Of a stretch of 64,000 nt of DNA, positions 1 to 64,000 are shown piece by piece; within the stretch, counting starts at the first letter, position 1; the number at the start of each line of letters is the position of its first letter. A program made the translations under genes and the position numbers. This DNA comes from Halothermothrix sp. (GTDB lineage: Bacteria > Bacillota > Halanaerobiia > DY22613). The stretch is taken from positions 124,001 to 188,000 of the forward strand of contig JAENYK010000009.1 in NCBI GenBank assembly GCA_016841825.1. Reading direction: 5' to 3'. The notes under the pieces were generated by a model, which ran no database searches, had not been told where the DNA came from, and saw only the letters and a list, made by a program, of their open reading frames with translations.

Positions 1-2227
1 GTTCTTCAATAAGTTGATGAAATGTTTTATTTTCAGGATAACAGATAATTTTATTATTGAAGTCGAAAAGTAACTTTTGTTTCTCCTCTTTCGAAAGCAT
101 CTCAATATCCTTGATTTTAATCTCTGGTGAGTTGACAACTTCCTGTAAAATATTAATATAACAATCTGCCATTCTGACAATTGTCTCTCTTTTGAAAAGA
201 TCTGTTCGATATCCAAAGACAATTCTTAGCCCTTGATTACTTTCAATTACATCGACACTTAAATCAAACTTAGCAATCTCATAACTGTAGGGTAATGGCT
301 TGAACTGCAGATCTGCAAAACTTCTCTGTCCTGCTCTAACATTTTGATAAGTAAACATCACATCAAATAATGGATTGCTGCTCAGGTCCTGAGTTAAATT
401 CAATCTCTCGATTAACATGTCAAATTGATAATCCTGATACTGGTAAGCAGTTAACCCATTGTCGATGACCTCAGTCAAAAAATCATTAAAAGACTTATCC
501 TTACTGGGATAATTACGCAAGGCAAGGGTATTGACAAAAAGTCCGATAATGTTCTCAAATTCTAGCTGGTTTCTTCCCGAGATTGGTGTTCCGACGATAA
601 TATCCTCATGACCTGTAAACTTATTTAACAAAACATAAAAACCTGCTAATAGAGTCAGGAAGAAGGTCGCCCCTTCAGCAGCTGTAAGATCTCTTAACTT
701 CTCTAGAAGGGTGTTATCGAGAGATAAATTATAAAGATCACCTGCAAAGCTAATTACAGCAGATCGGGGAAAATCTGTCGGCAGGTTTAAAACAGAGATC
801 TCTCCTGTAAACTGACTAAGCCAATATTCTTCCTGGATCTGATACTCTTTTGAATGTAAAAGTTTATTCTGCCAGACTGAAAAATCAACATATTGAAATT
901 CCGGTGGTTCCACTTCAATCCCGGCATAGATTTTCGCCAGGTGATCAATAAAAATCTTTTGAGAGATACTATCGGTAATTATATGGTGGAAATCTACTAA
1001 AAGATAGTATCGCTTACCATCTCTAAGTAACACTGCTCTCATTAATGGAGCCTCTTCCAAATCAAAGGGCTGCACAAAATCATTAGCCAACTCCAATATA
1101 TCTTTTTTACACTGGTCTATGTAAGGTAATTCAAATTCCACATCATCATTAATCTTCTGCATCAGTTCTCCATCAATCATTTCAAACGAGGTAGAAAACG
1201 CCTGATGAAGCTTAATGATTTGCCGAAAAGCATTCTTAAGTCGTTCTATATCTAAATCCATCTCAATAATCATGGGAATAAAGACATTATATGCAGTTCC
1301 GCCATTTTGAAATTGTTCTAATAGATACATTCTTTTTTGGGCCGATGATCCTTGATAATAAACCCTCTGTCCTACAGACTTGATAGTTAAATCAGCATCA
1401 TTAGTCTGAAAATTAAGCGAATTATCCCTTAAATTCCCTAAAAAATCTTGATCTGAGCTAAGTTCAGTTATACCTTCGATTAACTGGTTAAAAGAAACCG
1501 ATTGATTGTTAATTGTATCAATTAATGACTGAATTTTTTGTTGAGGATCGGTACAGATTAAGAACAAAATTGTCAGGTAATCCTGCAAAAATTTTTCAAT
1601 AGTCTCTTTTCTGTACAGATCAGAATTATACTCAATGGTTCCAATAATTTGTCCCATCTTTCTATTAAGGGCAATAGTTAGATCTTTTTGCAGTGATTTA
1701 ACATTACTTGACCTATTTATATTTTCCAATAAAAGAATAACATTAAAAAGAGGTGTCCGATTATCCTTAATCTCTAAGCCTAGCTTTTTGATGAGTTCTG
1801 CAAAGGGATATTCTTGATATTCATAAGCCTCTGAGATATTCTGTTTTACATCCAATAAAAACTGACCAACCATCAACTCAGGATTTACCCTATCACGAAT
1901 AGCCAGAATCTTGTTACCAGATTCGACTCCCTCATTTAATCGATGAATAGTAGTACCTATCGTAATATCTTTATTTAATGTAGTTTTGTACAATTTAATC
2001 TTTAATCCTGCCATTAAGATAGAAAATAGGAGAGTATCTAAATTTTTACTCAATTTATTAAGCTTATTACATAAATCACTGCTGACTGTAAACCCCAAAG
2101 TTTTAGTTTTGTATGGCAAACTGCTATGCTGTTCAAAATCAACAGGTAGTGAAGAGTCGGTCAGCTGACCGGCAAATTTGTCTAACCAGTACTCAGATAG
2201 TTTTTGGTAAGCATCACAATTCCCCAT
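1..2227 (-). CDS. NRPS subunit 2, 5' part (half C domain, full C domain, start of A domain)
   Basis: This is the second peptide synthetase of the cluster; it runs out of the window at position 1 after about 742 codons. The start at 2227 is fixed by a strong AAGGAGGGG site 6 nt upstream. Residues 1 to about 230 match only the C-terminal half of a condensation domain (YWLDKFAG, then the DITIGT and PLFNV regions), so the HHxxxDG catalytic motif of that copy is absent. A linker follows, then a complete C domain from about 285 to 720 with SSAQKRMYLLEQF and HHIITDS (first His at about 414). The A domain begins at the edge (TFHQLIEE). It lies 28 nt after the radical SAM gene and presumably accepts the peptide from the 5,934-residue synthetase. 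The amino acid used by its first module cannot be read here. The half domain may be a docking or vestigial segment. Confidence 0.95.
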   Translation of the reverse strand, partial: MGNCDAYQKLSEYWLDKFAGQLTDSSLPVDFEQHSSLPYKTKTLGFTVSSDLCNKLNKLSKNLDTLLFSILMAGLKIKLYKTTLNKDITIGTTIHRLNEGVESGNKILAIRDRVNPELMVGQFLLDVKQNISEAYEYQEYPFAELIKKLGLEIKDNRTPLFNVILLLENINRSSNVKSLQKDLTIALNRKMGQIIGTIEYNSDLYRKETIEKFLQDYLTILFLICTDPQQKIQSLIDTINNQSVSFNQLIEGITELSSDQDFLGNLRDNSLNFQTNDADLTIKSVGQRVYYQGSSAQKRMYLLEQFQNGGTAYNVFIPMIIEMDLDIERLKNAFRQIIKLHQAFSTSFEMIDGELMQKINDDVEFELPYIDQCKKDILELANDFVQPFDLEEAPLMRAVLLRDGKRYYLLVDFHHIITDSISQKIFIDHLAKIYAGIEVEPPEFQYVDFSVWQNKLLHSKEYQIQEEYWLSQFTGEISVLNLPTDFPRSAVISFAGDLYNLSLDNTLLEKLRDLTAAEGATFFLTLLAGFYVLLNKFTGHEDIIVGTPISGRNQLEFENIIGLFVNTLALRNYPSKDKSFNDFLTEVIDNGLTAYQYQDYQFDMLIERLNLTQDLSSNPLFDVMFTYQNVRAGQRSFADLQFKPLPYSYEIAKFDLSVDVIESNQGLRIVFGYRTDLFKRETIVRMADCYINILQEVVNSPEIKIKDIEMLSKEEKQKLLFDFNNKIICYPENKTFHQLIEE

Positions 2228-2255
2228 AATCTCCCCTCCTTCCTGCAAATCTCTG

Positions 2256-3812
2256 TTACTCATAAATAGTTCGGGCTAATGGATGTAAGGATAACCAACG
2301 ATCTTCAGCATCGTATATATCTGCCAGAGAATATATATTAATAATCCCCAGCTCATTGCATAAATTTGATACTCTTTGTAAACGGTCATACCTTTCTTCA
2401 CGGGAAGGCATCGGGTTCTCAATGTCATAAGTCTTAAATTTGGTCAGATTAATCACCGATTGGGGGTAGATGCACTCATAATCATAATCTGCAGAAGCTC
2501 CCTGTCCTTTAGGAAAATAATAATAAGGATGAGCCTCCAGTTCATAGATATGTTTATGGTTCTCCCGAATAAAATCAAGGGTTATATTAAAATCTGCTTC
2601 AGTCTCTGAAGGAAAGCCTACGACCCAGTAAGTAGTTGTCCTAATCCCTGCACTAGCAAGAGATTTTAAAGATTCACTCATATTTTCAGGAGTAATTTTT
2701 TTATTCATCACCTTTAACATCTGTGGTGATGCACTTTCCATCCCCAGACGAACCCGATATAATCCTGCTTCTGCCCATTTCTTTGCATTCTCCCGATTCA
2801 TAACCTGGGGTTCTGCCCGTAGATAACCATCAAACAAAATTCCTGCTTTTTCTTTGATTAACTCAGTCGTTAGGTCTTCTATATAAAAGTTCATAATCGC
2901 ATCACCCATAAAGAAAGTATTCTTCTCATGTTTCTCTTTCAATGCAATCAGTTGTCTTGTCAGATACTGTGCGTCTTTTTTCCGATATGGTCCCCACTGC
3001 ATTTTTTCAGAGCAAAATTTGCAGCTATATGGACATGAGCGGGCACCTTCGATAGTTAAGTGAAAATAACTGTCAATATTGAAATCAGAAAAATCTGGGG
3101 TAGTGCTCTGATTTAAGTCCAGAACCTTCTCATCTATATCCTTTAGATAGAGCATTCGTTTATCGGGAAACTCACCGGCAAGAAACTTTGCCAAAAGAAG
3201 CTCTCCTTCGCCGATGATTACCTTGTCAACATAACCATAACAATCTAAAAGGATCTGTAAGTTTTCAGTACCAACAGCTAAATCATCGGTAAACACCCCT
3301 CCCCCCATGATCGTAGTCACAGAGGGAAAGTTGTTTTTGACTATTTTGTGGACAAATAAGGATGAAGCTAAAGAAGTAGTATATGTACTTGTACCAACAT
3401 ATTCATATTGATTAATCTGCACTTCTTCTAATACAGTTTTTTCTAAAATGGCAAAATAACTCTGAACCAACTGAATTAAGTCGTCAATAACTGTCTGCTT
3501 AATCTCATAAACCTCCAAAAGAGTCTTTAAAAGCTGGTAGCATTCTTTTTGAGATGCACCGTTGATATAGGCGAGTAAATGTTGATTTAAAATATTCCAG
3601 TATAGTGAATACCCATTCAGGTGACGCCTGTTGACTTTGTCGATGATACCGAAATAGTTATGGTGCATATTCCACAATTTAATCTGGGTATTAAAATTAA
3701 AACATTTTACTAAATGGCCTTCTTTTTCTAAGTATGACTTCAAGACTGATATCCCTAAAGGTGGGGAAAAGGGAGTTGAAAAAGGTGGTACAGTTAGCAA
3801 AACTTTACTCAT
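2256..3812 (-). CDS. B12-binding-type radical SAM enzyme between the two NRPS genes
   Basis: A 518-residue radical SAM protein. The N-terminus has the pattern of B12-binding-domain radical SAM proteins (PPFSTPFSPPLGI, an 'IMGGG' loop near 170, and 'IIGEGE' near 200). The iron-sulfur ligands are C260, C264 and C267 in SCPYSCKFCSEK. Proteins of this class often methylate unactivated carbons, and in NRPS clusters they act as tailoring enzymes. The ATG at 3812 is preferred because AGAGGTGAT sits just upstream; a GTG at 3821 would add three residues but falls inside that site. The gene starts 32 nt after the large NRPS stop and ends 28 nt before the next NRPS start, so it is inside the operon. The exact reaction cannot be read from sequence; C-methylation of the peptide or acyl chain is an inference. 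Confidence 0.88.
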   Translation of the reverse strand: MSKVLLTVPPFSTPFSPPLGISVLKSYLEKEGHLVKCFNFNTQIKLWNMHHNYFGIIDKVNRRHLNGYSLYWNILNQHLLAYINGASQKECYQLLKTLLEVYEIKQTVIDDLIQLVQSYFAILEKTVLEEVQINQYEYVGTSTYTTSLASSLFVHKIVKNNFPSVTTIMGGGVFTDDLAVGTENLQILLDCYGYVDKVIIGEGELLLAKFLAGEFPDKRMLYLKDIDEKVLDLNQSTTPDFSDFNIDSYFHLTIEGARSCPYSCKFCSEKMQWGPYRKKDAQYLTRQLIALKEKHEKNTFFMGDAIMNFYIEDLTTELIKEKAGILFDGYLRAEPQVMNRENAKKWAEAGLYRVRLGMESASPQMLKVMNKKITPENMSESLKSLASAGIRTTTYWVVGFPSETEADFNITLDFIRENHKHIYELEAHPYYYFPKGQGASADYDYECIYPQSVINLTKFKTYDIENPMPSREERYDRLQRVSNLCNELGIINIYSLADIYDAEDRWLSLHPLARTIYE

Positions 3813-3844
3813 TGAGATCACCTCTAATTTTTAAGATTTAAGAG

Positions 3845-6800
3845 TTAAAAGTCAAATTCCTCTTCTATTTCATCAATTTTTGTTTCAGTTCTTTGATTTA
3901 CATTATCTCCTAATTCTGGTTCTAAAGCTACTGCATCACTGATATATTCAGCAATATCCTGCAAAGTGCGTCTTTTAAAAACTTCCCGCAGCGAGAGTTT
4001 GATACCAAACTCTTTTGTTACCCTTGAAACCATCAATACAGCGTTCAATGAATGTCCTCCCAGTTCAAAGAAATCACTATTTCTATGAATTAATACCGCT
4101 TCATCGAAAACTTCCCGCCAGATCTCGACCAATTTTTCCTCTGTAGAATTTTTTGGAGGTTCTGCAGATTGAGTAGTTTCTACTTCTAAAACCAGGTCTT
4201 TTAGAGCCTGATGATCAATTTTCCCGTTAGACTTTAGTGGCAGTTCAGTCAGTTCAACAAAATAAGTAGGGATCATGTATTCTGGCAATTTTAACGCCAG
4301 ATAGTTTCTTAACTCCTCTTCAGCTACAGTCTCTGCACTAACATAATACAGTACTAGATATTTGATACCCTGTCGATCGACTTTATCGGTAACCACTGCC
4401 TGTTTTACTCCAGGATGTTTTAGTAGTTTAGCTTCAATTTCACCGAGTTCGATTCTAAAACCACGAATTTTAACCTGATAATCACTCCTACCTATAAACT
4501 CAATATTGCCGGTAGTAAGCCATCTGCCCAGGTCACCAGTACTATACATTCTCTCTCCAGGGATGAATGGATTTAGCATAAAACGCTCTGCTGTCAATTC
4601 CTGATTTGCCAGATAACCTCTGGCTAAACCATCCCCAGAGATATAGATTGCACCAACGACTCCAATCGGTACTGGTTTTAGAGCCTTATCCAGAATATAA
4701 ATTTGCACATTACTCAATGGACGACCTAACGAAACAGTGCTAGATTCATCTAAAGGATTGAAGTCATATGCAGCTGCATCAACAGAACACTCTGTTGGAC
4801 CATAGACATTTGTAACCAGCGGTTTTACAGCCTTAAATCTTGACATAAAGTCTCTAACACTATCCTGATAAAGCACATCTCCACCAATAATAAAACGTTC
4901 TACCGGCAATCCCTTTTCTAAAGAACTAGTGTCGTTATTGAGCGCTTCAGAAATCATCCTCAAATGAGTTGGGGTTCCATCAGAGATTTGAATATTGTAT
5001 TGACGATAAAATTCCACTAACTCAGTACCATCCTTGCGAATCTCTTCAGGGACGATGAATAAACAATGTCCAAATAATAAGGCGGCAAAAATCTGTTGAA
5101 CAGATGCATCAAAGATATACGGTGCTACTAAAGCAACATTTAATCCTGAACCATGATAAGTATAGATATTTGCTTTAAGACCTACCATTAAGTTAAGCAC
5201 ATTTCGATGTTCAATCATTACTCCTTTTGGATTACCTGTCGAGCCTGAAGTATAGATTACGTACGCTAAATCGGTCGGTTTACTTAAATTTTCTAGCTCT
5301 TCCTCTTTAGTGTATAATAAAGCCTCACTCTCTAAATGGATGAACTCTATTCCCAGATCACTGCTGAGCCTAATCGAGAGTTCTCTATCAGTATGGAGTA
5401 ACAATTTACAACTACTATCTTTTAACATAAACTCTATTCTGCTCACAGGATAGACTAAATCTAATGGTAAATAAGCTCCGCCCGCCTTTAATACTCCCAA
5501 AATACCTATTACCATCTCCACCGAACGATCTGTGAATAAGCCAACTATCTGATTTGAACCAACTCCTTTTTCCTTTAACAGACAGGCCAGCTGATTAGTC
5601 TTTTCATCCAGTTCCTCATAGGTTAAAGTTATCCCCTCAGCACAGAGTGCAGGTGCGGTTGGATTACTGATTACCTGTTCTGTAAATAACTGCTGGATTG
5701 TCCTGTCTTTACAATATTTCACTTCGGTTTTATTAAACTGATAGATCAGTTCATCTCGATAATCTTCAGAGATTAACGCTATATCTTGCAGATAAATTTG
5801 GGGATTTTTTAGTACCTCATGGATAATATTTATATAACATTGTGCCATGGTCATAATAGTATCGTGTTTAAAAAGATCAGTGCTGTATTCCAATCTGAAA
5901 TGAAGCTGATTATTCATCTCAAAAGCTACCAATACCAGATCATATATTGCTGTCTTATACTCAAAATTATACGGTTTAAGATTAAGTTCAGACTCTTCAT
6001 TATATTCAATTTCGTCAGTAGCATTCTGTAAAGCAAACATCACATCAAATAATGGACTATGACCTAGATCTCTCTTCAATACTAGCTTATCGACTAATGT
6101 ATCGAATTGATAGTCCTGATTGTCAAAAGCTTCTACTGAACTTTGCTTAACCTCGGCTAAAAACTCTTCAAAGGTTTTGTTACTCTCAGGATAATTTCGC
6201 AATGCTAGCGTATTGATAAATATTCCGATAATATTCTCCAAATCAACATGTCTTCTACCGGCTATCGGTGTACCGACAATAACATCCTCATTATTCGAAT
6301 ATTTAGCAAGAAGAATGTTAAAGCTCGCGAGCAGAGACATAAATAGGGTTACTTCTTTTTTAGCACCAAACTCTTTTAGTTCGGTAGTAAGTTGTCTGTC
6401 CAGGACAAATTTTACTAAATCTCCAGTTAGATCTGGAACTGATGGTCGGATAAAATCAGTTGGCAGATTCAATACTGGTATCTCTCCGGCAAACTTATTT
6501 AGCCAATACTCTTCCTGATCTTTAATTTCAGCTGATTGTAAAAGCCCGTTTTGCCATGCAGCAAAGTCCTTATATTGAACATTTAATGGTTCTAAATCTT
6601 CACCTGCATAAAATGCACTTAGCTCTGTATAGATAACCTTAATTGATACTGCATCTGTAATTATATGATGAACATCAAAGATTAACAACGTTCTTTCAGA
6701 AGTTCTAATCACTCCTACCCTGAGTAAAGGTGCTTGTTCAAAATCAAAAGGTCTGATAAATTTGTTAATGATCTCTTCTACTGTTAATTCTTCTGCTTCA

Positions 6801-9800
6801 ATAGATTCAATGGCAAAATCTACCTCTGATAGAACCTGCTGCACTAAATTACCATCTATTATGGTAAAAGAGGTGCGAAATGCCTCATGTCGTTTAATCA
6901 TTTCTTTAAAGGCATTTTCAAGCCTTGCCAGATTAAAACTGTTACCTATCTCCAGAACTACAGGGACATTATAGATAATGCTATTTCGATCAAACATGGT
7001 CAAGCTATATATCCGACGTTGGGCAGCGGAGACCTGATAGTATTCAGCTTCCGGAATCGGTTCAATCGATTCATAAAGACTCTCCTGCAGTTCCTCAATT
7101 ACTGCAGCCATTTCTGCCACCGTCGGTCTCATAAAGACCTCCATCAGTGACAGTTCCACATTCATTCTCTGATTAATCCGTGCGATCAGCTGGGTTGCTT
7201 TAATCGACTGGCCGCCATGTGCAAAAAAGTTATCAGCTATCCCCAATTCTCTACCCAGAACTTCTTCCCAGATAGCCAATAGTTTTGCCTCTACTTCAGT
7301 CCGCGGCAGTTCTTTCTCCTCTCCCACTGATTTTTTCAATTCCATTAAAGCCTGACGATCTAGCTTACCATTAATGGTCAGGGGAATCTTCTCAATCTCT
7401 ATTATCTCTCCCGGAATCATATATTCTGGCAATCTCGCCAATAGATACTTCCTGATCTCCTCTATTGAAAGATACTCTCCTTCGCCGATAACATATCCCG
7501 AAAGATAGATCTCACCAGCAGTATCTCTCTCATCAATCACCACTGCTTCTTTAATACCTTCATAGGAGCGAAGCTGTTCTTCAATCTCTGCCAGTTCAAT
7601 CCGATAACCTCTGAGTTTTATCTGTTGATCCAATCTGCCCAGGAATTCAATATTCCCATCTGAAAGCATCCGCCCTGAATCCCCTGTCCTGTACATCCGC
7701 CAGCCTTCAATGAATGGATTCCCGGTAAATCTCTCTTCTGTAAGTTCAGGTTGATTTAGATAACCCCTACTCACACCATCACCAGAGATGTATAGCTCAC
7801 CAGGTATTCCTATACCCACTGGTTCCAGATTGGCATCCAGTAGATAAATCGCTACATTGTCTGCCGGTTTGCCTATCGGTACTGAGCTGCCATTATCCAA
7901 CTCAGGATTATACCGATGGATCATGCATCCAACCACTGTCTCCGTTGGGCCATATTCATTATAAATCCTCAGATTACCCGCAAACTTGTGATAAATCCTA
8001 TTGGCAAGTTCTGTACCCAGATTCTCCCCGCCGACAATCAAAGTCTTAAGTCGTGAATTCTGCACATCCAGTTCCTGAATGATCTTTAGATGGGCCGGAG
8101 TTAGTTTGATCAGATCGACCCGATCTTCTTCGATAATCTTCGTAATCACTCCACCCTTATCTTTAGCGTCATAGATTACAATCCTGTTTCCCGAAAGCAG
8201 GGGAACAAAGATGGAAGTGATCGTCAGGTCGAAAGCTATGGATGAGTACAGGGGAACACTAATCTGCTCTCCCTCCAGATAGACTTTTTTCGCCCAGGTT
8301 ATGTAATTAACTACTCCACGCTGCTGAACCAATGTTCCCTTTGGCAGACCCGTTGATCCGGATGTGTAGATCACATAGGCCAGATTTTCCGGACCACAGC
8401 CTCCTGTAAGTTCTCCTTCTCCAGTGATGGACTTCTCTAAGTTATCCAGACAGATAACTTCCCCGGTAAAGTTGTCTTCGGCAGAGTCTTTTCCAGGACG
8501 GTCTTCTCCCATATGATTTTCTACATACTCTGTAATCCCATCCAGCAGATGGCTCTGGGTTAAGAGGACTTTACATCCACTATCAGTAAGCAGATACTTA
8601 ATTCTTTTCTCCGGATAGTCGGGATCAATCGGCAAAAAAGCACCATTAGCCTTTAAGATACCAAGGATTCCGACTATTAACTCTATCGAATGGTCAGCCA
8701 TGATTCCCACAATGCTCTCTTCTTTAACTCCTTTGACCACTAACATCCTTGCCAACTGATCTGAGAGTACATCTAATTCTTTATAGGTCACCTCTCGATC
8801 GTTTACTACTGCCAGACAATCGGGGGTCTGATCAACCTGTTCAGCGAAAAGCTGTTGGATAGTTCTCTCCTCCGGATATTCACTCTCTGTCGCGTTAAAC
8901 TCATATATTAGTTTAGTTCTCTCTTCTTCAGTGATCAGTTGAATATCCTGTAAGACCGTATTTGGATTTGCAATCAAGCTCCTCAATATGTTAACAAAAT
9001 ATCGACCCATAATCTCTACTGTAGTCCGCTTAAATAAGGCTGTACTATAATCGAATTTGAAATGAATCCGGTCATCCATCTCATAGGCTACTAATACCAG
9101 ATTGAATTTAGCTATCTTATATTCAAAATCGTACGGAATAAATTTTAATCCTGATTCTTCAAGATAACCCTGAACATCAGTAGCATTCTGGAAGGCAAAC
9201 ATCACATCAAAGAGAGGAGTATGGGCAGTATCTCTCTTCAACTCAAGTTTTTCAATTAACATATCAAACTGATAGTCCTGATTATCAAATGCCTTCAGTG
9301 AACTCTCTTTAACCTCATCTAAAAACTCCTCACAGGTCTTCTTCATCACCGGATAATTGCGTAAGGCTAGAGTGTTTACAAACATTCCGATAATATTCTC
9401 CAGATCAGCATGTCTTCTACCTGCCGTTGGTGTACCGATAATGATATCTTCCTGTGCAGAATATTTGGCTAAAAGGATGTTAAAGACAGCGAATAAGGTC
9501 ATAAAGAGGGTCATTTCCCGCTCTATAGTGAATTGATTTAATTCTATAGTAAGTTCTTTATCCAGAGCAAAGTATATTGAATCACCCTCAAAACTCATCA
9601 CTGCTGGACGTTTAAAATCTGTAGGTAGATTTAAAATTGGTATCTCCCCCGTAAACTCCTCCAGCCAATATTCTTCCTGATTTTTTAGCTTATCCGATAA
9701 AAATAGTTCGTTCTGCCATACAGCGAAATCTTTATAGTGAATCTCCAATGGCTCTAAATCTATACCTTCATACAAAGCATTTAACTCGGTAAAGATCACC

Positions 9801-12800
9801 TTCATGGATACCGCGTCTGCAATAATATGATGAATATCAAGCATTAACAACATTCTCTCAGGAGTCCTGACCACTCCCACCCTGAGCAGAGGTGCATTCT
9901 CTAAATCAAAAGGTCTAATAAAAGTGTTAATGATCTCTTTAACTGCCGATTCTTCTACTTCAATAAACTCAATGGCAAAATCTACCTCTGGCAGAATTTT
10001 TTGAACAACCTTATCTTCCACCATTGTAAAACCTGTCCGTAGTGCTTCATGTCTGGTCACTAATGCTTTAAAAGCTGATTCCAGCCTCAATATATCTATC
10101 AACTCATCTATTTCTAAAACCACCGGAGCATTATAGGAGATTCCGTCTTTGTCCATCATCGCCAGAGTATAAATTCGCTGCTGGGCAGCAGAGACCTGAT
10201 AGTATTCAGCTTCCGGAATCGGTTCAATCGATTCATAAAGACTTTCCTGCAGTTCCTCAATTACTGCAGCCATTTCTGCCACCGTCGGTCTCATAAAGAC
10301 CTCCATCAGTGACAGTTCCACATTCATTCTCTGATTAATCCGTGCGATCAGCTGGGTTGCTTTAATCGACTGGCCGCCATGTGCAAAAAAGTTATCAGCT
10401 ATCCCCAATTCTCTACCCAGAACTTCTTCCCAGATAGCCAATAGTTTTGCCTCTACTTCAGTCCGCGGCAGTTCTTTCTCCTCTCCCACTGATTTTTTCA
10501 ATTCCATTAAAGCCTGACGATCTAGCTTACCATTAATGGTCAGGGGAATCTTCTCAATCTCTATTATCTCTCCCGGAATCATATATTCTGGCAATCTCGC
10601 CAATAGATACTTCCTGATCTCCTCTATTGAAAGATACTCTCCTTCGCCGATAACATATCCCGAAAGATAGATCTCACCAGCAGTATCTCTCTCATCAATC
10701 ACCACTGCTTCTTTAATACCTTCATAGGAGCGAAGCTGTTCTTCAATCTCTGCCAGTTCAATCCGATAACCTCTGAGTTTTATCTGTTGATCCAATCTGC
10801 CCAGGAATTCAATATTCCCATCTGAAAGCATCCGCCCTGAATCCCCTGTCCTGTACATCCGCCAGCCTTCAATGAATGGATTCCCGATAAATCTCTCTTC
10901 TGTAAGTTCAGGTTGATTTAGATAACCGCGACCAACACCATCACCTGCAATGTAAATCTCACCCGGCAATCCAACCCCCACCGGCTCTAAAGTGGAGTCC
11001 AGAAGATAAATCTGCGCATTGTCTGCCGGAATCCCAATCGGAACAGTTAAACCTCGGTCTTTCTCCGGTTGATAGCGGTAAATCATACATCCCACTACTG
11101 TTTCTGTTGGACCGTACTCGTTATAAATTTCTATCTCTCCACCGAACTTCTGATAAATCTCTGCTGCCAGATCAGTCTTTAATGCTTCTCCACCAACTAT
11201 TAATTTTTTTACTTTTGAAGCTGCAAGCTCAAGCCCTGCCATGACCTTTAAATGAGCTGGCGTTAGTTTGATTATATCTACCCGATCCTCGCTAATAATT
11301 TTACCAATTAACATCTCTCTTTTATCGCTAGTGTAAATTATGATCTTGCTGGCCGAAAGAAGTGGTAGATAAATAGAAGTCACCGTCAAATCAAAAGCTA
11401 GAGATGAATAAAGCGGGAAGTCACACCTTTCACCCTGTAGATAGACCCTCTTTGCCCAGATTAGATAATTGACCACAGCCTGATGCTCGATTAATGTTCC
11501 TTTCGGTCTTCCAGTAGAACCAGATGTATAGATTACATAAATCAGATTAGTTGAACTATAAACCGTGCTTAAGTTCGTACCATCCCCAGTATATAGCTTG
11601 GCATCATCCAGATAAAGTACTGCACAGTCTGATAATAGTTTTGACCGGAAAGAGTTCTGGGTTAATAGTAGTTGAGTGTCACTATCTTGTAAGATGTAGT
11701 CTATCCTCGCTACTGGATAATCGGGATCAATCGGTAAATAAGCACCTCCTGCTTTTAAAACAGCAAAAATTCCAATCAATGCCTCAATAGAAGCATGTAC
11801 CATAACCCCAACAATCTGCTCTGATTTCACACCTTTAACCTTAAGCTTACGGGCCAATTGGTTTGCTTTTTCATTTAACTCATAATAAGTAATACTAGTA
11901 TCTTCAGAAATTGCAGCAATTTGTTTTGGGGTTTTAAGAACCTGTTCTTCAAAAAGTCGATGAACAGTCTTTGTCAGTGGATACTGAACTTTTGTCTGAT
12001 TAAAATCATAGAGGAGACGTTTCCTCTCTTCACCAGAGATTAATCGAATATTAGCTAACCCGATTTCAGGGTATTGGACAACAGCTTTTAAAAGATTTAT
12101 AAAATATTCTATCATTTTGACTATAGTCTCTCTCTTAAAGAGGGCTGTACTGTAATCTAAACGGAAATGCAGTTCATTTTCGATCTCATATGCAACCAAA
12201 ACAAGACTAAATTTGGAAATGGGATACTCATAATCATAGTTAAAAATTCTAAGATTATCTGTTCCGAAATTTGTCAAATTCCGGGTATAGATTGAAAAAT
12301 CATTGGCGTTTTGCAGAACACACATTACGTCAAACAATGGATTCCTACTCATATTCCGTTCCAGACCAAGCTTATCAACTAACATATCAAACTGATAATC
12401 TTGGTTCTCAAAGGCAGAAATAGCATTCTCCTTAACTTCACTTAAGAAAGCTCTAAATGTTTTCTCTGAAGCCGGTTGATTACGCAGTGCAAGGGTATTA
12501 ATGAATGAGCCTACAATACGCTCCAGTTCTGCATGTCGTCTTCCGGCAACAGGTGTACCGATTATTATATCATCCTGACCAGAATACTTTGCCATCAACA
12601 CATTAAAACTGGCAAGCAGGGTCATAAATAGAGTAACATCCTCTTTTCGGGTCAGCCGTTTTAGAGCTTCAAACAATTTTTGATCCAGCACAAATTTAAG
12701 ATTGTCGCCAGCAAAAGTCATCACTGAAGGCCATGGAAAATCAGTTGGTAAATTTAACGTTGGGAGATCGCCCGTAAAGCTATTAAGCCAGTATTCTTCC

Positions 12801-15800
12801 TGTTCTTTAATAATCGGAGATTCTAAAAACTTATTCTGCCAGATTGTAAAATCTTTGTATTGAACTGGCCCAGGAATTAACTCTTTACCCTGATATAGAT
12901 CAAAGAGATCTCTTAGCATAATATCCATGGAAACTCCATCGGAAATAATGTGATGCATATCGAGCATAAAGAGAGTTTTATCCTGAGTCTTAGTAATACC
13001 TGCCCGTAATAATGGTGCCTGACTTAAGTCAAAAGGTCGGATAAATTTTTGAATAACCACCTTTAACTCTGTTTCAGCAGCCGCTAAATATTCTAAAGTA
13101 AAATCTACATCCTGATGAATCTTTTGAACTATTTCCCCACCCTGAAGGTAGAAAGATGTACGTAAAGATTCATGCAATCGGATTAATCCATTAAAAGCTT
13201 CTTCAAAGGTGGTTATATCTGGCGTGCCTTTCATTTCCATGACGATCGGTGCATTATAAGCTATACCACCTTTATCAAATCTGGTTAAGGTATACACCCG
13301 TTTTTGAGCTGCTGAAACCGGATAAAACTCCCTATCTTCGATTTTTGCAATGGCAGAATATGCCTTTATCTCTGCTTCTTTAATATATCTAACCATCTCT
13401 TTTAAGGTGCGTCTTTTAAAAACTTCCCGCAGTGGGAATTTGACCTCAAACTCTTTATTAACTCGGGAAACCAATAGAGTAGCATTTAAAGAATGACCTC
13501 CTACTTCAAAGAAATCACAATCTCTACTTACTCTGGTTAAATCCAAAACATCCTTCCAGATTGCCATCATCTTCTCTTCGGTAAGATTTTTCGGTTTTCC
13601 CTCATCAGAAATGGCTTCCACTCCTAATGTGAGTCCTAACAGAGCCTGGCGATCTATCTTACCATTAGATTTTAGAGGCATTTCGTTAAGGAAGATAAAA
13701 TGTGCCGGAATCATATAATCCGGAAGCTCAAGTGCCAAATACCCCCTTAACTCCTCCTCTGTTATATCCCCTGAATGAACCAGATATGCAGTCAGATATT
13801 TTACCCCCTGACTATCAGTCTGATCAGTAACAGCTACCTGTTGTATCCCGGAATATTTGAAAAGCCTTGTCTCTATCTCTCCAGGTTCAATCCGATATCC
13901 GCGAACTTTTACCTGATAATCAGCCCTACCAACAAATTCAATATTACCATCACTAAGCCATCTGCCAAGGTCGCCAGTTTTATACATTCTCTGCCCTGAT
14001 CTAAATGGGTCTGGAATAAATCGTTCTAAAGTCAGTTCACTGTTTGCCAGATAACCTCTGGCTACGCTATCACCCGATATATAGATTTCTCCAATAACGC
14101 CCACAGGCAATACTTCAAAATTCGTACTCAGAATATAAATTTGCAGATTACTTAAGGGACGACCAATCGGGACAGTCTCAAATTCATCTTCCATTTTAAA
14201 GAGGTAGGCAGTGGAGTCAACACAGCACTCTGTTGGTCCATAGATATTAGTAATCAGAGGTTGATAATCCCTGAACTTATCCAGGAAGTGTCTAACATTA
14301 TCCTGATAAAGACTATCTCCACCGATAATAAAATGTTTGACTGGCAGATCATCGACAATTAAAGATGCTTTAGCAATTAGACTTAAGTGCATCGGGGTTC
14401 CATCAGAGATACAAATATCATACTCATGATAAAACTCTACCAAACCTTCACCATCCCGACGGATATCTTCAGGAACAATATATAAACAATGACCAAATAA
14501 CAGGGCAGCAAAAATCTGTTGAACAGAAGCATCAAATATGTATGGTGCTACCAATGCAACCTTTAAACCTGAACCATATCTGGAATAAATATTCTCTTGT
14601 AGACCAACCAGTAGATTAATCATATTTCGATGTTCAACCATTACTCCTTTAGGAGTTCCTGTTGAGCCCGATGTATAGATTACATAGGCGAGATCAGTTG
14701 GTTTGTTTACTTTATCTATCAATGTTTTCTCAGTAATACGTAAACTTTTAGTGGAAAAACCTAATCTCTCAATCTCTATATCCAATTGATCCACATATTG
14801 GCTGTCCGAATGAAGTAATAGTTTACTCTGACTATCTTTTAACAGATATTCAATCCGGGCTTTGGGATATTCAAGGCCTATCGGCAAATACGCTCCTCCT
14901 GCCTTTAGAATCCCCATTATGCCAACTATCATTTCGATAGAGCGATCTGTCAGCAGACCAACCACCTGATCTCGGCCTACCCCTCTATCCCTTAATAAGT
15001 CAGCAACTCGATTAGACGCTTGATCTAATTCTTCATAAGTTAGTAGTTCACTGCCAGCACAGACTGCAAATTCTTCAGATGTTTTAAAAACCTGTTCTTC
15101 AAAAAGATCTATAATAGTTTTCTCTTTAGCATAGAATACCTGAGTATCATTAAAACTGTGAAGAATCTGAGTCCTTTCCGACTCTGAGAGAATATCTAAT
15201 TGACTCAAAGTTAGCTCTGGGTTCGCTACAATCTGCCTGAAAAGATTTATTAAATGCCCAGCAAACCTCTCCATCGCTGCCGGTTTAAACAATTGAGTAC
15301 AATATTCCAATTTAAAATTTAGCTTACCATCATCTTCATACGCTACGATGGTAATGTCAAATTTAGAGATGGTGTGTTTGACTTTAACAGGTTCAAACAC
15401 CAACTTACTTTGAGGAGTAATAATGTCTGTATCACTATACAGATATACATCCCCAGTATTCTGCAGAGCAAAAACTATGTCAAATAATGGGTTTCGACCG
15501 CTCTGTCTCTCCAACCCCAACTTTTCAACAAGAAGTTCAAACTGGTAATCTTGATTTTCGTATGCTTTAAGCGCATTCTCCTTAACATCATTAAGCGTTT
15601 GCGTATATGTTTTGTCTACAAAAAGAGAATTTCGCAGTGGCAGCATATTAACAAAACAACCCACTATCCCTGATAGATCAGCATGTTGTCTGCCAGCAAT
15701 AGGTGTACCGACGATAATGTCATCCTGACCGGTATATTTTGCTAATAATATATTAAAACCAGTAAGCAGAGTCATAAAAAGCGTTGCTTCATTGGCTTTA

Positions 15801-18800
15801 GATATACTTTTTAGCTCGGTAAAGATATCTTGATTTAAGGCAAATTCCACCTGGTCTCCTTCGTAACTCAATACCGCTGGTCTGGCGAAATCTGTTGACA
15901 TTTTTAGAATAGGGATCTCACCCGTAAACCTTTCTACCCAATATCTTTCCTGTTCTTTAATTCGCTCAGAATTTAAAGCCTGATTCTGCCAGAACGCAAA
16001 ATCTTTGTATTGAATCGTCAGTTCAGACAAGGGATTCCCCTGATATAATTGATCAATCTCACTAAAGATAATCTCCATAGATATCGCATCAGATATAATA
16101 TGATGGATATCCAGCATAAAGAGATAACTGGCTTCAAATTTAGCAATCTCCACTCTAAATAAGGGTGCCTGCTGTAAATCAAAGGGGCGGACAAACCCTT
16201 CGATAGTCTTTATGACCTCATCTTTTTCTATCTCAGAGAATCCGACTTCAAACCGAACCTCTTGATGAACTCTTTGAACAATCACATCATCTATAACATC
16301 AAAAGACGTCCGGAGTGAATCATGTCTTCTGACTATTTCTTTAAAAACTCCGGTTAAGCGTTCAAGATCTAATTCGCCGTTGATAATTTTAATTACAGGA
16401 GCGTTATAGTAAATGCTGTAATTTTGTGCCTCACTGATAACATAAAGACGTTTTTGAGCAGAGGAGACCTGGTAATATTCCTGTTCAGGAACCTGTCTAA
16501 TTGCATAAAACTCCTTCCTTTCCAGCTCGCGGACGACAGCGGCAACTTCCTTTAATATCCGACGTTTGAAGACTTCCCGCAATGGGAATTTGACATTAAA
16601 CTCCTTATTAATCTTGCTCACTAGAACAGTTGCATTTAGTGAGTGACCCCCATGTTCAAAGAAATCATCTTCCACACCCACTTTTTCAACACTTAATACA
16701 TCTTCCCAGAGCTCAATCATTCTGGCTTCAACATAATCTACTGGGGCAGTTTTAACAAAAGTGACCTTGCTCTCCAACTCAGGTTCAGGTAATGCCCGTC
16801 GATCAATTTTTCCACTGGGGGTTAAAGGTAATTCAGTTATCTGCACAAAGACTGAAGGAATCATATATTCAGGTAACTCTGCTGTCAGATAGTCTTTTAA
16901 TTCAGTTGCTTCTATCAATCTATCGAAGACGACATAAGCACAGAGATACTTAAACCCGTCAGCACCAATTTTAGCCACCACAACGGCCTTTGTTACTGCC
17001 TGATGTCCAACAAGTCTGGCCTCAACCTCACCTAACTCTATCCGAAAACCACGAATTTTTACCTGATAATCAGCCCGTCCGATGAATTCAATATTGCCAT
17101 CTCTCAGTCTGCGGGCAAGGTCACCAGTCTTGTACATCTTCTCACCTGGTTCATAGGGATTTGTGACAAAACGCTCTTCAGTTAATTCAGGATTTGACAG
17201 ATAACCCCTGGCCATTCCAGCTCCGGAAATAAAGATCTCCCCCACAGCCCCGACAGGTAACATCTCCAAATTTCTTCCAAGAATATATATCCTTTCATTG
17301 GCTAGCGGAGACCCAATAGTTACGGTTCCACTATCAGTTAATTCCAGAGGATTAATCAGATAAGCAGTAGAGTCAACACAGCACTCAGTTGGTCCATATA
17401 CATTATGAATTTTTGGTTGATCTTTTATTAGCTCCCAAAAATTTTTTACCTCTTTTTGATACAAAACCTCGCCACCCACGATGAAATGCTTAACTGGTAT
17501 CTCCGTAATCTCAGAATTAAAAACCATATTCATCTGACTGATATGGGTAGGAGTCAGGTCAGAAACCTCAATCTGATACTTATTATAAAATTCAAATAAA
17601 TCCGCCCCATTTTTTCGGGTTTCTTCAGGTACTATGTATAGGGTATGGCCTGGAAGCAAACTCCCAAAAATTTGTTGTACAGAGGCATCGAAAACATAAG
17701 GTGCCACTAAGGCAATGTTTAATGGTTTATTATACTGATAATAGATAGTCTGCTCCAAACCAGTTATCAGGCTAAGTACACTCCTGTGCTCGATCATTAC
17801 TCCTTTAGGATTACCTGTCGAGCCAGAAGTATAGATGATGTATGCCAGATCATGCGAACTATTAATTAACTCTGGATTATGTTGATCATTAAAATGGAAG
17901 TCATTAGAATAGATATCCTCAATTATTAATGTCTCTACCTCTGCAAATTGTAGATTTTCAACTAATTTTTTCTGACTAAGAAGTATTTTCGAATTGCTGT
18001 TTTCAAGCATAAACTTAATTCTCTCTCTGGGATAATCAATGGCAATAGGTAAATAAGCTCCACCTGATTTTAAAACACCGATGATCCCCACTATCATATC
18101 CACACTGCGCTCAAATACCAAGCCGATAATAGTGTCCGGAGATACTCCCTTTGTACGTAAGCCTTTAGCTACTGAGTTAGCCCGCTGATTTAATTGAGCA
18201 TAAGTTAAAGTCTCTGTACCATCACTAACAGCAGTCCTATCTGGTGATTTTAAAACTTGCTCTTCGAAAACCTGTTGGATAGTCTTATCACTGTCAAATT
18301 CTATTCTGGTATTGTTAAATTCATTTATTAAGATATTCTTTTCCTCTGAAGAGAGCATCTCAATTTTGGAGAGAGTTATTTCAGGATTTTTGATAACCTC
18401 CCCGATAGTGGTGATCAGATAATTGGCCATTCGGGCGATGGTCTCTTCAGAAAATATATCGGTACTATATTCCCAGTCAAAACTGATAGTTAACCCATCC
18501 AGAAAAGCGTTAAAAGTAACATCAAAAACAGAAGCCTGTTTAACATATTCACCCTGCACAAACTGAACATCACCGGTTGTCTTTAAAGATCTATCCACGT
18601 TTTGCATAACCAGCACTGCATCTACTAATGGACTACGCTCTAAGGTTCCCGGAATGTTTAACCTTTCTACCAGGGTATCAAACTGATAGTCCTGATTTTC
18701 ATATGCTGTAAGTAATATTTCTTTAATTTCCAGCAAAAATTCCCGAAAAGTTTTTCTTCCTTCAGGCTTATTGCGTACTGCTAAGATATTGACAAACATA

Positions 18801-21649
18801 CCGAATAAATCTAAGACATCCGGATGGGATCTGCCAGGTACAGAGACTCCCAAAATCAGATCCTCCTGTCCAGTACATCTGGCCAACACTGTACTCATCA
18901 ACGCGTAGAGCAGCATATAGATTGTAAGATTATGTTCGTTGGCTAAGTGATTAAGGTCAGCAAAAAGCTCTGCATCCAGGCTAAATTTATACCGATCACC
19001 CCGATAACTCCGTAATGTTGGTCGTGAATAATCTATGGGCAGATTTAAAATGGGAATCTCATCTGCAAAAACCTGCAGCCAGTACTTCTCCATTCTCTGA
19101 TAATCTTCTCTCATAAAAAATCTGGTTTGCCAACTAGCAAAGTCTTTGTACTGAACCTTAAGTTCTGGCAAAACTCCACCACTGTACAGGAGGAACATTT
19201 CCTTAATAAATATCTCAATAGAGCTGGCATCAGCAATAATATGGTGTACATCACAGATGAGTATATGTTTAGATCCAAGCTGCAGAAGGCATGCTTTAAA
19301 CAATGGTGCCTTACTTAAGTCAAAAGGTTGAACAAAATCTCTAACAGTTCTCTCCAACTCGTTTTTGGAGATTTGATAGTAAGGGAGGTTAAAATATACT
19401 TCCTCCCAGATCTTCTGGACTGGCTCTTCACCCATTATTTCAAAAGATGTTCTGAGAGATTCATGTCGCTCGATAAGGGTATTGAACACTTGAGTAAGGC
19501 GTTTTATATCTATTTTCCCCTCAATTGTGATCATAAATGGCAGGTTGTAGCCGGTATGGTCTACTCCGATCTGGTTAGCAGCGAAGACCCTTTTTTGAGC
19601 AGCAGATACAGAATAATATGCTTCTTGAGACAAACGTTGTATGGAGGGATTTGCACTTTTCTCTAGACTGTCAATATAAACTGCTATCTCTTTCACAGTA
19701 GGTGCAGTGAATAGTTTTCTAAGTGGAATTAGTACATCAAATGCTTCTTCAACAGCAAAGATTAATGAAGCAGCTTTTAGTGAGTTCAGACCAAGATGAA
19801 TAAGATTATCCCCAATCCCTATCCTATCAGTATCCAGGACTTTACTAACTAAATGGGTCACAATTTTTTCATTTTTAGTTGTTGGTTCTTCAATCTTTCT
19901 TGAAGAGAGTACCTCGATAATCCTGGATTCAACCTCATCAATCACCTGCTTATATTCCCCATCCATGTATGATTGGACGAACTTATATCTTTGAAGTTTC
20001 CCACTTGTTGTCCGTAAAATTTGTTTGACCGGAATAACATAAGTGATCTCAATTCCTATTTTTGAAAGAATAAATTCTTTTAATTCAATCGCCAGTGGAA
20101 TAAAGCTATCCAGATTTTTTCTAAATAACACACAGGCCAAAATGATCTCTCGCTGATCTTGATGATCAGTAAACCCACAGAAGACAATTTTATTCAATTC
20201 AATCCCCTGAAGTTCTAATGCTACCTCTTCTAAGTCACTGGGGTAATAGTTCTGACCATTAACGAAGATAATATCCTTTGCCCTGCCAGTGAAAAATAAG
20301 CGTCCATCCCTTAGAAAACCCAGGTCGCCAGTATTCAACCATCTATCTTCGGTCATAACTTTACTTGTCGCTGCGGGGTTTTTATAGTATCCCTGAGTGA
20401 CATTTTCACCCCTAATCTGCACAAAACCGACTGTGCCTTCCGGTAGTTCACGATTATGGGCATCACAAATTCTAAGGTACACATCAATTAAGGGTTGGCC
20501 TAATTCAACCAGGGCGATACCATTAACATCGTTTTTCTCAACTTCTTCTACCACTTCACCTACAGAAAGAGAATTACGATTGAGATAAATAGATTTAAAC
20601 TCAGTATCAATGTTATCAAGACTAACTACTAAACTGGCTTCAGCCATTCCATATGCAGGAAGCATGGATATCCTTTTTAACCCATACTTACTCATCTCAG
20701 CCAAAAACTCATTAGTCAAATCGGTTGAAATAGGTTCAGCCCCATTAAAAATCAAACGGACATGAGATAAATCCCATTCCTGATGCTTATCTGGTTTATA
20801 TTGTTTTAGAAAATGTCTAAAACCAAAGTTTGGAGAAGCTAAAATTGTAGCTTGATGCTCATTCACTTTATGCATCCAGACAAGGGGATGGCGCACAAAT
20901 AAATTGGTATCCATAATGTTCTGATCACAAGTAACAAAAGTAGGAACCAAATGCCAACCGATAATCCCCATGTCATGTGTTAAAGGCATCCAATTTAAGT
21001 AACTATCATTATCAGTTGGTCTAGTTGTCTGGATAATTGAATTAATATTTACTAGTAAATTTTTGTGAGTAAGCATGACCCCTTTTGGATCGCCAGTAGA
21101 TCCAGAGGAAAATTGGATAAAGGCAAGATCTGAAGGTAGTGGATCAAAAATTGTCCCATATTTATTGATATTTTTCTCAAGACAAGAGGTGAAGATAAAA
21201 TGTTTTTTAAGTGGGAGGATAATTTCTAAACCATCTTCTGTATTTTTAAAATATTTTGTAAGATTCTCATAGCTATCTTCCGATCCAATAATCTTTGGTT
21301 TTTCTAAAAATTTCCATATACTGATCAACTTTAACCTGTGTTCATCATTATGCCCAGTGGTTATCGGAACAGGTATGATTCCTCCTAATAAACAGGCCCA
21401 GAAAGTTACGATAAAATCATAGTTATCATCCAACTGAAAGATAAGTTTGCTATCTTGTTTTAATCCATACTCTTCCTGTAAATGGTAGAGCATTTTACAG
21501 GATAGATCATAAAGTTCACTGTAAGTGATAAGATTCTCCCTGTTCTGAGTATCGATAAATCTAATCACTTTTGCATCTAAATTTTCACCATACTTAAAGA
21601 TATCAGTCAAATTTTGATATCTAACTAGCAGATTACTATCAGCCATCAC
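3845..21649 (-). CDS. Lipopeptide NRPS: FAAL-ACP-(C-A-T)x5
   Basis: A 5,934-residue initiating synthetase. Residues 1-600 are a fatty acyl-AMP ligase (SSGSTGDPKGV near 184; PAYGMAEA), followed by a carrier with phosphopantetheine Ser623 (LGLNSL). Five C-A-T modules follow: first C-domain His at about 802, 1849, 2899, 3940 and 4994; A-domain core A3 near 1275, 2329, 3379, 4432 and 5469; carrier Ser at 1670, 2720, 3761, 4815 and 5867. Specificity residues read by alignment to the GrsA pocket: A1 DAQDIGVVD (Gln-like), A2 DAQDIGIVD (Gln-like), A3 and A4 DLTKIGEVG (Asn-like), A5 DAQDIGVVD (Gln-like). No epimerization or thioesterase domain is present, and the C-terminus is an acidic tail ending EEEFDF, which fits docking to a second subunit. 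Start: AAGGAGGT precedes both the GTG at 21649 and an ATG at 21646; either is possible. The specificities are predictions. Confidence 0.96.
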   Translation of the reverse strand: MMADSNLLVRYQNLTDIFKYGENLDAKVIRFIDTQNRENLITYSELYDLSCKMLYHLQEEYGLKQDSKLIFQLDDNYDFIVTFWACLLGGIIPVPITTGHNDEHRLKLISIWKFLEKPKIIGSEDSYENLTKYFKNTEDGLEIILPLKKHFIFTSCLEKNINKYGTIFDPLPSDLAFIQFSSGSTGDPKGVMLTHKNLLVNINSIIQTTRPTDNDSYLNWMPLTHDMGIIGWHLVPTFVTCDQNIMDTNLFVRHPLVWMHKVNEHQATILASPNFGFRHFLKQYKPDKHQEWDLSHVRLIFNGAEPISTDLTNEFLAEMSKYGLKRISMLPAYGMAEASLVVSLDNIDTEFKSIYLNRNSLSVGEVVEEVEKNDVNGIALVELGQPLIDVYLRICDAHNRELPEGTVGFVQIRGENVTQGYYKNPAATSKVMTEDRWLNTGDLGFLRDGRLFFTGRAKDIIFVNGQNYYPSDLEEVALELQGIELNKIVFCGFTDHQDQREIILACVLFRKNLDSFIPLAIELKEFILSKIGIEITYVIPVKQILRTTSGKLQRYKFVQSYMDGEYKQVIDEVESRIIEVLSSRKIEEPTTKNEKIVTHLVSKVLDTDRIGIGDNLIHLGLNSLKAASLIFAVEEAFDVLIPLRKLFTAPTVKEIAVYIDSLEKSANPSIQRLSQEAYYSVSAAQKRVFAANQIGVDHTGYNLPFMITIEGKIDIKRLTQVFNTLIERHESLRTSFEIMGEEPVQKIWEEVYFNLPYYQISKNELERTVRDFVQPFDLSKAPLFKACLLQLGSKHILICDVHHIIADASSIEIFIKEMFLLYSGGVLPELKVQYKDFASWQTRFFMREDYQRMEKYWLQVFADEIPILNLPIDYSRPTLRSYRGDRYKFSLDAELFADLNHLANEHNLTIYMLLYALMSTVLARCTGQEDLILGVSVPGRSHPDVLDLFGMFVNILAVRNKPEGRKTFREFLLEIKEILLTAYENQDYQFDTLVERLNIPGTLERSPLVDAVLVMQNVDRSLKTTGDVQFVQGEYVKQASVFDVTFNAFLDGLTISFDWEYSTDIFSEETIARMANYLITTIGEVIKNPEITLSKIEMLSSEEKNILINEFNNTRIEFDSDKTIQQVFEEQVLKSPDRTAVSDGTETLTYAQLNQRANSVAKGLRTKGVSPDTIIGLVFERSVDMIVGIIGVLKSGGAYLPIAIDYPRERIKFMLENSNSKILLSQKKLVENLQFAEVETLIIEDIYSNDFHFNDQHNPELINSSHDLAYIIYTSGSTGNPKGVMIEHRSVLSLITGLEQTIYYQYNKPLNIALVAPYVFDASVQQIFGSLLPGHTLYIVPEETRKNGADLFEFYNKYQIEVSDLTPTHISQMNMVFNSEITEIPVKHFIVGGEVLYQKEVKNFWELIKDQPKIHNVYGPTECCVDSTAYLINPLELTDSGTVTIGSPLANERIYILGRNLEMLPVGAVGEIFISGAGMARGYLSNPELTEERFVTNPYEPGEKMYKTGDLARRLRDGNIEFIGRADYQVKIRGFRIELGEVEARLVGHQAVTKAVVVAKIGADGFKYLCAYVVFDRLIEATELKDYLTAELPEYMIPSVFVQITELPLTPSGKIDRRALPEPELESKVTFVKTAPVDYVEARMIELWEDVLSVEKVGVEDDFFEHGGHSLNATVLVSKINKEFNVKFPLREVFKRRILKEVAAVVRELERKEFYAIRQVPEQEYYQVSSAQKRLYVISEAQNYSIYYNAPVIKIINGELDLERLTGVFKEIVRRHDSLRTSFDVIDDVIVQRVHQEVRFEVGFSEIEKDEVIKTIEGFVRPFDLQQAPLFRVEIAKFEASYLFMLDIHHIISDAISMEIIFSEIDQLYQGNPLSELTIQYKDFAFWQNQALNSERIKEQERYWVERFTGEIPILKMSTDFARPAVLSYEGDQVEFALNQDIFTELKSISKANEATLFMTLLTGFNILLAKYTGQDDIIVGTPIAGRQHADLSGIVGCFVNMLPLRNSLFVDKTYTQTLNDVKENALKAYENQDYQFELLVEKLGLERQSGRNPLFDIVFALQNTGDVYLYSDTDIITPQSKLVFEPVKVKHTISKFDITIVAYEDDGKLNFKLEYCTQLFKPAAMERFAGHLINLFRQIVANPELTLSQLDILSESERTQILHSFNDTQVFYAKEKTIIDLFEEQVFKTSEEFAVCAGSELLTYEELDQASNRVADLLRDRGVGRDQVVGLLTDRSIEMIVGIMGILKAGGAYLPIGLEYPKARIEYLLKDSQSKLLLHSDSQYVDQLDIEIERLGFSTKSLRITEKTLIDKVNKPTDLAYVIYTSGSTGTPKGVMVEHRNMINLLVGLQENIYSRYGSGLKVALVAPYIFDASVQQIFAALLFGHCLYIVPEDIRRDGEGLVEFYHEYDICISDGTPMHLSLIAKASLIVDDLPVKHFIIGGDSLYQDNVRHFLDKFRDYQPLITNIYGPTECCVDSTAYLFKMEDEFETVPIGRPLSNLQIYILSTNFEVLPVGVIGEIYISGDSVARGYLANSELTLERFIPDPFRSGQRMYKTGDLGRWLSDGNIEFVGRADYQVKVRGYRIEPGEIETRLFKYSGIQQVAVTDQTDSQGVKYLTAYLVHSGDITEEELRGYLALELPDYMIPAHFIFLNEMPLKSNGKIDRQALLGLTLGVEAISDEGKPKNLTEEKMMAIWKDVLDLTRVSRDCDFFEVGGHSLNATLLVSRVNKEFEVKFPLREVFKRRTLKEMVRYIKEAEIKAYSAIAKIEDREFYPVSAAQKRVYTLTRFDKGGIAYNAPIVMEMKGTPDITTFEEAFNGLIRLHESLRTSFYLQGGEIVQKIHQDVDFTLEYLAAAETELKVVIQKFIRPFDLSQAPLLRAGITKTQDKTLFMLDMHHIISDGVSMDIMLRDLFDLYQGKELIPGPVQYKDFTIWQNKFLESPIIKEQEEYWLNSFTGDLPTLNLPTDFPWPSVMTFAGDNLKFVLDQKLFEALKRLTRKEDVTLFMTLLASFNVLMAKYSGQDDIIIGTPVAGRRHAELERIVGSFINTLALRNQPASEKTFRAFLSEVKENAISAFENQDYQFDMLVDKLGLERNMSRNPLFDVMCVLQNANDFSIYTRNLTNFGTDNLRIFNYDYEYPISKFSLVLVAYEIENELHFRLDYSTALFKRETIVKMIEYFINLLKAVVQYPEIGLANIRLISGEERKRLLYDFNQTKVQYPLTKTVHRLFEEQVLKTPKQIAAISEDTSITYYELNEKANQLARKLKVKGVKSEQIVGVMVHASIEALIGIFAVLKAGGAYLPIDPDYPVARIDYILQDSDTQLLLTQNSFRSKLLSDCAVLYLDDAKLYTGDGTNLSTVYSSTNLIYVIYTSGSTGRPKGTLIEHQAVVNYLIWAKRVYLQGERCDFPLYSSLAFDLTVTSIYLPLLSASKIIIYTSDKREMLIGKIISEDRVDIIKLTPAHLKVMAGLELAASKVKKLIVGGEALKTDLAAEIYQKFGGEIEIYNEYGPTETVVGCMIYRYQPEKDRGLTVPIGIPADNAQIYLLDSTLEPVGVGLPGEIYIAGDGVGRGYLNQPELTEERFIGNPFIEGWRMYRTGDSGRMLSDGNIEFLGRLDQQIKLRGYRIELAEIEEQLRSYEGIKEAVVIDERDTAGEIYLSGYVIGEGEYLSIEEIRKYLLARLPEYMIPGEIIEIEKIPLTINGKLDRQALMELKKSVGEEKELPRTEVEAKLLAIWEEVLGRELGIADNFFAHGGQSIKATQLIARINQRMNVELSLMEVFMRPTVAEMAAVIEELQESLYESIEPIPEAEYYQVSAAQQRIYTLAMMDKDGISYNAPVVLEIDELIDILRLESAFKALVTRHEALRTGFTMVEDKVVQKILPEVDFAIEFIEVEESAVKEIINTFIRPFDLENAPLLRVGVVRTPERMLLMLDIHHIIADAVSMKVIFTELNALYEGIDLEPLEIHYKDFAVWQNELFLSDKLKNQEEYWLEEFTGEIPILNLPTDFKRPAVMSFEGDSIYFALDKELTIELNQFTIEREMTLFMTLFAVFNILLAKYSAQEDIIIGTPTAGRRHADLENIIGMFVNTLALRNYPVMKKTCEEFLDEVKESSLKAFDNQDYQFDMLIEKLELKRDTAHTPLFDVMFAFQNATDVQGYLEESGLKFIPYDFEYKIAKFNLVLVAYEMDDRIHFKFDYSTALFKRTTVEIMGRYFVNILRSLIANPNTVLQDIQLITEEERTKLIYEFNATESEYPEERTIQQLFAEQVDQTPDCLAVVNDREVTYKELDVLSDQLARMLVVKGVKEESIVGIMADHSIELIVGILGILKANGAFLPIDPDYPEKRIKYLLTDSGCKVLLTQSHLLDGITEYVENHMGEDRPGKDSAEDNFTGEVICLDNLEKSITGEGELTGGCGPENLAYVIYTSGSTGLPKGTLVQQRGVVNYITWAKKVYLEGEQISVPLYSSIAFDLTITSIFVPLLSGNRIVIYDAKDKGGVITKIIEEDRVDLIKLTPAHLKIIQELDVQNSRLKTLIVGGENLGTELANRIYHKFAGNLRIYNEYGPTETVVGCMIHRYNPELDNGSSVPIGKPADNVAIYLLDANLEPVGIGIPGELYISGDGVSRGYLNQPELTEERFTGNPFIEGWRMYRTGDSGRMLSDGNIEFLGRLDQQIKLRGYRIELAEIEEQLRSYEGIKEAVVIDERDTAGEIYLSGYVIGEGEYLSIEEIRKYLLARLPEYMIPGEIIEIEKIPLTINGKLDRQALMELKKSVGEEKELPRTEVEAKLLAIWEEVLGRELGIADNFFAHGGQSIKATQLIARINQRMNVELSLMEVFMRPTVAEMAAVIEELQESLYESIEPIPEAEYYQVSAAQRRIYSLTMFDRNSIIYNVPVVLEIGNSFNLARLENAFKEMIKRHEAFRTSFTIIDGNLVQQVLSEVDFAIESIEAEELTVEEIINKFIRPFDFEQAPLLRVGVIRTSERTLLIFDVHHIITDAVSIKVIYTELSAFYAGEDLEPLNVQYKDFAAWQNGLLQSAEIKDQEEYWLNKFAGEIPVLNLPTDFIRPSVPDLTGDLVKFVLDRQLTTELKEFGAKKEVTLFMSLLASFNILLAKYSNNEDVIVGTPIAGRRHVDLENIIGIFINTLALRNYPESNKTFEEFLAEVKQSSVEAFDNQDYQFDTLVDKLVLKRDLGHSPLFDVMFALQNATDEIEYNEESELNLKPYNFEYKTAIYDLVLVAFEMNNQLHFRLEYSTDLFKHDTIMTMAQCYINIIHEVLKNPQIYLQDIALISEDYRDELIYQFNKTEVKYCKDRTIQQLFTEQVISNPTAPALCAEGITLTYEELDEKTNQLACLLKEKGVGSNQIVGLFTDRSVEMVIGILGVLKAGGAYLPLDLVYPVSRIEFMLKDSSCKLLLHTDRELSIRLSSDLGIEFIHLESEALLYTKEEELENLSKPTDLAYVIYTSGSTGNPKGVMIEHRNVLNLMVGLKANIYTYHGSGLNVALVAPYIFDASVQQIFAALLFGHCLFIVPEEIRKDGTELVEFYRQYNIQISDGTPTHLRMISEALNNDTSSLEKGLPVERFIIGGDVLYQDSVRDFMSRFKAVKPLVTNVYGPTECSVDAAAYDFNPLDESSTVSLGRPLSNVQIYILDKALKPVPIGVVGAIYISGDGLARGYLANQELTAERFMLNPFIPGERMYSTGDLGRWLTTGNIEFIGRSDYQVKIRGFRIELGEIEAKLLKHPGVKQAVVTDKVDRQGIKYLVLYYVSAETVAEEELRNYLALKLPEYMIPTYFVELTELPLKSNGKIDHQALKDLVLEVETTQSAEPPKNSTEEKLVEIWREVFDEAVLIHRNSDFFELGGHSLNAVLMVSRVTKEFGIKLSLREVFKRRTLQDIAEYISDAVALEPELGDNVNQRTETKIDEIEEEFDF
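7029..7765. repeat. 737-bp near-identical direct repeat, copy in NRPS module 4
   Basis: This segment matches 10191-10927 at a constant offset of 3,162 bp. By eye I find only two differences (7082 and 7725; the latter makes Thr versus Ile). It encodes the C-terminal A subdomain, the whole carrier domain and the first residues of the next C domain. Outside the limits the two modules diverge at once, which is the mark of recent duplication or gene conversion. Confidence 0.93.
10191..10927. repeat. 737-bp near-identical direct repeat, copy in NRPS module 3
   Basis: Partner of 7029-7765. It covers the A8-A10 part of the A domain, carrier Ser3761 and the start of the following C domain. Both carriers have the GGQSIKA active site while the other carriers of this protein have GGHSLNA, so the pair forms its own subgroup. 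Confidence 0.93.
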
Positions 21650-21875
21650 TCAAACCTCCTTCAATTTAATTCTAAACTTAGTTACAAATTATCAGAATAA
21701 AGATTCGCTTTCTCCGCATAAGGGAAGATTCAAGACTATATTAAACGACAATAAAAGAGGAGTTTTGCTCTTGTTGAATCATGAATAAAACCTTTGTTTA
21801 ATAATCTCAGTTAAAAGAGTGGATAGCTTCACCAGTCAGAAATTATCCTAAATCTACATGCTCAGAAATGAACTC

Positions 21876-23474
21876 TCAAACAATCTCCAAATTATTAATA
21901 GCCTGTCGGAGAATTCTATCGGGTTCCGGAATAAATTTGTTTCTAAGCAGAGCATTAAATCCTTTCACAAAACTCATGATCTGCTCCTGACTCATTCCTT
22001 TCCCCAAAAGGGTTGGAATAATCCAGAAGTCAAAATTATATTGGGGAAGCCAAATAGAGTTTTTGACAGTCAAAAACATTTTGTCCACCCAATCTGATGC
22101 CTGCATGGAGTTCATTGTAACATGGCTCCATTGAAAACTCATCCCCTCAATCTGTAAAGTTTCTTTTTGCTCCATGATTGGAGTAACTGGATCACAATAC
22201 CAGATCTGAGCCCGATAAAATGTCGGACTCGTCTCTTCTATAAAAGCAATGGTCTCCTGAACTGTTCTTTCAGTCTCACCCGGAAAACCAATAATTAAAG
22301 AAGCGAAGTTAAGAATGTCATATTTATTTAACAGTGCAATGCCTTTACGATACTTGTCAATCTGAGCACCTTTGTTCATCTTCTGTAAAATTCCCGAACT
22401 TCCTGATTCAAGCCCCAAAAAGACACCCGCACAACCACTTTCTTTCATCAATTGAACAGTTTCTTCATCTAAAAATTGACAGCGCAAATATGAAAACCAT
22501 TTATAACCATACTTATTTCGCATCATCATTTTACATATCTCTTTAAAACGATTTTGGGGAATATTAAAGGTATCATCAATAAAAGCCAGATATTTGACTT
22601 TTCCATTATCTTTCAGGTAACTTAGCTCTTTTTCTACTGTGCTAACTGATGCAAGGGTATATTTCCCAGCCCGCACAGGATAGCCACAAAAAGAGCAGTT
22701 AAAAGCACATCCCCTTGCTGTACGAAGATTAACGGTTCTACCTAATTTATCGGAATCAAATAAACTCCAATCAACATAGTTTTTATCTAAGTCATTATTT
22801 TCAAAAGAAGAGTCTGTAGATATTATTTTTTTGTCTTTCAGATAAAAGATATTATCAATGTCGGCAAATGATTTATTATTGATTAATGCATCAATAATCC
22901 GATATAAAGCATATTCCCCTTGAGAACTGTTAACATAGAAGTCAGCATTTAAAGACTGCAACATAAACTTTAATGTTTCCGAGTCAAATTGTGCGCATTG
23001 GTTGGATATAAAAGGGCCACCAATTATAATCTTCACTGACCTATTGTGTTTACGTATAAATGTAATTATTTCAATAATTGGCAATGGCGAGACATAAAAC
23101 GTGGTAGTAATTGCAACAGTTCTGACATTGGTTTTTAGTAATTCTGCCAATCTATCCTTCTCATGTTGAAAAATATTTATGTACTCTGTTATTAAACCTT
23201 GTCGGTTCAAGAAAGTACTTAAGTAAGCCACAGCTAGACTTAAAGGTTCTGCACAGTGAATGTTACTATCTATCCCTTTTCTTTTTCGCAAATAATTTAA
23301 CAGTCCAGCGGGAGTATATTTTTTTTCTTCGTATTCCACAAAGTTTAAGTTCAAGTCCCGATAAGCACCAGAATTTTCACCCATACTTCTCAGCACTCTT
23401 TCATAATTAGCAAAATCAGGCTCATTATACCCTATTAGAATGCAATCTATAGGTTGAGTTATGGTTTTTCCCAT
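21876..23474 (-). CDS. B12-binding-type radical SAM enzyme, first gene of the NRPS operon
   Basis: A 532-residue protein with a B12-binding-like N-terminal region (residues about 1-180, with IIGGPFIS) and a radical SAM core with C256, C260 and C263 in GCAFNCSFCGYP. The beginning (IDCILIGYNEPDF, then SMGENSGAYRDLNLNF) looks, from memory, like the group often annotated as PhpK-like radical SAM methyltransferases found beside NRPS and PKS genes; I cannot confirm this by search, and it should not be read as P-methylation. The ATG at 23474 is chosen because AAAGGAGG lies 12 nt upstream; an upstream ATG at 23507 would put that site inside the coding region and has no site of its own. A 226-nt gap without a clear promoter separates it from the large NRPS, so co-transcription is likely. 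Confidence 0.85.
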   Translation of the reverse strand: MGKTITQPIDCILIGYNEPDFANYERVLRSMGENSGAYRDLNLNFVEYEEKKYTPAGLLNYLRKRKGIDSNIHCAEPLSLAVAYLSTFLNRQGLITEYINIFQHEKDRLAELLKTNVRTVAITTTFYVSPLPIIEIITFIRKHNRSVKIIIGGPFISNQCAQFDSETLKFMLQSLNADFYVNSSQGEYALYRIIDALINNKSFADIDNIFYLKDKKIISTDSSFENNDLDKNYVDWSLFDSDKLGRTVNLRTARGCAFNCSFCGYPVRAGKYTLASVSTVEKELSYLKDNGKVKYLAFIDDTFNIPQNRFKEICKMMMRNKYGYKWFSYLRCQFLDEETVQLMKESGCAGVFLGLESGSSGILQKMNKGAQIDKYRKGIALLNKYDILNFASLIIGFPGETERTVQETIAFIEETSPTFYRAQIWYCDPVTPIMEQKETLQIEGMSFQWSHVTMNSMQASDWVDKMFLTVKNSIWLPQYNFDFWIIPTLLGKGMSQEQIMSFVKGFNALLRNKFIPEPDRILRQAINNLEIV

Positions 23475-23507
23475 TTTATGCAAATTCCTCCTTTTTATTA
23501 TTTTCAT

Positions 23508-24038
23508 AGATTCAATCTTAAATATATTCTGTATTGATAATTAGCTTTATATCTTATTTATTAATCAGTAAATAGTATTTATGCACCACTAGTTTTTATA
23601 GTTATAATATAATTATATATTTTTTATTAATTAGTGTCAATATTGTTGTAATTCTTTTTTAATGTTTATTTCATTATATTATACCAATTCTTCCAATATA
23701 TTGGGATTATTTATGCTTCCAAAACACCGTTGTCCAAATCAAAGAGTATAAATGACCCGGGAATAATTTTCTATTACAAAATAAAAAGCCACAATCTCCT
23801 ACTGGAAACTGAAGCTTCTCTGATTCGCAAAACCTTTTATCTGCTAGCACAGCTAATAGATAATGAAATGTATTACTATTCTTCTGGACAATTCGAGTTA
23901 TTCTGTTATATCTAATATCCCGATTATAGCCCATGTTTTTTCTCTTCGATAACTGTCATATACGAAAATTTAACTCCTAAAACCTGATTATCATATTCAT
24001 CTTTTAAAGTAAGTAGTCAGATTAGAGATTGATAACAA
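23508..24038. other. Intergenic region upstream of the NRPS operon
   Basis: About 530 bp, very AT-rich near the operon. It holds the promoter at 23612-23640 and a perfect 12-bp palindrome CCAATATATTGG at 23693-23704 that could be an operator. Overlapping open frames on both strands at 23707-23934 have no ribosome binding site and no recognisable family, so I do not call a gene. Confidence 0.6.
23612..23640 (-). promoter_or_regulatory. Promoter of the radical SAM/NRPS operon
   Basis: On the minus strand TTGACA (23640-23635) is followed by a 17-nt spacer and TATAAT (23617-23612), a perfect match to the vegetative consensus. It points to the radical SAM gene at 23474 with a leader of roughly 130 nt. 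Confidence 0.8.
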
Positions 24039-24464
24039 TCAGACCGTATAGCGCTCGTTCCAACTTTTTGGGAAAGTTAGCTTATTTCCATACATATATC
24101 GAATAAGCTGTCCATGGTGTTGTATCTCATGTTCTAATAAGGTGACCAATAATTCTATCTGGATCTCAGTTAGACTATGATTATTTAAATAGTGCAAAAA
24201 TTCTTCTGCCGACTTTTGCACACTTTTCAAGATTTTCTCTTTTGATTTAGGATTATCTAATGAACATCTAAAACCTGACCACTCTTGATTAATAATTGCC
24301 ATCAGATAACTTTCTCTAGCTCCTACTATACACCAAAACTGTTCTCCAATGGTGTTGGAAGGCAAATCCCTTAGTTTCAATTCAAAAGCCTCAGTCGACA
24401 GAATCTCAACTAAATCCTCAGTTAAATTAAAAGCTTTAGCCAAATGTTCTATTAATACTTTCAT
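24039..24464 (-). CDS. DinB-like four-helix protein
   Basis: A 141-residue protein predicted to be all helical. Near the C-terminus LLEHEIQHHGQLIRYM carries the HxxxH pattern used by DinB/YfiT-superfamily proteins to bind a divalent metal; a possible third ligand lies earlier. Members of this superfamily include bacillithiol S-transferases and many stress proteins of unknown function. An AAAGGAG site lies 10 nt before the ATG at 24464. It sits 70 nt beyond the DUF4132-type gene, in the same orientation, and may be transcribed with it. The substrate is unknown. Confidence 0.75.
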   Translation of the reverse strand: MKVLIEHLAKAFNLTEDLVEILSTEAFELKLRDLPSNTIGEQFWCIVGARESYLMAIINQEWSGFRCSLDNPKSKEKILKSVQKSAEEFLHYLNNHSLTEIQIELLVTLLEHEIQHHGQLIRYMYGNKLTFPKSWNERYTV

Positions 24465-24535
24465 CCATTAAATACTCCTTTCATATGTAGCTCTTTTTAA
24501 TTTTCCGACTCTTCCCACATTCTGAATTAACCCCT

Positions 24536-26221
24536 CTAGCTCAATCTGGTCCGAGATATCTGTTCCAGAATACTGGGATCTTTAATCTTGTGATCCTCTG
24601 CCAGCAAGGTGATCTTCGAGATGATCTCTGCGGTTTTTGGATCGTCATCCATAAATGGTAAGAAGATTCGCCCACGATGCTGTGAATGAACTGGCAGAAT
24701 AAACAGAGCTCCCCGGGCCAGCTGCTGAACAAGTCCACTACCAAGGTGGACGATATACTCTCCCAGGCTGCCCTTAATAAAAGCATGTACTCCCTTTAAT
24801 TCAACATTCTTCAGTTTGAGCAATCTCACCATCTCGCCAACCAGCAGACTCCGCAGTTCAATAGTTGACAGACTAGCTTCAGGATCAACCCCTCCAACAT
24901 GGGCAACACTAACTACCAGATCAATATCTCGCATACGTTCAGAAAAGATTACTGGAGGAATATCAGCAATCGCTACCTGAACACCCGTTCTCCGATCACT
25001 GAATTGAACCCCTTCGATAGTAGGAGCTTCAACATCGGCAGGCGAGAACCAATCAGCTAACAAACGGATATGAGTGATAATGTTCTCCTGATAATCTACC
25101 TTCTGCACTCCTTCATAGTAATCTGCCACCCACCCTCGACTCTGAAGTAGAGCAATTGCCTTTTTGGGCTGAATCTGATGTCCGGCATACCTCGAAGAGC
25201 TCATTCCCTCAGCCAATTCATCCCGGTTAGGCAGATACAACTCTCTGAATACCTGTTTAAAGGGCTGAACTATCTGCCGCCGGAAAATATCTCTTTGAAA
25301 CTCAGACCATTCTCCACTCTCAAAAAGATGAACTGGATGGGCCACAAGACATCTGGCGTCAGCGTTAAGGGGATGTAGATGACCTTGAACGTCAATCAAT
25401 CCACTATCCTGAAAATATCCAAGTTTATCCCCACACTTGAAGACCAGTTTTTGCAAAAAAGGAGCAAATACAGGGTGCAGGGTAAGATTCTGCAGTTCAT
25501 CAACCATAAATTCAGCTGCTGATTCCATTGCCTTCTCCAGCAGCGATCTGGCCCTGCTGTGTTGTTCCTTCAGTGATTTTATTACAGCCTTTAGTTCTAC
25601 AATGTACTCATCTTTTCTTATTACAGCCGGGATAGATTTTCGGATTTTGTCATCTCTGGTGATTACCATCTTTGCTTTGCCCAGATCATTAATGCTAATC
25701 TGTACCTCATATTCTCCAACTAACCTGGGTTGCAAAAATCTTGCAATTGCCCGAATCTTTTCTGTCTCCATATACCAGGTAAAACGAATGACATCGGCAA
25801 AACCAGCATTTCTGGCAAGATTTTTCAGAGAAATGGTTACTACTTTACCTTCACTGTCACGCCTTTGGGCTCCAAATTGTTTACTTTCCTTTAAAAACTG
25901 CTGCAAAAACTCATATCTATGCAGTATCTCTTCCTTATCATTCAGCGGAATAAGGCCATAACTTAACACATAATCTTTGTTCCGCTTTTCTGTAATCACC
26001 TGCTCTGCTTGCCCAACTGTTATTCTGCCCAGAACTGCATCTACAAAAATCTGAGCCCGTTTATGGATACGTCCTCCACCGATATACTTAGCACTCTCAT
26101 ACACCATTTGAAACCGTTTTTCACCAAGAGCCGCGTATGCTTCGCGAAACCAATTAATATCAAAAGAACCCATTGCAAATTCCTCCGGTGTAAGAGCCGA
26201 ATATCGGGAAACAATCGTCAT
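24536..26221 (-). CDS. C-terminal part of a split DUF5724/DUF4132-type protein
   Basis: 561 residues resembling the C-terminal portion of very large DUF4132/DUF7737-type proteins; function unknown. The ATG at 26221 overlaps the stop of the upstream frame and follows a run of eight A (26228-26221) without any ribosome binding site. If the A run is read with a -1 slip, or really has nine A, the two frames join as ...FSEKK-MTIVSRYSALTPEEF to one protein of about 1,639 residues. So this is either the product of frameshifting, an independently initiated polypeptide by translational coupling, or part of a gene split by mutation or a base-calling error. The region near the end (VHLGSGLVQQLARGALF, then HRGRIFLPF) is typical of the conserved C-terminal domain as I remember it. 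Confidence 0.75.
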   Translation of the reverse strand: MTIVSRYSALTPEEFAMGSFDINWFREAYAALGEKRFQMVYESAKYIGGGRIHKRAQIFVDAVLGRITVGQAEQVITEKRNKDYVLSYGLIPLNDKEEILHRYEFLQQFLKESKQFGAQRRDSEGKVVTISLKNLARNAGFADVIRFTWYMETEKIRAIARFLQPRLVGEYEVQISINDLGKAKMVITRDDKIRKSIPAVIRKDEYIVELKAVIKSLKEQHSRARSLLEKAMESAAEFMVDELQNLTLHPVFAPFLQKLVFKCGDKLGYFQDSGLIDVQGHLHPLNADARCLVAHPVHLFESGEWSEFQRDIFRRQIVQPFKQVFRELYLPNRDELAEGMSSSRYAGHQIQPKKAIALLQSRGWVADYYEGVQKVDYQENIITHIRLLADWFSPADVEAPTIEGVQFSDRRTGVQVAIADIPPVIFSERMRDIDLVVSVAHVGGVDPEASLSTIELRSLLVGEMVRLLKLKNVELKGVHAFIKGSLGEYIVHLGSGLVQQLARGALFILPVHSQHRGRIFLPFMDDDPKTAEIISKITLLAEDHKIKDPSILEQISRTRLS

Positions 26222-29200
26222 TTTTTTTCAGAGAAAGTATCATTAACATGAGCATGAAAATACCAACCTGCAGATTTCAACCCGGGCCAGCCCAAATATC
26301 TTTCAACAATGTCTAACCATTGAGGTGCATACATTGCCGCATCAATCAGTTGTCTATCAGTAACCTGGCGATTCTTCAGCAGTTTTCGTAAAGTGTCTTC
26401 ATCCTCGTCCTCATCGGGATAACAATAGGTCAGCAGATGACTAAAAATCTGCTGTTTTGTAGTACTGCTTCCGACAGAGTTATATCCACGTATATAAGTC
26501 TCTTTCACCGAACCAACCAGTATATCAACAAAAAACTTTGCCCCAATACAATGATAAATTTTTATAGCAAGATGGCTAACTTCTGTCGGCATATCTCCCC
26601 GTCTTAATTCAATTCCTACCACCCGGTCGATGACATTTTTGCAGACTTGATTAAACCCCGGGCATAATGAATATTTTGAATTATTACGACGTCTGGGAAA
26701 GGTCAAGGCATGTAATTTTTGTGGACTGCACGGGCGGCCGCAGAGTTCTGCATATAGTTCACGTTCATCAATTAATTCCAACTCAAAAGCCCTTTCCAAA
26801 TCCTCCAGTTGGATTAACGCACAGGATCGAAATCCAGATACTCGATAGAAAGCATATCTAAGATAAAAACTTTTTTGGAAGCTCTCAGCATCATCCTGAT
26901 GTGCTTTCAATAGCTCATACCAGAATGAAATCTTGTGACAATCAACCAGAGTGCGCGGCTGATTATGGATATTCTGATTATGTTTCCGGATGACAGCAAA
27001 ACTCTCTGGAGGAATAGTGCAAAAAATGTATGATAACATATCATAACAGATCTGGAATATTTCTTTTGAAGGATAGTCCTGCAATAACAGAGATAGGATA
27101 GTATAAATATGTCGTGTGTATGGTGTTCGCTTAACAAACTCAGTTAACTCAGTCAAATCGTGCGGGAAAACCTCCTGCAGCTGTCCATCATCATCCTGGC
27201 AGAATCCATAATAGGTTGTTTCCTTGACACAACGATAATAGAACAAAACATCCAGAATATTTTGTGCTGATAACTCCAACTTCTTAACCGCATCGCGCCA
27301 AACTTCAGTTAAAGGATAATTATCAAGGGTTAAAGTATTCCTTCCGGGTTTGGGAAGAGACTTTTTACATAAGTTGAACTCACCTCCCAGGACAACTTTT
27401 TTCCGGGAACCATCCCAATATTCGGCTTCATACTCATAATTTCGGTTCGCCTTAAACAGATCACTAAACAGTTTAAAAATAGCTTCTAGTTTATCGGGTT
27501 CAAAACCGGGAGTAACTCCTGTCGGATATGTGATCTGCGGCAGAGAGAGTTCTAAATTAGGATCGTAGAGCCCAAAACCGTTTTGTGCTGTAAAATTATG
27601 CTTATTCCCAATCTTATTGATCAATTCTCTGACCAGCTGTGACTGCGAAGCTTCAGATAAGACTGTCACCATCTCCCGACACTCCTCAGCAATTGATTGG
27701 AATTGAAGACTTTCATCAATAATAGCTACCAGATCCAGAGCAGCCAGAGTCTTCTGTTCATCATCAGCATTCAGCAAACGCTGAATGCTAAACAGTAGAT
27801 TATTGGGAGATTGCGTAAGTAAGATTGAGATAACATTCTGCCTGAGATCACCGGCTTTATAGCGCAGCATATCTTCGATCATCCGATAATCATCATCTGT
27901 CAGCTGTAGTTTCTTTATCACAGCCATCGCTGCCTTTCGCACATAAGGACTCCGATCACCCATAAACTCAATAATCGCCCTTTTCTGCTTTGGGGTATTA
28001 ACTTTACCCAGATAGGTGATCAAAAATTTGTGTCGGGTATTAACGCTCATCCTATCTGTATAATCCAATATTACATCCACCAACCGCTCAGTCGGTCTGT
28101 TTGACAGAGCCAGCAGCATTTTTATCGCTAGCTGTTCAGCATCAAGGGAGATGTCTATCCAGGAGAAGACGCTCGCTTTAAAAACAACTTTCTTCCTGGG
28201 CAGAGCATCGAGAATTGTCTTCAACTCAAAAAACAAATCTTCCAGGTCGTAAATGTCCTGATACTCTTTTAACCAATTCATTTCATTTAACGGAATATAG
28301 TCAAATTGTATATGAGGATAAATATTTGCAACTACCCAACAGATAACTTCAAGGTCTGGATTCCTTAATTGCCGACAAGCTAACTCATATTGGAGGAGTG
28401 GAAATTGGATCTGCTCTAAGAAATAAAGGGCAGTTAATTTTTTATACTTCTCCTCTGCAGCTAAGAGTTCACTCAGTTCATCAACTATCTCGCTAACTTC
28501 ATCAAAGGCGCTGGCCCAGATTCCGATATAGATCAGTAAAGTATCATTACTTTGTAAACATTCCTCCAGATAACTTCTCTCAGTTAGACATCTATAGACC
28601 GTTTCCAGAGATTTTTTGATAACTGCTGATTTAGCAGCAATAATCCCCATGCCTGTCCAGACATCAAAGGCACGAACAACTGACGAAAATCTAACCAGAT
28701 CATAATCAAGGATAATTTTGAGAAGATACAAAAAGCCCCCCCGCGACCCTCCATCCATGGATTCTACAATCTGCTGGCGCAGCCCTTCCTGTAACTTAGC
28801 CGCCAGCAATAAGTCGCCTAACCATTTGTGAGTCATACCATTATGACTCTTTACTATTCCCTCGATAATCTCCCGGGTGATCAAACCTGTATTGTTATCT
28901 CCACAAATAATATCATAAATATTCTGCATCACCAGTTCATTGCCTTGATCAATCTCCAGAGCTAACAGATCTCCAATTACCCAATTTCCAGTAAAACAAT
29001 CAGATTGTTCAGCAAAATAACTCTCATAAGAAAAATCCAGTACCATCAGTTCAACCATACCCCTGAGTTTCCTTGCAGCAGAGAGTAAGTATAATTTATC
29101 ATTCAGCTTTGATCTGGCAGAACGCCTGTTATATCCATTAGAATACGGATACTCAGTAATTCTATCCCAGACTTCTTTAAACTTTATCCCCCATTGTTCA

Positions 29201-29454
29201 CCCAGCAAAACCCCAAGCACCTCGAATTCGGAATCAGAAAAGATATCTGTGATCCCGCTCGTCTCTCCTGACCACAGAGTTTTCTCTAAACTATACTTTT
29301 CTTCGGGATAATAAAAACCCGTTCTGTCTTTTGTAAAACAGGAATAAACTGCATCAAACAGTCTTTTGTTTCTTTCAGATGTCAAATTAGTCTCTGAAAT
29401 AATTCTGGACCAATACTGACGTAATTCAACAGTACCTGGACTATAATTCACCAC
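26218..29454 (-). CDS. N-terminal part of a split DUF5724/DUF4132-type protein with HEAT-like repeats
   Basis: 1,078 residues, soluble, mainly helical. HEAT-like repeats are visible around residues 450-600 (for example DRSPYVRKAAMAVIKKLQL). The remainder resembles the N-terminal and middle parts of large DUF5724/DUF4132 proteins; assignment is from memory. Such proteins are of unknown biochemical role. The start is one of two consecutive GTG codons (29454 or 29451) after GAGGTGAT, which overlaps the end of the small upstream gene (stop at 29463), so translation is coupled. The stop TGA (26220-26218) directly follows GAA AAA AAA, and the C-terminal half continues in the -1 frame. Confidence 0.75.
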   Translation of the reverse strand: MVNYSPGTVELRQYWSRIISETNLTSERNKRLFDAVYSCFTKDRTGFYYPEEKYSLEKTLWSGETSGITDIFSDSEFEVLGVLLGEQWGIKFKEVWDRITEYPYSNGYNRRSARSKLNDKLYLLSAARKLRGMVELMVLDFSYESYFAEQSDCFTGNWVIGDLLALEIDQGNELVMQNIYDIICGDNNTGLITREIIEGIVKSHNGMTHKWLGDLLLAAKLQEGLRQQIVESMDGGSRGGFLYLLKIILDYDLVRFSSVVRAFDVWTGMGIIAAKSAVIKKSLETVYRCLTERSYLEECLQSNDTLLIYIGIWASAFDEVSEIVDELSELLAAEEKYKKLTALYFLEQIQFPLLQYELACRQLRNPDLEVICWVVANIYPHIQFDYIPLNEMNWLKEYQDIYDLEDLFFELKTILDALPRKKVVFKASVFSWIDISLDAEQLAIKMLLALSNRPTERLVDVILDYTDRMSVNTRHKFLITYLGKVNTPKQKRAIIEFMGDRSPYVRKAAMAVIKKLQLTDDDYRMIEDMLRYKAGDLRQNVISILLTQSPNNLLFSIQRLLNADDEQKTLAALDLVAIIDESLQFQSIAEECREMVTVLSEASQSQLVRELINKIGNKHNFTAQNGFGLYDPNLELSLPQITYPTGVTPGFEPDKLEAIFKLFSDLFKANRNYEYEAEYWDGSRKKVVLGGEFNLCKKSLPKPGRNTLTLDNYPLTEVWRDAVKKLELSAQNILDVLFYYRCVKETTYYGFCQDDDGQLQEVFPHDLTELTEFVKRTPYTRHIYTILSLLLQDYPSKEIFQICYDMLSYIFCTIPPESFAVIRKHNQNIHNQPRTLVDCHKISFWYELLKAHQDDAESFQKSFYLRYAFYRVSGFRSCALIQLEDLERAFELELIDERELYAELCGRPCSPQKLHALTFPRRRNNSKYSLCPGFNQVCKNVIDRVVGIELRRGDMPTEVSHLAIKIYHCIGAKFFVDILVGSVKETYIRGYNSVGSSTTKQQIFSHLLTYCYPDEDEDEDTLRKLLKNRQVTDRQLIDAAMYAPQWLDIVERYLGWPGLKSAGWYFHAHVNDTFSEKK

Positions 29455-29462
29455 TCATCACC

Positions 29463-29882
29463 TCACCACATCCTGCCCGAAAGCATAGTAAATCGAACAA
29501 AAGTCAACACCTCTGCATTATTAAGGATAAGTACGTCGTCAAGGGCAGTCACTTCCTCTTCACCAATGAATACCCGATAAAGTCCATCTTCAAATGCCAG
29601 AATAGCTGCGGCGATCGCCTTAACCTCATCGGTTTGCCCCTTATGCTTACGTTCTCCAAAACCAACCTTTCCTGTCTGACTTTGAATGTTAATATCCTCA
29701 GGAGATAGGTAGTGGAGAATGAATGAACCCACAGGTCTGCTATTATATTCATTAACAGTTAGCCGAACAATCTCGGTGATGAGCTGCCGTAAAGTAGAGG
29801 GAACATCTGTTATACTTAACTCTTTTTCTGTTAGATAATTCTTCCGCCTACCTGCCTGTTTGACAGTTATTTTTACTTTCAT
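29463..29882 (-). CDS. Small conserved-looking partner of the DUF4132-type protein
   Basis: About 139 residues from the ATG at 29882 (GGGGTGA 7 nt upstream); an earlier in-frame start at 29954 is less likely. The protein is soluble, with no signal peptide or transmembrane segment. Visible parts are a basic N-terminal strand (MKVKITVKQAGRRKNYL) and a C-terminal segment rich in hydrophobic strands ending LSGRMW. I do not recognise the family with confidence. The stop lies 8 nt before the start of the giant split gene, so the two are an operon and probably work together. Confidence 0.65.
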   Translation of the reverse strand: MKVKITVKQAGRRKNYLTEKELSITDVPSTLRQLITEIVRLTVNEYNSRPVGSFILHYLSPEDINIQSQTGKVGFGERKHKGQTDEVKAIAAAILAFEDGLYRVFIGEEEVTALDDVLILNNAEVLTFVRFTMLSGRMW

Positions 29883-30080
29883 TAATAGGTCACCCCATCC
29901 ACCTGTTAATAAATGTTGTTCACTCTGTATTATATTTCTCATAATTTTCAACATCCTGATTAAGAATCGTCTCTTTTAGTAAGTGCTAATCAGTGGAACA
30001 TGTTATCTTCATCAATTGAATATTCTTTTCGCCAACACTCATTCCTCTAAAAAACGCTATCAAGGATCTCAACACTATTC

Positions 30081-30689
30081 TTATTTATGTGCATTAACAC
30101 AAAATCCGTTAGAATTAAGTTTTTTATCTGATACATCTCTAAATCCTGTCCGCTCTAGCATTCTCTTCAATTCTTTACCAGAATAAATTTTGTAATCTCC
30201 CTCAGGTGAAAATCTAATAAAGAAATTGACAATATATCTTAAGCCACAAGGAACCGTATAATCATAGATAAATACCCTACCATCCTTCTTCAACACCCGT
30301 TTCATCTCAGTCAACGCTCTAACTGGATTTGGGAGATGGTGAAAGGCTGCGCATGTTACAACATAATCAAAAGAGTCATTATCATATGGTAAGTTCTCAG
30401 CATCTCCAATAGACAAATCTACACCCACTAAATTCTTTTTTGCCTGATGGATCATATTATCTGCATAATCAATTCCATATAGATCACTAGAATTTGCTCT
30501 CTTGCTAAATCCTGAGAGTAAATCCCCTATGCCACAGCCAATATCCAGCAATTTCTCCCCAGCAGATGGTTGAATATCAACTAACGCTGCATTTTTCAAA
30601 TGTGCTGTAACTTTATGATCGTGTGTCCTCAAATATGTTCCTGCCTTCTGATTAAAAGATCTTTTAGACAACTCTTTATAATCCTTCAT
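30081..30689 (-). CDS. Class I SAM-dependent methyltransferase
   Basis: A 202-residue methyltransferase of the Methyltransf_11/UbiE-like type. Motif I is LLDIGCGIGDLL (residues about 47-58), the acidic residue after beta-2 is in YGIDYADNMI, and the motif II/III region reads DYVVTCAAFHHLPNPVRAL. The substrate cannot be deduced. An AAGGGAGA site precedes the ATG. It is the last of three same-strand genes (kinase remnant, methyltransferase, methyltransferase) with gaps of about 50 nt. Confidence 0.88.
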   Translation of the reverse strand: MKDYKELSKRSFNQKAGTYLRTHDHKVTAHLKNAALVDIQPSAGEKLLDIGCGIGDLLSGFSKRANSSDLYGIDYADNMIHQAKKNLVGVDLSIGDAENLPYDNDSFDYVVTCAAFHHLPNPVRALTEMKRVLKKDGRVFIYDYTVPCGLRYIVNFFIRFSPEGDYKIYSGKELKRMLERTGFRDVSDKKLNSNGFCVNAHK

Positions 30690-30738
30690 CTTTCTCTCTC
30701 CCTTTTATTATATTTCAACATTCTGTAGAAAACTCATA

Positions 30739-31494
30739 CTATTTTCTACAACCTACCAGCCTGGTAAATCCAAGATATTCACCACCATCAGCTTCCAATA
30801 ATTCTATGTCCCCATTTCTACCCCATAGCCCGGACGCCTGGGCGACAGTCTCCCATTTGAGCCACAGATCCCAACCATTCGGAATATTATCTGCCACCTC
30901 AAGATTGATCACCCCTGACCTTCGCCAGAGTTTACTCCACCAGGTAGGTGAATGCCAATAATACCACTCATTTTCCCAATATGGCTTCAACCTATCTGGC
31001 ACTTCATCTGCAAATTCTTTCAGCAATCCCGGAACTACTATTCCTATTTGCCCATCTTTTTTAAGTAATTTAATAAGATCTAAAATATATGTTTCATCTG
31101 TTCCAAAATACTGATATGCATCAATGCTGATAATTGCATCAAAGAAACCATTGGAATATGGTAAAGAATGAGCTTCAGCATAGATTGGATACACAAGGTC
31201 ATCTACACCTGCCTGTTTTATTCTCTCCCAATTATTAGTAGGTCTGATCCAAAGATCAGTCGCCCATACCTGCACACCAAACTCTTTCGCTAAAAAAATT
31301 GAACTCATTGCCTTTCCACAACCCATATCCAATACCCGCATACCTGGTTTTAAATCCATTTTCTCCATTAAGCATTCTGTGAGCCAGATCGAACTCGGTC
31401 CCATCTCATTTTTAATCATCCATTCAGGATCATATTTAGCTGATAATGGTAAATTATCTACTTTTAATGCTTCCTGTAATTGATCTTTCATCAC
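30739..31494 (-). CDS. Class I SAM-dependent methyltransferase
   Basis: A 251-residue methyltransferase. Motif I is VLDMGCGKAMSSIFLAKEFG and the acidic beta-2 position is in VWATDLWI; the post-I region reads HSLPYSNGFFDAIISIDAYQYFG. The long Trp-rich C-terminal part (YWENEWYYWHSPTWWSKLW) resembles a cyclopropane-fatty-acid-synthase-like group seen in Firmicutes, where the substrate is unknown. It lies 50 nt upstream of the second methyltransferase and downstream of the broken kinase. Confidence 0.86.
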   Translation of the reverse strand: MMKDQLQEALKVDNLPLSAKYDPEWMIKNEMGPSSIWLTECLMEKMDLKPGMRVLDMGCGKAMSSIFLAKEFGVQVWATDLWIRPTNNWERIKQAGVDDLVYPIYAEAHSLPYSNGFFDAIISIDAYQYFGTDETYILDLIKLLKKDGQIGIVVPGLLKEFADEVPDRLKPYWENEWYYWHSPTWWSKLWRRSGVINLEVADNIPNGWDLWLKWETVAQASGLWGRNGDIELLEADGGEYLGFTRLVGCRK

Positions 31495-31544
31495 TGTATT
31501 TCACCTCCACAGTTTATTACTCGTCTATCTCCATTTTTCATCAT

Positions 31545-32468
31545 TCAGACAATGTTCCTCTCCAGCTCCTCCAACATTCTCCTGGCCAACAGCACACTTC
31601 TTCGATCACCAAATCTCGTTCCCCAGACGATTCCACTCAATCCAGCCTTAATACAAGCGAGCTTAATCTGTACTTCCTTCTCCTCCAAAATATCCAGCCC
31701 ATAACCGCTAAAAAATGCGTTTTTCCCCTGTGGAAAATTTAGAAAATACCGTTCATACATAATTGTAAAATTATCCACACTAAAACCCCAAAGCATATTT
31801 TCAAAATCAATCATTCCCATAAACTCACCCGTCTTTTTACTCACAATCCAATTATTTGGACTCGAATCCCAACTGACTGCACAAGGAACCACCCCCTCAA
31901 ATATATCAACTCTATCCAGTGCCCATTCAGCAAGACGTAGTTCTTCTAAACCAAAACACTGCGTTTCTTTACCACCATTAAGTGCATCAAGTATTGACTG
32001 CTGCATATAATAGACCGGATCTTCATGATGAAATATCTCAATTGGCTTCCCCGCACAATCCGGTCTTCCAAAATATGTACCCTTAAACTTATCATGTAAC
32101 ACTCTGGTCAACTCTCCAGCTTTGAAATAAGCTCTTTCTATCTGCTCATCAGCTAAACCCGACATCTCTCTCAAGGTTACTCCCTCTAAAACCGTGATGA
32201 TAATCGCCTGATAAATTTCACCATATAAAGTATGTACCAACTCGGAAGCAAATGGCTCAATCGCAGGAATTCAGTTCTCATATGCAAATACCTCCGGATG
32301 CCACCGCGTTTTCCTTGAATGTGACTTGACAAAGTAATCTTGCTTTTCTGTCTTACTCCTTATCCTCCACACACCAGTACGCGAACTTCCTTCACGATAA
32401 CTTTCCAGAATCTCATATTCACCTAAACACTCTACAACTCCCCAATGCAACTCCACTGGCGTAATCAA
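31545..32468 (-). pseudogene. APH-family phosphotransferase interrupted by an in-frame TGA
   Basis: The reading frame from a TTG at 32468 (GAGGTGAT 8 nt upstream) to 31545 would encode a 307-codon kinase of the aminoglycoside/choline phosphotransferase fold, but codon 66 is TGA (32273-32271). The text on both sides reads through naturally (HPEVFAYEN, stop, IPAIEPFA) in the same frame; Trp (TGG) is the simplest ancestral codon. The catalytic region has SWDSSPNNWIV (Asp and Asn kept) and MIDFEN as the metal-binding motif. A 231-residue C-terminal fragment could start at 32240 but lacks the nucleotide-binding N lobe. Nonsense mutation is most likely; a base-calling error is possible. Confidence 0.75.
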
Positions 32469-32480
32469 ATCAATCCATCA

Positions 32481-32944
32481 CCTCTCTTTTCACCTACAAC
32501 ACCTAACCAATAAAACACTATGACATCTACTAGCCGCAATACATTCAATTTTTCTATTAATCCATTAACCTCGCAAATCCATCTTTCATCCTCAAAACGC
32601 TCTATACAGTCAGATAATCAGTAATATGTACATATTAATTCAGCAAATCTCAACAATTACCTCTCTTATAAAGAAAATCAATTTGGAAATATGAGAAACA
32701 CAAAATATTTAAGTCTCTTTAAAATACCTTACTATCTCCCCTAAAAATAGTTTTACATCCTTGTCGAAAATCTCTCAACCAATTGCTTGATTCTAATTTT
32801 TAGATATTGTTTAATTAATAAGTCAATGTTTTCCCAAATTTTATCTTTATTTATATATATATTTATGTTATAATATAATTAGTAAAATAATCCATTATAT
32901 CTAGGATTTTATTCCCGGGTATAATCAAAAAAGGGGGAAATGTA
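32481..32944. other. Intergenic region between divergent genes
   Basis: About 460 bp of low-complexity AT-rich DNA separating the minus-strand kinase remnant and the plus-strand secreted protein gene. A TATAAT at about 32869-32874 could be the -10 element for the plus-strand gene, but I see no convincing -35 element. No coding sequence or RNA gene was recognised. Confidence 0.4.
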
Positions 32945-34528
32945 GTGAAAAGAAGAGTGATGATTATTTTCGCAACTGCAGTACTCATGGTGTGTATCTC
33001 TTCAATGATGGTTCAAGCGAGTTGGGAATGGTCAGATCCCAGTTGGTTCACTGATTATTACGGTGTTTCAATTCCATCTCCCTGGGGTGCCAGTAATCAT
33101 TATGGGCTTGACTTAACCGATTCCCAACAATGTCCACCAACAGAAGGTTGGGTTCTTTATCAGTCTGGAAAACAACCGATTGTAACATACTTTGCACTCT
33201 ATAATAAGTATACAGGGGTTCTACGATTGTTCCTCTATCTAGGAAATTCCAGTACCACAGGCGAACAGGACTTTATTTTAAATTGTCGTTTAGAAAATGG
33301 CAGTGGATACCTAATTGATCCTGCTTTTTTCCTGAATGAATGTGGACCAATTGCTTTTAGTCTTGAAGAAAAAAACACAGAAATCAATAATGATCGAGTC
33401 TCTGTTGTCAGGGCATATTACAGAAAATGGATTGCTCTGGATTATTTTGTATCATACGATCCAGCCTATTACTCCAATTATTCTAATAACAATCACTTAT
33501 ACTTGCGATTAGACATAGATTCGAAAACTGTGTCTACCATTGAATTAGAGGGTTCCTTTGAATTCGAAGTCGATACTATCCTTCCAACTCATGCTTCTGG
33601 ATTTATGGGTTTATTAGGAAATGTCTTCGGTAAAAATGGACAGGTTCGCAATATTGAGAAAGATGTATCCAGTCTTAAAGATACTATTAAAAGCGACTCA
33701 GACCAACTCAAAGAGACCGGAGAAAGCGACAAATCAAAACTTGGTAATATTCTTGATCTGGCAGCTTCTACGATATCAATAGTTGATCCTTTTGTCGGAA
33801 TAGGATTAGGAGTATTTGACATTATCGGATCTTTTACGAATTTCTTAAGCCCTGTCACTACCAAAACTCAACATTCCTATGGAGAAGGTACCATTAGTCT
33901 CAATGGGACGATTATTACTAACAGCCCAATTGATTTTATTCGACTGGGACTACCATACTGTAATTATACTTATGGAAGTGATAATCCTACATTTGACGGG
34001 AAAATAGGGCTATTTTCTTTGATTGAAAATCCCACATTTACGATTCACCGCGATAAGATTCAATACCGTTACATCGGTCAATCGGCAGGTATCACTGATC
34101 CTCAGGAACTTTCCATCTACTACGAAACAGATTTCGATTTTTCAAATCCACTAGATCATATAGTAGTCAATCCTGAGAGTCAGATGGAATTGCTAGAATG
34201 CAAAGTACTAACTCAATTTATTTTTATGTGCGGCTCCCCTTACTCTTATAGTTATTTATACCAGAAACTTGATACAAAAAATGGCATCAGACAGAAAGAA
34301 TTTCAACCTTATCTACGAGATGGCTCATTGCTCCATGTCTCAGAGAATGGATTTATTATGAACCCATTTATAACTCCTTACATTAAATTGTATCTTAAAT
34401 TTAGACATGTTACCGACCATTCCATCGTCGTCGAAGTCATGAGAACTTATAAAGCAAACTATACTTATGTTGACGATTATGAAACCATTTACATTGAAGG
34501 TGAAGGTGGCGGTGGTTTAATTCCCTAA
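32945..34528 (+). CDS. Secreted protein of unknown function
   Basis: 527 residues with a typical signal peptide (KRR, hydrophobic core, cleavage probably after MVQA near residue 26). The mature part begins with an aromatic-rich stretch (WEWSDPSWFTDYYG) and contains GWVLYQSGKQPIVTYFALYNKYTG, strand-rich sequence, and a charged segment at about 235-265 (KDVSSLKDTIKSDSDQLKET) that could form a short helix. It ends with Gly residues (EGEGGGGLIP). I recall similar 'YNKYTG.LR.F' motifs in hypothetical surface proteins of other phyla but cannot name the family. The GTG start is preceded by AAGGGGG. It is the only plus-strand gene in about 60 kb and is followed by a terminator. Confidence 0.82.
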   Translation: MKRRVMIIFATAVLMVCISSMMVQASWEWSDPSWFTDYYGVSIPSPWGASNHYGLDLTDSQQCPPTEGWVLYQSGKQPIVTYFALYNKYTGVLRLFLYLGNSSTTGEQDFILNCRLENGSGYLIDPAFFLNECGPIAFSLEEKNTEINNDRVSVVRAYYRKWIALDYFVSYDPAYYSNYSNNNHLYLRLDIDSKTVSTIELEGSFEFEVDTILPTHASGFMGLLGNVFGKNGQVRNIEKDVSSLKDTIKSDSDQLKETGESDKSKLGNILDLAASTISIVDPFVGIGLGVFDIIGSFTNFLSPVTTKTQHSYGEGTISLNGTIITNSPIDFIRLGLPYCNYTYGSDNPTFDGKIGLFSLIENPTFTIHRDKIQYRYIGQSAGITDPQELSIYYETDFDFSNPLDHIVVNPESQMELLECKVLTQFIFMCGSPYSYSYLYQKLDTKNGIRQKEFQPYLRDGSLLHVSENGFIMNPFITPYIKLYLKFRHVTDHSIVVEVMRTYKANYTYVDDYETIYIEGEGGGGLIP

Positions 34529-34551
34529 GCTTATAAAATAATCCTGAGCAC

Positions 34552-34586
34552 AAAAGTACTCCTATTTTTTTGATAGGAGTACTTTT
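34552..34586 (+). terminator. Hairpin terminator after the secreted protein gene
   Basis: A 14-bp perfect stem (AAAAGTACTCCTAT / ATAGGAGTACTTTT) with a T-rich loop, 24 nt after the stop codon. The A/T-rich outer stem gives T runs on both strands, so it may serve the convergent thrS as well. Confidence 0.8.
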
Positions 34587-34651
34587 AACTTGCTTTTCAT
34601 CAACTGAGTAAAAACTAATTCTCCATATTTACCTAAATTCAAATGCAATAA

Positions 34652-36589
34652 CTATAGCTTCTGTTTTATCTCCTGCAAAATATAACTTCTAAACTCCTCC
34701 AGATCAAAACTACCGATGTCACCCTTTTTCCGATCCCGTACCGCTACAGTATTAACATCAGCCTCTTTCGAACCTACTACCAGCATATAGGGTATCTTTT
34801 CCAGTTGAGCCTGTCGAATCTTATAACCCAGTTTCTCCCCACTATCATCAATTTCCACACGAATTTTCTCAGTTTCCAAAACTCGCTTAACTTGATAGGC
34901 ATAATCTAGTAAATTTTCTGATACTGGTAAAACCCGTACCTGAACTGGAGCTAACCAGGTGGGGAAAGCACCCGCATATTTCTCAATCAACATCGCTAGG
35001 GTTCTCTCATAACAACCCAGTGAAGTTCTATGAATAACAAATGGTCTCTTCTTCTCATTATCCCGATCCACATAATACATATCAAATCGCTCGGGAAGTG
35101 CAAAGTCAATCTGCACAGTGATGATAGTATCTTCTTTCCCATGAACATTGTTAAATTGAATATCCAGTTTAGGGCCATAGAAAGCCGCTTCTCCATCAGC
35201 CAGCACATAGTCAATTCCCACTTTATCCAAAATTTTCTGCATCTTCTCCTGAGACTCTTCCCAGGCGAGAGGGTTATCAATATACTTTTCCTTATTGTTT
35301 GGATCCCATTTGGAGAATTGATACCAGATATCATCCTGAATCCCCAAAGTATGCATCATATAATTTATCAGATCCAGCACTCCCAAAAATTCCTCCTCCA
35401 ACTGTTGTGGAGTACAGATTAGATGAGCTTCAGATATGGTAAACTGCCGCAGACGGATCAGACCATGCATCTCACCGGAAGATTCATTTCTGAATAAAGT
35501 TGAAGTCTCCGCATAGCGAAGAGGCAATTCTCGATAGCTCCGCATTTTTGCCTTGTAGATCATAAACTGGAAAGGACAGGTCATCGGGCGCAGGGCCAGC
35601 ACTTCCTGATCTCGATCCTCATCTCCCAGCACAAACATCCCATCTTTATAATGCTGCCAGTGCCCAGATATCTTATACAGATCACTTTTAGCCATCAGTG
35701 GTGTTTTGGTCAACTGATAACCCCTACGCTCCTCTTCATCTTCCACAAATCTCTGCAAAAGCTGCACAATCTTTGCACCTTTAGGCATCAACAAAGGTAA
35801 ACCCTGACCAATATTCTCATCAGTAGTGAACAATTCTAACTGTCTTCCTAATTTGTTATGGTCACGCTTTTTCGCTTCCTCTAATCGCTGGAGATGTTCA
35901 TCTAACTCGCTCTTTTTCAAGAAAGCAGTACCGTAAATCCTCTGCAGCATCTTATTCTTCTCACTACCCCGCCAGTAAGCACCAGCAACACTGATTAACT
36001 TGAAAGCTTTAACCATACCAGTAGATGGCAGATGTGGACCTCTACACAGATCAGTAAACTCACCCTGTCGATAGAAACTCACAGTATCAACTTCCAGATC
36101 TTCCAACAGTTCCACCTTATAGACCTCACCTTGATCCTGCATTAACTCAATCGCCCGTTTTCGAGATAATTCTTCCCGAAGAATTACTAAATCTTCAGCA
36201 ATAATCTTTTGCATCTCTTCCTCAATCTTCTGTAAGATCTCCTGTGAAAAGTTAGTATTCAGATCAAAATCATAATAGAATCCCTCATCTATCACTGGCC
36301 CAATAGCCAGTTTTACTTCAGGAAAGATCCGTTTCACAGCCTGTGCCATAATATGTGCTACAGTATGACGATATATCTCCAATGCCCCGTCAGAACTCGA
36401 AGTAATAATCGCTAATTCTACATCTTTTCGCAATTCAGTCGTTGTATCAACTAATTCCCCATTGACATTTCCCGCTATAGCAGCTTTACCTAATCGCTGA
36501 CCAATACTGTAAGCGACCTCTCTTACCGTTGTTCCCGATTCAAACCTCTTCTCTGAACCATCAGGCAAAATTACTCTAATCTGACCCAT
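34652..36589 (-). CDS. thrS: Threonyl-tRNA synthetase
   Basis: A 645-residue class II synthetase that charges tRNA-Thr. In order: TGS domain (1-60), editing domain with the HTVAHIMAQA zinc/editing motif and FTDLCRGPH, catalytic core with Cys of RPMTCPFQF, motif 2 FRNESSGEMHG, a motif 3 region with HRTSLGCYERTL, and a C-terminal anticodon-binding domain (VLPVSENLLDYAYQV). The editing residues are kept. The start is supported by AAAGGAGGAA. It is monocistronic and controlled by the T-box leader upstream. The length is normal for the family. Confidence 0.97.
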   Translation of the reverse strand: MGQIRVILPDGSEKRFESGTTVREVAYSIGQRLGKAAIAGNVNGELVDTTTELRKDVELAIITSSSDGALEIYRHTVAHIMAQAVKRIFPEVKLAIGPVIDEGFYYDFDLNTNFSQEILQKIEEEMQKIIAEDLVILREELSRKRAIELMQDQGEVYKVELLEDLEVDTVSFYRQGEFTDLCRGPHLPSTGMVKAFKLISVAGAYWRGSEKNKMLQRIYGTAFLKKSELDEHLQRLEEAKKRDHNKLGRQLELFTTDENIGQGLPLLMPKGAKIVQLLQRFVEDEEERRGYQLTKTPLMAKSDLYKISGHWQHYKDGMFVLGDEDRDQEVLALRPMTCPFQFMIYKAKMRSYRELPLRYAETSTLFRNESSGEMHGLIRLRQFTISEAHLICTPQQLEEEFLGVLDLINYMMHTLGIQDDIWYQFSKWDPNNKEKYIDNPLAWEESQEKMQKILDKVGIDYVLADGEAAFYGPKLDIQFNNVHGKEDTIITVQIDFALPERFDMYYVDRDNEKKRPFVIHRTSLGCYERTLAMLIEKYAGAFPTWLAPVQVRVLPVSENLLDYAYQVKRVLETEKIRVEIDDSGEKLGYKIRQAQLEKIPYMLVVGSKEADVNTVAVRDRKKGDIGSFDLEEFRSYILQEIKQKL

Positions 36590-36661
36590 TCTCCATTCCT
36601 CCTTTTTTAGAAATTAAAATCTCATTAATAGCAAGCTGTTAATGCCTTAAGTTTAACGACT

Positions 36662-36712
36662 TCAGAAGGAGATTTGTTCCTCCACCTATAAAGAGCAGGA
36701 GATTTCCCTTCT
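36662..36712 (-). promoter_or_regulatory. Second inverted repeat in the thrS leader
   Basis: TTCAGAAGG and CCTTCTGAA form a perfect 9-bp stem between the T-box terminator and the gene. There is no T run after it, so it is not an obvious terminator; it may stabilise the processed mRNA end. Confidence 0.35.
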
Positions 36713-36722
36713 GAAATGTCAT

Positions 36723-36977
36723 AAAAAAAACCTTATCCTATCTCTTACAAGAGACGGATAAGGTCCGTGGTTCCACTCTACTTGGTCGAATACTCAACCC
36801 ACTCAATAAGGATAACGGCTTTAACCGGATAAGAATACTCCCTTATAATAATGGTTTCCTCTTATCAGCTCTGGGGTGGTCTTCAGATATCCATACTTAA
36901 GGTGCTTTCAGCCTTGACACCATTCTCTGTAATAAGCTCTGGCTATCTTACTCTTCCCTTCATCGCTACTGGCTATT
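36723..36977 (-). promoter_or_regulatory. T-box riboswitch leader of thrS
   Basis: The minus strand carries the T-box antiterminator sequence AGAGTGGAACCACG (36779-36766), which overlaps a terminator with stem CCTTATCC/GGATAAGG and eight T (36762-36723). Upstream are the conserved apical stem I region GAATGGTGTCAAGG and, on its 3' side, GAAGACCACCCC near 36875, where ACC triplets can serve as the threonine specifier codon. Uncharged tRNA-Thr would stabilise the antiterminator and switch thrS on. Confidence 0.9.
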
Positions 36978-36983
36978 TTACCA

Positions 36984-37012
36984 ATTTTAGCATATCTACT
37001 ACAGAATGTCAA
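36984..37012 (-). promoter_or_regulatory. Promoter of thrS
   Basis: Minus strand TTGACA (37012-37007), 17-nt spacer, TAAAAT (36989-36984). It places the transcript start at about 36977, just before the T-box structure. Confidence 0.85.
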
Positions 37013-37177
37013 CCAGTAGTTTGATCAATCATCCAACACCGACAAAAAACATAACGTAATCTGCTATTTTGAAGGAAAAATCACAAATAAAGAATAGTAA
37101 CAATAACCAGATAGGTAAGCCCATTATTTAAAATTTTGGAAGGTTTCCTTATGGCGAATTTAACTGAAATTATGACC

Positions 37178-38236
37178 TTAATATAGATATATTCGGACAC
37201 CAAACTGTAACTGAGTCACTTTATGCAGATTAATAGAATTAGCTGCCAGATCTACCTGAAAATTTTCCATATTCATTCCCAGAAAATAAGTCCAAAATTC
37301 AGTCTGCCGGACTAACCCAAAAGAAAAATCCGGAACTCTTTTCAAATGAAGTGTTCCTTTAACTCCAACCTCCCAACTATTATTATATCTAACCCAATTC
37401 TCAATCTTATATGAATCCTTATGATAATCTATCTTGCCGATCCATTCCGGTCGAATATCAACCTTTAATGTACAATCTGGAATGTACACTCCACTTACGG
37501 GTGGTTTAAGTGATGGTATTCCTTCTGCATCTGGTTGAATAAAGTCAAGATCAATTTTACCATGATACTCATCAATCCCCTTCCAAACTATACTACTAAA
37601 TAGATCATCTCCAGAAAAAGAAATAGTAATCTTCTCGGTTGGATGATATTTTAAATTAAAATAACAACCTAGACCTAAACCCAGATCCTCTGCATACCCT
37701 TGCCAGAAAACAGAGTTTGCTTTAATATCATATCCTAATATGGCATCATCAGCATTAACCGCCTGACCATCTTTAATATCTATTTTAAAGAGACTAGTTC
37801 CCTGAATGACTTTACACCCAGTATTTAAATCCCAGTTTTTATGAAGCAGGGAAACTCCCATAAGAAGATTCTTTCGTGTATATTTTACATAACTGCCGCT
37901 GATTCCATTATACTCATTAGGTAGTTTTGCCTTTTTTAAAGTATAGTACAAAACCTGACCTGCACTTAGATTATAATCTATAATCGTAGCCTTCTCAATC
38001 TCCAACCCCATCTCCATACACCCATCTCTAAACAGATAACGAGTCATTATCTCTGAATACAAAATCCCGGAATGAGTGGGCAAAAAGACTGGGATATAAG
38101 TTTGATCAGCTGATTTGGATAAAAATTGACCATTGGAATCTAACTGATATTCAAACAATGTTTCACTGGCATAAACAAAAGTTGATTGAACTAATCCTAA
38201 TCCAATAAAGAGAAGCAAAAAAATCCTGCGGATCAT
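37178..38236 (-). CDS. Predicted outer-membrane beta-barrel protein
   Basis: 352 residues with a signal peptide (MIRRIFLLLFIGLGLVQS, cleavage probably after VYA). The mature protein is rich in alternating strands with aromatic ends (for example GLGLGCYFNLKYHPTEKITISFSGD and FSFGLVRQTEFWTYFLGMNM), and it ends FGVRIYLY, a terminal aromatic residue typical of proteins inserted in an outer membrane. There is no hydrophobic anchor. If correct, the host has two membranes, as Halanaerobiales and a few other Firmicutes do. No specific family or ligand was recognised. It is separated from the lipoprotein gene by the hairpin element at 38298-38387. Confidence 0.7.
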   Translation of the reverse strand: MIRRIFLLLFIGLGLVQSTFVYASETLFEYQLDSNGQFLSKSADQTYIPVFLPTHSGILYSEIMTRYLFRDGCMEMGLEIEKATIIDYNLSAGQVLYYTLKKAKLPNEYNGISGSYVKYTRKNLLMGVSLLHKNWDLNTGCKVIQGTSLFKIDIKDGQAVNADDAILGYDIKANSVFWQGYAEDLGLGLGCYFNLKYHPTEKITISFSGDDLFSSIVWKGIDEYHGKIDLDFIQPDAEGIPSLKPPVSGVYIPDCTLKVDIRPEWIGKIDYHKDSYKIENWVRYNNSWEVGVKGTLHLKRVPDFSFGLVRQTEFWTYFLGMNMENFQVDLAANSINLHKVTQLQFGVRIYLY

Positions 38237-38297
38237 ATCATATCACTCCCGAAAATAGGAAAGGAACAAAAAGTTATCCTTTCCCTCAAGTGAACTC

Positions 38298-38387
38298 GTT
38301 CAGCTAAAGCTGAACTTCGGGGCTTCAGATGGGGATTCAACCCCACCTGAAGTAGAACAAGGCAGCTCCCATTTATAAAAGTGGGAG
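38298..38387. repeat. Three-hairpin element, possible IS200/IS605-type remnant
   Basis: Three consecutive inverted repeats: GTTCAGCT/AGCTGAAC (38298-38315), CTTCAGaTGGGG/CCCCAcCTGAAG (38323-38352) and CTCCCA/TGGGAG (38366-38387). The composition is GC-richer than the flanks. From memory such clusters occur at the ends of IS200/IS605-type elements and as stand-alone copies without transposase. No transposase gene is nearby. Confidence 0.5.
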
Positions 38388-38411
38388 GCATAGAACTTAG
38401 ATATACTTTTA

Positions 38412-40151
38412 TTAGATAGAATCTAGTTTAAAGTATTGGTTGAAATCAAGATACAGAATATCAAATTCTCCTTCAGTATAATTTACTGTTAAATAAGGTG
38501 TTTCTGATATATTTGTTGGAATAATCTTTTTAATTGTTGCCAACTTTGAACCATCTGCAGAGAGAATCTGACCTACTTCTTCCCCATTTGCTGAAGTGTC
38601 ACCACATTCAAGTTCTAGAGTAGAACCATTTCTATCAAGAACATTAACACTAGCTATCCTGGTTTCATAATTAAATGCAATATCACCGTTCAGGGTAATT
38701 TCATTTTTTGCAATCATAAAAGAAAACATATCAGTATGTTCCTCAGACGAATAGACATAATCAACATCTACAGAATAAATATCACCATCGACATAAGCCA
38801 ATGTACCTTCTAAAGTTAAATCTCTCACGGGTACAAAATATTCTGAACCTTGAAAATCCCCGAGATTAGTTACTTTATAAATGATTGAACCGTCAAATTC
38901 TGTAGAATCAGATTTATATCCAGCATCAAATTGTAGGTATTCTATAATGAGTTCCATACTATAATTAATTCTTGTATCATCTCGATCCGAATCATTGTAT
39001 TTTAACCAGGCCAAATTTAAGTCAAATCCACCAGAGATTTCATAATAATCCGGGAACTCAAAGGTACCATTACCTTGAATATTCATTGGACTATAAAAAT
39101 CTACTACACCTTCTTCAGCTGTCATACTAAAGTTAATATATCCGTCGAAGCGGGCTACTGAACTTATAATTGAACCTTCTAATGATAAGGTTAATTCATC
39201 AATAACTTGGGGTAGATTAAAAGAACCACTTACAGTGATATCATCATTAGAATTATCCTGCTCTGGATTGAAAACCACCTCAATTGCAGCAGTTGGACCA
39301 GATGGAACTATAAAATTAGTAGTATACTCATCGATAGGTTCAATGATCGAAACAATATGACTATTTTGATCACCGATTTCTAAGGATGCAGAATAAGTTG
39401 CATCAGGGTTATCAGTAGATTCAATTGTATATGTAAATAAAGAATTCGTTAAATCAATAGTCATAGAATTCTCGGAATCATCATCCATTCGTCTTTCGAA
39501 ATTAGTTGCAACAATAGTTACAATAACACCATTATTATCGTCGTTTACCTTCCATTCAAGAGAATCTTCGGTACTGCTTCCTGGGGTTTCTAAAGTGTAA
39601 TGTATAGATCCCCACTCAGGATCAACAACAGAAGTATAGATACCGGGAGCATATTCAAGAATCTGGGTATGAGTCAAACCAGATATCAACTCTGCCATGT
39701 ACTCACCCATATCTTCATAAAAGGGATATAACTTCTTCTCAAAATGATCTCGAATAATACTCTCTTCACAAACAGCAATAGTCCCTAAACGATACATACT
39801 ATTTGAATAATTAGTAACCATCTGTTTAGCTAGATTTCCGGATAGAGCCAATTTAAAATCTAATTCCCCAGTACCATCTTTTTTTATCTCAACCATTTCT
39901 TCCTTTTTTTGATAACCATCAGCAATTACCGTGACTTTCTGGGTAGTAGCTTTAATTTCAGTAGCGATATACTTACCTTTAGCATCAGTTGCAAAAGTTT
40001 TACCATCAATTGAGATTAACGCATCTTTGATCGGTTGAAAAAATTCATCTGTTACCTTGCCGCTCAACGAACCTTTTTTAGTAAACAAATTACATCCACT
40101 AACAATAATGACAATTAATAACAAGCTCACTACCATCAATTTCCTCTTCAT
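38412..40151 (-). CDS. Lipoprotein with a carboxypeptidase-regulatory-like domain
   Basis: 579 residues. A lipoprotein signal peptide ends in the lipobox VSGC (Cys20). Residues about 27-95 (GSLSGKVTDEFFQPIKDALISIDGKTFATD...) form the Ig-like, carboxypeptidase-regulatory-type domain often found in surface proteins. The rest is acidic and strand-rich with repeated 'xDGxIxFxxxx' type stretches and many Asp, Glu, Thr and Ser, suggesting an extracytoplasmic beta structure. No enzyme motif was seen. A good AGGAGGT-like site precedes the ATG. A possible promoter lies far upstream (40594-40622), giving a leader of about 440 nt. Confidence 0.78.
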   Translation of the reverse strand: MKRKLMVVSLLLIVIIVSGCNLFTKKGSLSGKVTDEFFQPIKDALISIDGKTFATDAKGKYIATEIKATTQKVTVIADGYQKKEEMVEIKKDGTGELDFKLALSGNLAKQMVTNYSNSMYRLGTIAVCEESIIRDHFEKKLYPFYEDMGEYMAELISGLTHTQILEYAPGIYTSVVDPEWGSIHYTLETPGSSTEDSLEWKVNDDNNGVIVTIVATNFERRMDDDSENSMTIDLTNSLFTYTIESTDNPDATYSASLEIGDQNSHIVSIIEPIDEYTTNFIVPSGPTAAIEVVFNPEQDNSNDDITVSGSFNLPQVIDELTLSLEGSIISSVARFDGYINFSMTAEEGVVDFYSPMNIQGNGTFEFPDYYEISGGFDLNLAWLKYNDSDRDDTRINYSMELIIEYLQFDAGYKSDSTEFDGSIIYKVTNLGDFQGSEYFVPVRDLTLEGTLAYVDGDIYSVDVDYVYSSEEHTDMFSFMIAKNEITLNGDIAFNYETRIASVNVLDRNGSTLELECGDTSANGEEVGQILSADGSKLATIKKIIPTNISETPYLTVNYTEGEFDILYLDFNQYFKLDSI

Positions 40152-40642
40152 AAACTTTTGACCTCCTTAGTCAACAATTTAATATTATATTTCTTATTCC
40201 CCAAAATATTATTTTTTCCTTCTTTAAAGCGTATTTTTTTTAATTTATTCAAATTTAGTCACTTTCTTGTTCTCCTTAACCAAAGTAACATAACCCTAAT
40301 AAATTCTCTTTTCCCTGATAGTGTATTCTAATTCTCATTATTCTTATAATCATCAATTACGGTTTTATAACTGATGATTATAAAGCCAGTTGCTTAGATT
40401 AACCATCTAAAATCGGCTTATTTTGAAATTAGTTCTTTTTTCCTGTCAAAGATCATTTTATATGTTTCAAAGAACCATATACTATCTCATTAATAAGAAT
40501 ATTATATCTCAATGGACAGCCAATTTGACCTGCAAATCAGCTGAAATTTTTATTTGATTATTTTATTCCATCTTATATGACTGATGTAAATGTATTATAC
40601 CAACACCCATTGGTGTTGAACATATTCATCTGATAATAACAC
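40152..40642. other. Long intergenic region upstream of the lipoprotein gene
   Basis: About 490 bp. It contains a 12-bp perfect stem TTATAATCATCA/TGATGATTATAA with a 16-nt loop (40344-40383), without a T run, and the palindromic promoter-like repeat at 40594-40622. I found no coding sequence. Confidence 0.5.
40594..40622 (-). promoter_or_regulatory. Promoter-like element with an operator palindrome in the spacer
   Basis: Minus strand TGTTCA, 17 nt, TATAAT. The spacer holds the inverted repeat CAACACC-CATT-GGTGTTG (40601-40618). A related copy is at 47741-47768 before the VOC gene. Placement of a dyad between the -35 and -10 elements resembles MerR-type or repressor control. Confidence 0.5.
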
Positions 40643-40687
40643 AAAAAAAGTACTTTCTCACGAATAATCAGAGAAAGTACTTTTTTT
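40643..40687 (-). terminator. Terminator of the maturase-peptide unit
   Basis: A 10-bp GC-containing stem (AGTACTTTCTC / GAGAAAGTACT) extended by A/T pairs, with an 11-nt loop and a run of seven T on the minus strand. It begins 3 nt after the small peptide stop codon. Confidence 0.9.
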
Positions 40688-40689
40688 GA

Positions 40690-40815
40690 CTATGCGATTG
40701 GGCCAGGAATATCATTACCCCAATCACATTTATCAGGGTTGTAGATCTCGCACCAACCAAAATACGGACAAACAATTTTCGCACTTTCATTAATTGCAGG
40801 AACTAATATTTCCAT
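40690..40815 (-). CDS. Candidate RiPP precursor peptide, 41 residues, three Cys
   Basis: A short gene read directly from the sequence. The ATG at 40815 is 4 nt after the stop of the radical SAM/SPASM maturase gene, and its ribosome binding site (AAAGGGGGGTGA) overlaps the maturase C-terminus, so translation is coupled. The peptide starts MEILVPAINESAKIV (a leader-like segment) and continues with a Cys- and aromatic-rich part containing CPYFGWC (C16, C22), then NPDKCDWGND (C30) and an end PGPIA. There is no signal peptide. A terminator follows at once. Promoter, maturase, peptide and terminator make a closed unit, which is why I call it the maturase substrate. Known RiPP classes made by SPASM enzymes include sactipeptides and ranthipeptides with Cys thioether links; I do not recognise this peptide family. 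Confidence 0.78.
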   Translation of the reverse strand: MEILVPAINESAKIVCPYFGWCEIYNPDKCDWGNDIPGPIA

Positions 40816-40819
40816 TATC

Positions 40820-42124
40820 TCACCCCCCTTTCCCTGTAATTTGTTCATAAAGTTTATTTTTTACAAATAATTTAAGTGTCTCTTCTAAATGCACCTCAGA
40901 TTTGCAGGTTTTGCCCTGTGTATTTCGTACCCAATAACAACCTCCCATACATATAGGCAGGAATTTACATTCTCTACACTCTTCATCTTCTGTAGAATCA
41001 TGCAGCAAACGAAGAGAATCCAATTGCAGCTGCTTTTGATTTTTTTGGATATCGAAGATGCTCCCGGTAGACTTCTCATAATGTCCATAATCAGTCCAAC
41101 AGTGATAGATTCTTCCTCTGGAATCAATCACAAAACTATTGCCAAGCGTTACCCCACAGGGATTAAACCTTCTGGCTGGATATTTTCTCTCAATAAAACC
41201 GCGAGATATCTTCTGTTCATTTAAACGAAGCTGGATCTTATTAAACTCTTTATTCTCTAAACAACGACTTTTCATCTCATCAGTAAAGGCATTGATTAAG
41301 GAAAATTCCAGCGCTATCTTCTCTTTCAAATCAGGTCTGTCAAATACATCCATAATCTGATCTGCCTTCTCGAAATTCTCTTGATCAAGATTGACCCTGA
41401 TCACAAATTTATTTAAAATATCGATAGAATCAATAATATTATTCACGATTTTGTCAAATGTCGGACCTCCATTTTTGAGTGGACGTTTTTTGTTATGCAG
41501 CTCTCTTTCTCCATCAAGAGTAATCTGGATCGTCCCAACATTTATCTCTGATAATCTACTGGCAATTTCCGGATCTAGTAAATATCCGTTTGTAACAATA
41601 CTAGAGTAATATGTACAATTTTTTTCCCGACATAGCCGTTGAAATTCACAAGCCAGCTCTGTGATCACATCTAATACCATTAAAGGCTCTCCACCCATCC
41701 AACAGACCGAAAGCCTCCCCTCTGGACATAGATGTTCATCGACAAACTTAACTAACTGAGCCATCGTCGCCGCATCCATTTTGCCATCGACCTGTCCATT
41801 CTCAAAACAATATTCACAGTTAAAGTTGCATTCCATAGTCGGTGCAACCGTTAAACTGAGGTCATCTTTAGCGAACCTTTCTTCAAACATTTTTCGACGT
41901 ATATACAGTAGTTCATCATATTCAGAATCAACTATGAACCCGCACTTTCTTAAGTCAGTAATGAACTGGTCATCCAGATTCTGATCGTCTTTTGGAAAGG
42001 ATAAGAGCTGCTGATAGTTCTCCTCCTTTAACTTCGCTAATGCACTGGTTAATGAGTTAAATACCAAATATGTACCTTCTTCATAGGGAATATATATATT
42101 GTATTTTGATACTTTGCTGCCCAT
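40820..42124 (-). CDS. Radical SAM/SPASM peptide maturase
   Basis: 434 residues. The N-terminal 85 residues (SKYNIYIPYEEGTYLVFNSLTSAL) look like the segment before the barrel in peptide-modifying radical SAM enzymes. The radical SAM cluster ligands are C99, C103 and C106 (ECNFNCEYCFE), followed by WMGGEPL at 142-148. The C-terminal SPASM domain has the full set of Cys for auxiliary clusters: C323, C342 (IDSRGRIYHCW), C383, C386, C392, C396 and C407. Such enzymes install thioether or other crosslinks in peptides. A consensus promoter lies at 42175-42203, and the candidate substrate is encoded 4 nt downstream. An anaerobic sulfatase-maturase role is less likely because no sulfatase is present. 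Confidence 0.92.
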   Translation of the reverse strand: MGSKVSKYNIYIPYEEGTYLVFNSLTSALAKLKEENYQQLLSFPKDDQNLDDQFITDLRKCGFIVDSEYDELLYIRRKMFEERFAKDDLSLTVAPTMECNFNCEYCFENGQVDGKMDAATMAQLVKFVDEHLCPEGRLSVCWMGGEPLMVLDVITELACEFQRLCREKNCTYYSSIVTNGYLLDPEIASRLSEINVGTIQITLDGERELHNKKRPLKNGGPTFDKIVNNIIDSIDILNKFVIRVNLDQENFEKADQIMDVFDRPDLKEKIALEFSLINAFTDEMKSRCLENKEFNKIQLRLNEQKISRGFIERKYPARRFNPCGVTLGNSFVIDSRGRIYHCWTDYGHYEKSTGSIFDIQKNQKQLQLDSLRLLHDSTEDEECRECKFLPICMGGCYWVRNTQGKTCKSEVHLEETLKLFVKNKLYEQITGKGG

Positions 42125-42174
42125 AATTAACCCTCCAATATATTTCTGATGTGTCTAGTAATTTATGTATTTCC

Positions 42175-42203
42175 ATTTTAACACTTATATTTGCTATTGT
42201 CAA
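42175..42203 (-). promoter_or_regulatory. Promoter of the maturase-peptide unit
   Basis: Minus strand TTGACA (42203-42198), 17-nt spacer, TAAAAT (42180-42175). The start of transcription would be near 42168, about 45 nt before the maturase ATG, which leaves no room for another peptide gene upstream in the same transcript. Confidence 0.82.
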
Positions 42204-42276
42204 TATTTTTTACATTATTTGTATTTCCAGAGATTAATCCAGTTGTATAAACGCTCTTTATCAACCAACTACTTAT

Positions 42277-43293
42277 TTAAAAAAACATCTTATGTCTCTT
42301 TATTTTCGGCACAAATTCGTATCCCCGGTAGACCTCTAAACCCTCATCAGGAAGAAGCGGTCCAACTATCGCCACTTTTTTCCTTCCCATATTAAGTATC
42401 TCGTTACATTTAGGCTTAGAATGTCCTCCACTAGATTGCCAAAGCATCTCCTGGGATACACTAAACACAACTTTCGAGATTCTGGCCCAATGAATCGCTC
42501 CAGAACACATTACACACGGTTCCGTACTCGAATAAAGCGTAAAACCCTCTAACGAAATCTTCTTATTCGATTGACAATATTCCCTGATTACATTTATTTC
42601 AGCATGTGCAGTAGGGTCGGATAACCTGAGACTTTTGTCTTCACTTTGACACATTAGCATTCCATCGTAAACTAGAACCGCTCCAAACGGATCTTCCCCA
42701 TTCTGTCGTGATTGATAGGCCAAATCTATAGCTAGCCGCATAAAATATTCATCTTCATTATACAATTCTCTAAACTTTTCCTTTGTCATCCTTACTAGAA
42801 ATCCATCATCAACCAGGGAATCATGTTCAAATCCAAACTTTAGTAATAGCTGCTGGCCTGCTATATTATCTAACACGATCAAATCTTCCATAACTTGTCC
42901 ACCAAATTCAAAAAAATAATATCCTAAAAGCAAATATATTGCTTCTGTAGCATAACCTTTACCCCTATGTACTGCTGCAATTTTTATATTCAACTGGCCA
43001 GTTTTTGCCTTCGCATTATAGCGATGAAAACTAATTTCACCAATTGGTGTATCATTCAAATCAAAGATCAAACAATAATAATCTGTCTCACTTCCGGGAG
43101 AGACCATGCGTCTGTACCACTTTTCTATTTGTTCATCAGATAAGCTGATAGACCTACCAACTTCTTTCATCGTCTCTTCGTCCATCCACAACCATTGAAT
43201 GTATTCTAATTCATCATATCCTGGTGGACGAAGATATATATTTTTACCTTTTAAAGAACGGTGTTTCTGTCCTACAATACTGTTATAATCCAT
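42277..43293 (-). CDS. GNAT acetyltransferase-nucleoside deaminase fusion
   Basis: 338 residues with two domains. Residues about 10-180 are a GNAT-type N-acetyltransferase (IYLRPPGYDELEYIQWL; acetyl-CoA loop in VHRGKGYATEAIYLLL; LLKFGFEHD). Residues about 187-320 are a zinc-dependent cytidine/guanine deaminase-like domain: catalytic HAEINVI (TAHAEINVI) and zinc ligands in PCVMCSGAI. The pair GEDPFGAVLV is usual for the guanine deaminase/tRNA adenosine deaminase group. Both active sites look intact. Whether the two act on one substrate is unknown. It lies about 150 nt upstream of the maturase gene, which has its own promoter, so the genes need not be linked in function. Confidence 0.88.
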   Translation of the reverse strand: MDYNSIVGQKHRSLKGKNIYLRPPGYDELEYIQWLWMDEETMKEVGRSISLSDEQIEKWYRRMVSPGSETDYYCLIFDLNDTPIGEISFHRYNAKAKTGQLNIKIAAVHRGKGYATEAIYLLLGYYFFEFGGQVMEDLIVLDNIAGQQLLLKFGFEHDSLVDDGFLVRMTKEKFRELYNEDEYFMRLAIDLAYQSRQNGEDPFGAVLVYDGMLMCQSEDKSLRLSDPTAHAEINVIREYCQSNKKISLEGFTLYSSTEPCVMCSGAIHWARISKVVFSVSQEMLWQSSGGHSKPKCNEILNMGRKKVAIVGPLLPDEGLEVYRGYEFVPKIKRHKMFF

Positions 43294-43483
43294 AGCTATT
43301 CTATCACCCCCCTATATCTATTACAGATCATCCTTCCACTTATCCCAATTACACTTAACTTATAAGATGAGTCTTAATCTACCTTAACCTGATCTACTAA
43401 ATGAATCTTACCGTAACAGTAGTAAAACCATAAATCTCAAATTATAAGAAGTTGCAATTGATTTTAGCTAAATCTACTTAGAT

Positions 43484-44158
43484 CTATTTTTGCCAGATTA
43501 ATAAATACCGCCAAAATAACTTTCGCCTAATTTTCGCAGTCGGGATATGTCTTTTGGCTATTGATCTAATCTCATCCATGGTCATATACGTATCATGTTC
43601 GCCATGTCTCTCCCAAATCTCCTTTGAATGAATATCGTCTTTTTGAAGCCTGTGATTATTAATCAGATTCATCACAATATTAGGAATAAAAGCACTACCC
43701 CAAATAATATAATCAGACAAAGATTTTGCCTGTACAAGATCTAGTACAATCAATTTGCCACCCTTCTTTAATTTATCTTTTGCAAAAGATAAAAGCCACT
43801 CGAAAGGTAAATGATGTGCTGTTGCCGTTGTTATGATAATATCCAGGCTATTATTGTCAAACTCCATATTAAGAATATTTCCACAAATGTATTCAATATT
43901 TTCGTTTGAATACAGAGTTTTTGCTTTCTCAATCATCTTCTCTGCTAAGTCAACTGCAATCACCTTTTCAGATCTTTTCGATAGCATAAATGACAGTTCG
44001 CCTTTTCCACAACCAATGTCAAGGCATGTTTCAATATGCTCAGGGACATATTTAATCAGATGTTTAAAATAACAATTATTATGATTCCATTTTAATTCGT
44101 CAAGTTCCGAAATTTGATTAAAATCATCTTTTACGACCTTATAATCTTCCATCTTCAT
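43484..44158 (-). CDS. Class I SAM-dependent methyltransferase
   Basis: 224 residues. Motif I is CLDIGCGKGELSFMLSKRSEKV, acidic beta-2 residue in VIAVDLAEKMI, then ILNMEFDNNSLDIIITTATAHHLPFEWLL. The C-terminal half is basic (RHIPTAKIRRKLFWRYLLIWQK). It is a Methyltransf_11-type small-molecule methyltransferase; substrate unknown. It stands alone between gaps of about 190 and 260 nt. Confidence 0.87.
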   Translation of the reverse strand: MKMEDYKVVKDDFNQISELDELKWNHNNCYFKHLIKYVPEHIETCLDIGCGKGELSFMLSKRSEKVIAVDLAEKMIEKAKTLYSNENIEYICGNILNMEFDNNSLDIIITTATAHHLPFEWLLSFAKDKLKKGGKLIVLDLVQAKSLSDYIIWGSAFIPNIVMNLINNHRLQKDDIHSKEIWERHGEHDTYMTMDEIRSIAKRHIPTAKIRRKLFWRYLLIWQK

Positions 44159-44415
44159 ACCTCACTTTCTGTTACAATATATAGCCTTATTACTCTTCCA
44201 TATCCCACGAGCAGATGCGCAAGAATTTAGTAAAATGTCTTTTTTGTAAATGTTTCTTAATTTTAAAAAAATTAAATTACAAATTTTAGGTGGTATTTTG
44301 TCCTATTTTATCCTGATACGACCTTTTAAAGCTTTTTCCATAGATAGGTGATACATCAACACCAGATATCGAAATAATTCTGTTATCTCTGCCTAAAAGA
44401 TTTCTCTAAAAATAG

Positions 44416-45207
44416 TTATACTTCTTTCTTTATTAGGTGCATTCTTGCAAAATCTAATTCTTCATAGTTAATTTCCCCCAGATCCTCATACCCTCTGTTA
44501 ATAAACCATTGAAGTGTACCATTTGGGAACACTACCTTTTCTGAAGCTATCGCCATTAAATACTTAAAACCAAATTTAGGTAATTCTCTTTCCAGTACTT
44601 TAAGTGGTAAACTTCTGTAATCAGCACGACTATCTGAAAGAAATGAACAGGTTAAAAAAGCTATATTTTCACCCTTTGGTATTGCGTACGGAACAGCCAA
44701 TGATGGTACAAACTCTGCACCACCGACACAAGAATTATTAAAATAATGTAATATACCTATATGTGGAATTTCAAAATTGTTTTTAATATGCTGTATCCAT
44801 TTTGCTTTTTCGAGGCAACATGACATATCTACGCATCCACAAGGCTTAAAAGTATCTAAAACCGTTTCTTCAGTATATGATTTAGTTGTTCCATTTATCA
44901 GATTATTACTATTATCAACTATGTATGGTTTCTTATTAGGTATAGTCCCTTTTGCTATTGACTGAATTGTAGTTAAAGTAATTGGACCATTCCATCTAAC
45001 TTTATTATTAAAAATCAGTAATGTAGGTGAATACATATTTACTTGTTCTGCTAAACAGGGTTGAATAGAAATATCATAGGTATTGACAGAAAATGAAGGG
45101 TTATCATTTAATAAACTCAAGGTTTTTCTAATGTAGCTATTATATGGACATTGATCACTCCAATAATAAAAATCTATTTGAGTAAATTCTTGCAAGATAG
45201 TTCCCAT
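44416..45207 (-). CDS. Thioredoxin-like/GNAT-like protein of unknown function
   Basis: 263 residues from the ATG at 45207 (AGAGGAG 8 nt before it; an earlier ATG at 45234 lies upstream of that site). The N-terminal 70 residues look like a thioredoxin fold with FYYWSDQCPYNSYIRKTL. A Cys-rich connector (CGCVDMSCCLEKAKW) may bind metal. The last 110 residues have the feel of a GNAT-type or YoaP-like domain (FLTCSFLSDSRADYRSLPLKVLERELPKFG). It begins about 30 nt after the zinc-ribbon methyltransferase, so the two are likely co-transcribed. I cannot assign a reaction. Confidence 0.65.
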   Translation of the reverse strand: MGTILQEFTQIDFYYWSDQCPYNSYIRKTLSLLNDNPSFSVNTYDISIQPCLAEQVNMYSPTLLIFNNKVRWNGPITLTTIQSIAKGTIPNKKPYIVDNSNNLINGTTKSYTEETVLDTFKPCGCVDMSCCLEKAKWIQHIKNNFEIPHIGILHYFNNSCVGGAEFVPSLAVPYAIPKGENIAFLTCSFLSDSRADYRSLPLKVLERELPKFGFKYLMAIASEKVVFPNGTLQWFINRGYEDLGEINYEELDFARMHLIKKEV

Positions 45208-45235
45208 ACATTTTTCTCCTCTCTTAGTAAACATG

Positions 45236-46246
45236 CTACTTTTTAGATACTCCCCGAATTATACAGTGCTCAAATATTCCATCAGCTACAGGAAAACGAT
45301 CTATCCCAATACCTTTAATAATTTTACCAGTTGGAGTAGGACTGGACTTAGCAAATATTGAATTTAATACTTCAACGTTAAATCCGTTGTTTCTTAATCC
45401 TTCTATAAGCAGCTTTTTTACATACATAGATTCTAGACCAAACTTTCGTAAGGCACTTCTGTTGGTTTTGTCGTTTGCTGAGCATAGATTACATATAGAA
45501 TAAAAAGCCCCCGAACATATCCGATTAATCTCTAAAAGAAGATTACCTGGATTTTCTATGTTTTGTAATCCTAGATAGGTTGTCATTATCGGGATAGAAG
45601 CTTTTTTAAAAGGAGTCTTTTTGCTATCAAATACTAAATATGATACCCTATCTTCATATCCTTGATTATAAAGTTCTTCATACGCCTTATTTGCTATTTT
45701 CATACTAAAATCTGTAGCTACGACTTTTAAATCTGTCTCGTAAAGAATCCGTTTAACTAAAGTACAGGGGCCAGAAGCTATATCTACAACAACTTGTTCA
45801 TCGTCTTTTTTTAATAAATTAACCAAATATTTGAACTGTTTTTCTGTTGCTGCTATATATCCTTCTGTATATGCTCTTTGATATGCGATATCATTTAATT
45901 CCTTAGCTTTTTTATCTTGACCCATTTCTTTTAGTATATCACTCTTAATATACAGGTCAGCTGCACTCATCTCATCCAATTCAGCAGACATAAGTTTTTC
46001 TTTTAATTTTTGATTAGCTTTAAATAATTTATCAAGGTAACTTTCTTGCTTTTCCCAGAGGTCCTTTTGATTTACATTTTCAACCAAAAAATTACCAATT
46101 CCCTCCTGAATAAAATATTCCTTACCACAAGAAGAACATTTAATATTAGCTTTGATAATCTTTATCTCATTGTCTTTTAAAACATCCCATACCAGTTCAT
46201 TATAGCATTGAGGGCATACAAGCCGTTCTTTCAAAAATTTAAACAT
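45236..46246 (-). CDS. Methyltransferase with an N-terminal zinc ribbon
   Basis: 336 residues from the ATG at 46246 (GGAGG 8 nt upstream). A zinc ribbon of Trm112/RlmA type starts the protein (LVCPQCYNEL and KCSSCGKEYF), then a helical linker, then a Rossmann-fold methyltransferase with VVVDIASGPCTLVKRIL as motif I and VVATDFSMKIANKAYEEL after it. The last part (NLCSANDKTNRSALRKFGLE) differs from rRNA enzymes. The substrate is unknown. Fragments of a second copy of this gene occur at 47818-47980 and 50470-50599, so the locus has been duplicated and broken up. Confidence 0.85.
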   Translation of the reverse strand: MFKFLKERLVCPQCYNELVWDVLKDNEIKIIKANIKCSSCGKEYFIQEGIGNFLVENVNQKDLWEKQESYLDKLFKANQKLKEKLMSAELDEMSAADLYIKSDILKEMGQDKKAKELNDIAYQRAYTEGYIAATEKQFKYLVNLLKKDDEQVVVDIASGPCTLVKRILYETDLKVVATDFSMKIANKAYEELYNQGYEDRVSYLVFDSKKTPFKKASIPIMTTYLGLQNIENPGNLLLEINRICSGAFYSICNLCSANDKTNRSALRKFGLESMYVKKLLIEGLRNNGFNVEVLNSIFAKSSPTPTGKIIKGIGIDRFPVADGIFEHCIIRGVSKK

Positions 46247-46261
46247 AGTTAATACCTCCAT

Positions 46262-46748
46262 ACCTAATTATTAAAACACAAATTAACCCAAGACTCCCTG
46301 CAAATCTAATCTAGCCAAAATTTCCAAAAACGTTTATGATCGTTCAAATTCATTAACCTCAGATAGTTCTTATCGTAAGTTAATGAATATAGACAAATGC
46401 AAAGGGATAGAACTGACAATACTATGAAGTTAATAACCTCAGTTTCTATAATCCTTTTATTGGAAAATCCAATTGACTTTCAGGTAATCCAATAGAACGC
46501 CCGTATTCTATAACTTCTTTCCAGGTGCTTTTGTCTTTGTAGTCAAATTCAAAACTGTTATTCTTAAAAATGGCTAATATATCTGTTCCATTAATTTAGA
46601 TATCTCCTTTTTAACTTAGAATATTTTATATGTATTTATTAAGATTCAAATGACTAGATAATATCTTTAAAAATCCCCCTTATTTCAAGTACTCCATATA
46701 TAACTTTTTCTCTAAAGTGGGTTAATATTTTTTGAAAATGTGAGGTGA
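46262..46748. other. Intergenic region holding a short gene remnant
   Basis: About 490 bp. Apart from the start-less reading frame at 46446-46595, I see only AT-rich sequence with no clear promoter or RNA. Confidence 0.4.
46446..46595 (-). pseudogene. 49-codon reading frame without a standard start codon
   Basis: The frame reads like protein (GTDILAIFKNNSFEFDYKD... and YGRSIGLPESQLDFPIKGL) and ends with TAG at 46446. A stop codon TAA stands directly before ATT AAT GGA, and AAAAAGGAG lies 8 nt before that ATT, so an ATT start or a mutated ATG is possible. It may be a real small protein with a rare start, or the tail of a decayed gene. I do not recognise the family. Confidence 0.35.
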
Positions 46749-47240
46749 CTATCCTTTTAAGAAGAGTATTATGATAGATAAAATAAGACCAAGTAGCATA
46801 GATAAAATAGTACCTTTAAAAAAACCCTTTACATGAAATTTATAATTTTTATAAGCTCTTTCTTCTTTGAAGCCAGGAATTTTGAGATATTTTGGAGTAA
46901 TATAAACAAATATTAACAAATCTAATAATATTAAATCTACTAAATTAAAGAAAAAAATAATCCCAAATACTTGTAGAAATATCACTTGCACATTTAGTTC
47001 TATAATATCATTAAAAGTAACTATAAAAGGGTAAAAAAACATGACTAACAAAAAAGGTATCCCTAGATATAATGTTAACCTTTTTTCTTTCTTTGTCTTA
47101 GGAGGTACTTCATTTTGTATTTCTGCTGGATAATCATGTAACCATAACCGGGGATTATATAACTGAGATAAACTTATTATCATTGATAAAACAAAAGAAT
47201 AAATTAATCCATGGATAGATATAAATTCTAAAAGTTTCAT
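46749..47240 (-). CDS. Small integral membrane protein
   Basis: 163 residues from the ATG at 47240 (GAAAGGGATGA upstream; a TTG at 47258 is the alternative). Four hydrophobic segments are visible: residues about 8-28, 60-80, 85-115 and 140-160. Between the first two is a soluble stretch with NPRLWLHDYPAEIQ and KTKKEKR. No transporter or enzyme signature was found. It lies just downstream of the VOC gene (gap about 40 nt), so the pair may be one transcript. Confidence 0.7.
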   Translation of the reverse strand: MKLLEFISIHGLIYSFVLSMIISLSQLYNPRLWLHDYPAEIQNEVPPKTKKEKRLTLYLGIPFLLVMFFYPFIVTFNDIIELNVQVIFLQVFGIIFFFNLVDLILLDLLIFVYITPKYLKIPGFKEERAYKNYKFHVKGFFKGTILSMLLGLILSIIILFLKG

Positions 47241-47283
47241 AGATGTCATCCCTTTCAATTATTTAATCATTATTACAATGCTT

Positions 47284-47691
47284 TTAATTAGTCTTTTGTC
47301 CAATTATATTACCATCACTATCAGTGATAAATGTACCTTTGCTATCATCCAGAATCACGTATTGATTACCCCAGGGATCTTTTATAACAGCACATTTACC
47401 TATTTTGATATCAAAGGGACCATGTACTATCTCTCCACCTGCATTTTTTATTCGTTCAACTGAATCTATGACAGAATCAACTTTTATATCTACTTCCTGC
47501 CATTCATCTTCATTTTGGAGAACAACTTCAGTTTTTTCATCTCCCATTCCTAAACCGATCGCACTTTCTGTTTTCCAAATTACTTGCAAACCTAACTCCT
47601 CACGGTAGAATTTCAATCCATCATCAAGGTTTGGAATATAAATTCGCAGACAGTCAACACATTTGAATAATGGTTTTTCAGTTTTCTTCAT
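47284..47691 (-). CDS. VOC (glyoxalase/bleomycin-resistance) family protein
   Basis: 135 residues. It has two beta-alpha-beta-beta-beta units: LRIYIPNLDDGLKFYREELGLQVIWK, then VDIKVDSVIDSVERIKNAGGEIVHGPFDIKIGKCAVIKDPWGNQYVIL in pieces. This is the typical layout of VOC proteins, including drug-sequestering and metal-dependent members. Only part of the usual metal-ligand set can be seen. The promoter-like element with a palindromic spacer lies about 50 nt upstream. Confidence 0.85.
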   Translation of the reverse strand: MKKTEKPLFKCVDCLRIYIPNLDDGLKFYREELGLQVIWKTESAIGLGMGDEKTEVVLQNEDEWQEVDIKVDSVIDSVERIKNAGGEIVHGPFDIKIGKCAVIKDPWGNQYVILDDSKGTFITDSDGNIIGQKTN

Positions 47692-47740
47692 TCATTATTC
47701 CCCTTTAACTATAATTTTGAATATCGCTTTTGGACTACCT

Positions 47741-47768
47741 TTTATAACAACACCCATGGTATTGAATA
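47741..47768 (-). promoter_or_regulatory. Promoter-like element with an operator palindrome, before the VOC gene
   Basis: Minus strand TATTCA, 16 nt, TATAAA. The spacer has CAACACC-CAT-GGTATTG, the 40601-40618 dyad with one mismatch and a loop one base shorter. Similarity extends about 20 bp upstream of the -35 element (TGATAATxACACAAAA on the plus strand), so the two are copies of one element. Confidence 0.5.
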
Positions 47769-47817
47769 GATTTATATGATAATGACACAAAAGGGACAAA
47801 TTTAAGGAGATGCTGAA

Positions 47818-47980
47818 AAAGAACAATTAATATTAGCTTTGATAATCTTTATCTCATTGTCTTTTAAAACATCCCATACCAGTTCATTATAGCATTGAGG
47901 GCATACAAGCCGTTCTTTCAAAAATTTAAACATAGTTAATACCTCCATATCTAATTATATTAAAACACAAATTAACCCAA
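47818..47980 (-). pseudogene. Truncated 5' copy of the zinc-ribbon methyltransferase gene
   Basis: About 160 bp almost identical to 46132-46290. It includes the upstream region, the GGAGG site, the start codon (47933-47931) and about the first 37 codons, then the frame runs into unrelated sequence and a stop. One 2-nt insertion lies in the upstream part. Confidence 0.85.
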
Positions 47981-48055
47981 TTCCATACGATTTGAGTTCT
48001 TTCCCGGATGCACACACTGATTACACACATAAAACTAATAAAATAGAATAATATT

Positions 48056-48877
48056 CTAAAAACAGTCTAATGTCCCCTCTTTAAGGCTTATATAAATCAT
48101 AAATTTCAACACTATAGTACCAATTAAGAAAAACAACATTCCTATTCCCAATTCCATTAACATCAATTTAAAAACCAATAGGTGAAGACTTCCTACTTCA
48201 ATTACTGTTCGAATTGCTAGAATTCCATTAGTCATGGGAAGCCAATAGGCGATTTTTTGCATTATTGGAGGTAGATAGGTGATAGGAAAGGTTACACCAC
48301 AAAAAATCATCAGAGCTAACCATATTGACGATGATACATACATACTGGTTCGCACATAAAAAGTAATTCCTGCAATGATCATACTTAATCCAATCATGCT
48401 TAATGCAAGAAGCAAAGATACAATTATATACACGAATAATAAAACCAAATTCCCTTTTAACAGGTTGAAAGTCAAACCAATACCCAAAAAAATTACCAAA
48501 GATGTAATAAATCCCTCAAGTATATTTAAAGTATTTCTGCCGATTACAAATCGGAAAGACCGAAAAGGTGATATCACTATGTAAGAAAGTGTGCCCATCC
48601 ACTTCTCATTAGCTATTAAACCAGACCCACGAGTAATTATACTTCTTCCGACTGTCACAGTACAATTACCAATCATTGCAAATAATGCACCTTTACTACC
48701 TCCTGCTGCGTAACCTACCAAACTAAAGAAAATAATTTCTGAGATCGTTTTTACTAGCCATGCTGGTAAATAAAATTTTGGTGGGAAAAAATAAAACAAG
48801 TTTTTGGTTGACAATATAATCTCTTGCTTAAAAAAATACAGTTGTTTATTCAATACTTGGAAAAATCTCCAGTCCAT
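48056..48877 (-). CDS. ABC-2 type transporter permease
   Basis: 273 residues from the ATG at 48877 (GAGGAGGG upstream), overlapping the end of the preceding permease gene by 28 nt. Six hydrophobic segments can be seen, with the ABC-2 permease pattern near the end (GVTFPITYLPPIMQKIAYWLPMTNGILAIR). It would pair with the neighbouring permease to form a heterodimeric exporter channel. The substrate is unknown. Confidence 0.87.
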   Translation of the reverse strand: MDWRFFQVLNKQLYFFKQEIILSTKNLFYFFPPKFYLPAWLVKTISEIIFFSLVGYAAGGSKGALFAMIGNCTVTVGRSIITRGSGLIANEKWMGTLSYIVISPFRSFRFVIGRNTLNILEGFITSLVIFLGIGLTFNLLKGNLVLLFVYIIVSLLLALSMIGLSMIIAGITFYVRTSMYVSSSIWLALMIFCGVTFPITYLPPIMQKIAYWLPMTNGILAIRTVIEVGSLHLLVFKLMLMELGIGMLFFLIGTIVLKFMIYISLKEGTLDCF

Positions 48878-49629
48878 CGTGCCCTCCTCTCTACTCTCTG
48901 TAAAATGAGAGCTGCACCAATTAAATAACAACCACCCGATAACAATAGAACAGTCAAAATAGTTAAATTTTCCTTATAAATCAAAATCTCCTGTATCCCC
49001 CGTTGTGCCCAATATAGAGGTATTAATTTAGATATATACTGAATATACTTTGGAAATACCTCTATTGTTACAGCGATACCACTCAACAGATAAACTGGGT
49101 AAGTAAGAAATTGTATTAGAATCTCTGGTTGTCTAAAACTAATAAAACAGACACCTACCAATAGACCTACACAACTAAAAGCAAAAGTACAAACTATCAT
49201 GATTAAGGCTATTTGATAAATACTAAAAAAAACCCAGATTGACCCTACAAAGATTTGTGCCCAGATTAAACTTACTATAAAAGAAACATTTGAAGCAAAG
49301 GAAACAGCTAAAGCTTTACCAATTAAAACAAAATATATCGAGTGAGGAGAAACCATCAAGTAGTCAATAGTGCCTAATCTTTTTTCCCCCTCAAGTATAA
49401 ATGATGCTCCCCAGATATTAGCTCCCCACAAACCAAGCAAGCCAGCTTTTATTACTGCAAAAAAAATCACATTGTCGGTATGACCGCTATAAATAAAATA
49501 AAACATAATCGACAGACCCATGGGCACAATGATAGAATTAATAAAAAATAGTCTCTCTGTCAATATAAACTTTAAATGAAACTGAAAAGCATTGACAATA
49601 GTTTTTAGATTATAAAAAAAAGATTTCAT
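48850..49629 (-). CDS. ABC-2 type transporter permease
   Basis: 259 residues with six hydrophobic segments and the ABC-2 pattern YLLSGIAVTIEVFPKYIQYISKLIPLYWAQRGIQEIL. The start codon follows the stop of the ATPase gene directly. Together with 48056-48877 it forms the membrane part of the exporter. Confidence 0.88.
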   Translation of the reverse strand: MKSFFYNLKTIVNAFQFHLKFILTERLFFINSIIVPMGLSIMFYFIYSGHTDNVIFFAVIKAGLLGLWGANIWGASFILEGEKRLGTIDYLMVSPHSIYFVLIGKALAVSFASNVSFIVSLIWAQIFVGSIWVFFSIYQIALIMIVCTFAFSCVGLLVGVCFISFRQPEILIQFLTYPVYLLSGIAVTIEVFPKYIQYISKLIPLYWAQRGIQEILIYKENLTILTVLLLSGGCYLIGAALILQRVERRARWTGDFSKY

Positions 49630-50406
49630 TTACCCACTTCCTTTCCTTTTACCCTTTAATACCGATATGTAAGCATCTTCTAGATTCATTTTTTCTACTT
49701 TGTTTCTAAAATCGTTTACAGTAGTAACTTCCTTTATCTCTCCTTTAAAAATCAAAGCAATTCGATCGGCTAATTCTTCAATCTCATTCATATAATGACT
49801 TGTTAAGATAATTGTTTTACCACACTCTTTTAGATTACGAATCATTTTCCTCAAATCATGGGAAGCCTCCACATCTAAACCTAACGTTGGTTCGTCAAGG
49901 AATAATATGTCAGGATCATGCAATAAACATCTTGCAATATGAATTCGTTGTTTCATACCTTTGGAAAATGTCTCAATCTTATCGTTCTGCCGTTCAGTCA
50001 TATCCACTAAGTCTAATAAATCATCTATCCTTTTTTTCAAAATCCGGGGAGGTATTTCGTATAAATTCCCAAAATATTCAAGATTATCTCTCGCTGTAAT
50101 ACGCCAATATAGTCCACGTTCTCCTCCATATAGTACACCAATTTTCTTTTGCACTTTCTTTGAATCTTTAAGAGTGCAATACCCATCAATGATAATTCGT
50201 CCCGTATTTGGTAAGGCTAAAGTGCTTAAAAGCTTAATTAATGTAGTTTTTCCGGCTCCATTTGGCCCAATCGGACAAAATATCTCTCCCGAGTTGATCT
50301 CCAAATTAACATTAGATAAAGCAACAATCTCCTTTCTTTTTCGCTTAAATATGCCAGATGTAGTAACATAAATCTTACTAACATTTTCAACTTGGATTAA
50401 GCTCAA
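49630..50406 (-). CDS. ABC transporter ATP-binding protein (ABC-2 exporter)
   Basis: 258 residues. Walker A is GPNGAGKTT, the signature motif is FSKGMKQRIHIAR, Walker B is DILFLDEPTLGLD, and the switch His is in LTSHYMNE. This is the DrrA/NatA-like class that powers ABC-2 permeases exporting drugs, lipids or peptides. A TTG at 50406, 6 nt after AGAGGTG, is the likelier start; the GTG at 50415 lies inside that site. Three genes 50406-48056 make a complete exporter. It is not adjacent to either the NRPS or the RiPP unit. Confidence 0.92.
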   Translation of the reverse strand: MSLIQVENVSKIYVTTSGIFKRKRKEIVALSNVNLEINSGEIFCPIGPNGAGKTTLIKLLSTLALPNTGRIIIDGYCTLKDSKKVQKKIGVLYGGERGLYWRITARDNLEYFGNLYEIPPRILKKRIDDLLDLVDMTERQNDKIETFSKGMKQRIHIARCLLHDPDILFLDEPTLGLDVEASHDLRKMIRNLKECGKTIILTSHYMNEIEELADRIALIFKGEIKEVTTVNDFRNKVEKMNLEDAYISVLKGKRKGSG

Positions 50407-50469
50407 TGCATTCACCTCTTTTTTATTATTTTACCTTCAAATTAATATGGGAGATTATATCATCTAGAT

Positions 50470-50599
50470 AGCTTTTTTACATACATAGATTCTAGACCTA
50501 ACTTTTGTAAGGCACTTCTATTAGTTTTGTCGTTCGCTGAGCATAGGTTACATATAGAATAAAAAGCCCTTGAACACATCCGATTAAACTCTGAAAGAA
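50470..50599 (-). pseudogene. Internal fragment of the zinc-ribbon methyltransferase gene
   Basis: About 130 bp roughly 90 percent identical to 45411-45540, the region coding for GAFYSICNLCSANDKTNRSALRKFGLE. It lies just upstream of the ABC ATPase gene and has no start. With 47818-47980 it flanks the ABC genes, but the two fragments are in the wrong order for one gene split by insertion. Confidence 0.8.
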
Positions 50600-50645
50600 A
50601 GCAAATAGTAACTTAATCGCAATACGTAGAGGAGTTCTTTAATGC

Positions 50646-51407
50646 TCATGGAAATAATTCCAAGATTTCGTATTGTTCCACTTGCTCATAGCCTAACCGC
50701 TTTGCCAGATTCACAGATGCCCGATTAGCAGCATCCCATGATATGTTTTTATCATTCTCTATACATTTGCTAATAAAAGCTGCACTAACCAAAGTAGCTA
50801 ATCCTCGTCTTCGATGTGCTTCTAATGTATTTACTTGACATTCCATGTATTTAGAGGAACGGATAAATGCTGAAGCCCCAGCCAGTATTTGTCCTTCTTC
50901 CTTATAAAGAAATCCATATGACCTATCGACGAATTCTTCTTGATTTTTATAATGATGAAATTGATGTTCCCAGGACAATTTATCTTGTAAATAATTAAAA
51001 TCTGCATAACCAATTGCTTTAACATTCTTACATAGGTCATATTTATTAATCTCACTTATTCGATTATAAGAGAGATTTTCGAAAGGAAGATGATAACGAA
51101 CTGTACTTTTTAATTTTTCCCCATAGACTTTTAACAAAACCTTATTCCAATCTTCAGAATAGGCGAGAATAGCTGGTTGAACAGGATATTCTTTGACTAA
51201 GTCTCTGGCATTATGATTACTGGAATTTCCAGCATAAATCACCAATCCCCCATAAAACAAAACTGCCATTGACGGATTTGATAAAGAATTTGTCCTGATC
51301 TCACCATACCCTTCCTCAATTGCTGAGGTAATTGCTGCCTTCCACATCGGCACATCTTTAAATAGCGGATACAGATTCGGTCGTTCACTTTTTGATACTA
51401 TAATCAT
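50646..51407 (-). CDS. GNAT-family acetyltransferase (GNAT_acetyltr_2-like)
   Basis: 253 residues. The C-terminal third holds the GNAT core: GQILAGASAFIRSSKYMECQVNTLEAHRRRGLATLVSAAFI in pieces, with the acetyl-CoA loop HRRRGLATLV, then ISWDAANRASVNLAKRLGYE. The long N-terminal part (LYPLFKDVPMWKAAITSAIEEGYGEI) fits the two-lobed family often found in Firmicutes, where the acceptor substrate is unknown. It is a single gene with gaps of over 200 nt on both sides. Confidence 0.85.
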   Translation of the reverse strand: MIIVSKSERPNLYPLFKDVPMWKAAITSAIEEGYGEIRTNSLSNPSMAVLFYGGLVIYAGNSSNHNARDLVKEYPVQPAILAYSEDWNKVLLKVYGEKLKSTVRYHLPFENLSYNRISEINKYDLCKNVKAIGYADFNYLQDKLSWEHQFHHYKNQEEFVDRSYGFLYKEEGQILAGASAFIRSSKYMECQVNTLEAHRRRGLATLVSAAFISKCIENDKNISWDAANRASVNLAKRLGYEQVEQYEILELFP

Positions 51408-51653
51408 AAGAATTTCCCCTCCAAAAACATGTTAAAAACTTTACATCTTTCGGACACACCTTAGATATTACCTACACTTGAATTTGTGATCAGAGCTTAG
51501 GTTACCATAGTTCAAAGACATGTGACGCAAGATATTTTTCTAAGATTATTGACAAACAGATAAAAGGAACCAAATCCTGAAATTTTTTTCGGCAACACTA
51601 TTCGACGTAAGAACAGTTAATCACATATGACGACCTTAATACAACTGAAATTA

Positions 51654-52613
51654 TTATATTGAAAATCTTTTTTGCTTATTTTTCCATTCCATCGTCCAAT
51701 TATAGTGTGCATTAAAGTAACTCTTATTCAACCAATGGTTCCCTTCAAGTGGCAAACGATATTTAGGAATTGTTCCATTTAATTCATAATGATGAATAGC
51801 AATGCAGTCTAATATTGCAGACTGCTCTAACTCACTTAACTTTCTTTCTTTTGAATATCCTTCATAAAATTTTTCAAAGCTATCAAATGTTTTTTCCATA
51901 TCACTCTCTTTTACAGTCCAGAAGTCAGTTTGATCACATATTGTTGCGACATCAAAAATTGGATATGAGTATGTTGATATATCAAAATCTAAGAAGATAA
52001 TGTTTCCATCTTTTGTTTTTAACAAATTACCTGTATGTAAATCTCCATGACAAAAACCTTTAGGTAAATTATATATGTTATTCCAAAGCTCTTCACCGTA
52101 TTTATTTATTTTATCAATTTTGCTTACATCTGAGAACATTTCTCGCATAATTTTTACAAATTGGTCAATATAATGATCTTTTTTAAGTTCACTTAATTTC
52201 TGATTATAGTCTTCCATTAATTTATGCATTTTTCCTGTTAGTTTACCAATTAAAAAAATATCCTCTTCAATATTTGGTTCTTCTCCGTCTATATGTTCAA
52301 ACATAATACCTACCCTGATTCCCTCAGGCATCTCTAATTTTGTATATAATTTATCCTGTCTAGTAGGAATAATTCGAACAGCTGGAAAATTATTTGATCT
52401 TAAGTAGTTTATAATTTCAGTCGATTGTATTGCTGCGTCTGCATCAAATGTTCTATATAATTTAAAAACGTATCTTTTATCCTTTTCCAATAAAAAATAA
52501 ACAGTTCCTATCATATCTCTATATAATTTTATATTATCAAAATTCATGTTGTAATCATTATTTAAGCAATCTATCATACTATCATAATCCGGGTATGAAT
52601 GATATATTTTCAA
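51654..52613 (-). CDS. APH-family phosphotransferase
   Basis: About 319 residues from a TTG at 52613, which has GAGAGGAG 10 nt upstream; an ATG at 52691 would add 26 poorly matching residues. The kinase lobes are intact: YVFKLYRTF (ATP-binding Lys), FCHGDLHTGNLL (catalytic loop) and IIFLDFDIS (metal-binding Asp). Proteins of this type phosphorylate aminoglycosides, choline, homoserine or other small alcohols; the target is not clear from sequence. Unlike the broken relative at 31545-32468, this copy looks functional. Confidence 0.87.
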   Translation of the reverse strand: MKIYHSYPDYDSMIDCLNNDYNMNFDNIKLYRDMIGTVYFLLEKDKRYVFKLYRTFDADAAIQSTEIINYLRSNNFPAVRIIPTRQDKLYTKLEMPEGIRVGIMFEHIDGEEPNIEEDIFLIGKLTGKMHKLMEDYNQKLSELKKDHYIDQFVKIMREMFSDVSKIDKINKYGEELWNNIYNLPKGFCHGDLHTGNLLKTKDGNIIFLDFDISTYSYPIFDVATICDQTDFWTVKESDMEKTFDSFEKFYEGYSKERKLSELEQSAILDCIAIHHYELNGTIPKYRLPLEGNHWLNKSYFNAHYNWTMEWKNKQKRFSI

Positions 52614-52862
52614 TGTCAAAGTTCTCCTCTCACTTATAATTACTCCTACAGTTTTCCTATTCCCTTTGAAACGTGATCTTACTATTATCATCAGCTATTA
52701 CCTGCTCAACAAAGTTTGAGTAACATTCTACTCCAAAAATCTCTAACTCCTTAACCACGCATGAACCTTAGCCAGACCTGGCTAGATTCATAAATTTCGG
52801 CACAGCGCAGGAAAATTTTAAACTATCTGTTATATGATGCAGTGCTAACGATAAATTTCCTC

Positions 52863-53210
52863 TCAATCAATGTTCTTGATTTTTACTGTGTATCTATCCT
52901 TTTGATTAAAGTAAGTCATATCAGAATAACCTGCATATATTTTACCATAATGCTTAGCTCCGGCTGGAATGAAATATCTATCTCCTTTGGTATATACATT
53001 CTTTTCTCCATTAATAACTAATTCAATTTTTCCCTCAAACACGATACTCCATTGGCTTTCATGAGTGTGTTCAGGTAATTCTACATCCTCATTGAACTTC
53101 ATAAAAATAATTTGATGGTCTTCTCCTTGAGATAAATAAGCCTCAATACCTTTAAGTGGTATATCTGCTTCTGGTAATTTTAAAATTGGTTCAGGAAATA
53201 TGTTTTTCAT
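52863..53210 (-). CDS. Small cupin-domain protein
   Basis: 115 residues forming one beta-barrel cupin domain. Motif 1 is ELPEHTHESQWSIVFEGKIEL with metal-type His residues and motif 2 is GDRYFIPAGAKHYG. The ligand or reaction is not predictable; such single cupins may be isomerases, dioxygenases or sugar/polyketide-binding proteins. AGGAGGG-like sequence precedes the ATG. Confidence 0.88.
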   Translation of the reverse strand: MKNIFPEPILKLPEADIPLKGIEAYLSQGEDHQIIFMKFNEDVELPEHTHESQWSIVFEGKIELVINGEKNVYTKGDRYFIPAGAKHYGKIYAGYSDMTYFNQKDRYTVKIKNID

Positions 53211-53369
53211 ACTTTTTAACCCTCCCTCTATAAAATAATTTTTTCTTGCAAATACTCATTCATTCTCAAAATTTCATGACATTTCACATCTTCTATCCAG
53301 GTAATACTATCAAAATATATATAATATGGAAGTAAGGTCTCTACCCAGTCTAGTAATACTTCTTAAAAA

Positions 53370-53745
53370 ATATGACCACACTGACAGGTTTCCACTTTCC
53401 CCTGAGTAGTCACCCTCCACATCTCACAGTATCCTCTTTGAGGTTCTCACATTCCTTCAGACCACCTATCCATGAGTATGGACTTGGTAAGCTTCTTTAC
53501 AGAGTCCAGGGTGATAATTTTTCGCTTAACGGAAACAACCTATATATCCATTCGCTCTAACTTTATAAAACCCTGCTTTTTCCTCAAAATATATAACATT
53601 TTTACAACTTATAACACAAACTAAAACGTTAAGTGACATAACCGCATTTCGGGCGGTCATCCTACTCAGGTTCTTTAGACTCCACCTCACGCTAGATACT
53701 ATGCCGCGGTTAGATTCACCTATCGACACAACCCAAACAGCATAG
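53370..53745 (-). ncRNA. Structured RNA remnant, possibly group II intron domain I
   Basis: About 375 bp with higher GC content than its flanks and no convincing protein. On the minus strand it has GTGTCGATAGGTGAATCTA, a GACCGC/GCGGTT hairpin, and AGAACCTCAAAGAGG followed by GTGACTACTCAGGGGAAAG. The style resembles the 5' domains of bacterial group II introns, as I remember them, but no reverse transcriptase gene and no domain V were found. It could also be part of another mobile element. Confidence 0.35.
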
Positions 53746-53787
53746 ATATGATTCCCTACTACTCATCTTACATTACAGGGCAAACCT

Positions 53788-53812
53788 AAAAAGCCACCTA
53801 TGTTAAGGTGGC
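53788..53812 (-). terminator. Terminator of the arg-car operon
   Basis: Minus strand GCCACCT/AGGTGGC stem (7 bp, 6-nt loop) followed by TTTTT, about 60 nt after the carB stop codon. Confidence 0.85.
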
Positions 53813-53874
53813 ATCTGTTACATCTTATCATCATTTTATAGTTGATCCAACTGTGATTTACCATCAAAAATCAC

Positions 53875-56800
53875 TTACATATATTGATCTAAAACATCAT
53901 AAGTCAAAGGAATCTGTTGATTCACCCGCTGTAAAGCCCTCAAATAAGCATTTACAGTATCCAGCGAGGTAAAATAGGGAATTTGGCACTTATCCGCCAT
54001 TGAACGAATCTGAAAACCTTTTCGTCTGGGGTCTCTTCCTTGTGTTGGTGTATTTATCACCATTTTTATTTCTTTCATATTTATTTGTTCCTGAATCAAC
54101 TCGAGCTTCTCTTTCTCGATTAATCCTATTTCCAACCCCTGTTTCCTATAATAAGCTGCCGTTCCCTTTGTTGCTGCCAGATTGAATCCTAACTTCTTAA
54201 GCTGTTGGATTAATCCAATCGCTTCTTTGTGATCTTTTTCATTCAGGGATAATAGAACTGTTCCCTCTTTCGGGAATGAATATCCTGCTGCCACAAAAGC
54301 TTTCACCAATGCATCCTCATAATTTGAATCAATCCCCAGGACTTCTCCGGTTGACTTCATTTCAGGCATGAGTGCAACATCGACATCATTCAGTTTTAGA
54401 AAAGAGAATACAGGTGCTTTTACTGCAACCAGATTCGTTGTCGGAAAAAGCCCGATCCCATATCCTAAATTATTTAATTTTTCGCCTAAAATAACCTTTA
54501 CAGCTAAATGCACCATCGGTACTTGTGTAACCTTACTTAAAATGGGAACCGTTCTAGACCCCCTGGGATTTACTTCAATCACATATACATCTCCATCCCT
54601 CACAACAAACTGAATGTTCATCAGCCCAATCACCGGTAGTGCTTTTGCAATTTTTTGTGTTTTTTCTACTAAAGTATCAATTACATCTTCCGGTAAAGTT
54701 TGCGGTGGGTATACACAAATACTATCACCGGAGTGAACCCCCGTCCGTTCAATATGCTCCACAATTCCCGGGATTAATATATCTTCTCCATCAGAAATCG
54801 CATCCACTTCCACTTCTATTCCTTCTATATATTGGTCTATCAAAATAGGATGTTCAGAAGAAATAGAGGTTGCTTCTTTAACATATTGTCGAAGTTTATC
54901 TTCATTATAAATCACCTGCATTGCCCGGCCTCCGATTACATATGAAGGGCGAACCAATACAGGATATCCAATTTTCTTTACCGCCAAAATTGCCTCTTCA
55001 ATTCCGGTCACCGCTATCCCTCTCGGTTGGGAAATACCAAGTTCGTAGAGTAATCGTTCAAAACGTTCACGATTTTCTGCAGCATCAATTGAATCGACAG
55101 AAGTTCCCAAAATCTGAACCCCTTTCTTTTGAAGCCTCTGGGCCAGATTAATCGCAGTTTGTCCTCCGAACTGCACGATCACCCCTTTAGGCATCTCTTT
55201 TCGAATCACATTATAAACGTCCTCACTATATAATGGTTCAAAATATAATTTATCTGCTATATCAAAATCGGTACTAACCGTTTCTGGATTATTATTAATA
55301 ATGATAGACTCATATCCAGCCTCCTTAATTGCTAAGGCAGCATGTACCGAACAGTAATCAAATTCAATTCCCTGACCAATACGAATTGGACCAGACCCAA
55401 TCACAATGATTTTTTCCTTCTTACTAATAATATTCTCATCTTCCTGTTCATAGGTAGAATAATAATACGGCGTAGCTGACTCAAACTCTGCCGCACACGT
55501 ATCTACCATTTTATAGATGGGATAAATGTTATGAGCCCGCCGCAGGGTATCCACCATCGCCATTGATTCACCAGATAACTCTTGAATTTCTTCATTAGTA
55601 AATCCCTTCTTTTCGGCTTCTCTTAAAAGTTCCACCGTTAGCGGCTCTTTTTCCAGGGCTTTTTCAATCTGAATAATCTGCTCAATTTTATATAAAAACC
55701 ATGGATCTATTTTTGTAACTGCATGAATTTCTTCTACCAAAATACCTTTCCGTAATCCTTCTGCAATCACAAAAATTCGTTCATCATCACAAATACCAAT
55801 TCGTCTTATAATCTCTTCATTTGTCAGTGAAGAAAGTTCTCTTCTTCTTAATCCTGTATCATTTCCCTCCAGAGAAATAATTGCTTTTAAAAACGAACTT
55901 TCAAAAGTACGGTCAATCGCCATCACTTCTCCGGTTGCCTTCATCTGCGTTCCTAGAGTACGATTCGCATCGGGAAATTTATCAAAAGGCCATTTGGGTA
56001 TTTTGGTCACAACATAATCTAAAGCTGGTTCAAAAGATGCCTTTGTTTTCTGGGTTACATAGTTTGGAATTTCATGTAAATGCAGCCCAATCGCAATCTT
56101 TGCAGCAATTTTTGCAATCGGATAACCAGCAGCTTTAGACGCCAGAGCTGATGAGCGGCTGACCCTGGGGTTAACTTCAATAACAATATACTCTAACCGT
56201 TCTGGATTCAATGCAAACTGTACGTTACATCCACCTTCAATCTGTAAAGCACGAATAATTTTTATCGCAGAACTCCTGAGCAGATGATACTCCTCATCCC
56301 TGAGAGTCTGTGAAGGGGCAACAACAATACTATCTCCTGTGTGAATCCCAACAGGGTCAATATTCTCCATATTACAGATAATGATGCAGGTATCGTTAGA
56401 ATCCCGCATCACTTCATATTCAATCTCTTTCCAACCTTCTACACTCTTCTCTAATAATACCTGATGAATTCGGCTATTCATTAACCCAGATTGAAGAATC
56501 GTTTTTAACTCTTCTATATTCCGGGCAATACCTCCACCCAATCCACCCAGAGTATAAGCAGGTCGAACAATGATCGGAAAACCGATCTCTTTTGCAAAAT
56601 TTTCTCCCTCTTCCACACTATAAACGATCTTACTTGGTGCCACTGGTTCACTGATTTTTTCCATTAACTTTTTGAACTTGTCCCGATCCTCTGCTTTTTG
56701 AATCGAATCTAAAGATGTTCCTAATAACTTTACCTCATACTCTTCTAATACACCTGCTTCCTGAAGTTCTACCGCCAGATTTAAACCCGTTTGTCCTCCT

Positions 56801-57069
56801 AACGTCGGAAGCAAACCATCTGGCTTTTGTTGATTAATGATATAAGTTAAAGTCTCCACCGTCAAAGGCTGGATATATACCTGATCAGCGATATGATCGT
56901 CTGTCATAATAGTCGCCGGATTACTATTCACCAAAACCACTTCAATGCCTTCTTCTTTCAGTGCTTTACAGGCCTGTGTCCCCGCATAGTCGAATTCAGC
57001 AGCCTGTCCAATAATTATCGGTCCTGACCCGATCACTAACACTTTTTTGAGCATAGGGTTTTTAGGCAC
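53875..57069 (-). CDS. carB: Carbamoyl phosphate synthase large subunit
   Basis: 1,064 residues. It makes carbamoyl phosphate from ammonia delivered by CarA, bicarbonate and two ATP. Two homologous ATP-grasp halves are clear: [23 protein letters not shown] at the start and [21 protein letters not shown] near 555, each with its carbamate or carbonate site, and a C-terminal MGS-like regulatory domain (about 930-1064). The GTG at 57069 (AAGGGAG 8 nt upstream) gives [14 protein letters not shown], as in other CarB proteins; a GTG at 57078 is within that site. It overlaps the end of carA by 8 nt. Being in the arg operon, it probably serves arginine synthesis, but may also supply pyrimidines. Confidence 0.97.
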
Positions 57070-58132
57070 TCTGCTCACTCCCTTCTAATAAACTAAACCA
57101 CTCTTCAAAAATATAATCGGCATCTTTAGGCCCTGGCCCTGCTTCTGGATGGAATTGAACAGCATGAATTTGATGATCAGGTGAACAAAAACCTTCAACC
57201 GTTGCATCATTGACATTAATATGTGTCACCTGAACATTCTCAGGTAACGATTCTGAAGAAATGGCATATCCGTGATTCTGTGAAGTTATCATCACCTTAT
57301 TGGTTCGTACATCCTGGACAGGATGGTTGCTGCCCCGATGTCCAAACTTTAACTTATAGGTATCTCCCCCGAGAGCTAAAGCTAAGATCTGTTCCCCTAA
57401 GCATATCCCGAATAAGGGGATTTTGCCAATAAGTGTTTTCGTTGTTTCAATCGTTTTCAGCACATCTTTTGGATCTCCAGGCCCATTGGAAAGCAAAACA
57501 GCATCCAATCCATGGGATAGTATAGTCTCAGCCGATACATTCCAGGGGAATAGGTGAATTTCGCCATACTGTTGAAGTTGCTCGATAATCCCCCTCTTCA
57601 CACCTAGATCAATCAAACCAATTTTCTTCCAAGAACCATCAAGCACCGCTATATCCTCTCTTGATACCTGTTTGACAATATCTTTTGGAAAAGAATGACT
57701 CTTTAGCTTTGCTTTCATTTCTTCTGTAATCTCTTCTGTAGTCATTAAACACTTCATTGTTCCATGATTTCGAATGATTCTAGTTAGCATCCGGGTATCG
57801 ATATTTGCAATTGCAAAAATACCCTGCTCTTTTAGATATTCATTCAACCTCTTATCACTTTTCCAATTGCTTTCATGTTCTGCAAACTCTTTGACAATAA
57901 ATCCACTAACCTGAATATGATCAGATTGGACATCTACGGCATTCACTCCATAATTACCGATCAGCGGATATGTCATTACTACAATCTGACCAGCATAAGA
58001 AGGATCTGTCAAAAGTTCCTGATAACCCGTCATTCCTGTATTAAATACAATCTCTCCGACAATAGTCTTTGCAGCACCAAAGGCGGTTCCCGTAATAATC
58101 ATCCCACTCTCTAACAATATCATTGCTTCCAT
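57062..58132 (-). CDS. carA: Carbamoyl phosphate synthase small subunit (glutaminase)
   Basis: 356 residues. The N-terminal domain ([33 protein letters not shown] in pieces) is specific to CarA; the C-terminal class I glutamine amidotransferase has the nucleophile in [17 protein letters not shown] and the His/Glu pair in [13 protein letters not shown]. It hydrolyses glutamine and channels ammonia to CarB. The ATG follows GAGGAAT and lies 2 nt after the argD stop. Confidence 0.97.
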
Positions 58133-58134
58133 AG

Positions 58135-59325
58135 TTATTCCTCCCCAAGAACATCTTGTAAAATTAGAATTGCTGCATCGATATCATCTTTTTGACAAAT
58201 AAGAGGTGGCACAAATCGAATAACATGAGAACCTGCTGATATCAAAAGTAAACCCCGCTCCATACATTTTTGGATAATCGGAGCAACCTGAATTGTCATC
58301 TCCATTCCTAACATCAGTCCGACACCCCGAATATCAATGATTTCTTTAGAGATTTCTTGAAGCTGCAATAATCGCTCTTTCAAATAATTACCCTGTTCTG
58401 TCACATTGCTCAATAGATTTTGTTCGAAAATCTCAGTGAGCACCGTTTTGGCAGCTGTACTTGCCAGAGGATTTCCGCCAAAAGTTGAAGCATGATCTCC
58501 AGGCAGAAAAGCTTTAGCCACTCGCTCTACTGCCATCATTGCACCGATTGGAAATCCTCCCCCCAATCCTTTAGCCAATGTAATCACATCAGGCTGTACA
58601 TCATAATATTCATAGGCAAATAGTTTTCCAGTCCTACCAATTCCACTCTGAACTTCATCAAAGATCAGGATAATATTTTTTTCTGTACACAGGTTGCGGA
58701 CATTTTGCAAAAATTCTTTTTCTACTGGTCGAATACCCCCCTCTCCTTGAATAGGTTCTAACATAATTGCACAGGTTTTTTCAGTCACCATCTGCTTTAA
58801 TCCTGCAAAATCATTAAAAGGTGCATAGGAGATCCCCGGGAGCATTGGGCTTAAGCCTTTATGATACTTTTCCTGTCCTGTAGCTGTAATCGCGCCAAAA
58901 GTTCTTCCATGAAAGGACTGTTTCATCGTGATAATTTGAATACATTCTCTTCCATGTACCAGTTTTCCATACTTTCGACTTAGCTTTAATGCAGCCTCTA
59001 CCGCTTCTGTTCCACTATTACAAAAAAACACTTTATCAAAACCACTATTTTCTATTAATAATTCTGCCAGTTCTATATTAGACATATTCCAATATAAGTT
59101 AGAACAATGAGTTAGCTTTTCTATCTGTTTCGTCAATTGGTCGATATATGTCCGATGTTTATATCCCAAACTATTAACTGCAATACCACTCACAAAATCT
59201 AAATACTTCTTCCCGTTTTCATCCCATACATACATACCATCTCCATTTTTCAAGATCACCGGGAAGGAATTATATGTATGCATAATCACATTTTTTCCCC
59301 GTTGAATCCACTCTGTCTGGCTCAT
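58135..59325 (-). CDS. argD: Acetylornithine aminotransferase
   Basis: 396 residues, PLP-dependent class III aminotransferase. Visible: FCNSGTEAVEAALKLSRKYG, the Asp of the PLP ring site in LIFDEVQSGIGRTG, the Schiff-base Lys in ITLAKGLGGGFPIGAM, and STFGGNPLA. It converts N-acetylglutamate semialdehyde to N-acetylornithine. AAGGAGTGATCTG precedes the ATG. It sits between argB (gap 4 nt) and carA. Confidence 0.96.
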   Translation of the reverse strand: MSQTEWIQRGKNVIMHTYNSFPVILKNGDGMYVWDENGKKYLDFVSGIAVNSLGYKHRTYIDQLTKQIEKLTHCSNLYWNMSNIELAELLIENSGFDKVFFCNSGTEAVEAALKLSRKYGKLVHGRECIQIITMKQSFHGRTFGAITATGQEKYHKGLSPMLPGISYAPFNDFAGLKQMVTEKTCAIMLEPIQGEGGIRPVEKEFLQNVRNLCTEKNIILIFDEVQSGIGRTGKLFAYEYYDVQPDVITLAKGLGGGFPIGAMMAVERVAKAFLPGDHASTFGGNPLASTAAKTVLTEIFEQNLLSNVTEQGNYLKERLLQLQEISKEIIDIRGVGLMLGMEMTIQVAPIIQKCMERGLLLISAGSHVIRFVPPLICQKDDIDAAILILQDVLGEE

Positions 59326-59329
59326 CAGA

Positions 59330-60190
59330 TCACTCCTTAATCATTGTACCGATACCTTTTTTGGTAAATATCTCTAAGATCAAACTATGCTCTACCCTTC
59401 CATCTAAAATATGCACACATTTTACACCTTTTTCAACTGCCTCAACACAACACTCTATCTTGGGAATCATTCCACCTGAAATCATGCTATCTTTAATATA
59501 TCCTGCTACATCCTGGATCAATAACTCAGAGATGCAGGAAGAGGGGTCATTGAGATCTTTCCGCACTCCATCTACGTCAGTTAAAAAGACCAATTTTTGA
59601 GCTTCCAATGCTCCTGCTATTGCTACTGCTGCATAATCTGCATTAATATTATACATGCTCCCCCCTTCATCTGTCCCAATTGGAGCAATCACAGGAATGA
59701 AGTCACTTTCAATTAGTATATCAAGAAGTGAGGGATTAACCTGAATTACTTCTCCGACAAATCCGATATCTTCATGATCAGGGTTGATCTTTTTGGCCAA
59801 AAGAGTTTTTCCATCTTTTCCACTAATCCCAACTGCATTGACTCCCTGAGATTGAATTTGATTGACGATTCCCTTATTAATCTTGCCGGATAAAACCATT
59901 TCCACAATCTCCATCGTTTCCTCATCAGTAACCCGAAGACCATTCCGAAACTCTGATTGTTTTCCCATTTTCTGCAGAACTTTAGAAATTTCTGGTCCTC
60001 CGCCATGTACAATGACAGGACGAATCCCAACCAGTTTCATCAATATAATATCCTGAATGATCGCTTCCTGAATCAATTCATCATTCATGGTACTGCCACC
60101 ATATTTGATGACCACAATCTTTCCGTAGAACTCTTTAATATATGGTAATGCTTCAATCAATACTTTTGCTTTTTCAATATATTTTCGCAT
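59330..60190 (-). CDS. argB: Acetylglutamate kinase
   Basis: 286 residues from the ATG at 60190 (GGGGTGATTG upstream; a TTG at 60196 is the alternative). Amino acid kinase fold: VVIKYGGSTMND (phosphate-binding Lys and GG), PVIVHGGGPEIS, FLTDVDGVRKD, and SGGMIPKIECCVEAVEKGV near the end. It phosphorylates N-acetylglutamate. Third gene of the arginine operon. Confidence 0.96.
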   Translation of the reverse strand: MRKYIEKAKVLIEALPYIKEFYGKIVVIKYGGSTMNDELIQEAIIQDIILMKLVGIRPVIVHGGGPEISKVLQKMGKQSEFRNGLRVTDEETMEIVEMVLSGKINKGIVNQIQSQGVNAVGISGKDGKTLLAKKINPDHEDIGFVGEVIQVNPSLLDILIESDFIPVIAPIGTDEGGSMYNINADYAAVAIAGALEAQKLVFLTDVDGVRKDLNDPSSCISELLIQDVAGYIKDSMISGGMIPKIECCVEAVEKGVKCVHILDGRVEHSLILEIFTKKGIGTMIKE

Positions 60191-60202
60191 AAACAATCAC
60201 CC

Positions 60203-61423
60203 CTAGGTTCGATATTCTCCATTAATTCTCACATATTCATAACTTAAATCACATCCCCAGGCTGTTGCTTCTTGATCTCCTTCTTCTAAATGAATTGTAA
60301 TAACCAGTTCTTTTTCTTCTAAAATTTGCTTCGCCCTATCTTCATCAAACTCAATCGGATTCCCCTTCTCCATAAGAAGAACCGTCCCCACTGAACTACT
60401 GATCCCCATGCTTATTTTTGCCGGATCAAAATCAACGCCTGCATACCCCAGGGCTGCAATAAATCTCCCCCAATTGGCGTCTTCTCCAAATAAAGCTGTT
60501 TTAACCAGATTCGATCTGATAATTGATTTGGCTAATTTTTTAGCATCTTCCTTTGTAGCTGTTCCTTTTACCTGGACTTCCAAAATTTTTGTTGCCCCTT
60601 CTCCATCTTTTACAATCTGCTTCGCCAAATAAGTATTTACATAATGAAAAACTTCTTTAAAACGCTCATATTCTTTATTCTCTTCACAAATTTGAACATT
60701 TCCTACCGCCCCATTTGCCAGAACAGCAACCATATCATTAGTACTGGTATCACCATCAACCGAAATCATATTATAAGAATCTTCCACACTCTCCTTTAAA
60801 GCTTTTTCCAGCAATCTCTCAGAAATATTCAAATCTGTCGTAATAAAAGCCAACATTGTCGCCATATTGGGATGAATCATTCCAGACCCCTTTGCCATTC
60901 CACCTATTTTCACGGTTTTGCCCCCAATCTCTACTTCTACTGCAATTTCTTTAACAAAGGTATCGGTTGTCATAATTGCTTCGGCGGCTTTATGAGCTGC
61001 ATCAACTGAATTACTTAGCATTGGCTTTATTTTTTCGATACCATTGGATATGATTTCAATTGGAAGTTGCTTACCTATAATCCCGGTGGATGCCACCAAA
61101 ACCTCCTTTTCTTCTACCCCTAAACAAGAAGCTGTTTTTTTAACCATTAACTCAGCATTTTTCATCCCTGTATCTCCTGTACATGCATTGGCTATACCAC
61201 TATTGATTACAATCGCTTTGATTGATTTATTCACTTCAACCACCTTTTGATTCCACAAGATTGGTGCTGCTTTGATCACATTGGTAGTCAAAACAGTCGC
61301 TACTGTCGCAGAAATCTCACTATATAATAAAGCCAGATCCTTTCTTTTTCTTTTAATTCCTATATGATCACCTATTGCTTGAAATCCCTCCGGATGTGTT
61401 ACACCACCAGCTACAATCTTCAT
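60203..61423 (-). CDS. argJ: Ornithine acetyltransferase/N-acetylglutamate synthase
   Basis: 406 residues. It moves the acetyl group from acetylornithine to glutamate, giving the recycling arginine pathway. The self-cleavage site is in GSGMIHPNMATMLAFITTD, where Thr of ATML becomes the N-terminal nucleophile of the beta chain. Other marks are VASTGIIGKQLPIE and VDGDTSTNDMV. The presence of argJ with argC-argB-argD and no argE suits the cyclic pathway. AAAGGAG precedes the ATG. Confidence 0.96.
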   Translation of the reverse strand: MKIVAGGVTHPEGFQAIGDHIGIKRKRKDLALLYSEISATVATVLTTNVIKAAPILWNQKVVEVNKSIKAIVINSGIANACTGDTGMKNAELMVKKTASCLGVEEKEVLVASTGIIGKQLPIEIISNGIEKIKPMLSNSVDAAHKAAEAIMTTDTFVKEIAVEVEIGGKTVKIGGMAKGSGMIHPNMATMLAFITTDLNISERLLEKALKESVEDSYNMISVDGDTSTNDMVAVLANGAVGNVQICEENKEYERFKEVFHYVNTYLAKQIVKDGEGATKILEVQVKGTATKEDAKKLAKSIIRSNLVKTALFGEDANWGRFIAALGYAGVDFDPAKISMGISSSVGTVLLMEKGNPIEFDEDRAKQILEEKELVITIHLEEGDQEATAWGCDLSYEYVRINGEYRT

Positions 61424-61456
61424 TTGTAATACGCTCCTTTCAATTCCAAACCACTT

Positions 61457-62497
61457 TTAACGTACAAGTGGAATACCCGTAAGACCCATTCTTTCATCTA
61501 ATCCAAACATAATATTCATATTTTGCACTGCCTGCCCTGCAGCTCCTTTTACCAGATTATCAATCGCTCCGACAATAATTACCCGGTTGGTTCTTTCATC
61601 AATTACAAATCCAATATCACAATAGTTTGATCCTTTGACCCATCTGGTTTCAGGATAAATATCTTTGTTCATCAGCCGGATGAAAAACTCTTCTCCATAG
61701 TATTTATTATAAATTGTAGATATTTCTTCATAAGAAACAATTTCCGTTAATCGACCATATGTAGTAATCAGTATTCCCCGATTCATCGGAACCAGATGAG
61801 GAGTAAAGGAGATGTTGATCGTTCCACCACTTATTTCTTCCAATTGCTGTTCAATCTCTGGTATGTGGCGATGAGTTGCCACTTTATAGGCTTTGATGGA
61901 TTCATTACATTCTGCAAAGTGTGTTCCCAAATTTAAAGACCGTCCAGCACCAGATATCCCCGATTTAGCATCTATAATGATACTATCTTTTTCCAGAATT
62001 CCTTCTTTTAGCAAAGGTGCAAGAGACAAAATGCTGCATGTTGGATAACATCCTGGGTTAGCTACCAAACTGGTTTTTCGAATCTCCTCTCTATTCCATT
62101 CGCAGAGTCCATACACAGCATTCTTCAGCAGCTCTGCATTATGATGCTCAGTACTATACCAGTCTTCATAAACTTCTTTATTTGTCAAACGAAAATCTGC
62201 ACCCAGATCAATCACTTTTGTTTGAGCAAGTACTGCATCATTTAAGTTTTTAGATGCAATTCCATGAGGTAGTGCCATAAAAATAACATCTACTTCTATA
62301 GCAACCTGTTCCACTTCTTCATCTGTACACTCTATCTCACAGAGTCCTAAATAGCTTTGATATACGTCACTATAAACTTTTCCCGAAAAACTTTTCGATG
62401 TCATCTTTATAATCTCAACTTGTGGATGTCGCAACAAAATTCTTATTAATTCTTCTCCTACATATCCTGTTGAACCAATAATTCCAGCTTTAATCAT
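61457..62497 (-). CDS. argC: N-acetyl-gamma-glutamyl-phosphate reductase
   Basis: 346 residues. The NADP-binding start is KAGIIGSTGYVGEELIRILLRHP, the catalytic Cys is in VANPGCYPTCSIL, and the active-site His is in KVATHRHIPEIEQ. It reduces N-acetylglutamyl phosphate to the semialdehyde. First gene of the operon, with GAGGAGG before the ATG and a promoter 30-60 nt upstream. Confidence 0.97.
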   Translation of the reverse strand: MIKAGIIGSTGYVGEELIRILLRHPQVEIIKMTSKSFSGKVYSDVYQSYLGLCEIECTDEEVEQVAIEVDVIFMALPHGIASKNLNDAVLAQTKVIDLGADFRLTNKEVYEDWYSTEHHNAELLKNAVYGLCEWNREEIRKTSLVANPGCYPTCSILSLAPLLKEGILEKDSIIIDAKSGISGAGRSLNLGTHFAECNESIKAYKVATHRHIPEIEQQLEEISGGTINISFTPHLVPMNRGILITTYGRLTEIVSYEEISTIYNKYYGEEFFIRLMNKDIYPETRWVKGSNYCDIGFVIDERTNRVIIVGAIDNLVKGAAGQAVQNMNIMFGLDERMGLTGIPLVR

Positions 62498-62526
62498 CTG
62501 ATTCGCCTCCTCGACAATCTTTTATC

Positions 62527-62556
62527 ATTATACACCATAGTTTTATAAACATGCAA
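62527..62556 (-). promoter_or_regulatory. Promoter of the argC operon
   Basis: Minus strand TTGCAT (62556-62551), 18-nt spacer, TATAAT (62532-62527). It diverges from the argG promoter, which has the same -35 sequence. Confidence 0.72.
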
Positions 62557-62668
62557 CTATTTTTTTATAAAATATTTTATTCTCGTCTAGTTTCTTCATT
62601 TATAAGGATTTATTTGTTTCGCAGAAATAAAGGTATAATATTTTATACAATTTTTATGCACAAAGGGC

Positions 62669-62702
62669 TTGCATAATATCCAAATTTTATGTATAATTAT
62701 AC
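62669..62702 (+). promoter_or_regulatory. Promoter of argG with ARG-box-like palindrome
   Basis: TTGCAT (62669-62674), 17-nt spacer, TATAAT (62692-62697). The -10 element lies inside the perfect 12-bp palindrome GTATAATTATAC (62691-62702), and GCATAATATCC covers the -35 side. Both look like half or whole ARG boxes bound by ArgR/AhrC, so arginine repression is likely; this is inference. Confidence 0.7.
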
Positions 62703-62739
62703 TCAATCTCGTGGACAAAACGATTGGAGGAATAAAGTC

Positions 62740-63957
62740 ATGAATAAAAAAGTTGTTTTAGCTTATTCTGGCGGATTAGATACATCTGTAATAATCCCCT
62801 GGTTAAAGGAGAACTATGATTATGAAGTAATTGCGGTTTGTGTTGATGTTGGACAAGGTCAGGAATTAAAAGATCTGAAAGCAAAAGCCCTCTCTACTGG
62901 AGCCAGCAAATTATATATAGAAGATGTTAAAGAGGAGTTCATAACCGAATATGTCTGGCCTACCTTAAAAACAGGTGCCATCTATGAATCCAAATATCTA
63001 TTAGGTACCTCGATGGCCCGACCAATTATTGTAAAAAAGTTGGTACAAATTGCCCTCAAAGAAAAAGCAGAAGCCATCTGTCATGGTTGTACCGGAAAAG
63101 GAAATGATCAAATTCGCTTTGAATTAGGCATCAAAGCCCTGGCACCACATTTAAAGGTGATTGCTCCCTGGCGGATTTGGGATATCAAATCCCGGGAAGA
63201 TGCGATGGCTTATCTGGAAGACCGGGGACTTCCCGTACCGATGAAGAAAGAAGAAAGTTACAGCAGAGACCGGAATCTATGGCATATTAGTCACGAAGGA
63301 TTAGAGCTCGAAGATCCAGAACGTGCACCAAACTATGAAAAACTTCTTAAAATGACAGTTACACCAGAAAAAGCACCAGACGAACCCACCCTCATCGAAC
63401 TTGAATTCAAGCAAGGGGTTCCCGTTAAACTGAATGGCGAATCTTTAAACCCTGTAGCAATCTTAGAAAAATTAAACGAAATCGGTGGGAAAAATGCGAT
63501 TGGCATTGTCGATATTTTAGAAAACCGGGTTGTAGGAATGAAATCAAGAGGTATTTATGAAACTCCAGGAGGGACCATCCTCTATCAGGCTCATCAGGAA
63601 TTAGAACATTTATGTTTAGATCAGCAAACCTATTCTTTCAAACAGACCATAGCCACCAAATTTGCAGAACTCATTTATTGTGGTGAATGGTTTACTCCAT
63701 TGCGAGAGGCATTATCAGGTTTTACTAATGAGATTCAGAAAACCGTATCAGGAACTATAAAATTAAAATTATATAAAGGAAATATTATTCCAATGGGTGC
63801 AACATCTCCATATTCACTTTACGATGAAAGCTTAGCAAGCTTTGCAACCGGGGAATTATATAATCATCAGGATGCAGAAGGCTTTATCAATCTGTTTGGA
63901 CTACCTTCCAAAGTCCAGGCATTAATGAAGCAACGTAACAATATCAAACTTGGTTAA
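62740..63957 (+). CDS. argG: Argininosuccinate synthase
   Basis: 405 residues from the ATG at 62740, which has GGAGG 9 nt upstream. An in-frame ATG at 62689 lies inside the promoter and is rejected. N-type ATP pyrophosphatase motif [12 protein letters not shown] at the start, then [18 protein letters not shown]. It joins citrulline and aspartate. The stop is 12 nt before argH, so argGH is an operon, as is common. Confidence 0.97.
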
Positions 63958-63969
63958 GGAAGTGATTAA

Positions 63970-64000
63970 ATGAAACTTTGGGGTGGACGTTTTTCAAAAG
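63970..64000 (+). CDS. argH: Argininosuccinate lyase, first codons only
   Basis: The last 31 bases start a gene with AGGAAGTGATTAA before ATG and encode MKLWGGRFSK, the characteristic start of argininosuccinate lyase. It follows argG by 12 nt. The rest lies outside the window. Confidence 0.9.
   Translation, partial: MKLWGGRFSK

Follow-up and report, generated by a model that had tools for sequence, protein, structure and literature searches.

A near-identical 737-bp tract in two diverged modules of an NRPS gene points to recent inter-module gene conversion

How did two modules of one NRPS gene come to share 737 bp of almost identical DNA? The question arises in a window of 64,000 nucleotides from Halothermothrix sp. 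(contig JAENYK010000009.1, positions 124,001 to 188,000), which is the whole stretch of DNA that was analysed here and to which all positions refer unless a contig is named. A preliminary description of the window had reported the repeat as joining modules 3 and 4 and attributed it to recent gene conversion or module duplication. The gene that carries it encodes a multimodular NRPS, with repeating C, A and T domains that contain their core motifs and with Pfam matches far over the cut-off. Specifically, an N-terminal AMP-binding domain and a T domain are followed by five C-A-T modules, as read from Pfam on three pieces and from a motif map (Table 1).

Base-level alignment confirms the near-identical repeat with its 3,162-bp offset, its two differences and its abrupt ends. 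Between 7029-7765 and 10191-10927, 735 of 737 bases are identical at an offset of 3162, which is in frame (1054 codons), and both copies lie within the single open reading frame of the NRPS gene; the range 7029-10927 given in the preliminary description is the span across both copies. The longest exact run measures 642 bp (7083-7724), positions 7082 and 7725 are the only differences in 7029-7765, and the tract ends are sharp to one base, with mismatches at 7028 and 7766 flanking them. Read in the coding direction, the tract begins at GYLNQPELTEERF, which lies 65 aa past the A5 motif start and 24 aa ahead of A7; it covers A7, A8, A10 and the T motif GGQS and finishes within the C1 motif (YYQVSAAQ) of the C domain that follows. 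Pfam and the motif map assign the copies to modules 3 and 4, and the motif map places the T domain inside the tract, so that the carrier is included in the repeat as described. The wider homologous pair around the tract aligns at 82.9% over 2,014 bp, near-identical part included, and none of the other 41 matches listed in the same genome, with 40 of the 114 first-look candidates scored, exceeds 83% identity or 207 bp.

Table 1. Positions of the NRPS gene, its repeat copies and flanking domains, and of related features in the window and on other contigs of the genome.
Feature	Position	Strand	Basis or remark
NRPS gene, 5,934 aa	3845..21649	(-)	ORF, Pfam on three pieces, motif map
Repeat copy in module 4: end of A-core (from A6 motif), Asub, T, first residues of next C (C1)	7029..7765	(-)	sequence match, motif map
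Repeat copy in module 3, same domain span as the module 4 copy	10191..10927	(-)	sequence match, motif map
Difference 1	7725..7725	(-)	codon 4642 ACC (Thr) vs ATC (Ile); 40 bp from tract end
Difference 2	7082..7082	(-)	codon 4856 GAG vs GAA, silent; 53 bp from tract end
A-core of module 3, not homogenised	10931..11989	(-)	code DLTKIGEVG; 59% aa to A-core 4
A-core of module 4, not homogenised	7769..8827	(-)	code DLTKIGEVG; 59% aa to A-core 3
C domain between A3 and A4	8840..10204	(-)	62% aa to the C domain following A4
C domain between A4 and A5	5726..7042	(-)	partner of the C domain between A3 and A4
Radical SAM protein, neighbour gene	2256..3821	(-)	Pfam; B12-binding match under Pfam cut-off
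PhpK-family radical SAM methyltransferase, directly upstream of the NRPS gene	21876..23507	(-)	TIGR04479, 673 bits, cut-off 600
C4 tract	contig C4, 68995/72121		3,083 bp exact of 3,126 bp; tandem A-T-C unit, offset 3126
C22 tract	contig C22, 10230/13362 (region 10230-16468)		2,825 bp exact, tandem; inside C through A to T-C linker
C14 tract	contig C14, 92960/102118 (region 92960-105077)		2,093 bp exact; C5 motif through A into T motif
C41 direct repeat, 1.2 kb, non-NRPS, at contig end	contig C41, 1-1217/1772-2988		99.75%
A domains that appear interrupted by radical SAM	C4 76815-83033; C14 33925-43272 (most); C2 157166-163090; C21 from 163000

The tract and its flanks differ sharply in age. The A-cores of modules 3 and 4 share 59.0% amino acid identity (about 55-60%) with a pS of 0.76, which is saturated, and the C domains that follow the two modules share 62.6% with a pS of 0.64, whereas the tract shows 99.6% identity and a pS of 0.006. 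At the nucleotide level, identity outside the tract is 61% for the A-core and 70% for the C domain. Third bases of fourfold-degenerate codons are alike in 98 of the 99 codons counted as tract, the third base of the 99th being position 7028, one base outside the tract by alignment coordinates, versus 74 of 184 outside. When the 1,017 aligned codon columns were shuffled 20,000 times, no exact run exceeded 60, whereas 642 was observed. Chance or protein constraint is therefore inadequate to account for the repeat. Additionally, among the 4,095 pairs formed by 91 A-T units, defined by motif in the NRPS regions fetched, modules 3 and 4 stand alone in showing the largest discord of Asub-T minus A-core (0.995 versus 0.602), and the other three pairs with near-identical Asub-T (1.000, 1.000 and 0.979) are also identical in the core. 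Strong protein-level selection keeping the two copies alike would agree with the argument, made in an excerpt of a survey of NRPS exchanges, that Asub-T interfaces are under strong selection (PMC8097286), but the silent sites are identical as well, and no other of the 4,095 pairs joins so similar an Asub-T to so diverged a core. Protein constraint was rejected because fourfold sites in the tract are not diverged as they are outside, and the probability that we leave to selection is close to nil.

The same contrast bears on module duplication. Identity over the full period of about 3.1 kb, the mark of a whole-module duplication, is not found: near-identity covers just 737 of 3,162 bp, and whole-module duplication was ruled out as the cause of the repeat on this ground. 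Recent recombination is thus supported; gene conversion, one of the two origins first suggested, agrees with the data, and recent module duplication does not, because the flanking A-cores and C domains are old and diverged. The repeat could instead be the relic of a recent whole-module duplication in which one A-core and one C domain were later replaced while Asub-T was kept. A-core swaps sparing Asub form the majority in the available part of the exchange survey (PMC8097286), and a nearly complete A-T-C unit duplication does occur on contig C4 of the same genome; however, this history requires three events, two of which must have stopped exactly at the tract, the 508 kb of NRPS-bearing DNA examined holds no near-exact donor for the flanks, and each of the two C domains has its best match in the other. 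We regard it as rather improbable.

The relationships of the flanks are consistent with modules that were already homologous before the event. The two C domains pair as mutual best matches (62%; next best 52%) within the NRPS regions examined, where A-core 4 also has its best match in A-core 3, so that no outside donor is required for the flanks. On the other hand, the A-cores of modules 3 and 4 are weakly sister, and this counts against conversion: in a tree of 11 A-cores (modules 1-5 plus six chosen from the best-match list) they pair at 83/89, not starred, inside a group of eight with strong support (100/100). It also counts against conversion that the top-scoring match of A-core 3 is a module on contig C41, with 389 bits versus 386 for A-core 4. 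In view of this weak pairing, modules 3 and 4 do not have to derive from one another by simple duplication. Ordinary homologous recombination, moreover, would have been inefficient at nucleotide identities such as those of the A-core and C domain outside the tract, a further point against conversion.

Related genomes were searched for an ortholog that could tell donor from recipient. Counting its own genome in each, the comparison covered 1 genome in the genus, 2 in the family, 2 in the order and 59 in the class. No match outside the own genome was found within the order at E <= 1e-100, and none of the 58 other class genomes gave a match at E <= 1e-170 (0/58). Ten plasmid records had a match, none reaching 80% query coverage. 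These searches bear on a single crossover at Asub-T, by which an incoming C-A-core-Asub-T would have joined a shorter synthetase and left the 737-bp homology as direct repeats. Such an insertion would leave the arrangement seen here, two repeats around a unique 2.4 kb, without disturbing the frame, the offset of 3162 being 1054 codons, but its donor must have had a near-identical Asub-T together with a differing A-core and C, and no such donor appeared among the 58 other class genomes at E <= 1e-170; an absent strain could be the donor. We consider this insertion unlikely. In the same 58 genomes, an A-T query gave between 0 and 11 first-look candidates per genome, compared with 114 Condensation matches here.

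A near-identical tract with abrupt ends, older homologous and diverged flanks, and silent sites that are identical too are all present at this locus. Given flanks that are old despite their homology, we take the tract to be most plausibly a conversion that came later, and among the readings compared, recent gene conversion appears to fit best, at a probability that we put at roughly two in three. We propose that modules 3 and 4 were old, diverged homologues before the event and that 737 bp of one were recently replaced by the sequence of the other through non-reciprocal recombination within the gene, either as gene conversion or as a double exchange of equivalent effect. This event would have started in the conserved A6 motif and stopped in the conserved C1 motif. 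With ends at A6 and C1, Asub, T and their interface would have been carried as one block, and each module would have kept its own substrate pocket and C domain. We infer that the transfer was non-reciprocal and neutral for the product.

Both modules had been predicted to use Asn, and the substrate code supports this prediction. Modules 3 and 4 share the nine-residue code D-L-T-K-I-G-E-V-G, of predicted Asn type, whereas modules 1, 2 and 5 have D-A-Q-D-I-G-(V/I)-V-D; the code positions in the A-cores were read by what we take to be the anchors. The tract begins downstream of all nine pocket positions that were read and contains only the A10 lysine, so that the repeat does not explain the shared Asn-type code. 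A substrate switch, in which the pocket falls within the exchanged tract, is not what is seen here, the codes being equal in both modules. Because the pocket lies outside the tract and the codes are the same, the copying was probably silent for substrate. In the excerpt of a code survey available to us, DLTKIGEVGK is placed in the Asp/Asn section and is also compatible with Cya-3 (PMC12283262). The same source has DAQDLGVVDK, one or two letters off the code of modules 1, 2 and 5, recognise Glu and Gln (PMC12283262). With these codes, part of the predicted product would be two neighbouring residues of Asn type flanked by ones of Gln/Glu type.

Further exchanges occur in the genome, which spans 5.08 Mb in 43 contigs and has at least 114 Condensation matches, partial ones included, with 111 of the 132 candidates scored. 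Its ThrRS reaches at most 70% identity among the 80 best of 587 records, the nearest of them from Clostridia, which gives the genome an approximate, Clostridia-like placement. A search of 508 kb of NRPS-bearing DNA, to which the window belongs, turned up 17 direct exact matches (32 bp or longer) and 3 inverted seeds, and four exact matches are longer than 600 bp: those on contigs C4, C22 and C14 and the 642 bp of the window. The three additional long exact inter-module tracts provide supporting context for conversion. In the C22 tract, the first part of C is diverged between the copies, the C14 tract joins two genes 9,158 bp apart, and among the four inter-module tracts only that on C4 comes close to duplicating a whole module. 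Outside these regions, a search of 794 kb at 88% identity or more showed one repeat longer than 600 bp, that on contig C41, whose 3 differences all lie within 31 bp of its end. This repeat is not in an NRPS region and counts against conversion, since the process, or else some effect of assembly, is not limited to NRPS genes; the tracts between NRPS modules, however, have four different extents.

An assembly effect deserves attention, namely that short-read assembly merged two similar stretches or invented one copy. The 16S gene was not found in the genome, although the same search found one in just 9 of 14 control genomes, so that the miss is no proof, and among 18 contig ends read (from 9 of 43 contigs) 6 pairs share sequence, five over 48-55 bp and one over about 290 bp, as in a short-read draft broken at dispersed repeats. 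With these two features the assembly looks like a short-read draft, and the exact interior identity and copy number of the tract are therefore not certain. Additionally, in all 12 near-identical pairs inspected (7 from control DNA), no difference is flanked on both sides by more than 53 identical bases, a pattern that would be expected from an assembler merging small differences and equally from recent exact copying. Merging could mask interior differences or extra copies, but it would not produce the sharp ends. An invented second copy is unlikely because each copy sits between unique flanks that differ from those of the other, the reading frame is uninterrupted, and a single linear order, A-R-B-R-C, appears to use all junctions. 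Overall, we hold an artefact to be quite improbable as the source of the repeat.

Recent gene conversion between modules 3 and 4 would be a good instance of a known process and not a new one, in agreement with the view of recombination or conversion as a known route of NRPS evolution (PMC2174460, PMC4256081); the papers compared here are cited from the excerpts available. The closest likeness is to mcyB1 and mcyC, which inter-module recombination homogenised within one cluster (PMC2174460): there too, recombination overwrites part of one module while the C domains outside are highly diverged. The mcyB1/mcyC tract runs from A1-A10 into mid-T and covers the substrate pocket, unlike the tract in the window, which starts at A6, spares the pocket and extends through T to C1. 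Natural A-core exchanges resemble it in being sub-domain exchanges inside A, with conserved core motifs suggested as hotspots (PMC8097286). In that survey the A-core is exchanged and Asub spared in the majority of cases, with exceptions such as BP 18, where Asub is taken with much of the A-core and part of T (PMC8097286); the window shows nearly the complement, in that Asub-T moves and most of the A-core stays. Substrate-silent exchange may not have been sought in the survey. Concerted evolution of PKS/NRPS domains is alike in that internal recombination homogenises modules after duplication, but the NRPS evidence in the excerpt is the branching of domain trees (PMC4256081), whereas the window offers a single tract with base-level ends. 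One of the recombination hotspots described in C-A-T modules starts near A5 and lies on the downstream side of the pocket (PMC7486941), and the window tract begins 65 aa past the A5 start; the excerpt places the others between C and A or, at A2-A4, upstream of the pocket, and none at C1 (PMC7486941). Adjacent near-identical domains in Pseudomonas lipopeptide modules were read as duplication (PMC9948697), which corresponds to the tandem unit on C4 and not to the window tract. For the wollamides, intragenomic recombination after gene duplication is described (PMC9205934).

The locus gives a base-level view of a recent inter-module exchange that ends at conserved motifs and has three companions in the genome. 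Its ends may guide the choice of fusion points in NRPS engineering, and it carries a warning that draft assemblies may miscount modules at such tracts. If the assembly is right, recombination between the copies, 1054 codons apart, would change the gene by exactly one Asn-type module, lost or gained, with the frame kept, so that module expansion or contraction between strains is possible in principle. A broader interpretation, for which we see the odds as clearly unfavourable, is that the A6-to-C1 block of Asub and carrier may be an exchange unit in its own right, moved silently between modules with pocket and C domain left in place, and that this NRPS-rich genome may hold four recent inter-module exchanges of four extents. 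If that were true, the genome would be a lasting natural experiment on the points at which assembly lines tolerate cutting and joining.

Several side observations concern radical SAM genes. The neighbour gene at 2256-3821 scores under the cut-off of all 20 NCBIfam families listed. A neighbouring radical SAM protein matched 12 stretches of genome contigs, none encoding a relative. The genome has three PhpK-family genes (one on C4 and two on C18), each adjoining NRPS genes. A phosphinothricin-like reading of the PhpK-family gene was dropped: no PEP mutase passed its cut-off, the one hit reaching 171 bits against 319.55, and what we take to be the PEP mutase motif pattern is absent in that candidate.

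In four NRPS proteins outside the window, a radical SAM domain (CxxxCxxC) appears to split the A domain past the A2 motif, and the A3 pattern was matched beyond the insert in three of the four. Pfam on two of the inserts gave radical SAM followed by a B12-binding domain (51.1 and 32.2 bits, cut-off 32.1). The C2 insert, used as a query, had no match at E <= 1e-60 in 397 other genomes of the phylum sample, with at most 3 candidates scored in each. In excerpts of two papers found on the topic the radical SAM enzymes stand alone, and the interrupted A domains are possibly more novel than the repeat itself. Elsewhere in the window, two shorter repeats, 46129-46291/47816-47980 (97% over 165 bp) and 45411-45540/50470-50599 (91.5% over 130 bp), lie near methyltransferase and ABC transporter genes, and the ORF at 42277-43293 combines GNAT acetyltransferase and cytidine/deoxycytidylate deaminase domains.

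Follow-up and report, generated by a model that had tools for sequence, protein, structure and literature searches.

Does the 41-codon gene found directly behind a radical SAM/SPASM enzyme gene in Halothermothrix sp. encode the substrate of this enzyme and, if so, which modification would the peptide receive? We addressed this question in a 64,000-nucleotide stretch of contig JAENYK010000009.1 (positions 124,001 to 188,000), called the window hereafter. A preliminary description, made from the letters of the window, had read the two genes as a minimal RiPP unit that might represent a new RiPP class.

Organization of the two-gene unit

The unit is carried by the minus strand (Table 1). The maturase gene is followed, after a 4-nt gap, by the peptide gene, whose ribosome-binding site AAGGGGGG is located 7 nt ahead of the peptide ATG. 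This arrangement, including the ribosome-binding site buried in the end of the maturase gene, had been noted before and is borne out by the coordinates and by codon usage. The peptide gene scores +0.22 bits per codon, inside the range of 41-codon slices of the window genes (5th percentile 0.03, median 0.30) and well clear of off-frame slices, whose 95th percentile is -0.23. An in-frame ATG further upstream, at 40848, would give a 52-residue peptide. We rejected it as a start: it has no ribosome-binding site and would shift the first cysteine to residue 27, contrary to the family pattern described below.

The preliminary description also placed a consensus promoter ahead of the maturase gene and a strong terminator 3 nt after the peptide stop. 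The promoter is the top-scoring site of the region, but the match is weak evidence on its own because the number of promoter-type sites in the region scan (18) does not exceed that in shuffled sequences (14.9 +/- 3.9). On the 3' side, a strong hairpin is indeed present (-24.7 kcal/mol, z = -8.0 versus shuffles), starting 1 nt and not 3 nt past the peptide stop. Because the terminator scan did not list this hairpin, "terminator" is used here as a putative label. The scan probably missed it owing to its AU-rich character and to the U-run lying within the stem.

Table 1 Features of the two-gene unit (positions in the window)
Feature	Position	Strand	Basis
Probable promoter, TTGACA-17-TAAAAT with extended TG	42175..42203	-	11/12 matches; ca 50 nt 5' of the maturase ATG
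Radical SAM/SPASM peptide maturase, 434 aa	40820..42124	-	Reading frame, profile matches, alignment and model
N-terminal domain, residues ca 1-85, three strands then three helices (putative RRE)	41870..42124	-	AlphaFold model; CteB alignment
Radical SAM cluster motif, C99-NFN-C103-EY-C106	41807..41830	-	Invariant in 68 sequences
SPASM domain, seven Cys for two auxiliary Fe-S clusters	40904..41158	-	Alignment; NCBIfam TIGR04085
Ribosome-binding site AAGGGGGG of the peptide gene	40823..40830	-	Within the last codons of the maturase gene
Precursor peptide gene, 41 aa, MEILVPAINESAKIV-CPYFGWCEIYNPDKCDWGNDIPGPIA	40690..40815	-	Leader and first-Cys position fit the family
Leader, residues 1-15, M-x-I-L-V type (putative border with the core)	40771..40815	-	Family leader comparison
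Core, residues 16-41, with C16, C22 and C30	40693..40770	-	Two C-x3-N motifs, CEIYN and CDWGN
AU-rich hairpin 3' of the peptide stop, probable transcription end	40642..40688	-	Folding versus shuffles

A divergent SPASM maturase

The enzyme contains the ten cluster cysteines previously reported: C99, C103 and C106 in the radical SAM motif (CNFNCEYC) and seven residues in the SPASM domain (323, 342, 383, 386, 392, 396 and 407). None of the ten varies among 68 aligned homologues. An eleventh cysteine, C288 (window 41261-41263), is outside the cluster motifs and is kept in at least 90% of these sequences. Both domains score well above their thresholds (Pfam PF04055, 59 bits for a cut-off of 29.5; NCBIfam TIGR04085, 56.9 bits for a cut-off of 27).

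The AlphaFold model of the maturase has a pLDDT of 93 and a pTM of 0.90. Its N-terminal domain, mostly above pLDDT 90, is composed of strands 9-13, 18-23 and 28-33 and of helices 34-41, 52-60 and 71-83, and this order of strands and helices in the model suggests a leader-binding RRE. A Foldseek search gave CteB as top match over the full length (PDB 5why and 5wgg, E 9e-20, 443 columns). SkfB (6efn) was also matched (E 2.5e-11), and sactisynthases share the RRE-radical SAM-SPASM/twitch layout. The pair could therefore make a sactipeptide, with a bond from sulfur to C-alpha, or perform another radical modification of cysteine that is not of the ranthipeptide kind. However, the fold of the window enzyme is nearer to CteB and anSME than to SkfB, and the thioether formed by CteB is non-alpha (PMC11002830). 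We consider a sactipeptide, or such another modification, quite unlikely.

The best NCBIfam matches of the maturase are all peptide maturases, and every one of them is below its curated cut-off: Clo7bot (TIGR04334, 281.5 bits for a cut-off of 600), TIGR04463 (264/525), CefB (222/600), geopeptide maturase (180/400), the PapB family (130/340) and SCIFF maturase (75/425). A true Clo7bot member (L074) reaches 775 bits on TIGR04334. In a quick tree the window enzyme is unplaced, on a long branch (1.18) and in no supported group. Among the homologues gathered from genome contigs and whole genomes, identity to the window enzyme is 36-39% for the nearest and never exceeds 39%. An exact 8-mer search of genome and viral contigs confirmed no close homologue, and the genomes of the same class yielded no close maturase.

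The peptide was equally isolated in these searches, with no close homologue found. In line with the preliminary description, it matches no model of Pfam or NCBIfam, the latter also with E values up to 10. No second copy was found in its own genome and a tblastn search in plasmids gave no match.

By these sequence comparisons, the maturase appears as a divergent lineage without close relatives in the superfamily that comprises the Clo7bot, TIGR04463, CefB and geopeptide maturases. The idea of a new RiPP class is not supported: the enzyme is a member of a widespread superfamily modelled by NCBIfam, whose Cys-rich peptides have the same design. No experimental paper on Clo7bot, geopeptide or TIGR04463 maturases was found in the literature collection searched.

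A short leader shared by many of the homologous loci

Short ORFs near the maturase homologues were collected by requiring an ATG start, a ribosome-binding site and 24-80 residues. In the 96 homologous loci, this gave 326 ORFs on the maturase strand and 155 control ORFs on the opposite strand. A strict leader, M-x-[FYWILM]-[ILV]-[VI], combined with at least three cysteines, is found in 89 same-strand ORFs versus 0 on the opposite strand; the leader had first been spotted in the window peptide and the nearest loci, which makes the rule partly dependent on these, whereas the strand control is independent. A slightly looser leader retrieves 102 distinct peptides including that of the window, with the first cysteine at a median position of 16 (39/102 exactly at 16). 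The shared pattern is M-x-hydrophobic-[ILV]-[VI], often with proline at position 7, and a first cysteine near residue 16. The window peptide, which starts with MEILV and has C16 as its first cysteine, fits both features.

Because leader-type peptides are confined to the maturase strand and the window peptide has MEILV and C16, the short peptide is, as judged from sequence, very likely the precursor substrate of the adjoining maturase. A 41-codon frame arising by chance, or encoding a peptide unrelated to the maturase, would fit the lack of a family model and of homologues. However, the leader, C16, the ribosome-binding site, the codon usage, the 4-nt spacing and the hairpin point the same way, and leader and cysteines occur together in 0/155 control ORFs, which makes a chance origin very unlikely indeed.

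The pairing of maturase and precursor proposed in the preliminary description is thus sustained by the strand contrast and by the shared leader and C16. It had also raised the case of homologues lacking any similar peptide: under the strict rule, about half of the loci (46/96) carry a peptide with the same leader, which speaks for the pairing. Its remark that a downstream precursor is unusual is at variance with the family. In the 52 loci compared, including the window, peptides are only downstream in 32, only upstream in 17 and on both sides in 3. A single peptide is present in 29 of the 52 and, in 12 loci with the window counted, the peptide begins within 10 nt of the maturase stop or overlaps it. 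Four of the nearest maturases (36-39% identity; L011/L025, L012, L022 and L023) each have a leader-type peptide close by. That of L011/L025 is single and downstream, and this locus has the same plan as the window: the maturase gene is followed by that of one small Cys peptide, and the flank examined contains no exporter.

We identified no peptidase or peptide exporter adjoining the unit, in line with the preliminary description. The trait is shared by others: of the 37 informative loci, which bear a peptide and extend at least 3 kb downstream, 25 encode a nearby ABC exporter on the same strand and 12 do not. The lack of an adjacent exporter is therefore a minority state and not unique to the window. 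Taken together, the unit is a real, divergent, single-precursor member of the known radical SAM/SPASM RiPP superfamily.

In loci of Selenomonadaceae and other Clostridia (L055, L062, L067, L077 and L101), the maturase is followed by MKFLVxP-type peptides. In L062, L067 and L101, a rubredoxin-like protein is also encoded downstream.

Predicted chemistry

Our best explanation, which we regard as probable taken as a whole, is that maturase and precursor are carried by one mRNA as a bicistronic RiPP unit and that the enzyme, with its RRE and the leader, introduces one or more Cys thioether cross-links into the adjoining peptide. Gene structure, family, fold, conservation of the catalytic cysteines and pairing with a leader-type peptide are the directly supported parts of this explanation, and thioether formation is the most likely chemistry. 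Among established relatives, thioethers are formed between Cys and Thr by CteB, between Cys and Asp/Glu of C-x3-D motifs by PapB, and between Cys and Asn by the NxxC enzyme of Streptococcus (PMC8326336, PMC9413430, PMC11002830).

In the proposed mechanism, the ribosome-binding site within the last codons of the maturase gene would serve for translation of the peptide, whose short leader (MEILV..., residues 1-15) would be bound by the RRE-like N-terminal domain. A core residue would then lose a hydrogen to the [4Fe-4S]-SAM centre, and a core cysteine would be joined to that residue with the help of the SPASM clusters. The product would carry between one and three thioether cross-links, most likely non-alpha ones as in ranthipeptides, in which the cysteine sulfur is bound to a C-beta or C-gamma carbon. 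Any removal of the leader and any export would depend on proteins encoded elsewhere.

Our best guess for the cross-linked partners is C22/N26 and C30/N34. The window core contains two C-x3-N motifs versus 0.22 expected (P 0.0075), and five peptides together contain four versus 0.61 expected (P 0.0005), the motif being also present in L012 and L023; the pattern was, however, spotted after the fact and on very few peptides. Across all 102 peptides it shows no enrichment (P 0.21), C-x3-C and C-x2-[DN] being the dominant motifs. We take it as a hint to a possible cross-link site and no more. The C-x3-D/E pattern of PapB substrates was considered and set aside, since it is absent from the window peptide and C-x3-[DEN] is not above chance. 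It is doubtful that the unit represents a separate lineage that links cysteine to the asparagine four residues on (C22-N26, C30-N34), with a product acting without a dedicated exporter. If true, such a forward C-x3-N ring would be unlike those already known, namely C-x3-D for PapB and N-x2-C for Streptococcus.

The main rival to the thioether is a three-residue C-C cyclophane made by the same pair, for instance between W32 and N34, with the cysteines free or oxidised. The window core does hold W32-G33-N34, and XncB and OscB make Trp-to-Asn C-beta links at i/i+2 (PMC11002830). The relative L012 has CRWPN, and W-x-N occurs twice versus 0.22 expected in the five peptides (P 0.0125). However, W-x-N is not enriched among the 102 (P 0.37), the peptides of the family are rich in Cys and contain C-x3-C repeats, and the models of cyclophane makers score only 66 bits (YhhB) and 52 bits (GrrM/OscB), far below the Clo7bot and PapB models. 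These observations leave the cyclophane an unlikely product.

Genomic surroundings

Upstream, the unit is bordered by a single ORF that fuses a GNAT acetyltransferase domain with a TadA-like deaminase domain (window 42277-43293, minus strand). The downstream neighbour is a 579-residue protein with a carboxypeptidase-regulatory-like domain. A relative, G001, matches only stretches of ca 60-110 residues of this protein (E 3e-6 or weaker) and, because the match is short and weak, synteny with G001 cannot be used to show an insertion. Other genes separate the unit from a three-gene ABC-2 transporter encoded ca 6 kb upstream (48056-50415), and no evidence links this transporter to the unit. In the rest of the genome, a C39 peptidase domain occurs once, on a different contig. 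The best match to the ABC exporters of relatives is 27%, among 135 matches, and no exporter partner could be named.

The same genome encodes two further maturases of the superfamily. One (L007, contig C21) is geopeptide-type by its best HMM score and has five small upstream peptides of the MKLLVLRNN...C..C..CELGL type. The other (L006, contig C30) has no recognisable peptide in the flank examined and is followed by a radical SAM gene.

Other features of the window deserve mention. A 17.8-kb gene (5,934 residues) whose first 2,000 residues form NRPS modules (condensation, adenylation, carrier) has on either side a gene for a radical SAM protein whose B12-binding match is weak (2256-3821 and 21876-23507). 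The region 2256-23507 (minus strand) may be an NRPS cluster that includes a pair of cobalamin radical SAM enzymes. At 24536-29454 (minus strand), one large family is divided into two adjacent ORFs overlapping by 4 nt, with DUF5724 split across both, plus DUF4132 and DUF7737. A T-box leader (36747-36972, minus strand) is located upstream of thrS.

Comparison with known systems

The window offers a compact enzyme-substrate pair within a large superfamily: two genes and a 41-residue substrate with three cysteines. Its chemistry would inform a branch distant from the modelled families, and the shared short leader can be used to find small precursors overlooked by family models.

The Clo7bot system (TIGR04334; e.g. 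Paraclostridium plasmid NZ_CP094934) resembles the window unit by its maturase, which gives the best HMM match and a full-length alignment, and by its short Cys peptides, which start with an MKFIKKP-type sequence and have their first cysteine at residue 16. Clo7bot loci differ in having many Cys-rich peptides upstream and an ABC exporter, whereas the window has one three-Cys peptide downstream and no exporter. TIGR04463 and CefA/CefB (Cys every fifth residue) share the enzyme superfamily and Cys-containing substrates. In contrast to the window peptide gene, CefA on a Methylomagnum plasmid is a 2-kb gene adjoining a radical SAM C-methyltransferase.

CteB/CteA, a SCIFF ranthipeptide system, provides the closest solved fold over the full length and forms thioethers in a short Cys peptide. 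CteB is, however, only 17-18% identical to the window enzyme, and SCIFF precursors have six cysteines in ca 45 residues, unlike the window peptide. PapB/PapA (freyrasin) has a related radical SAM and SPASM region; its thioethers link Cys to Asp/Glu within C-x3-D, whereas the window core has C-x3-N.
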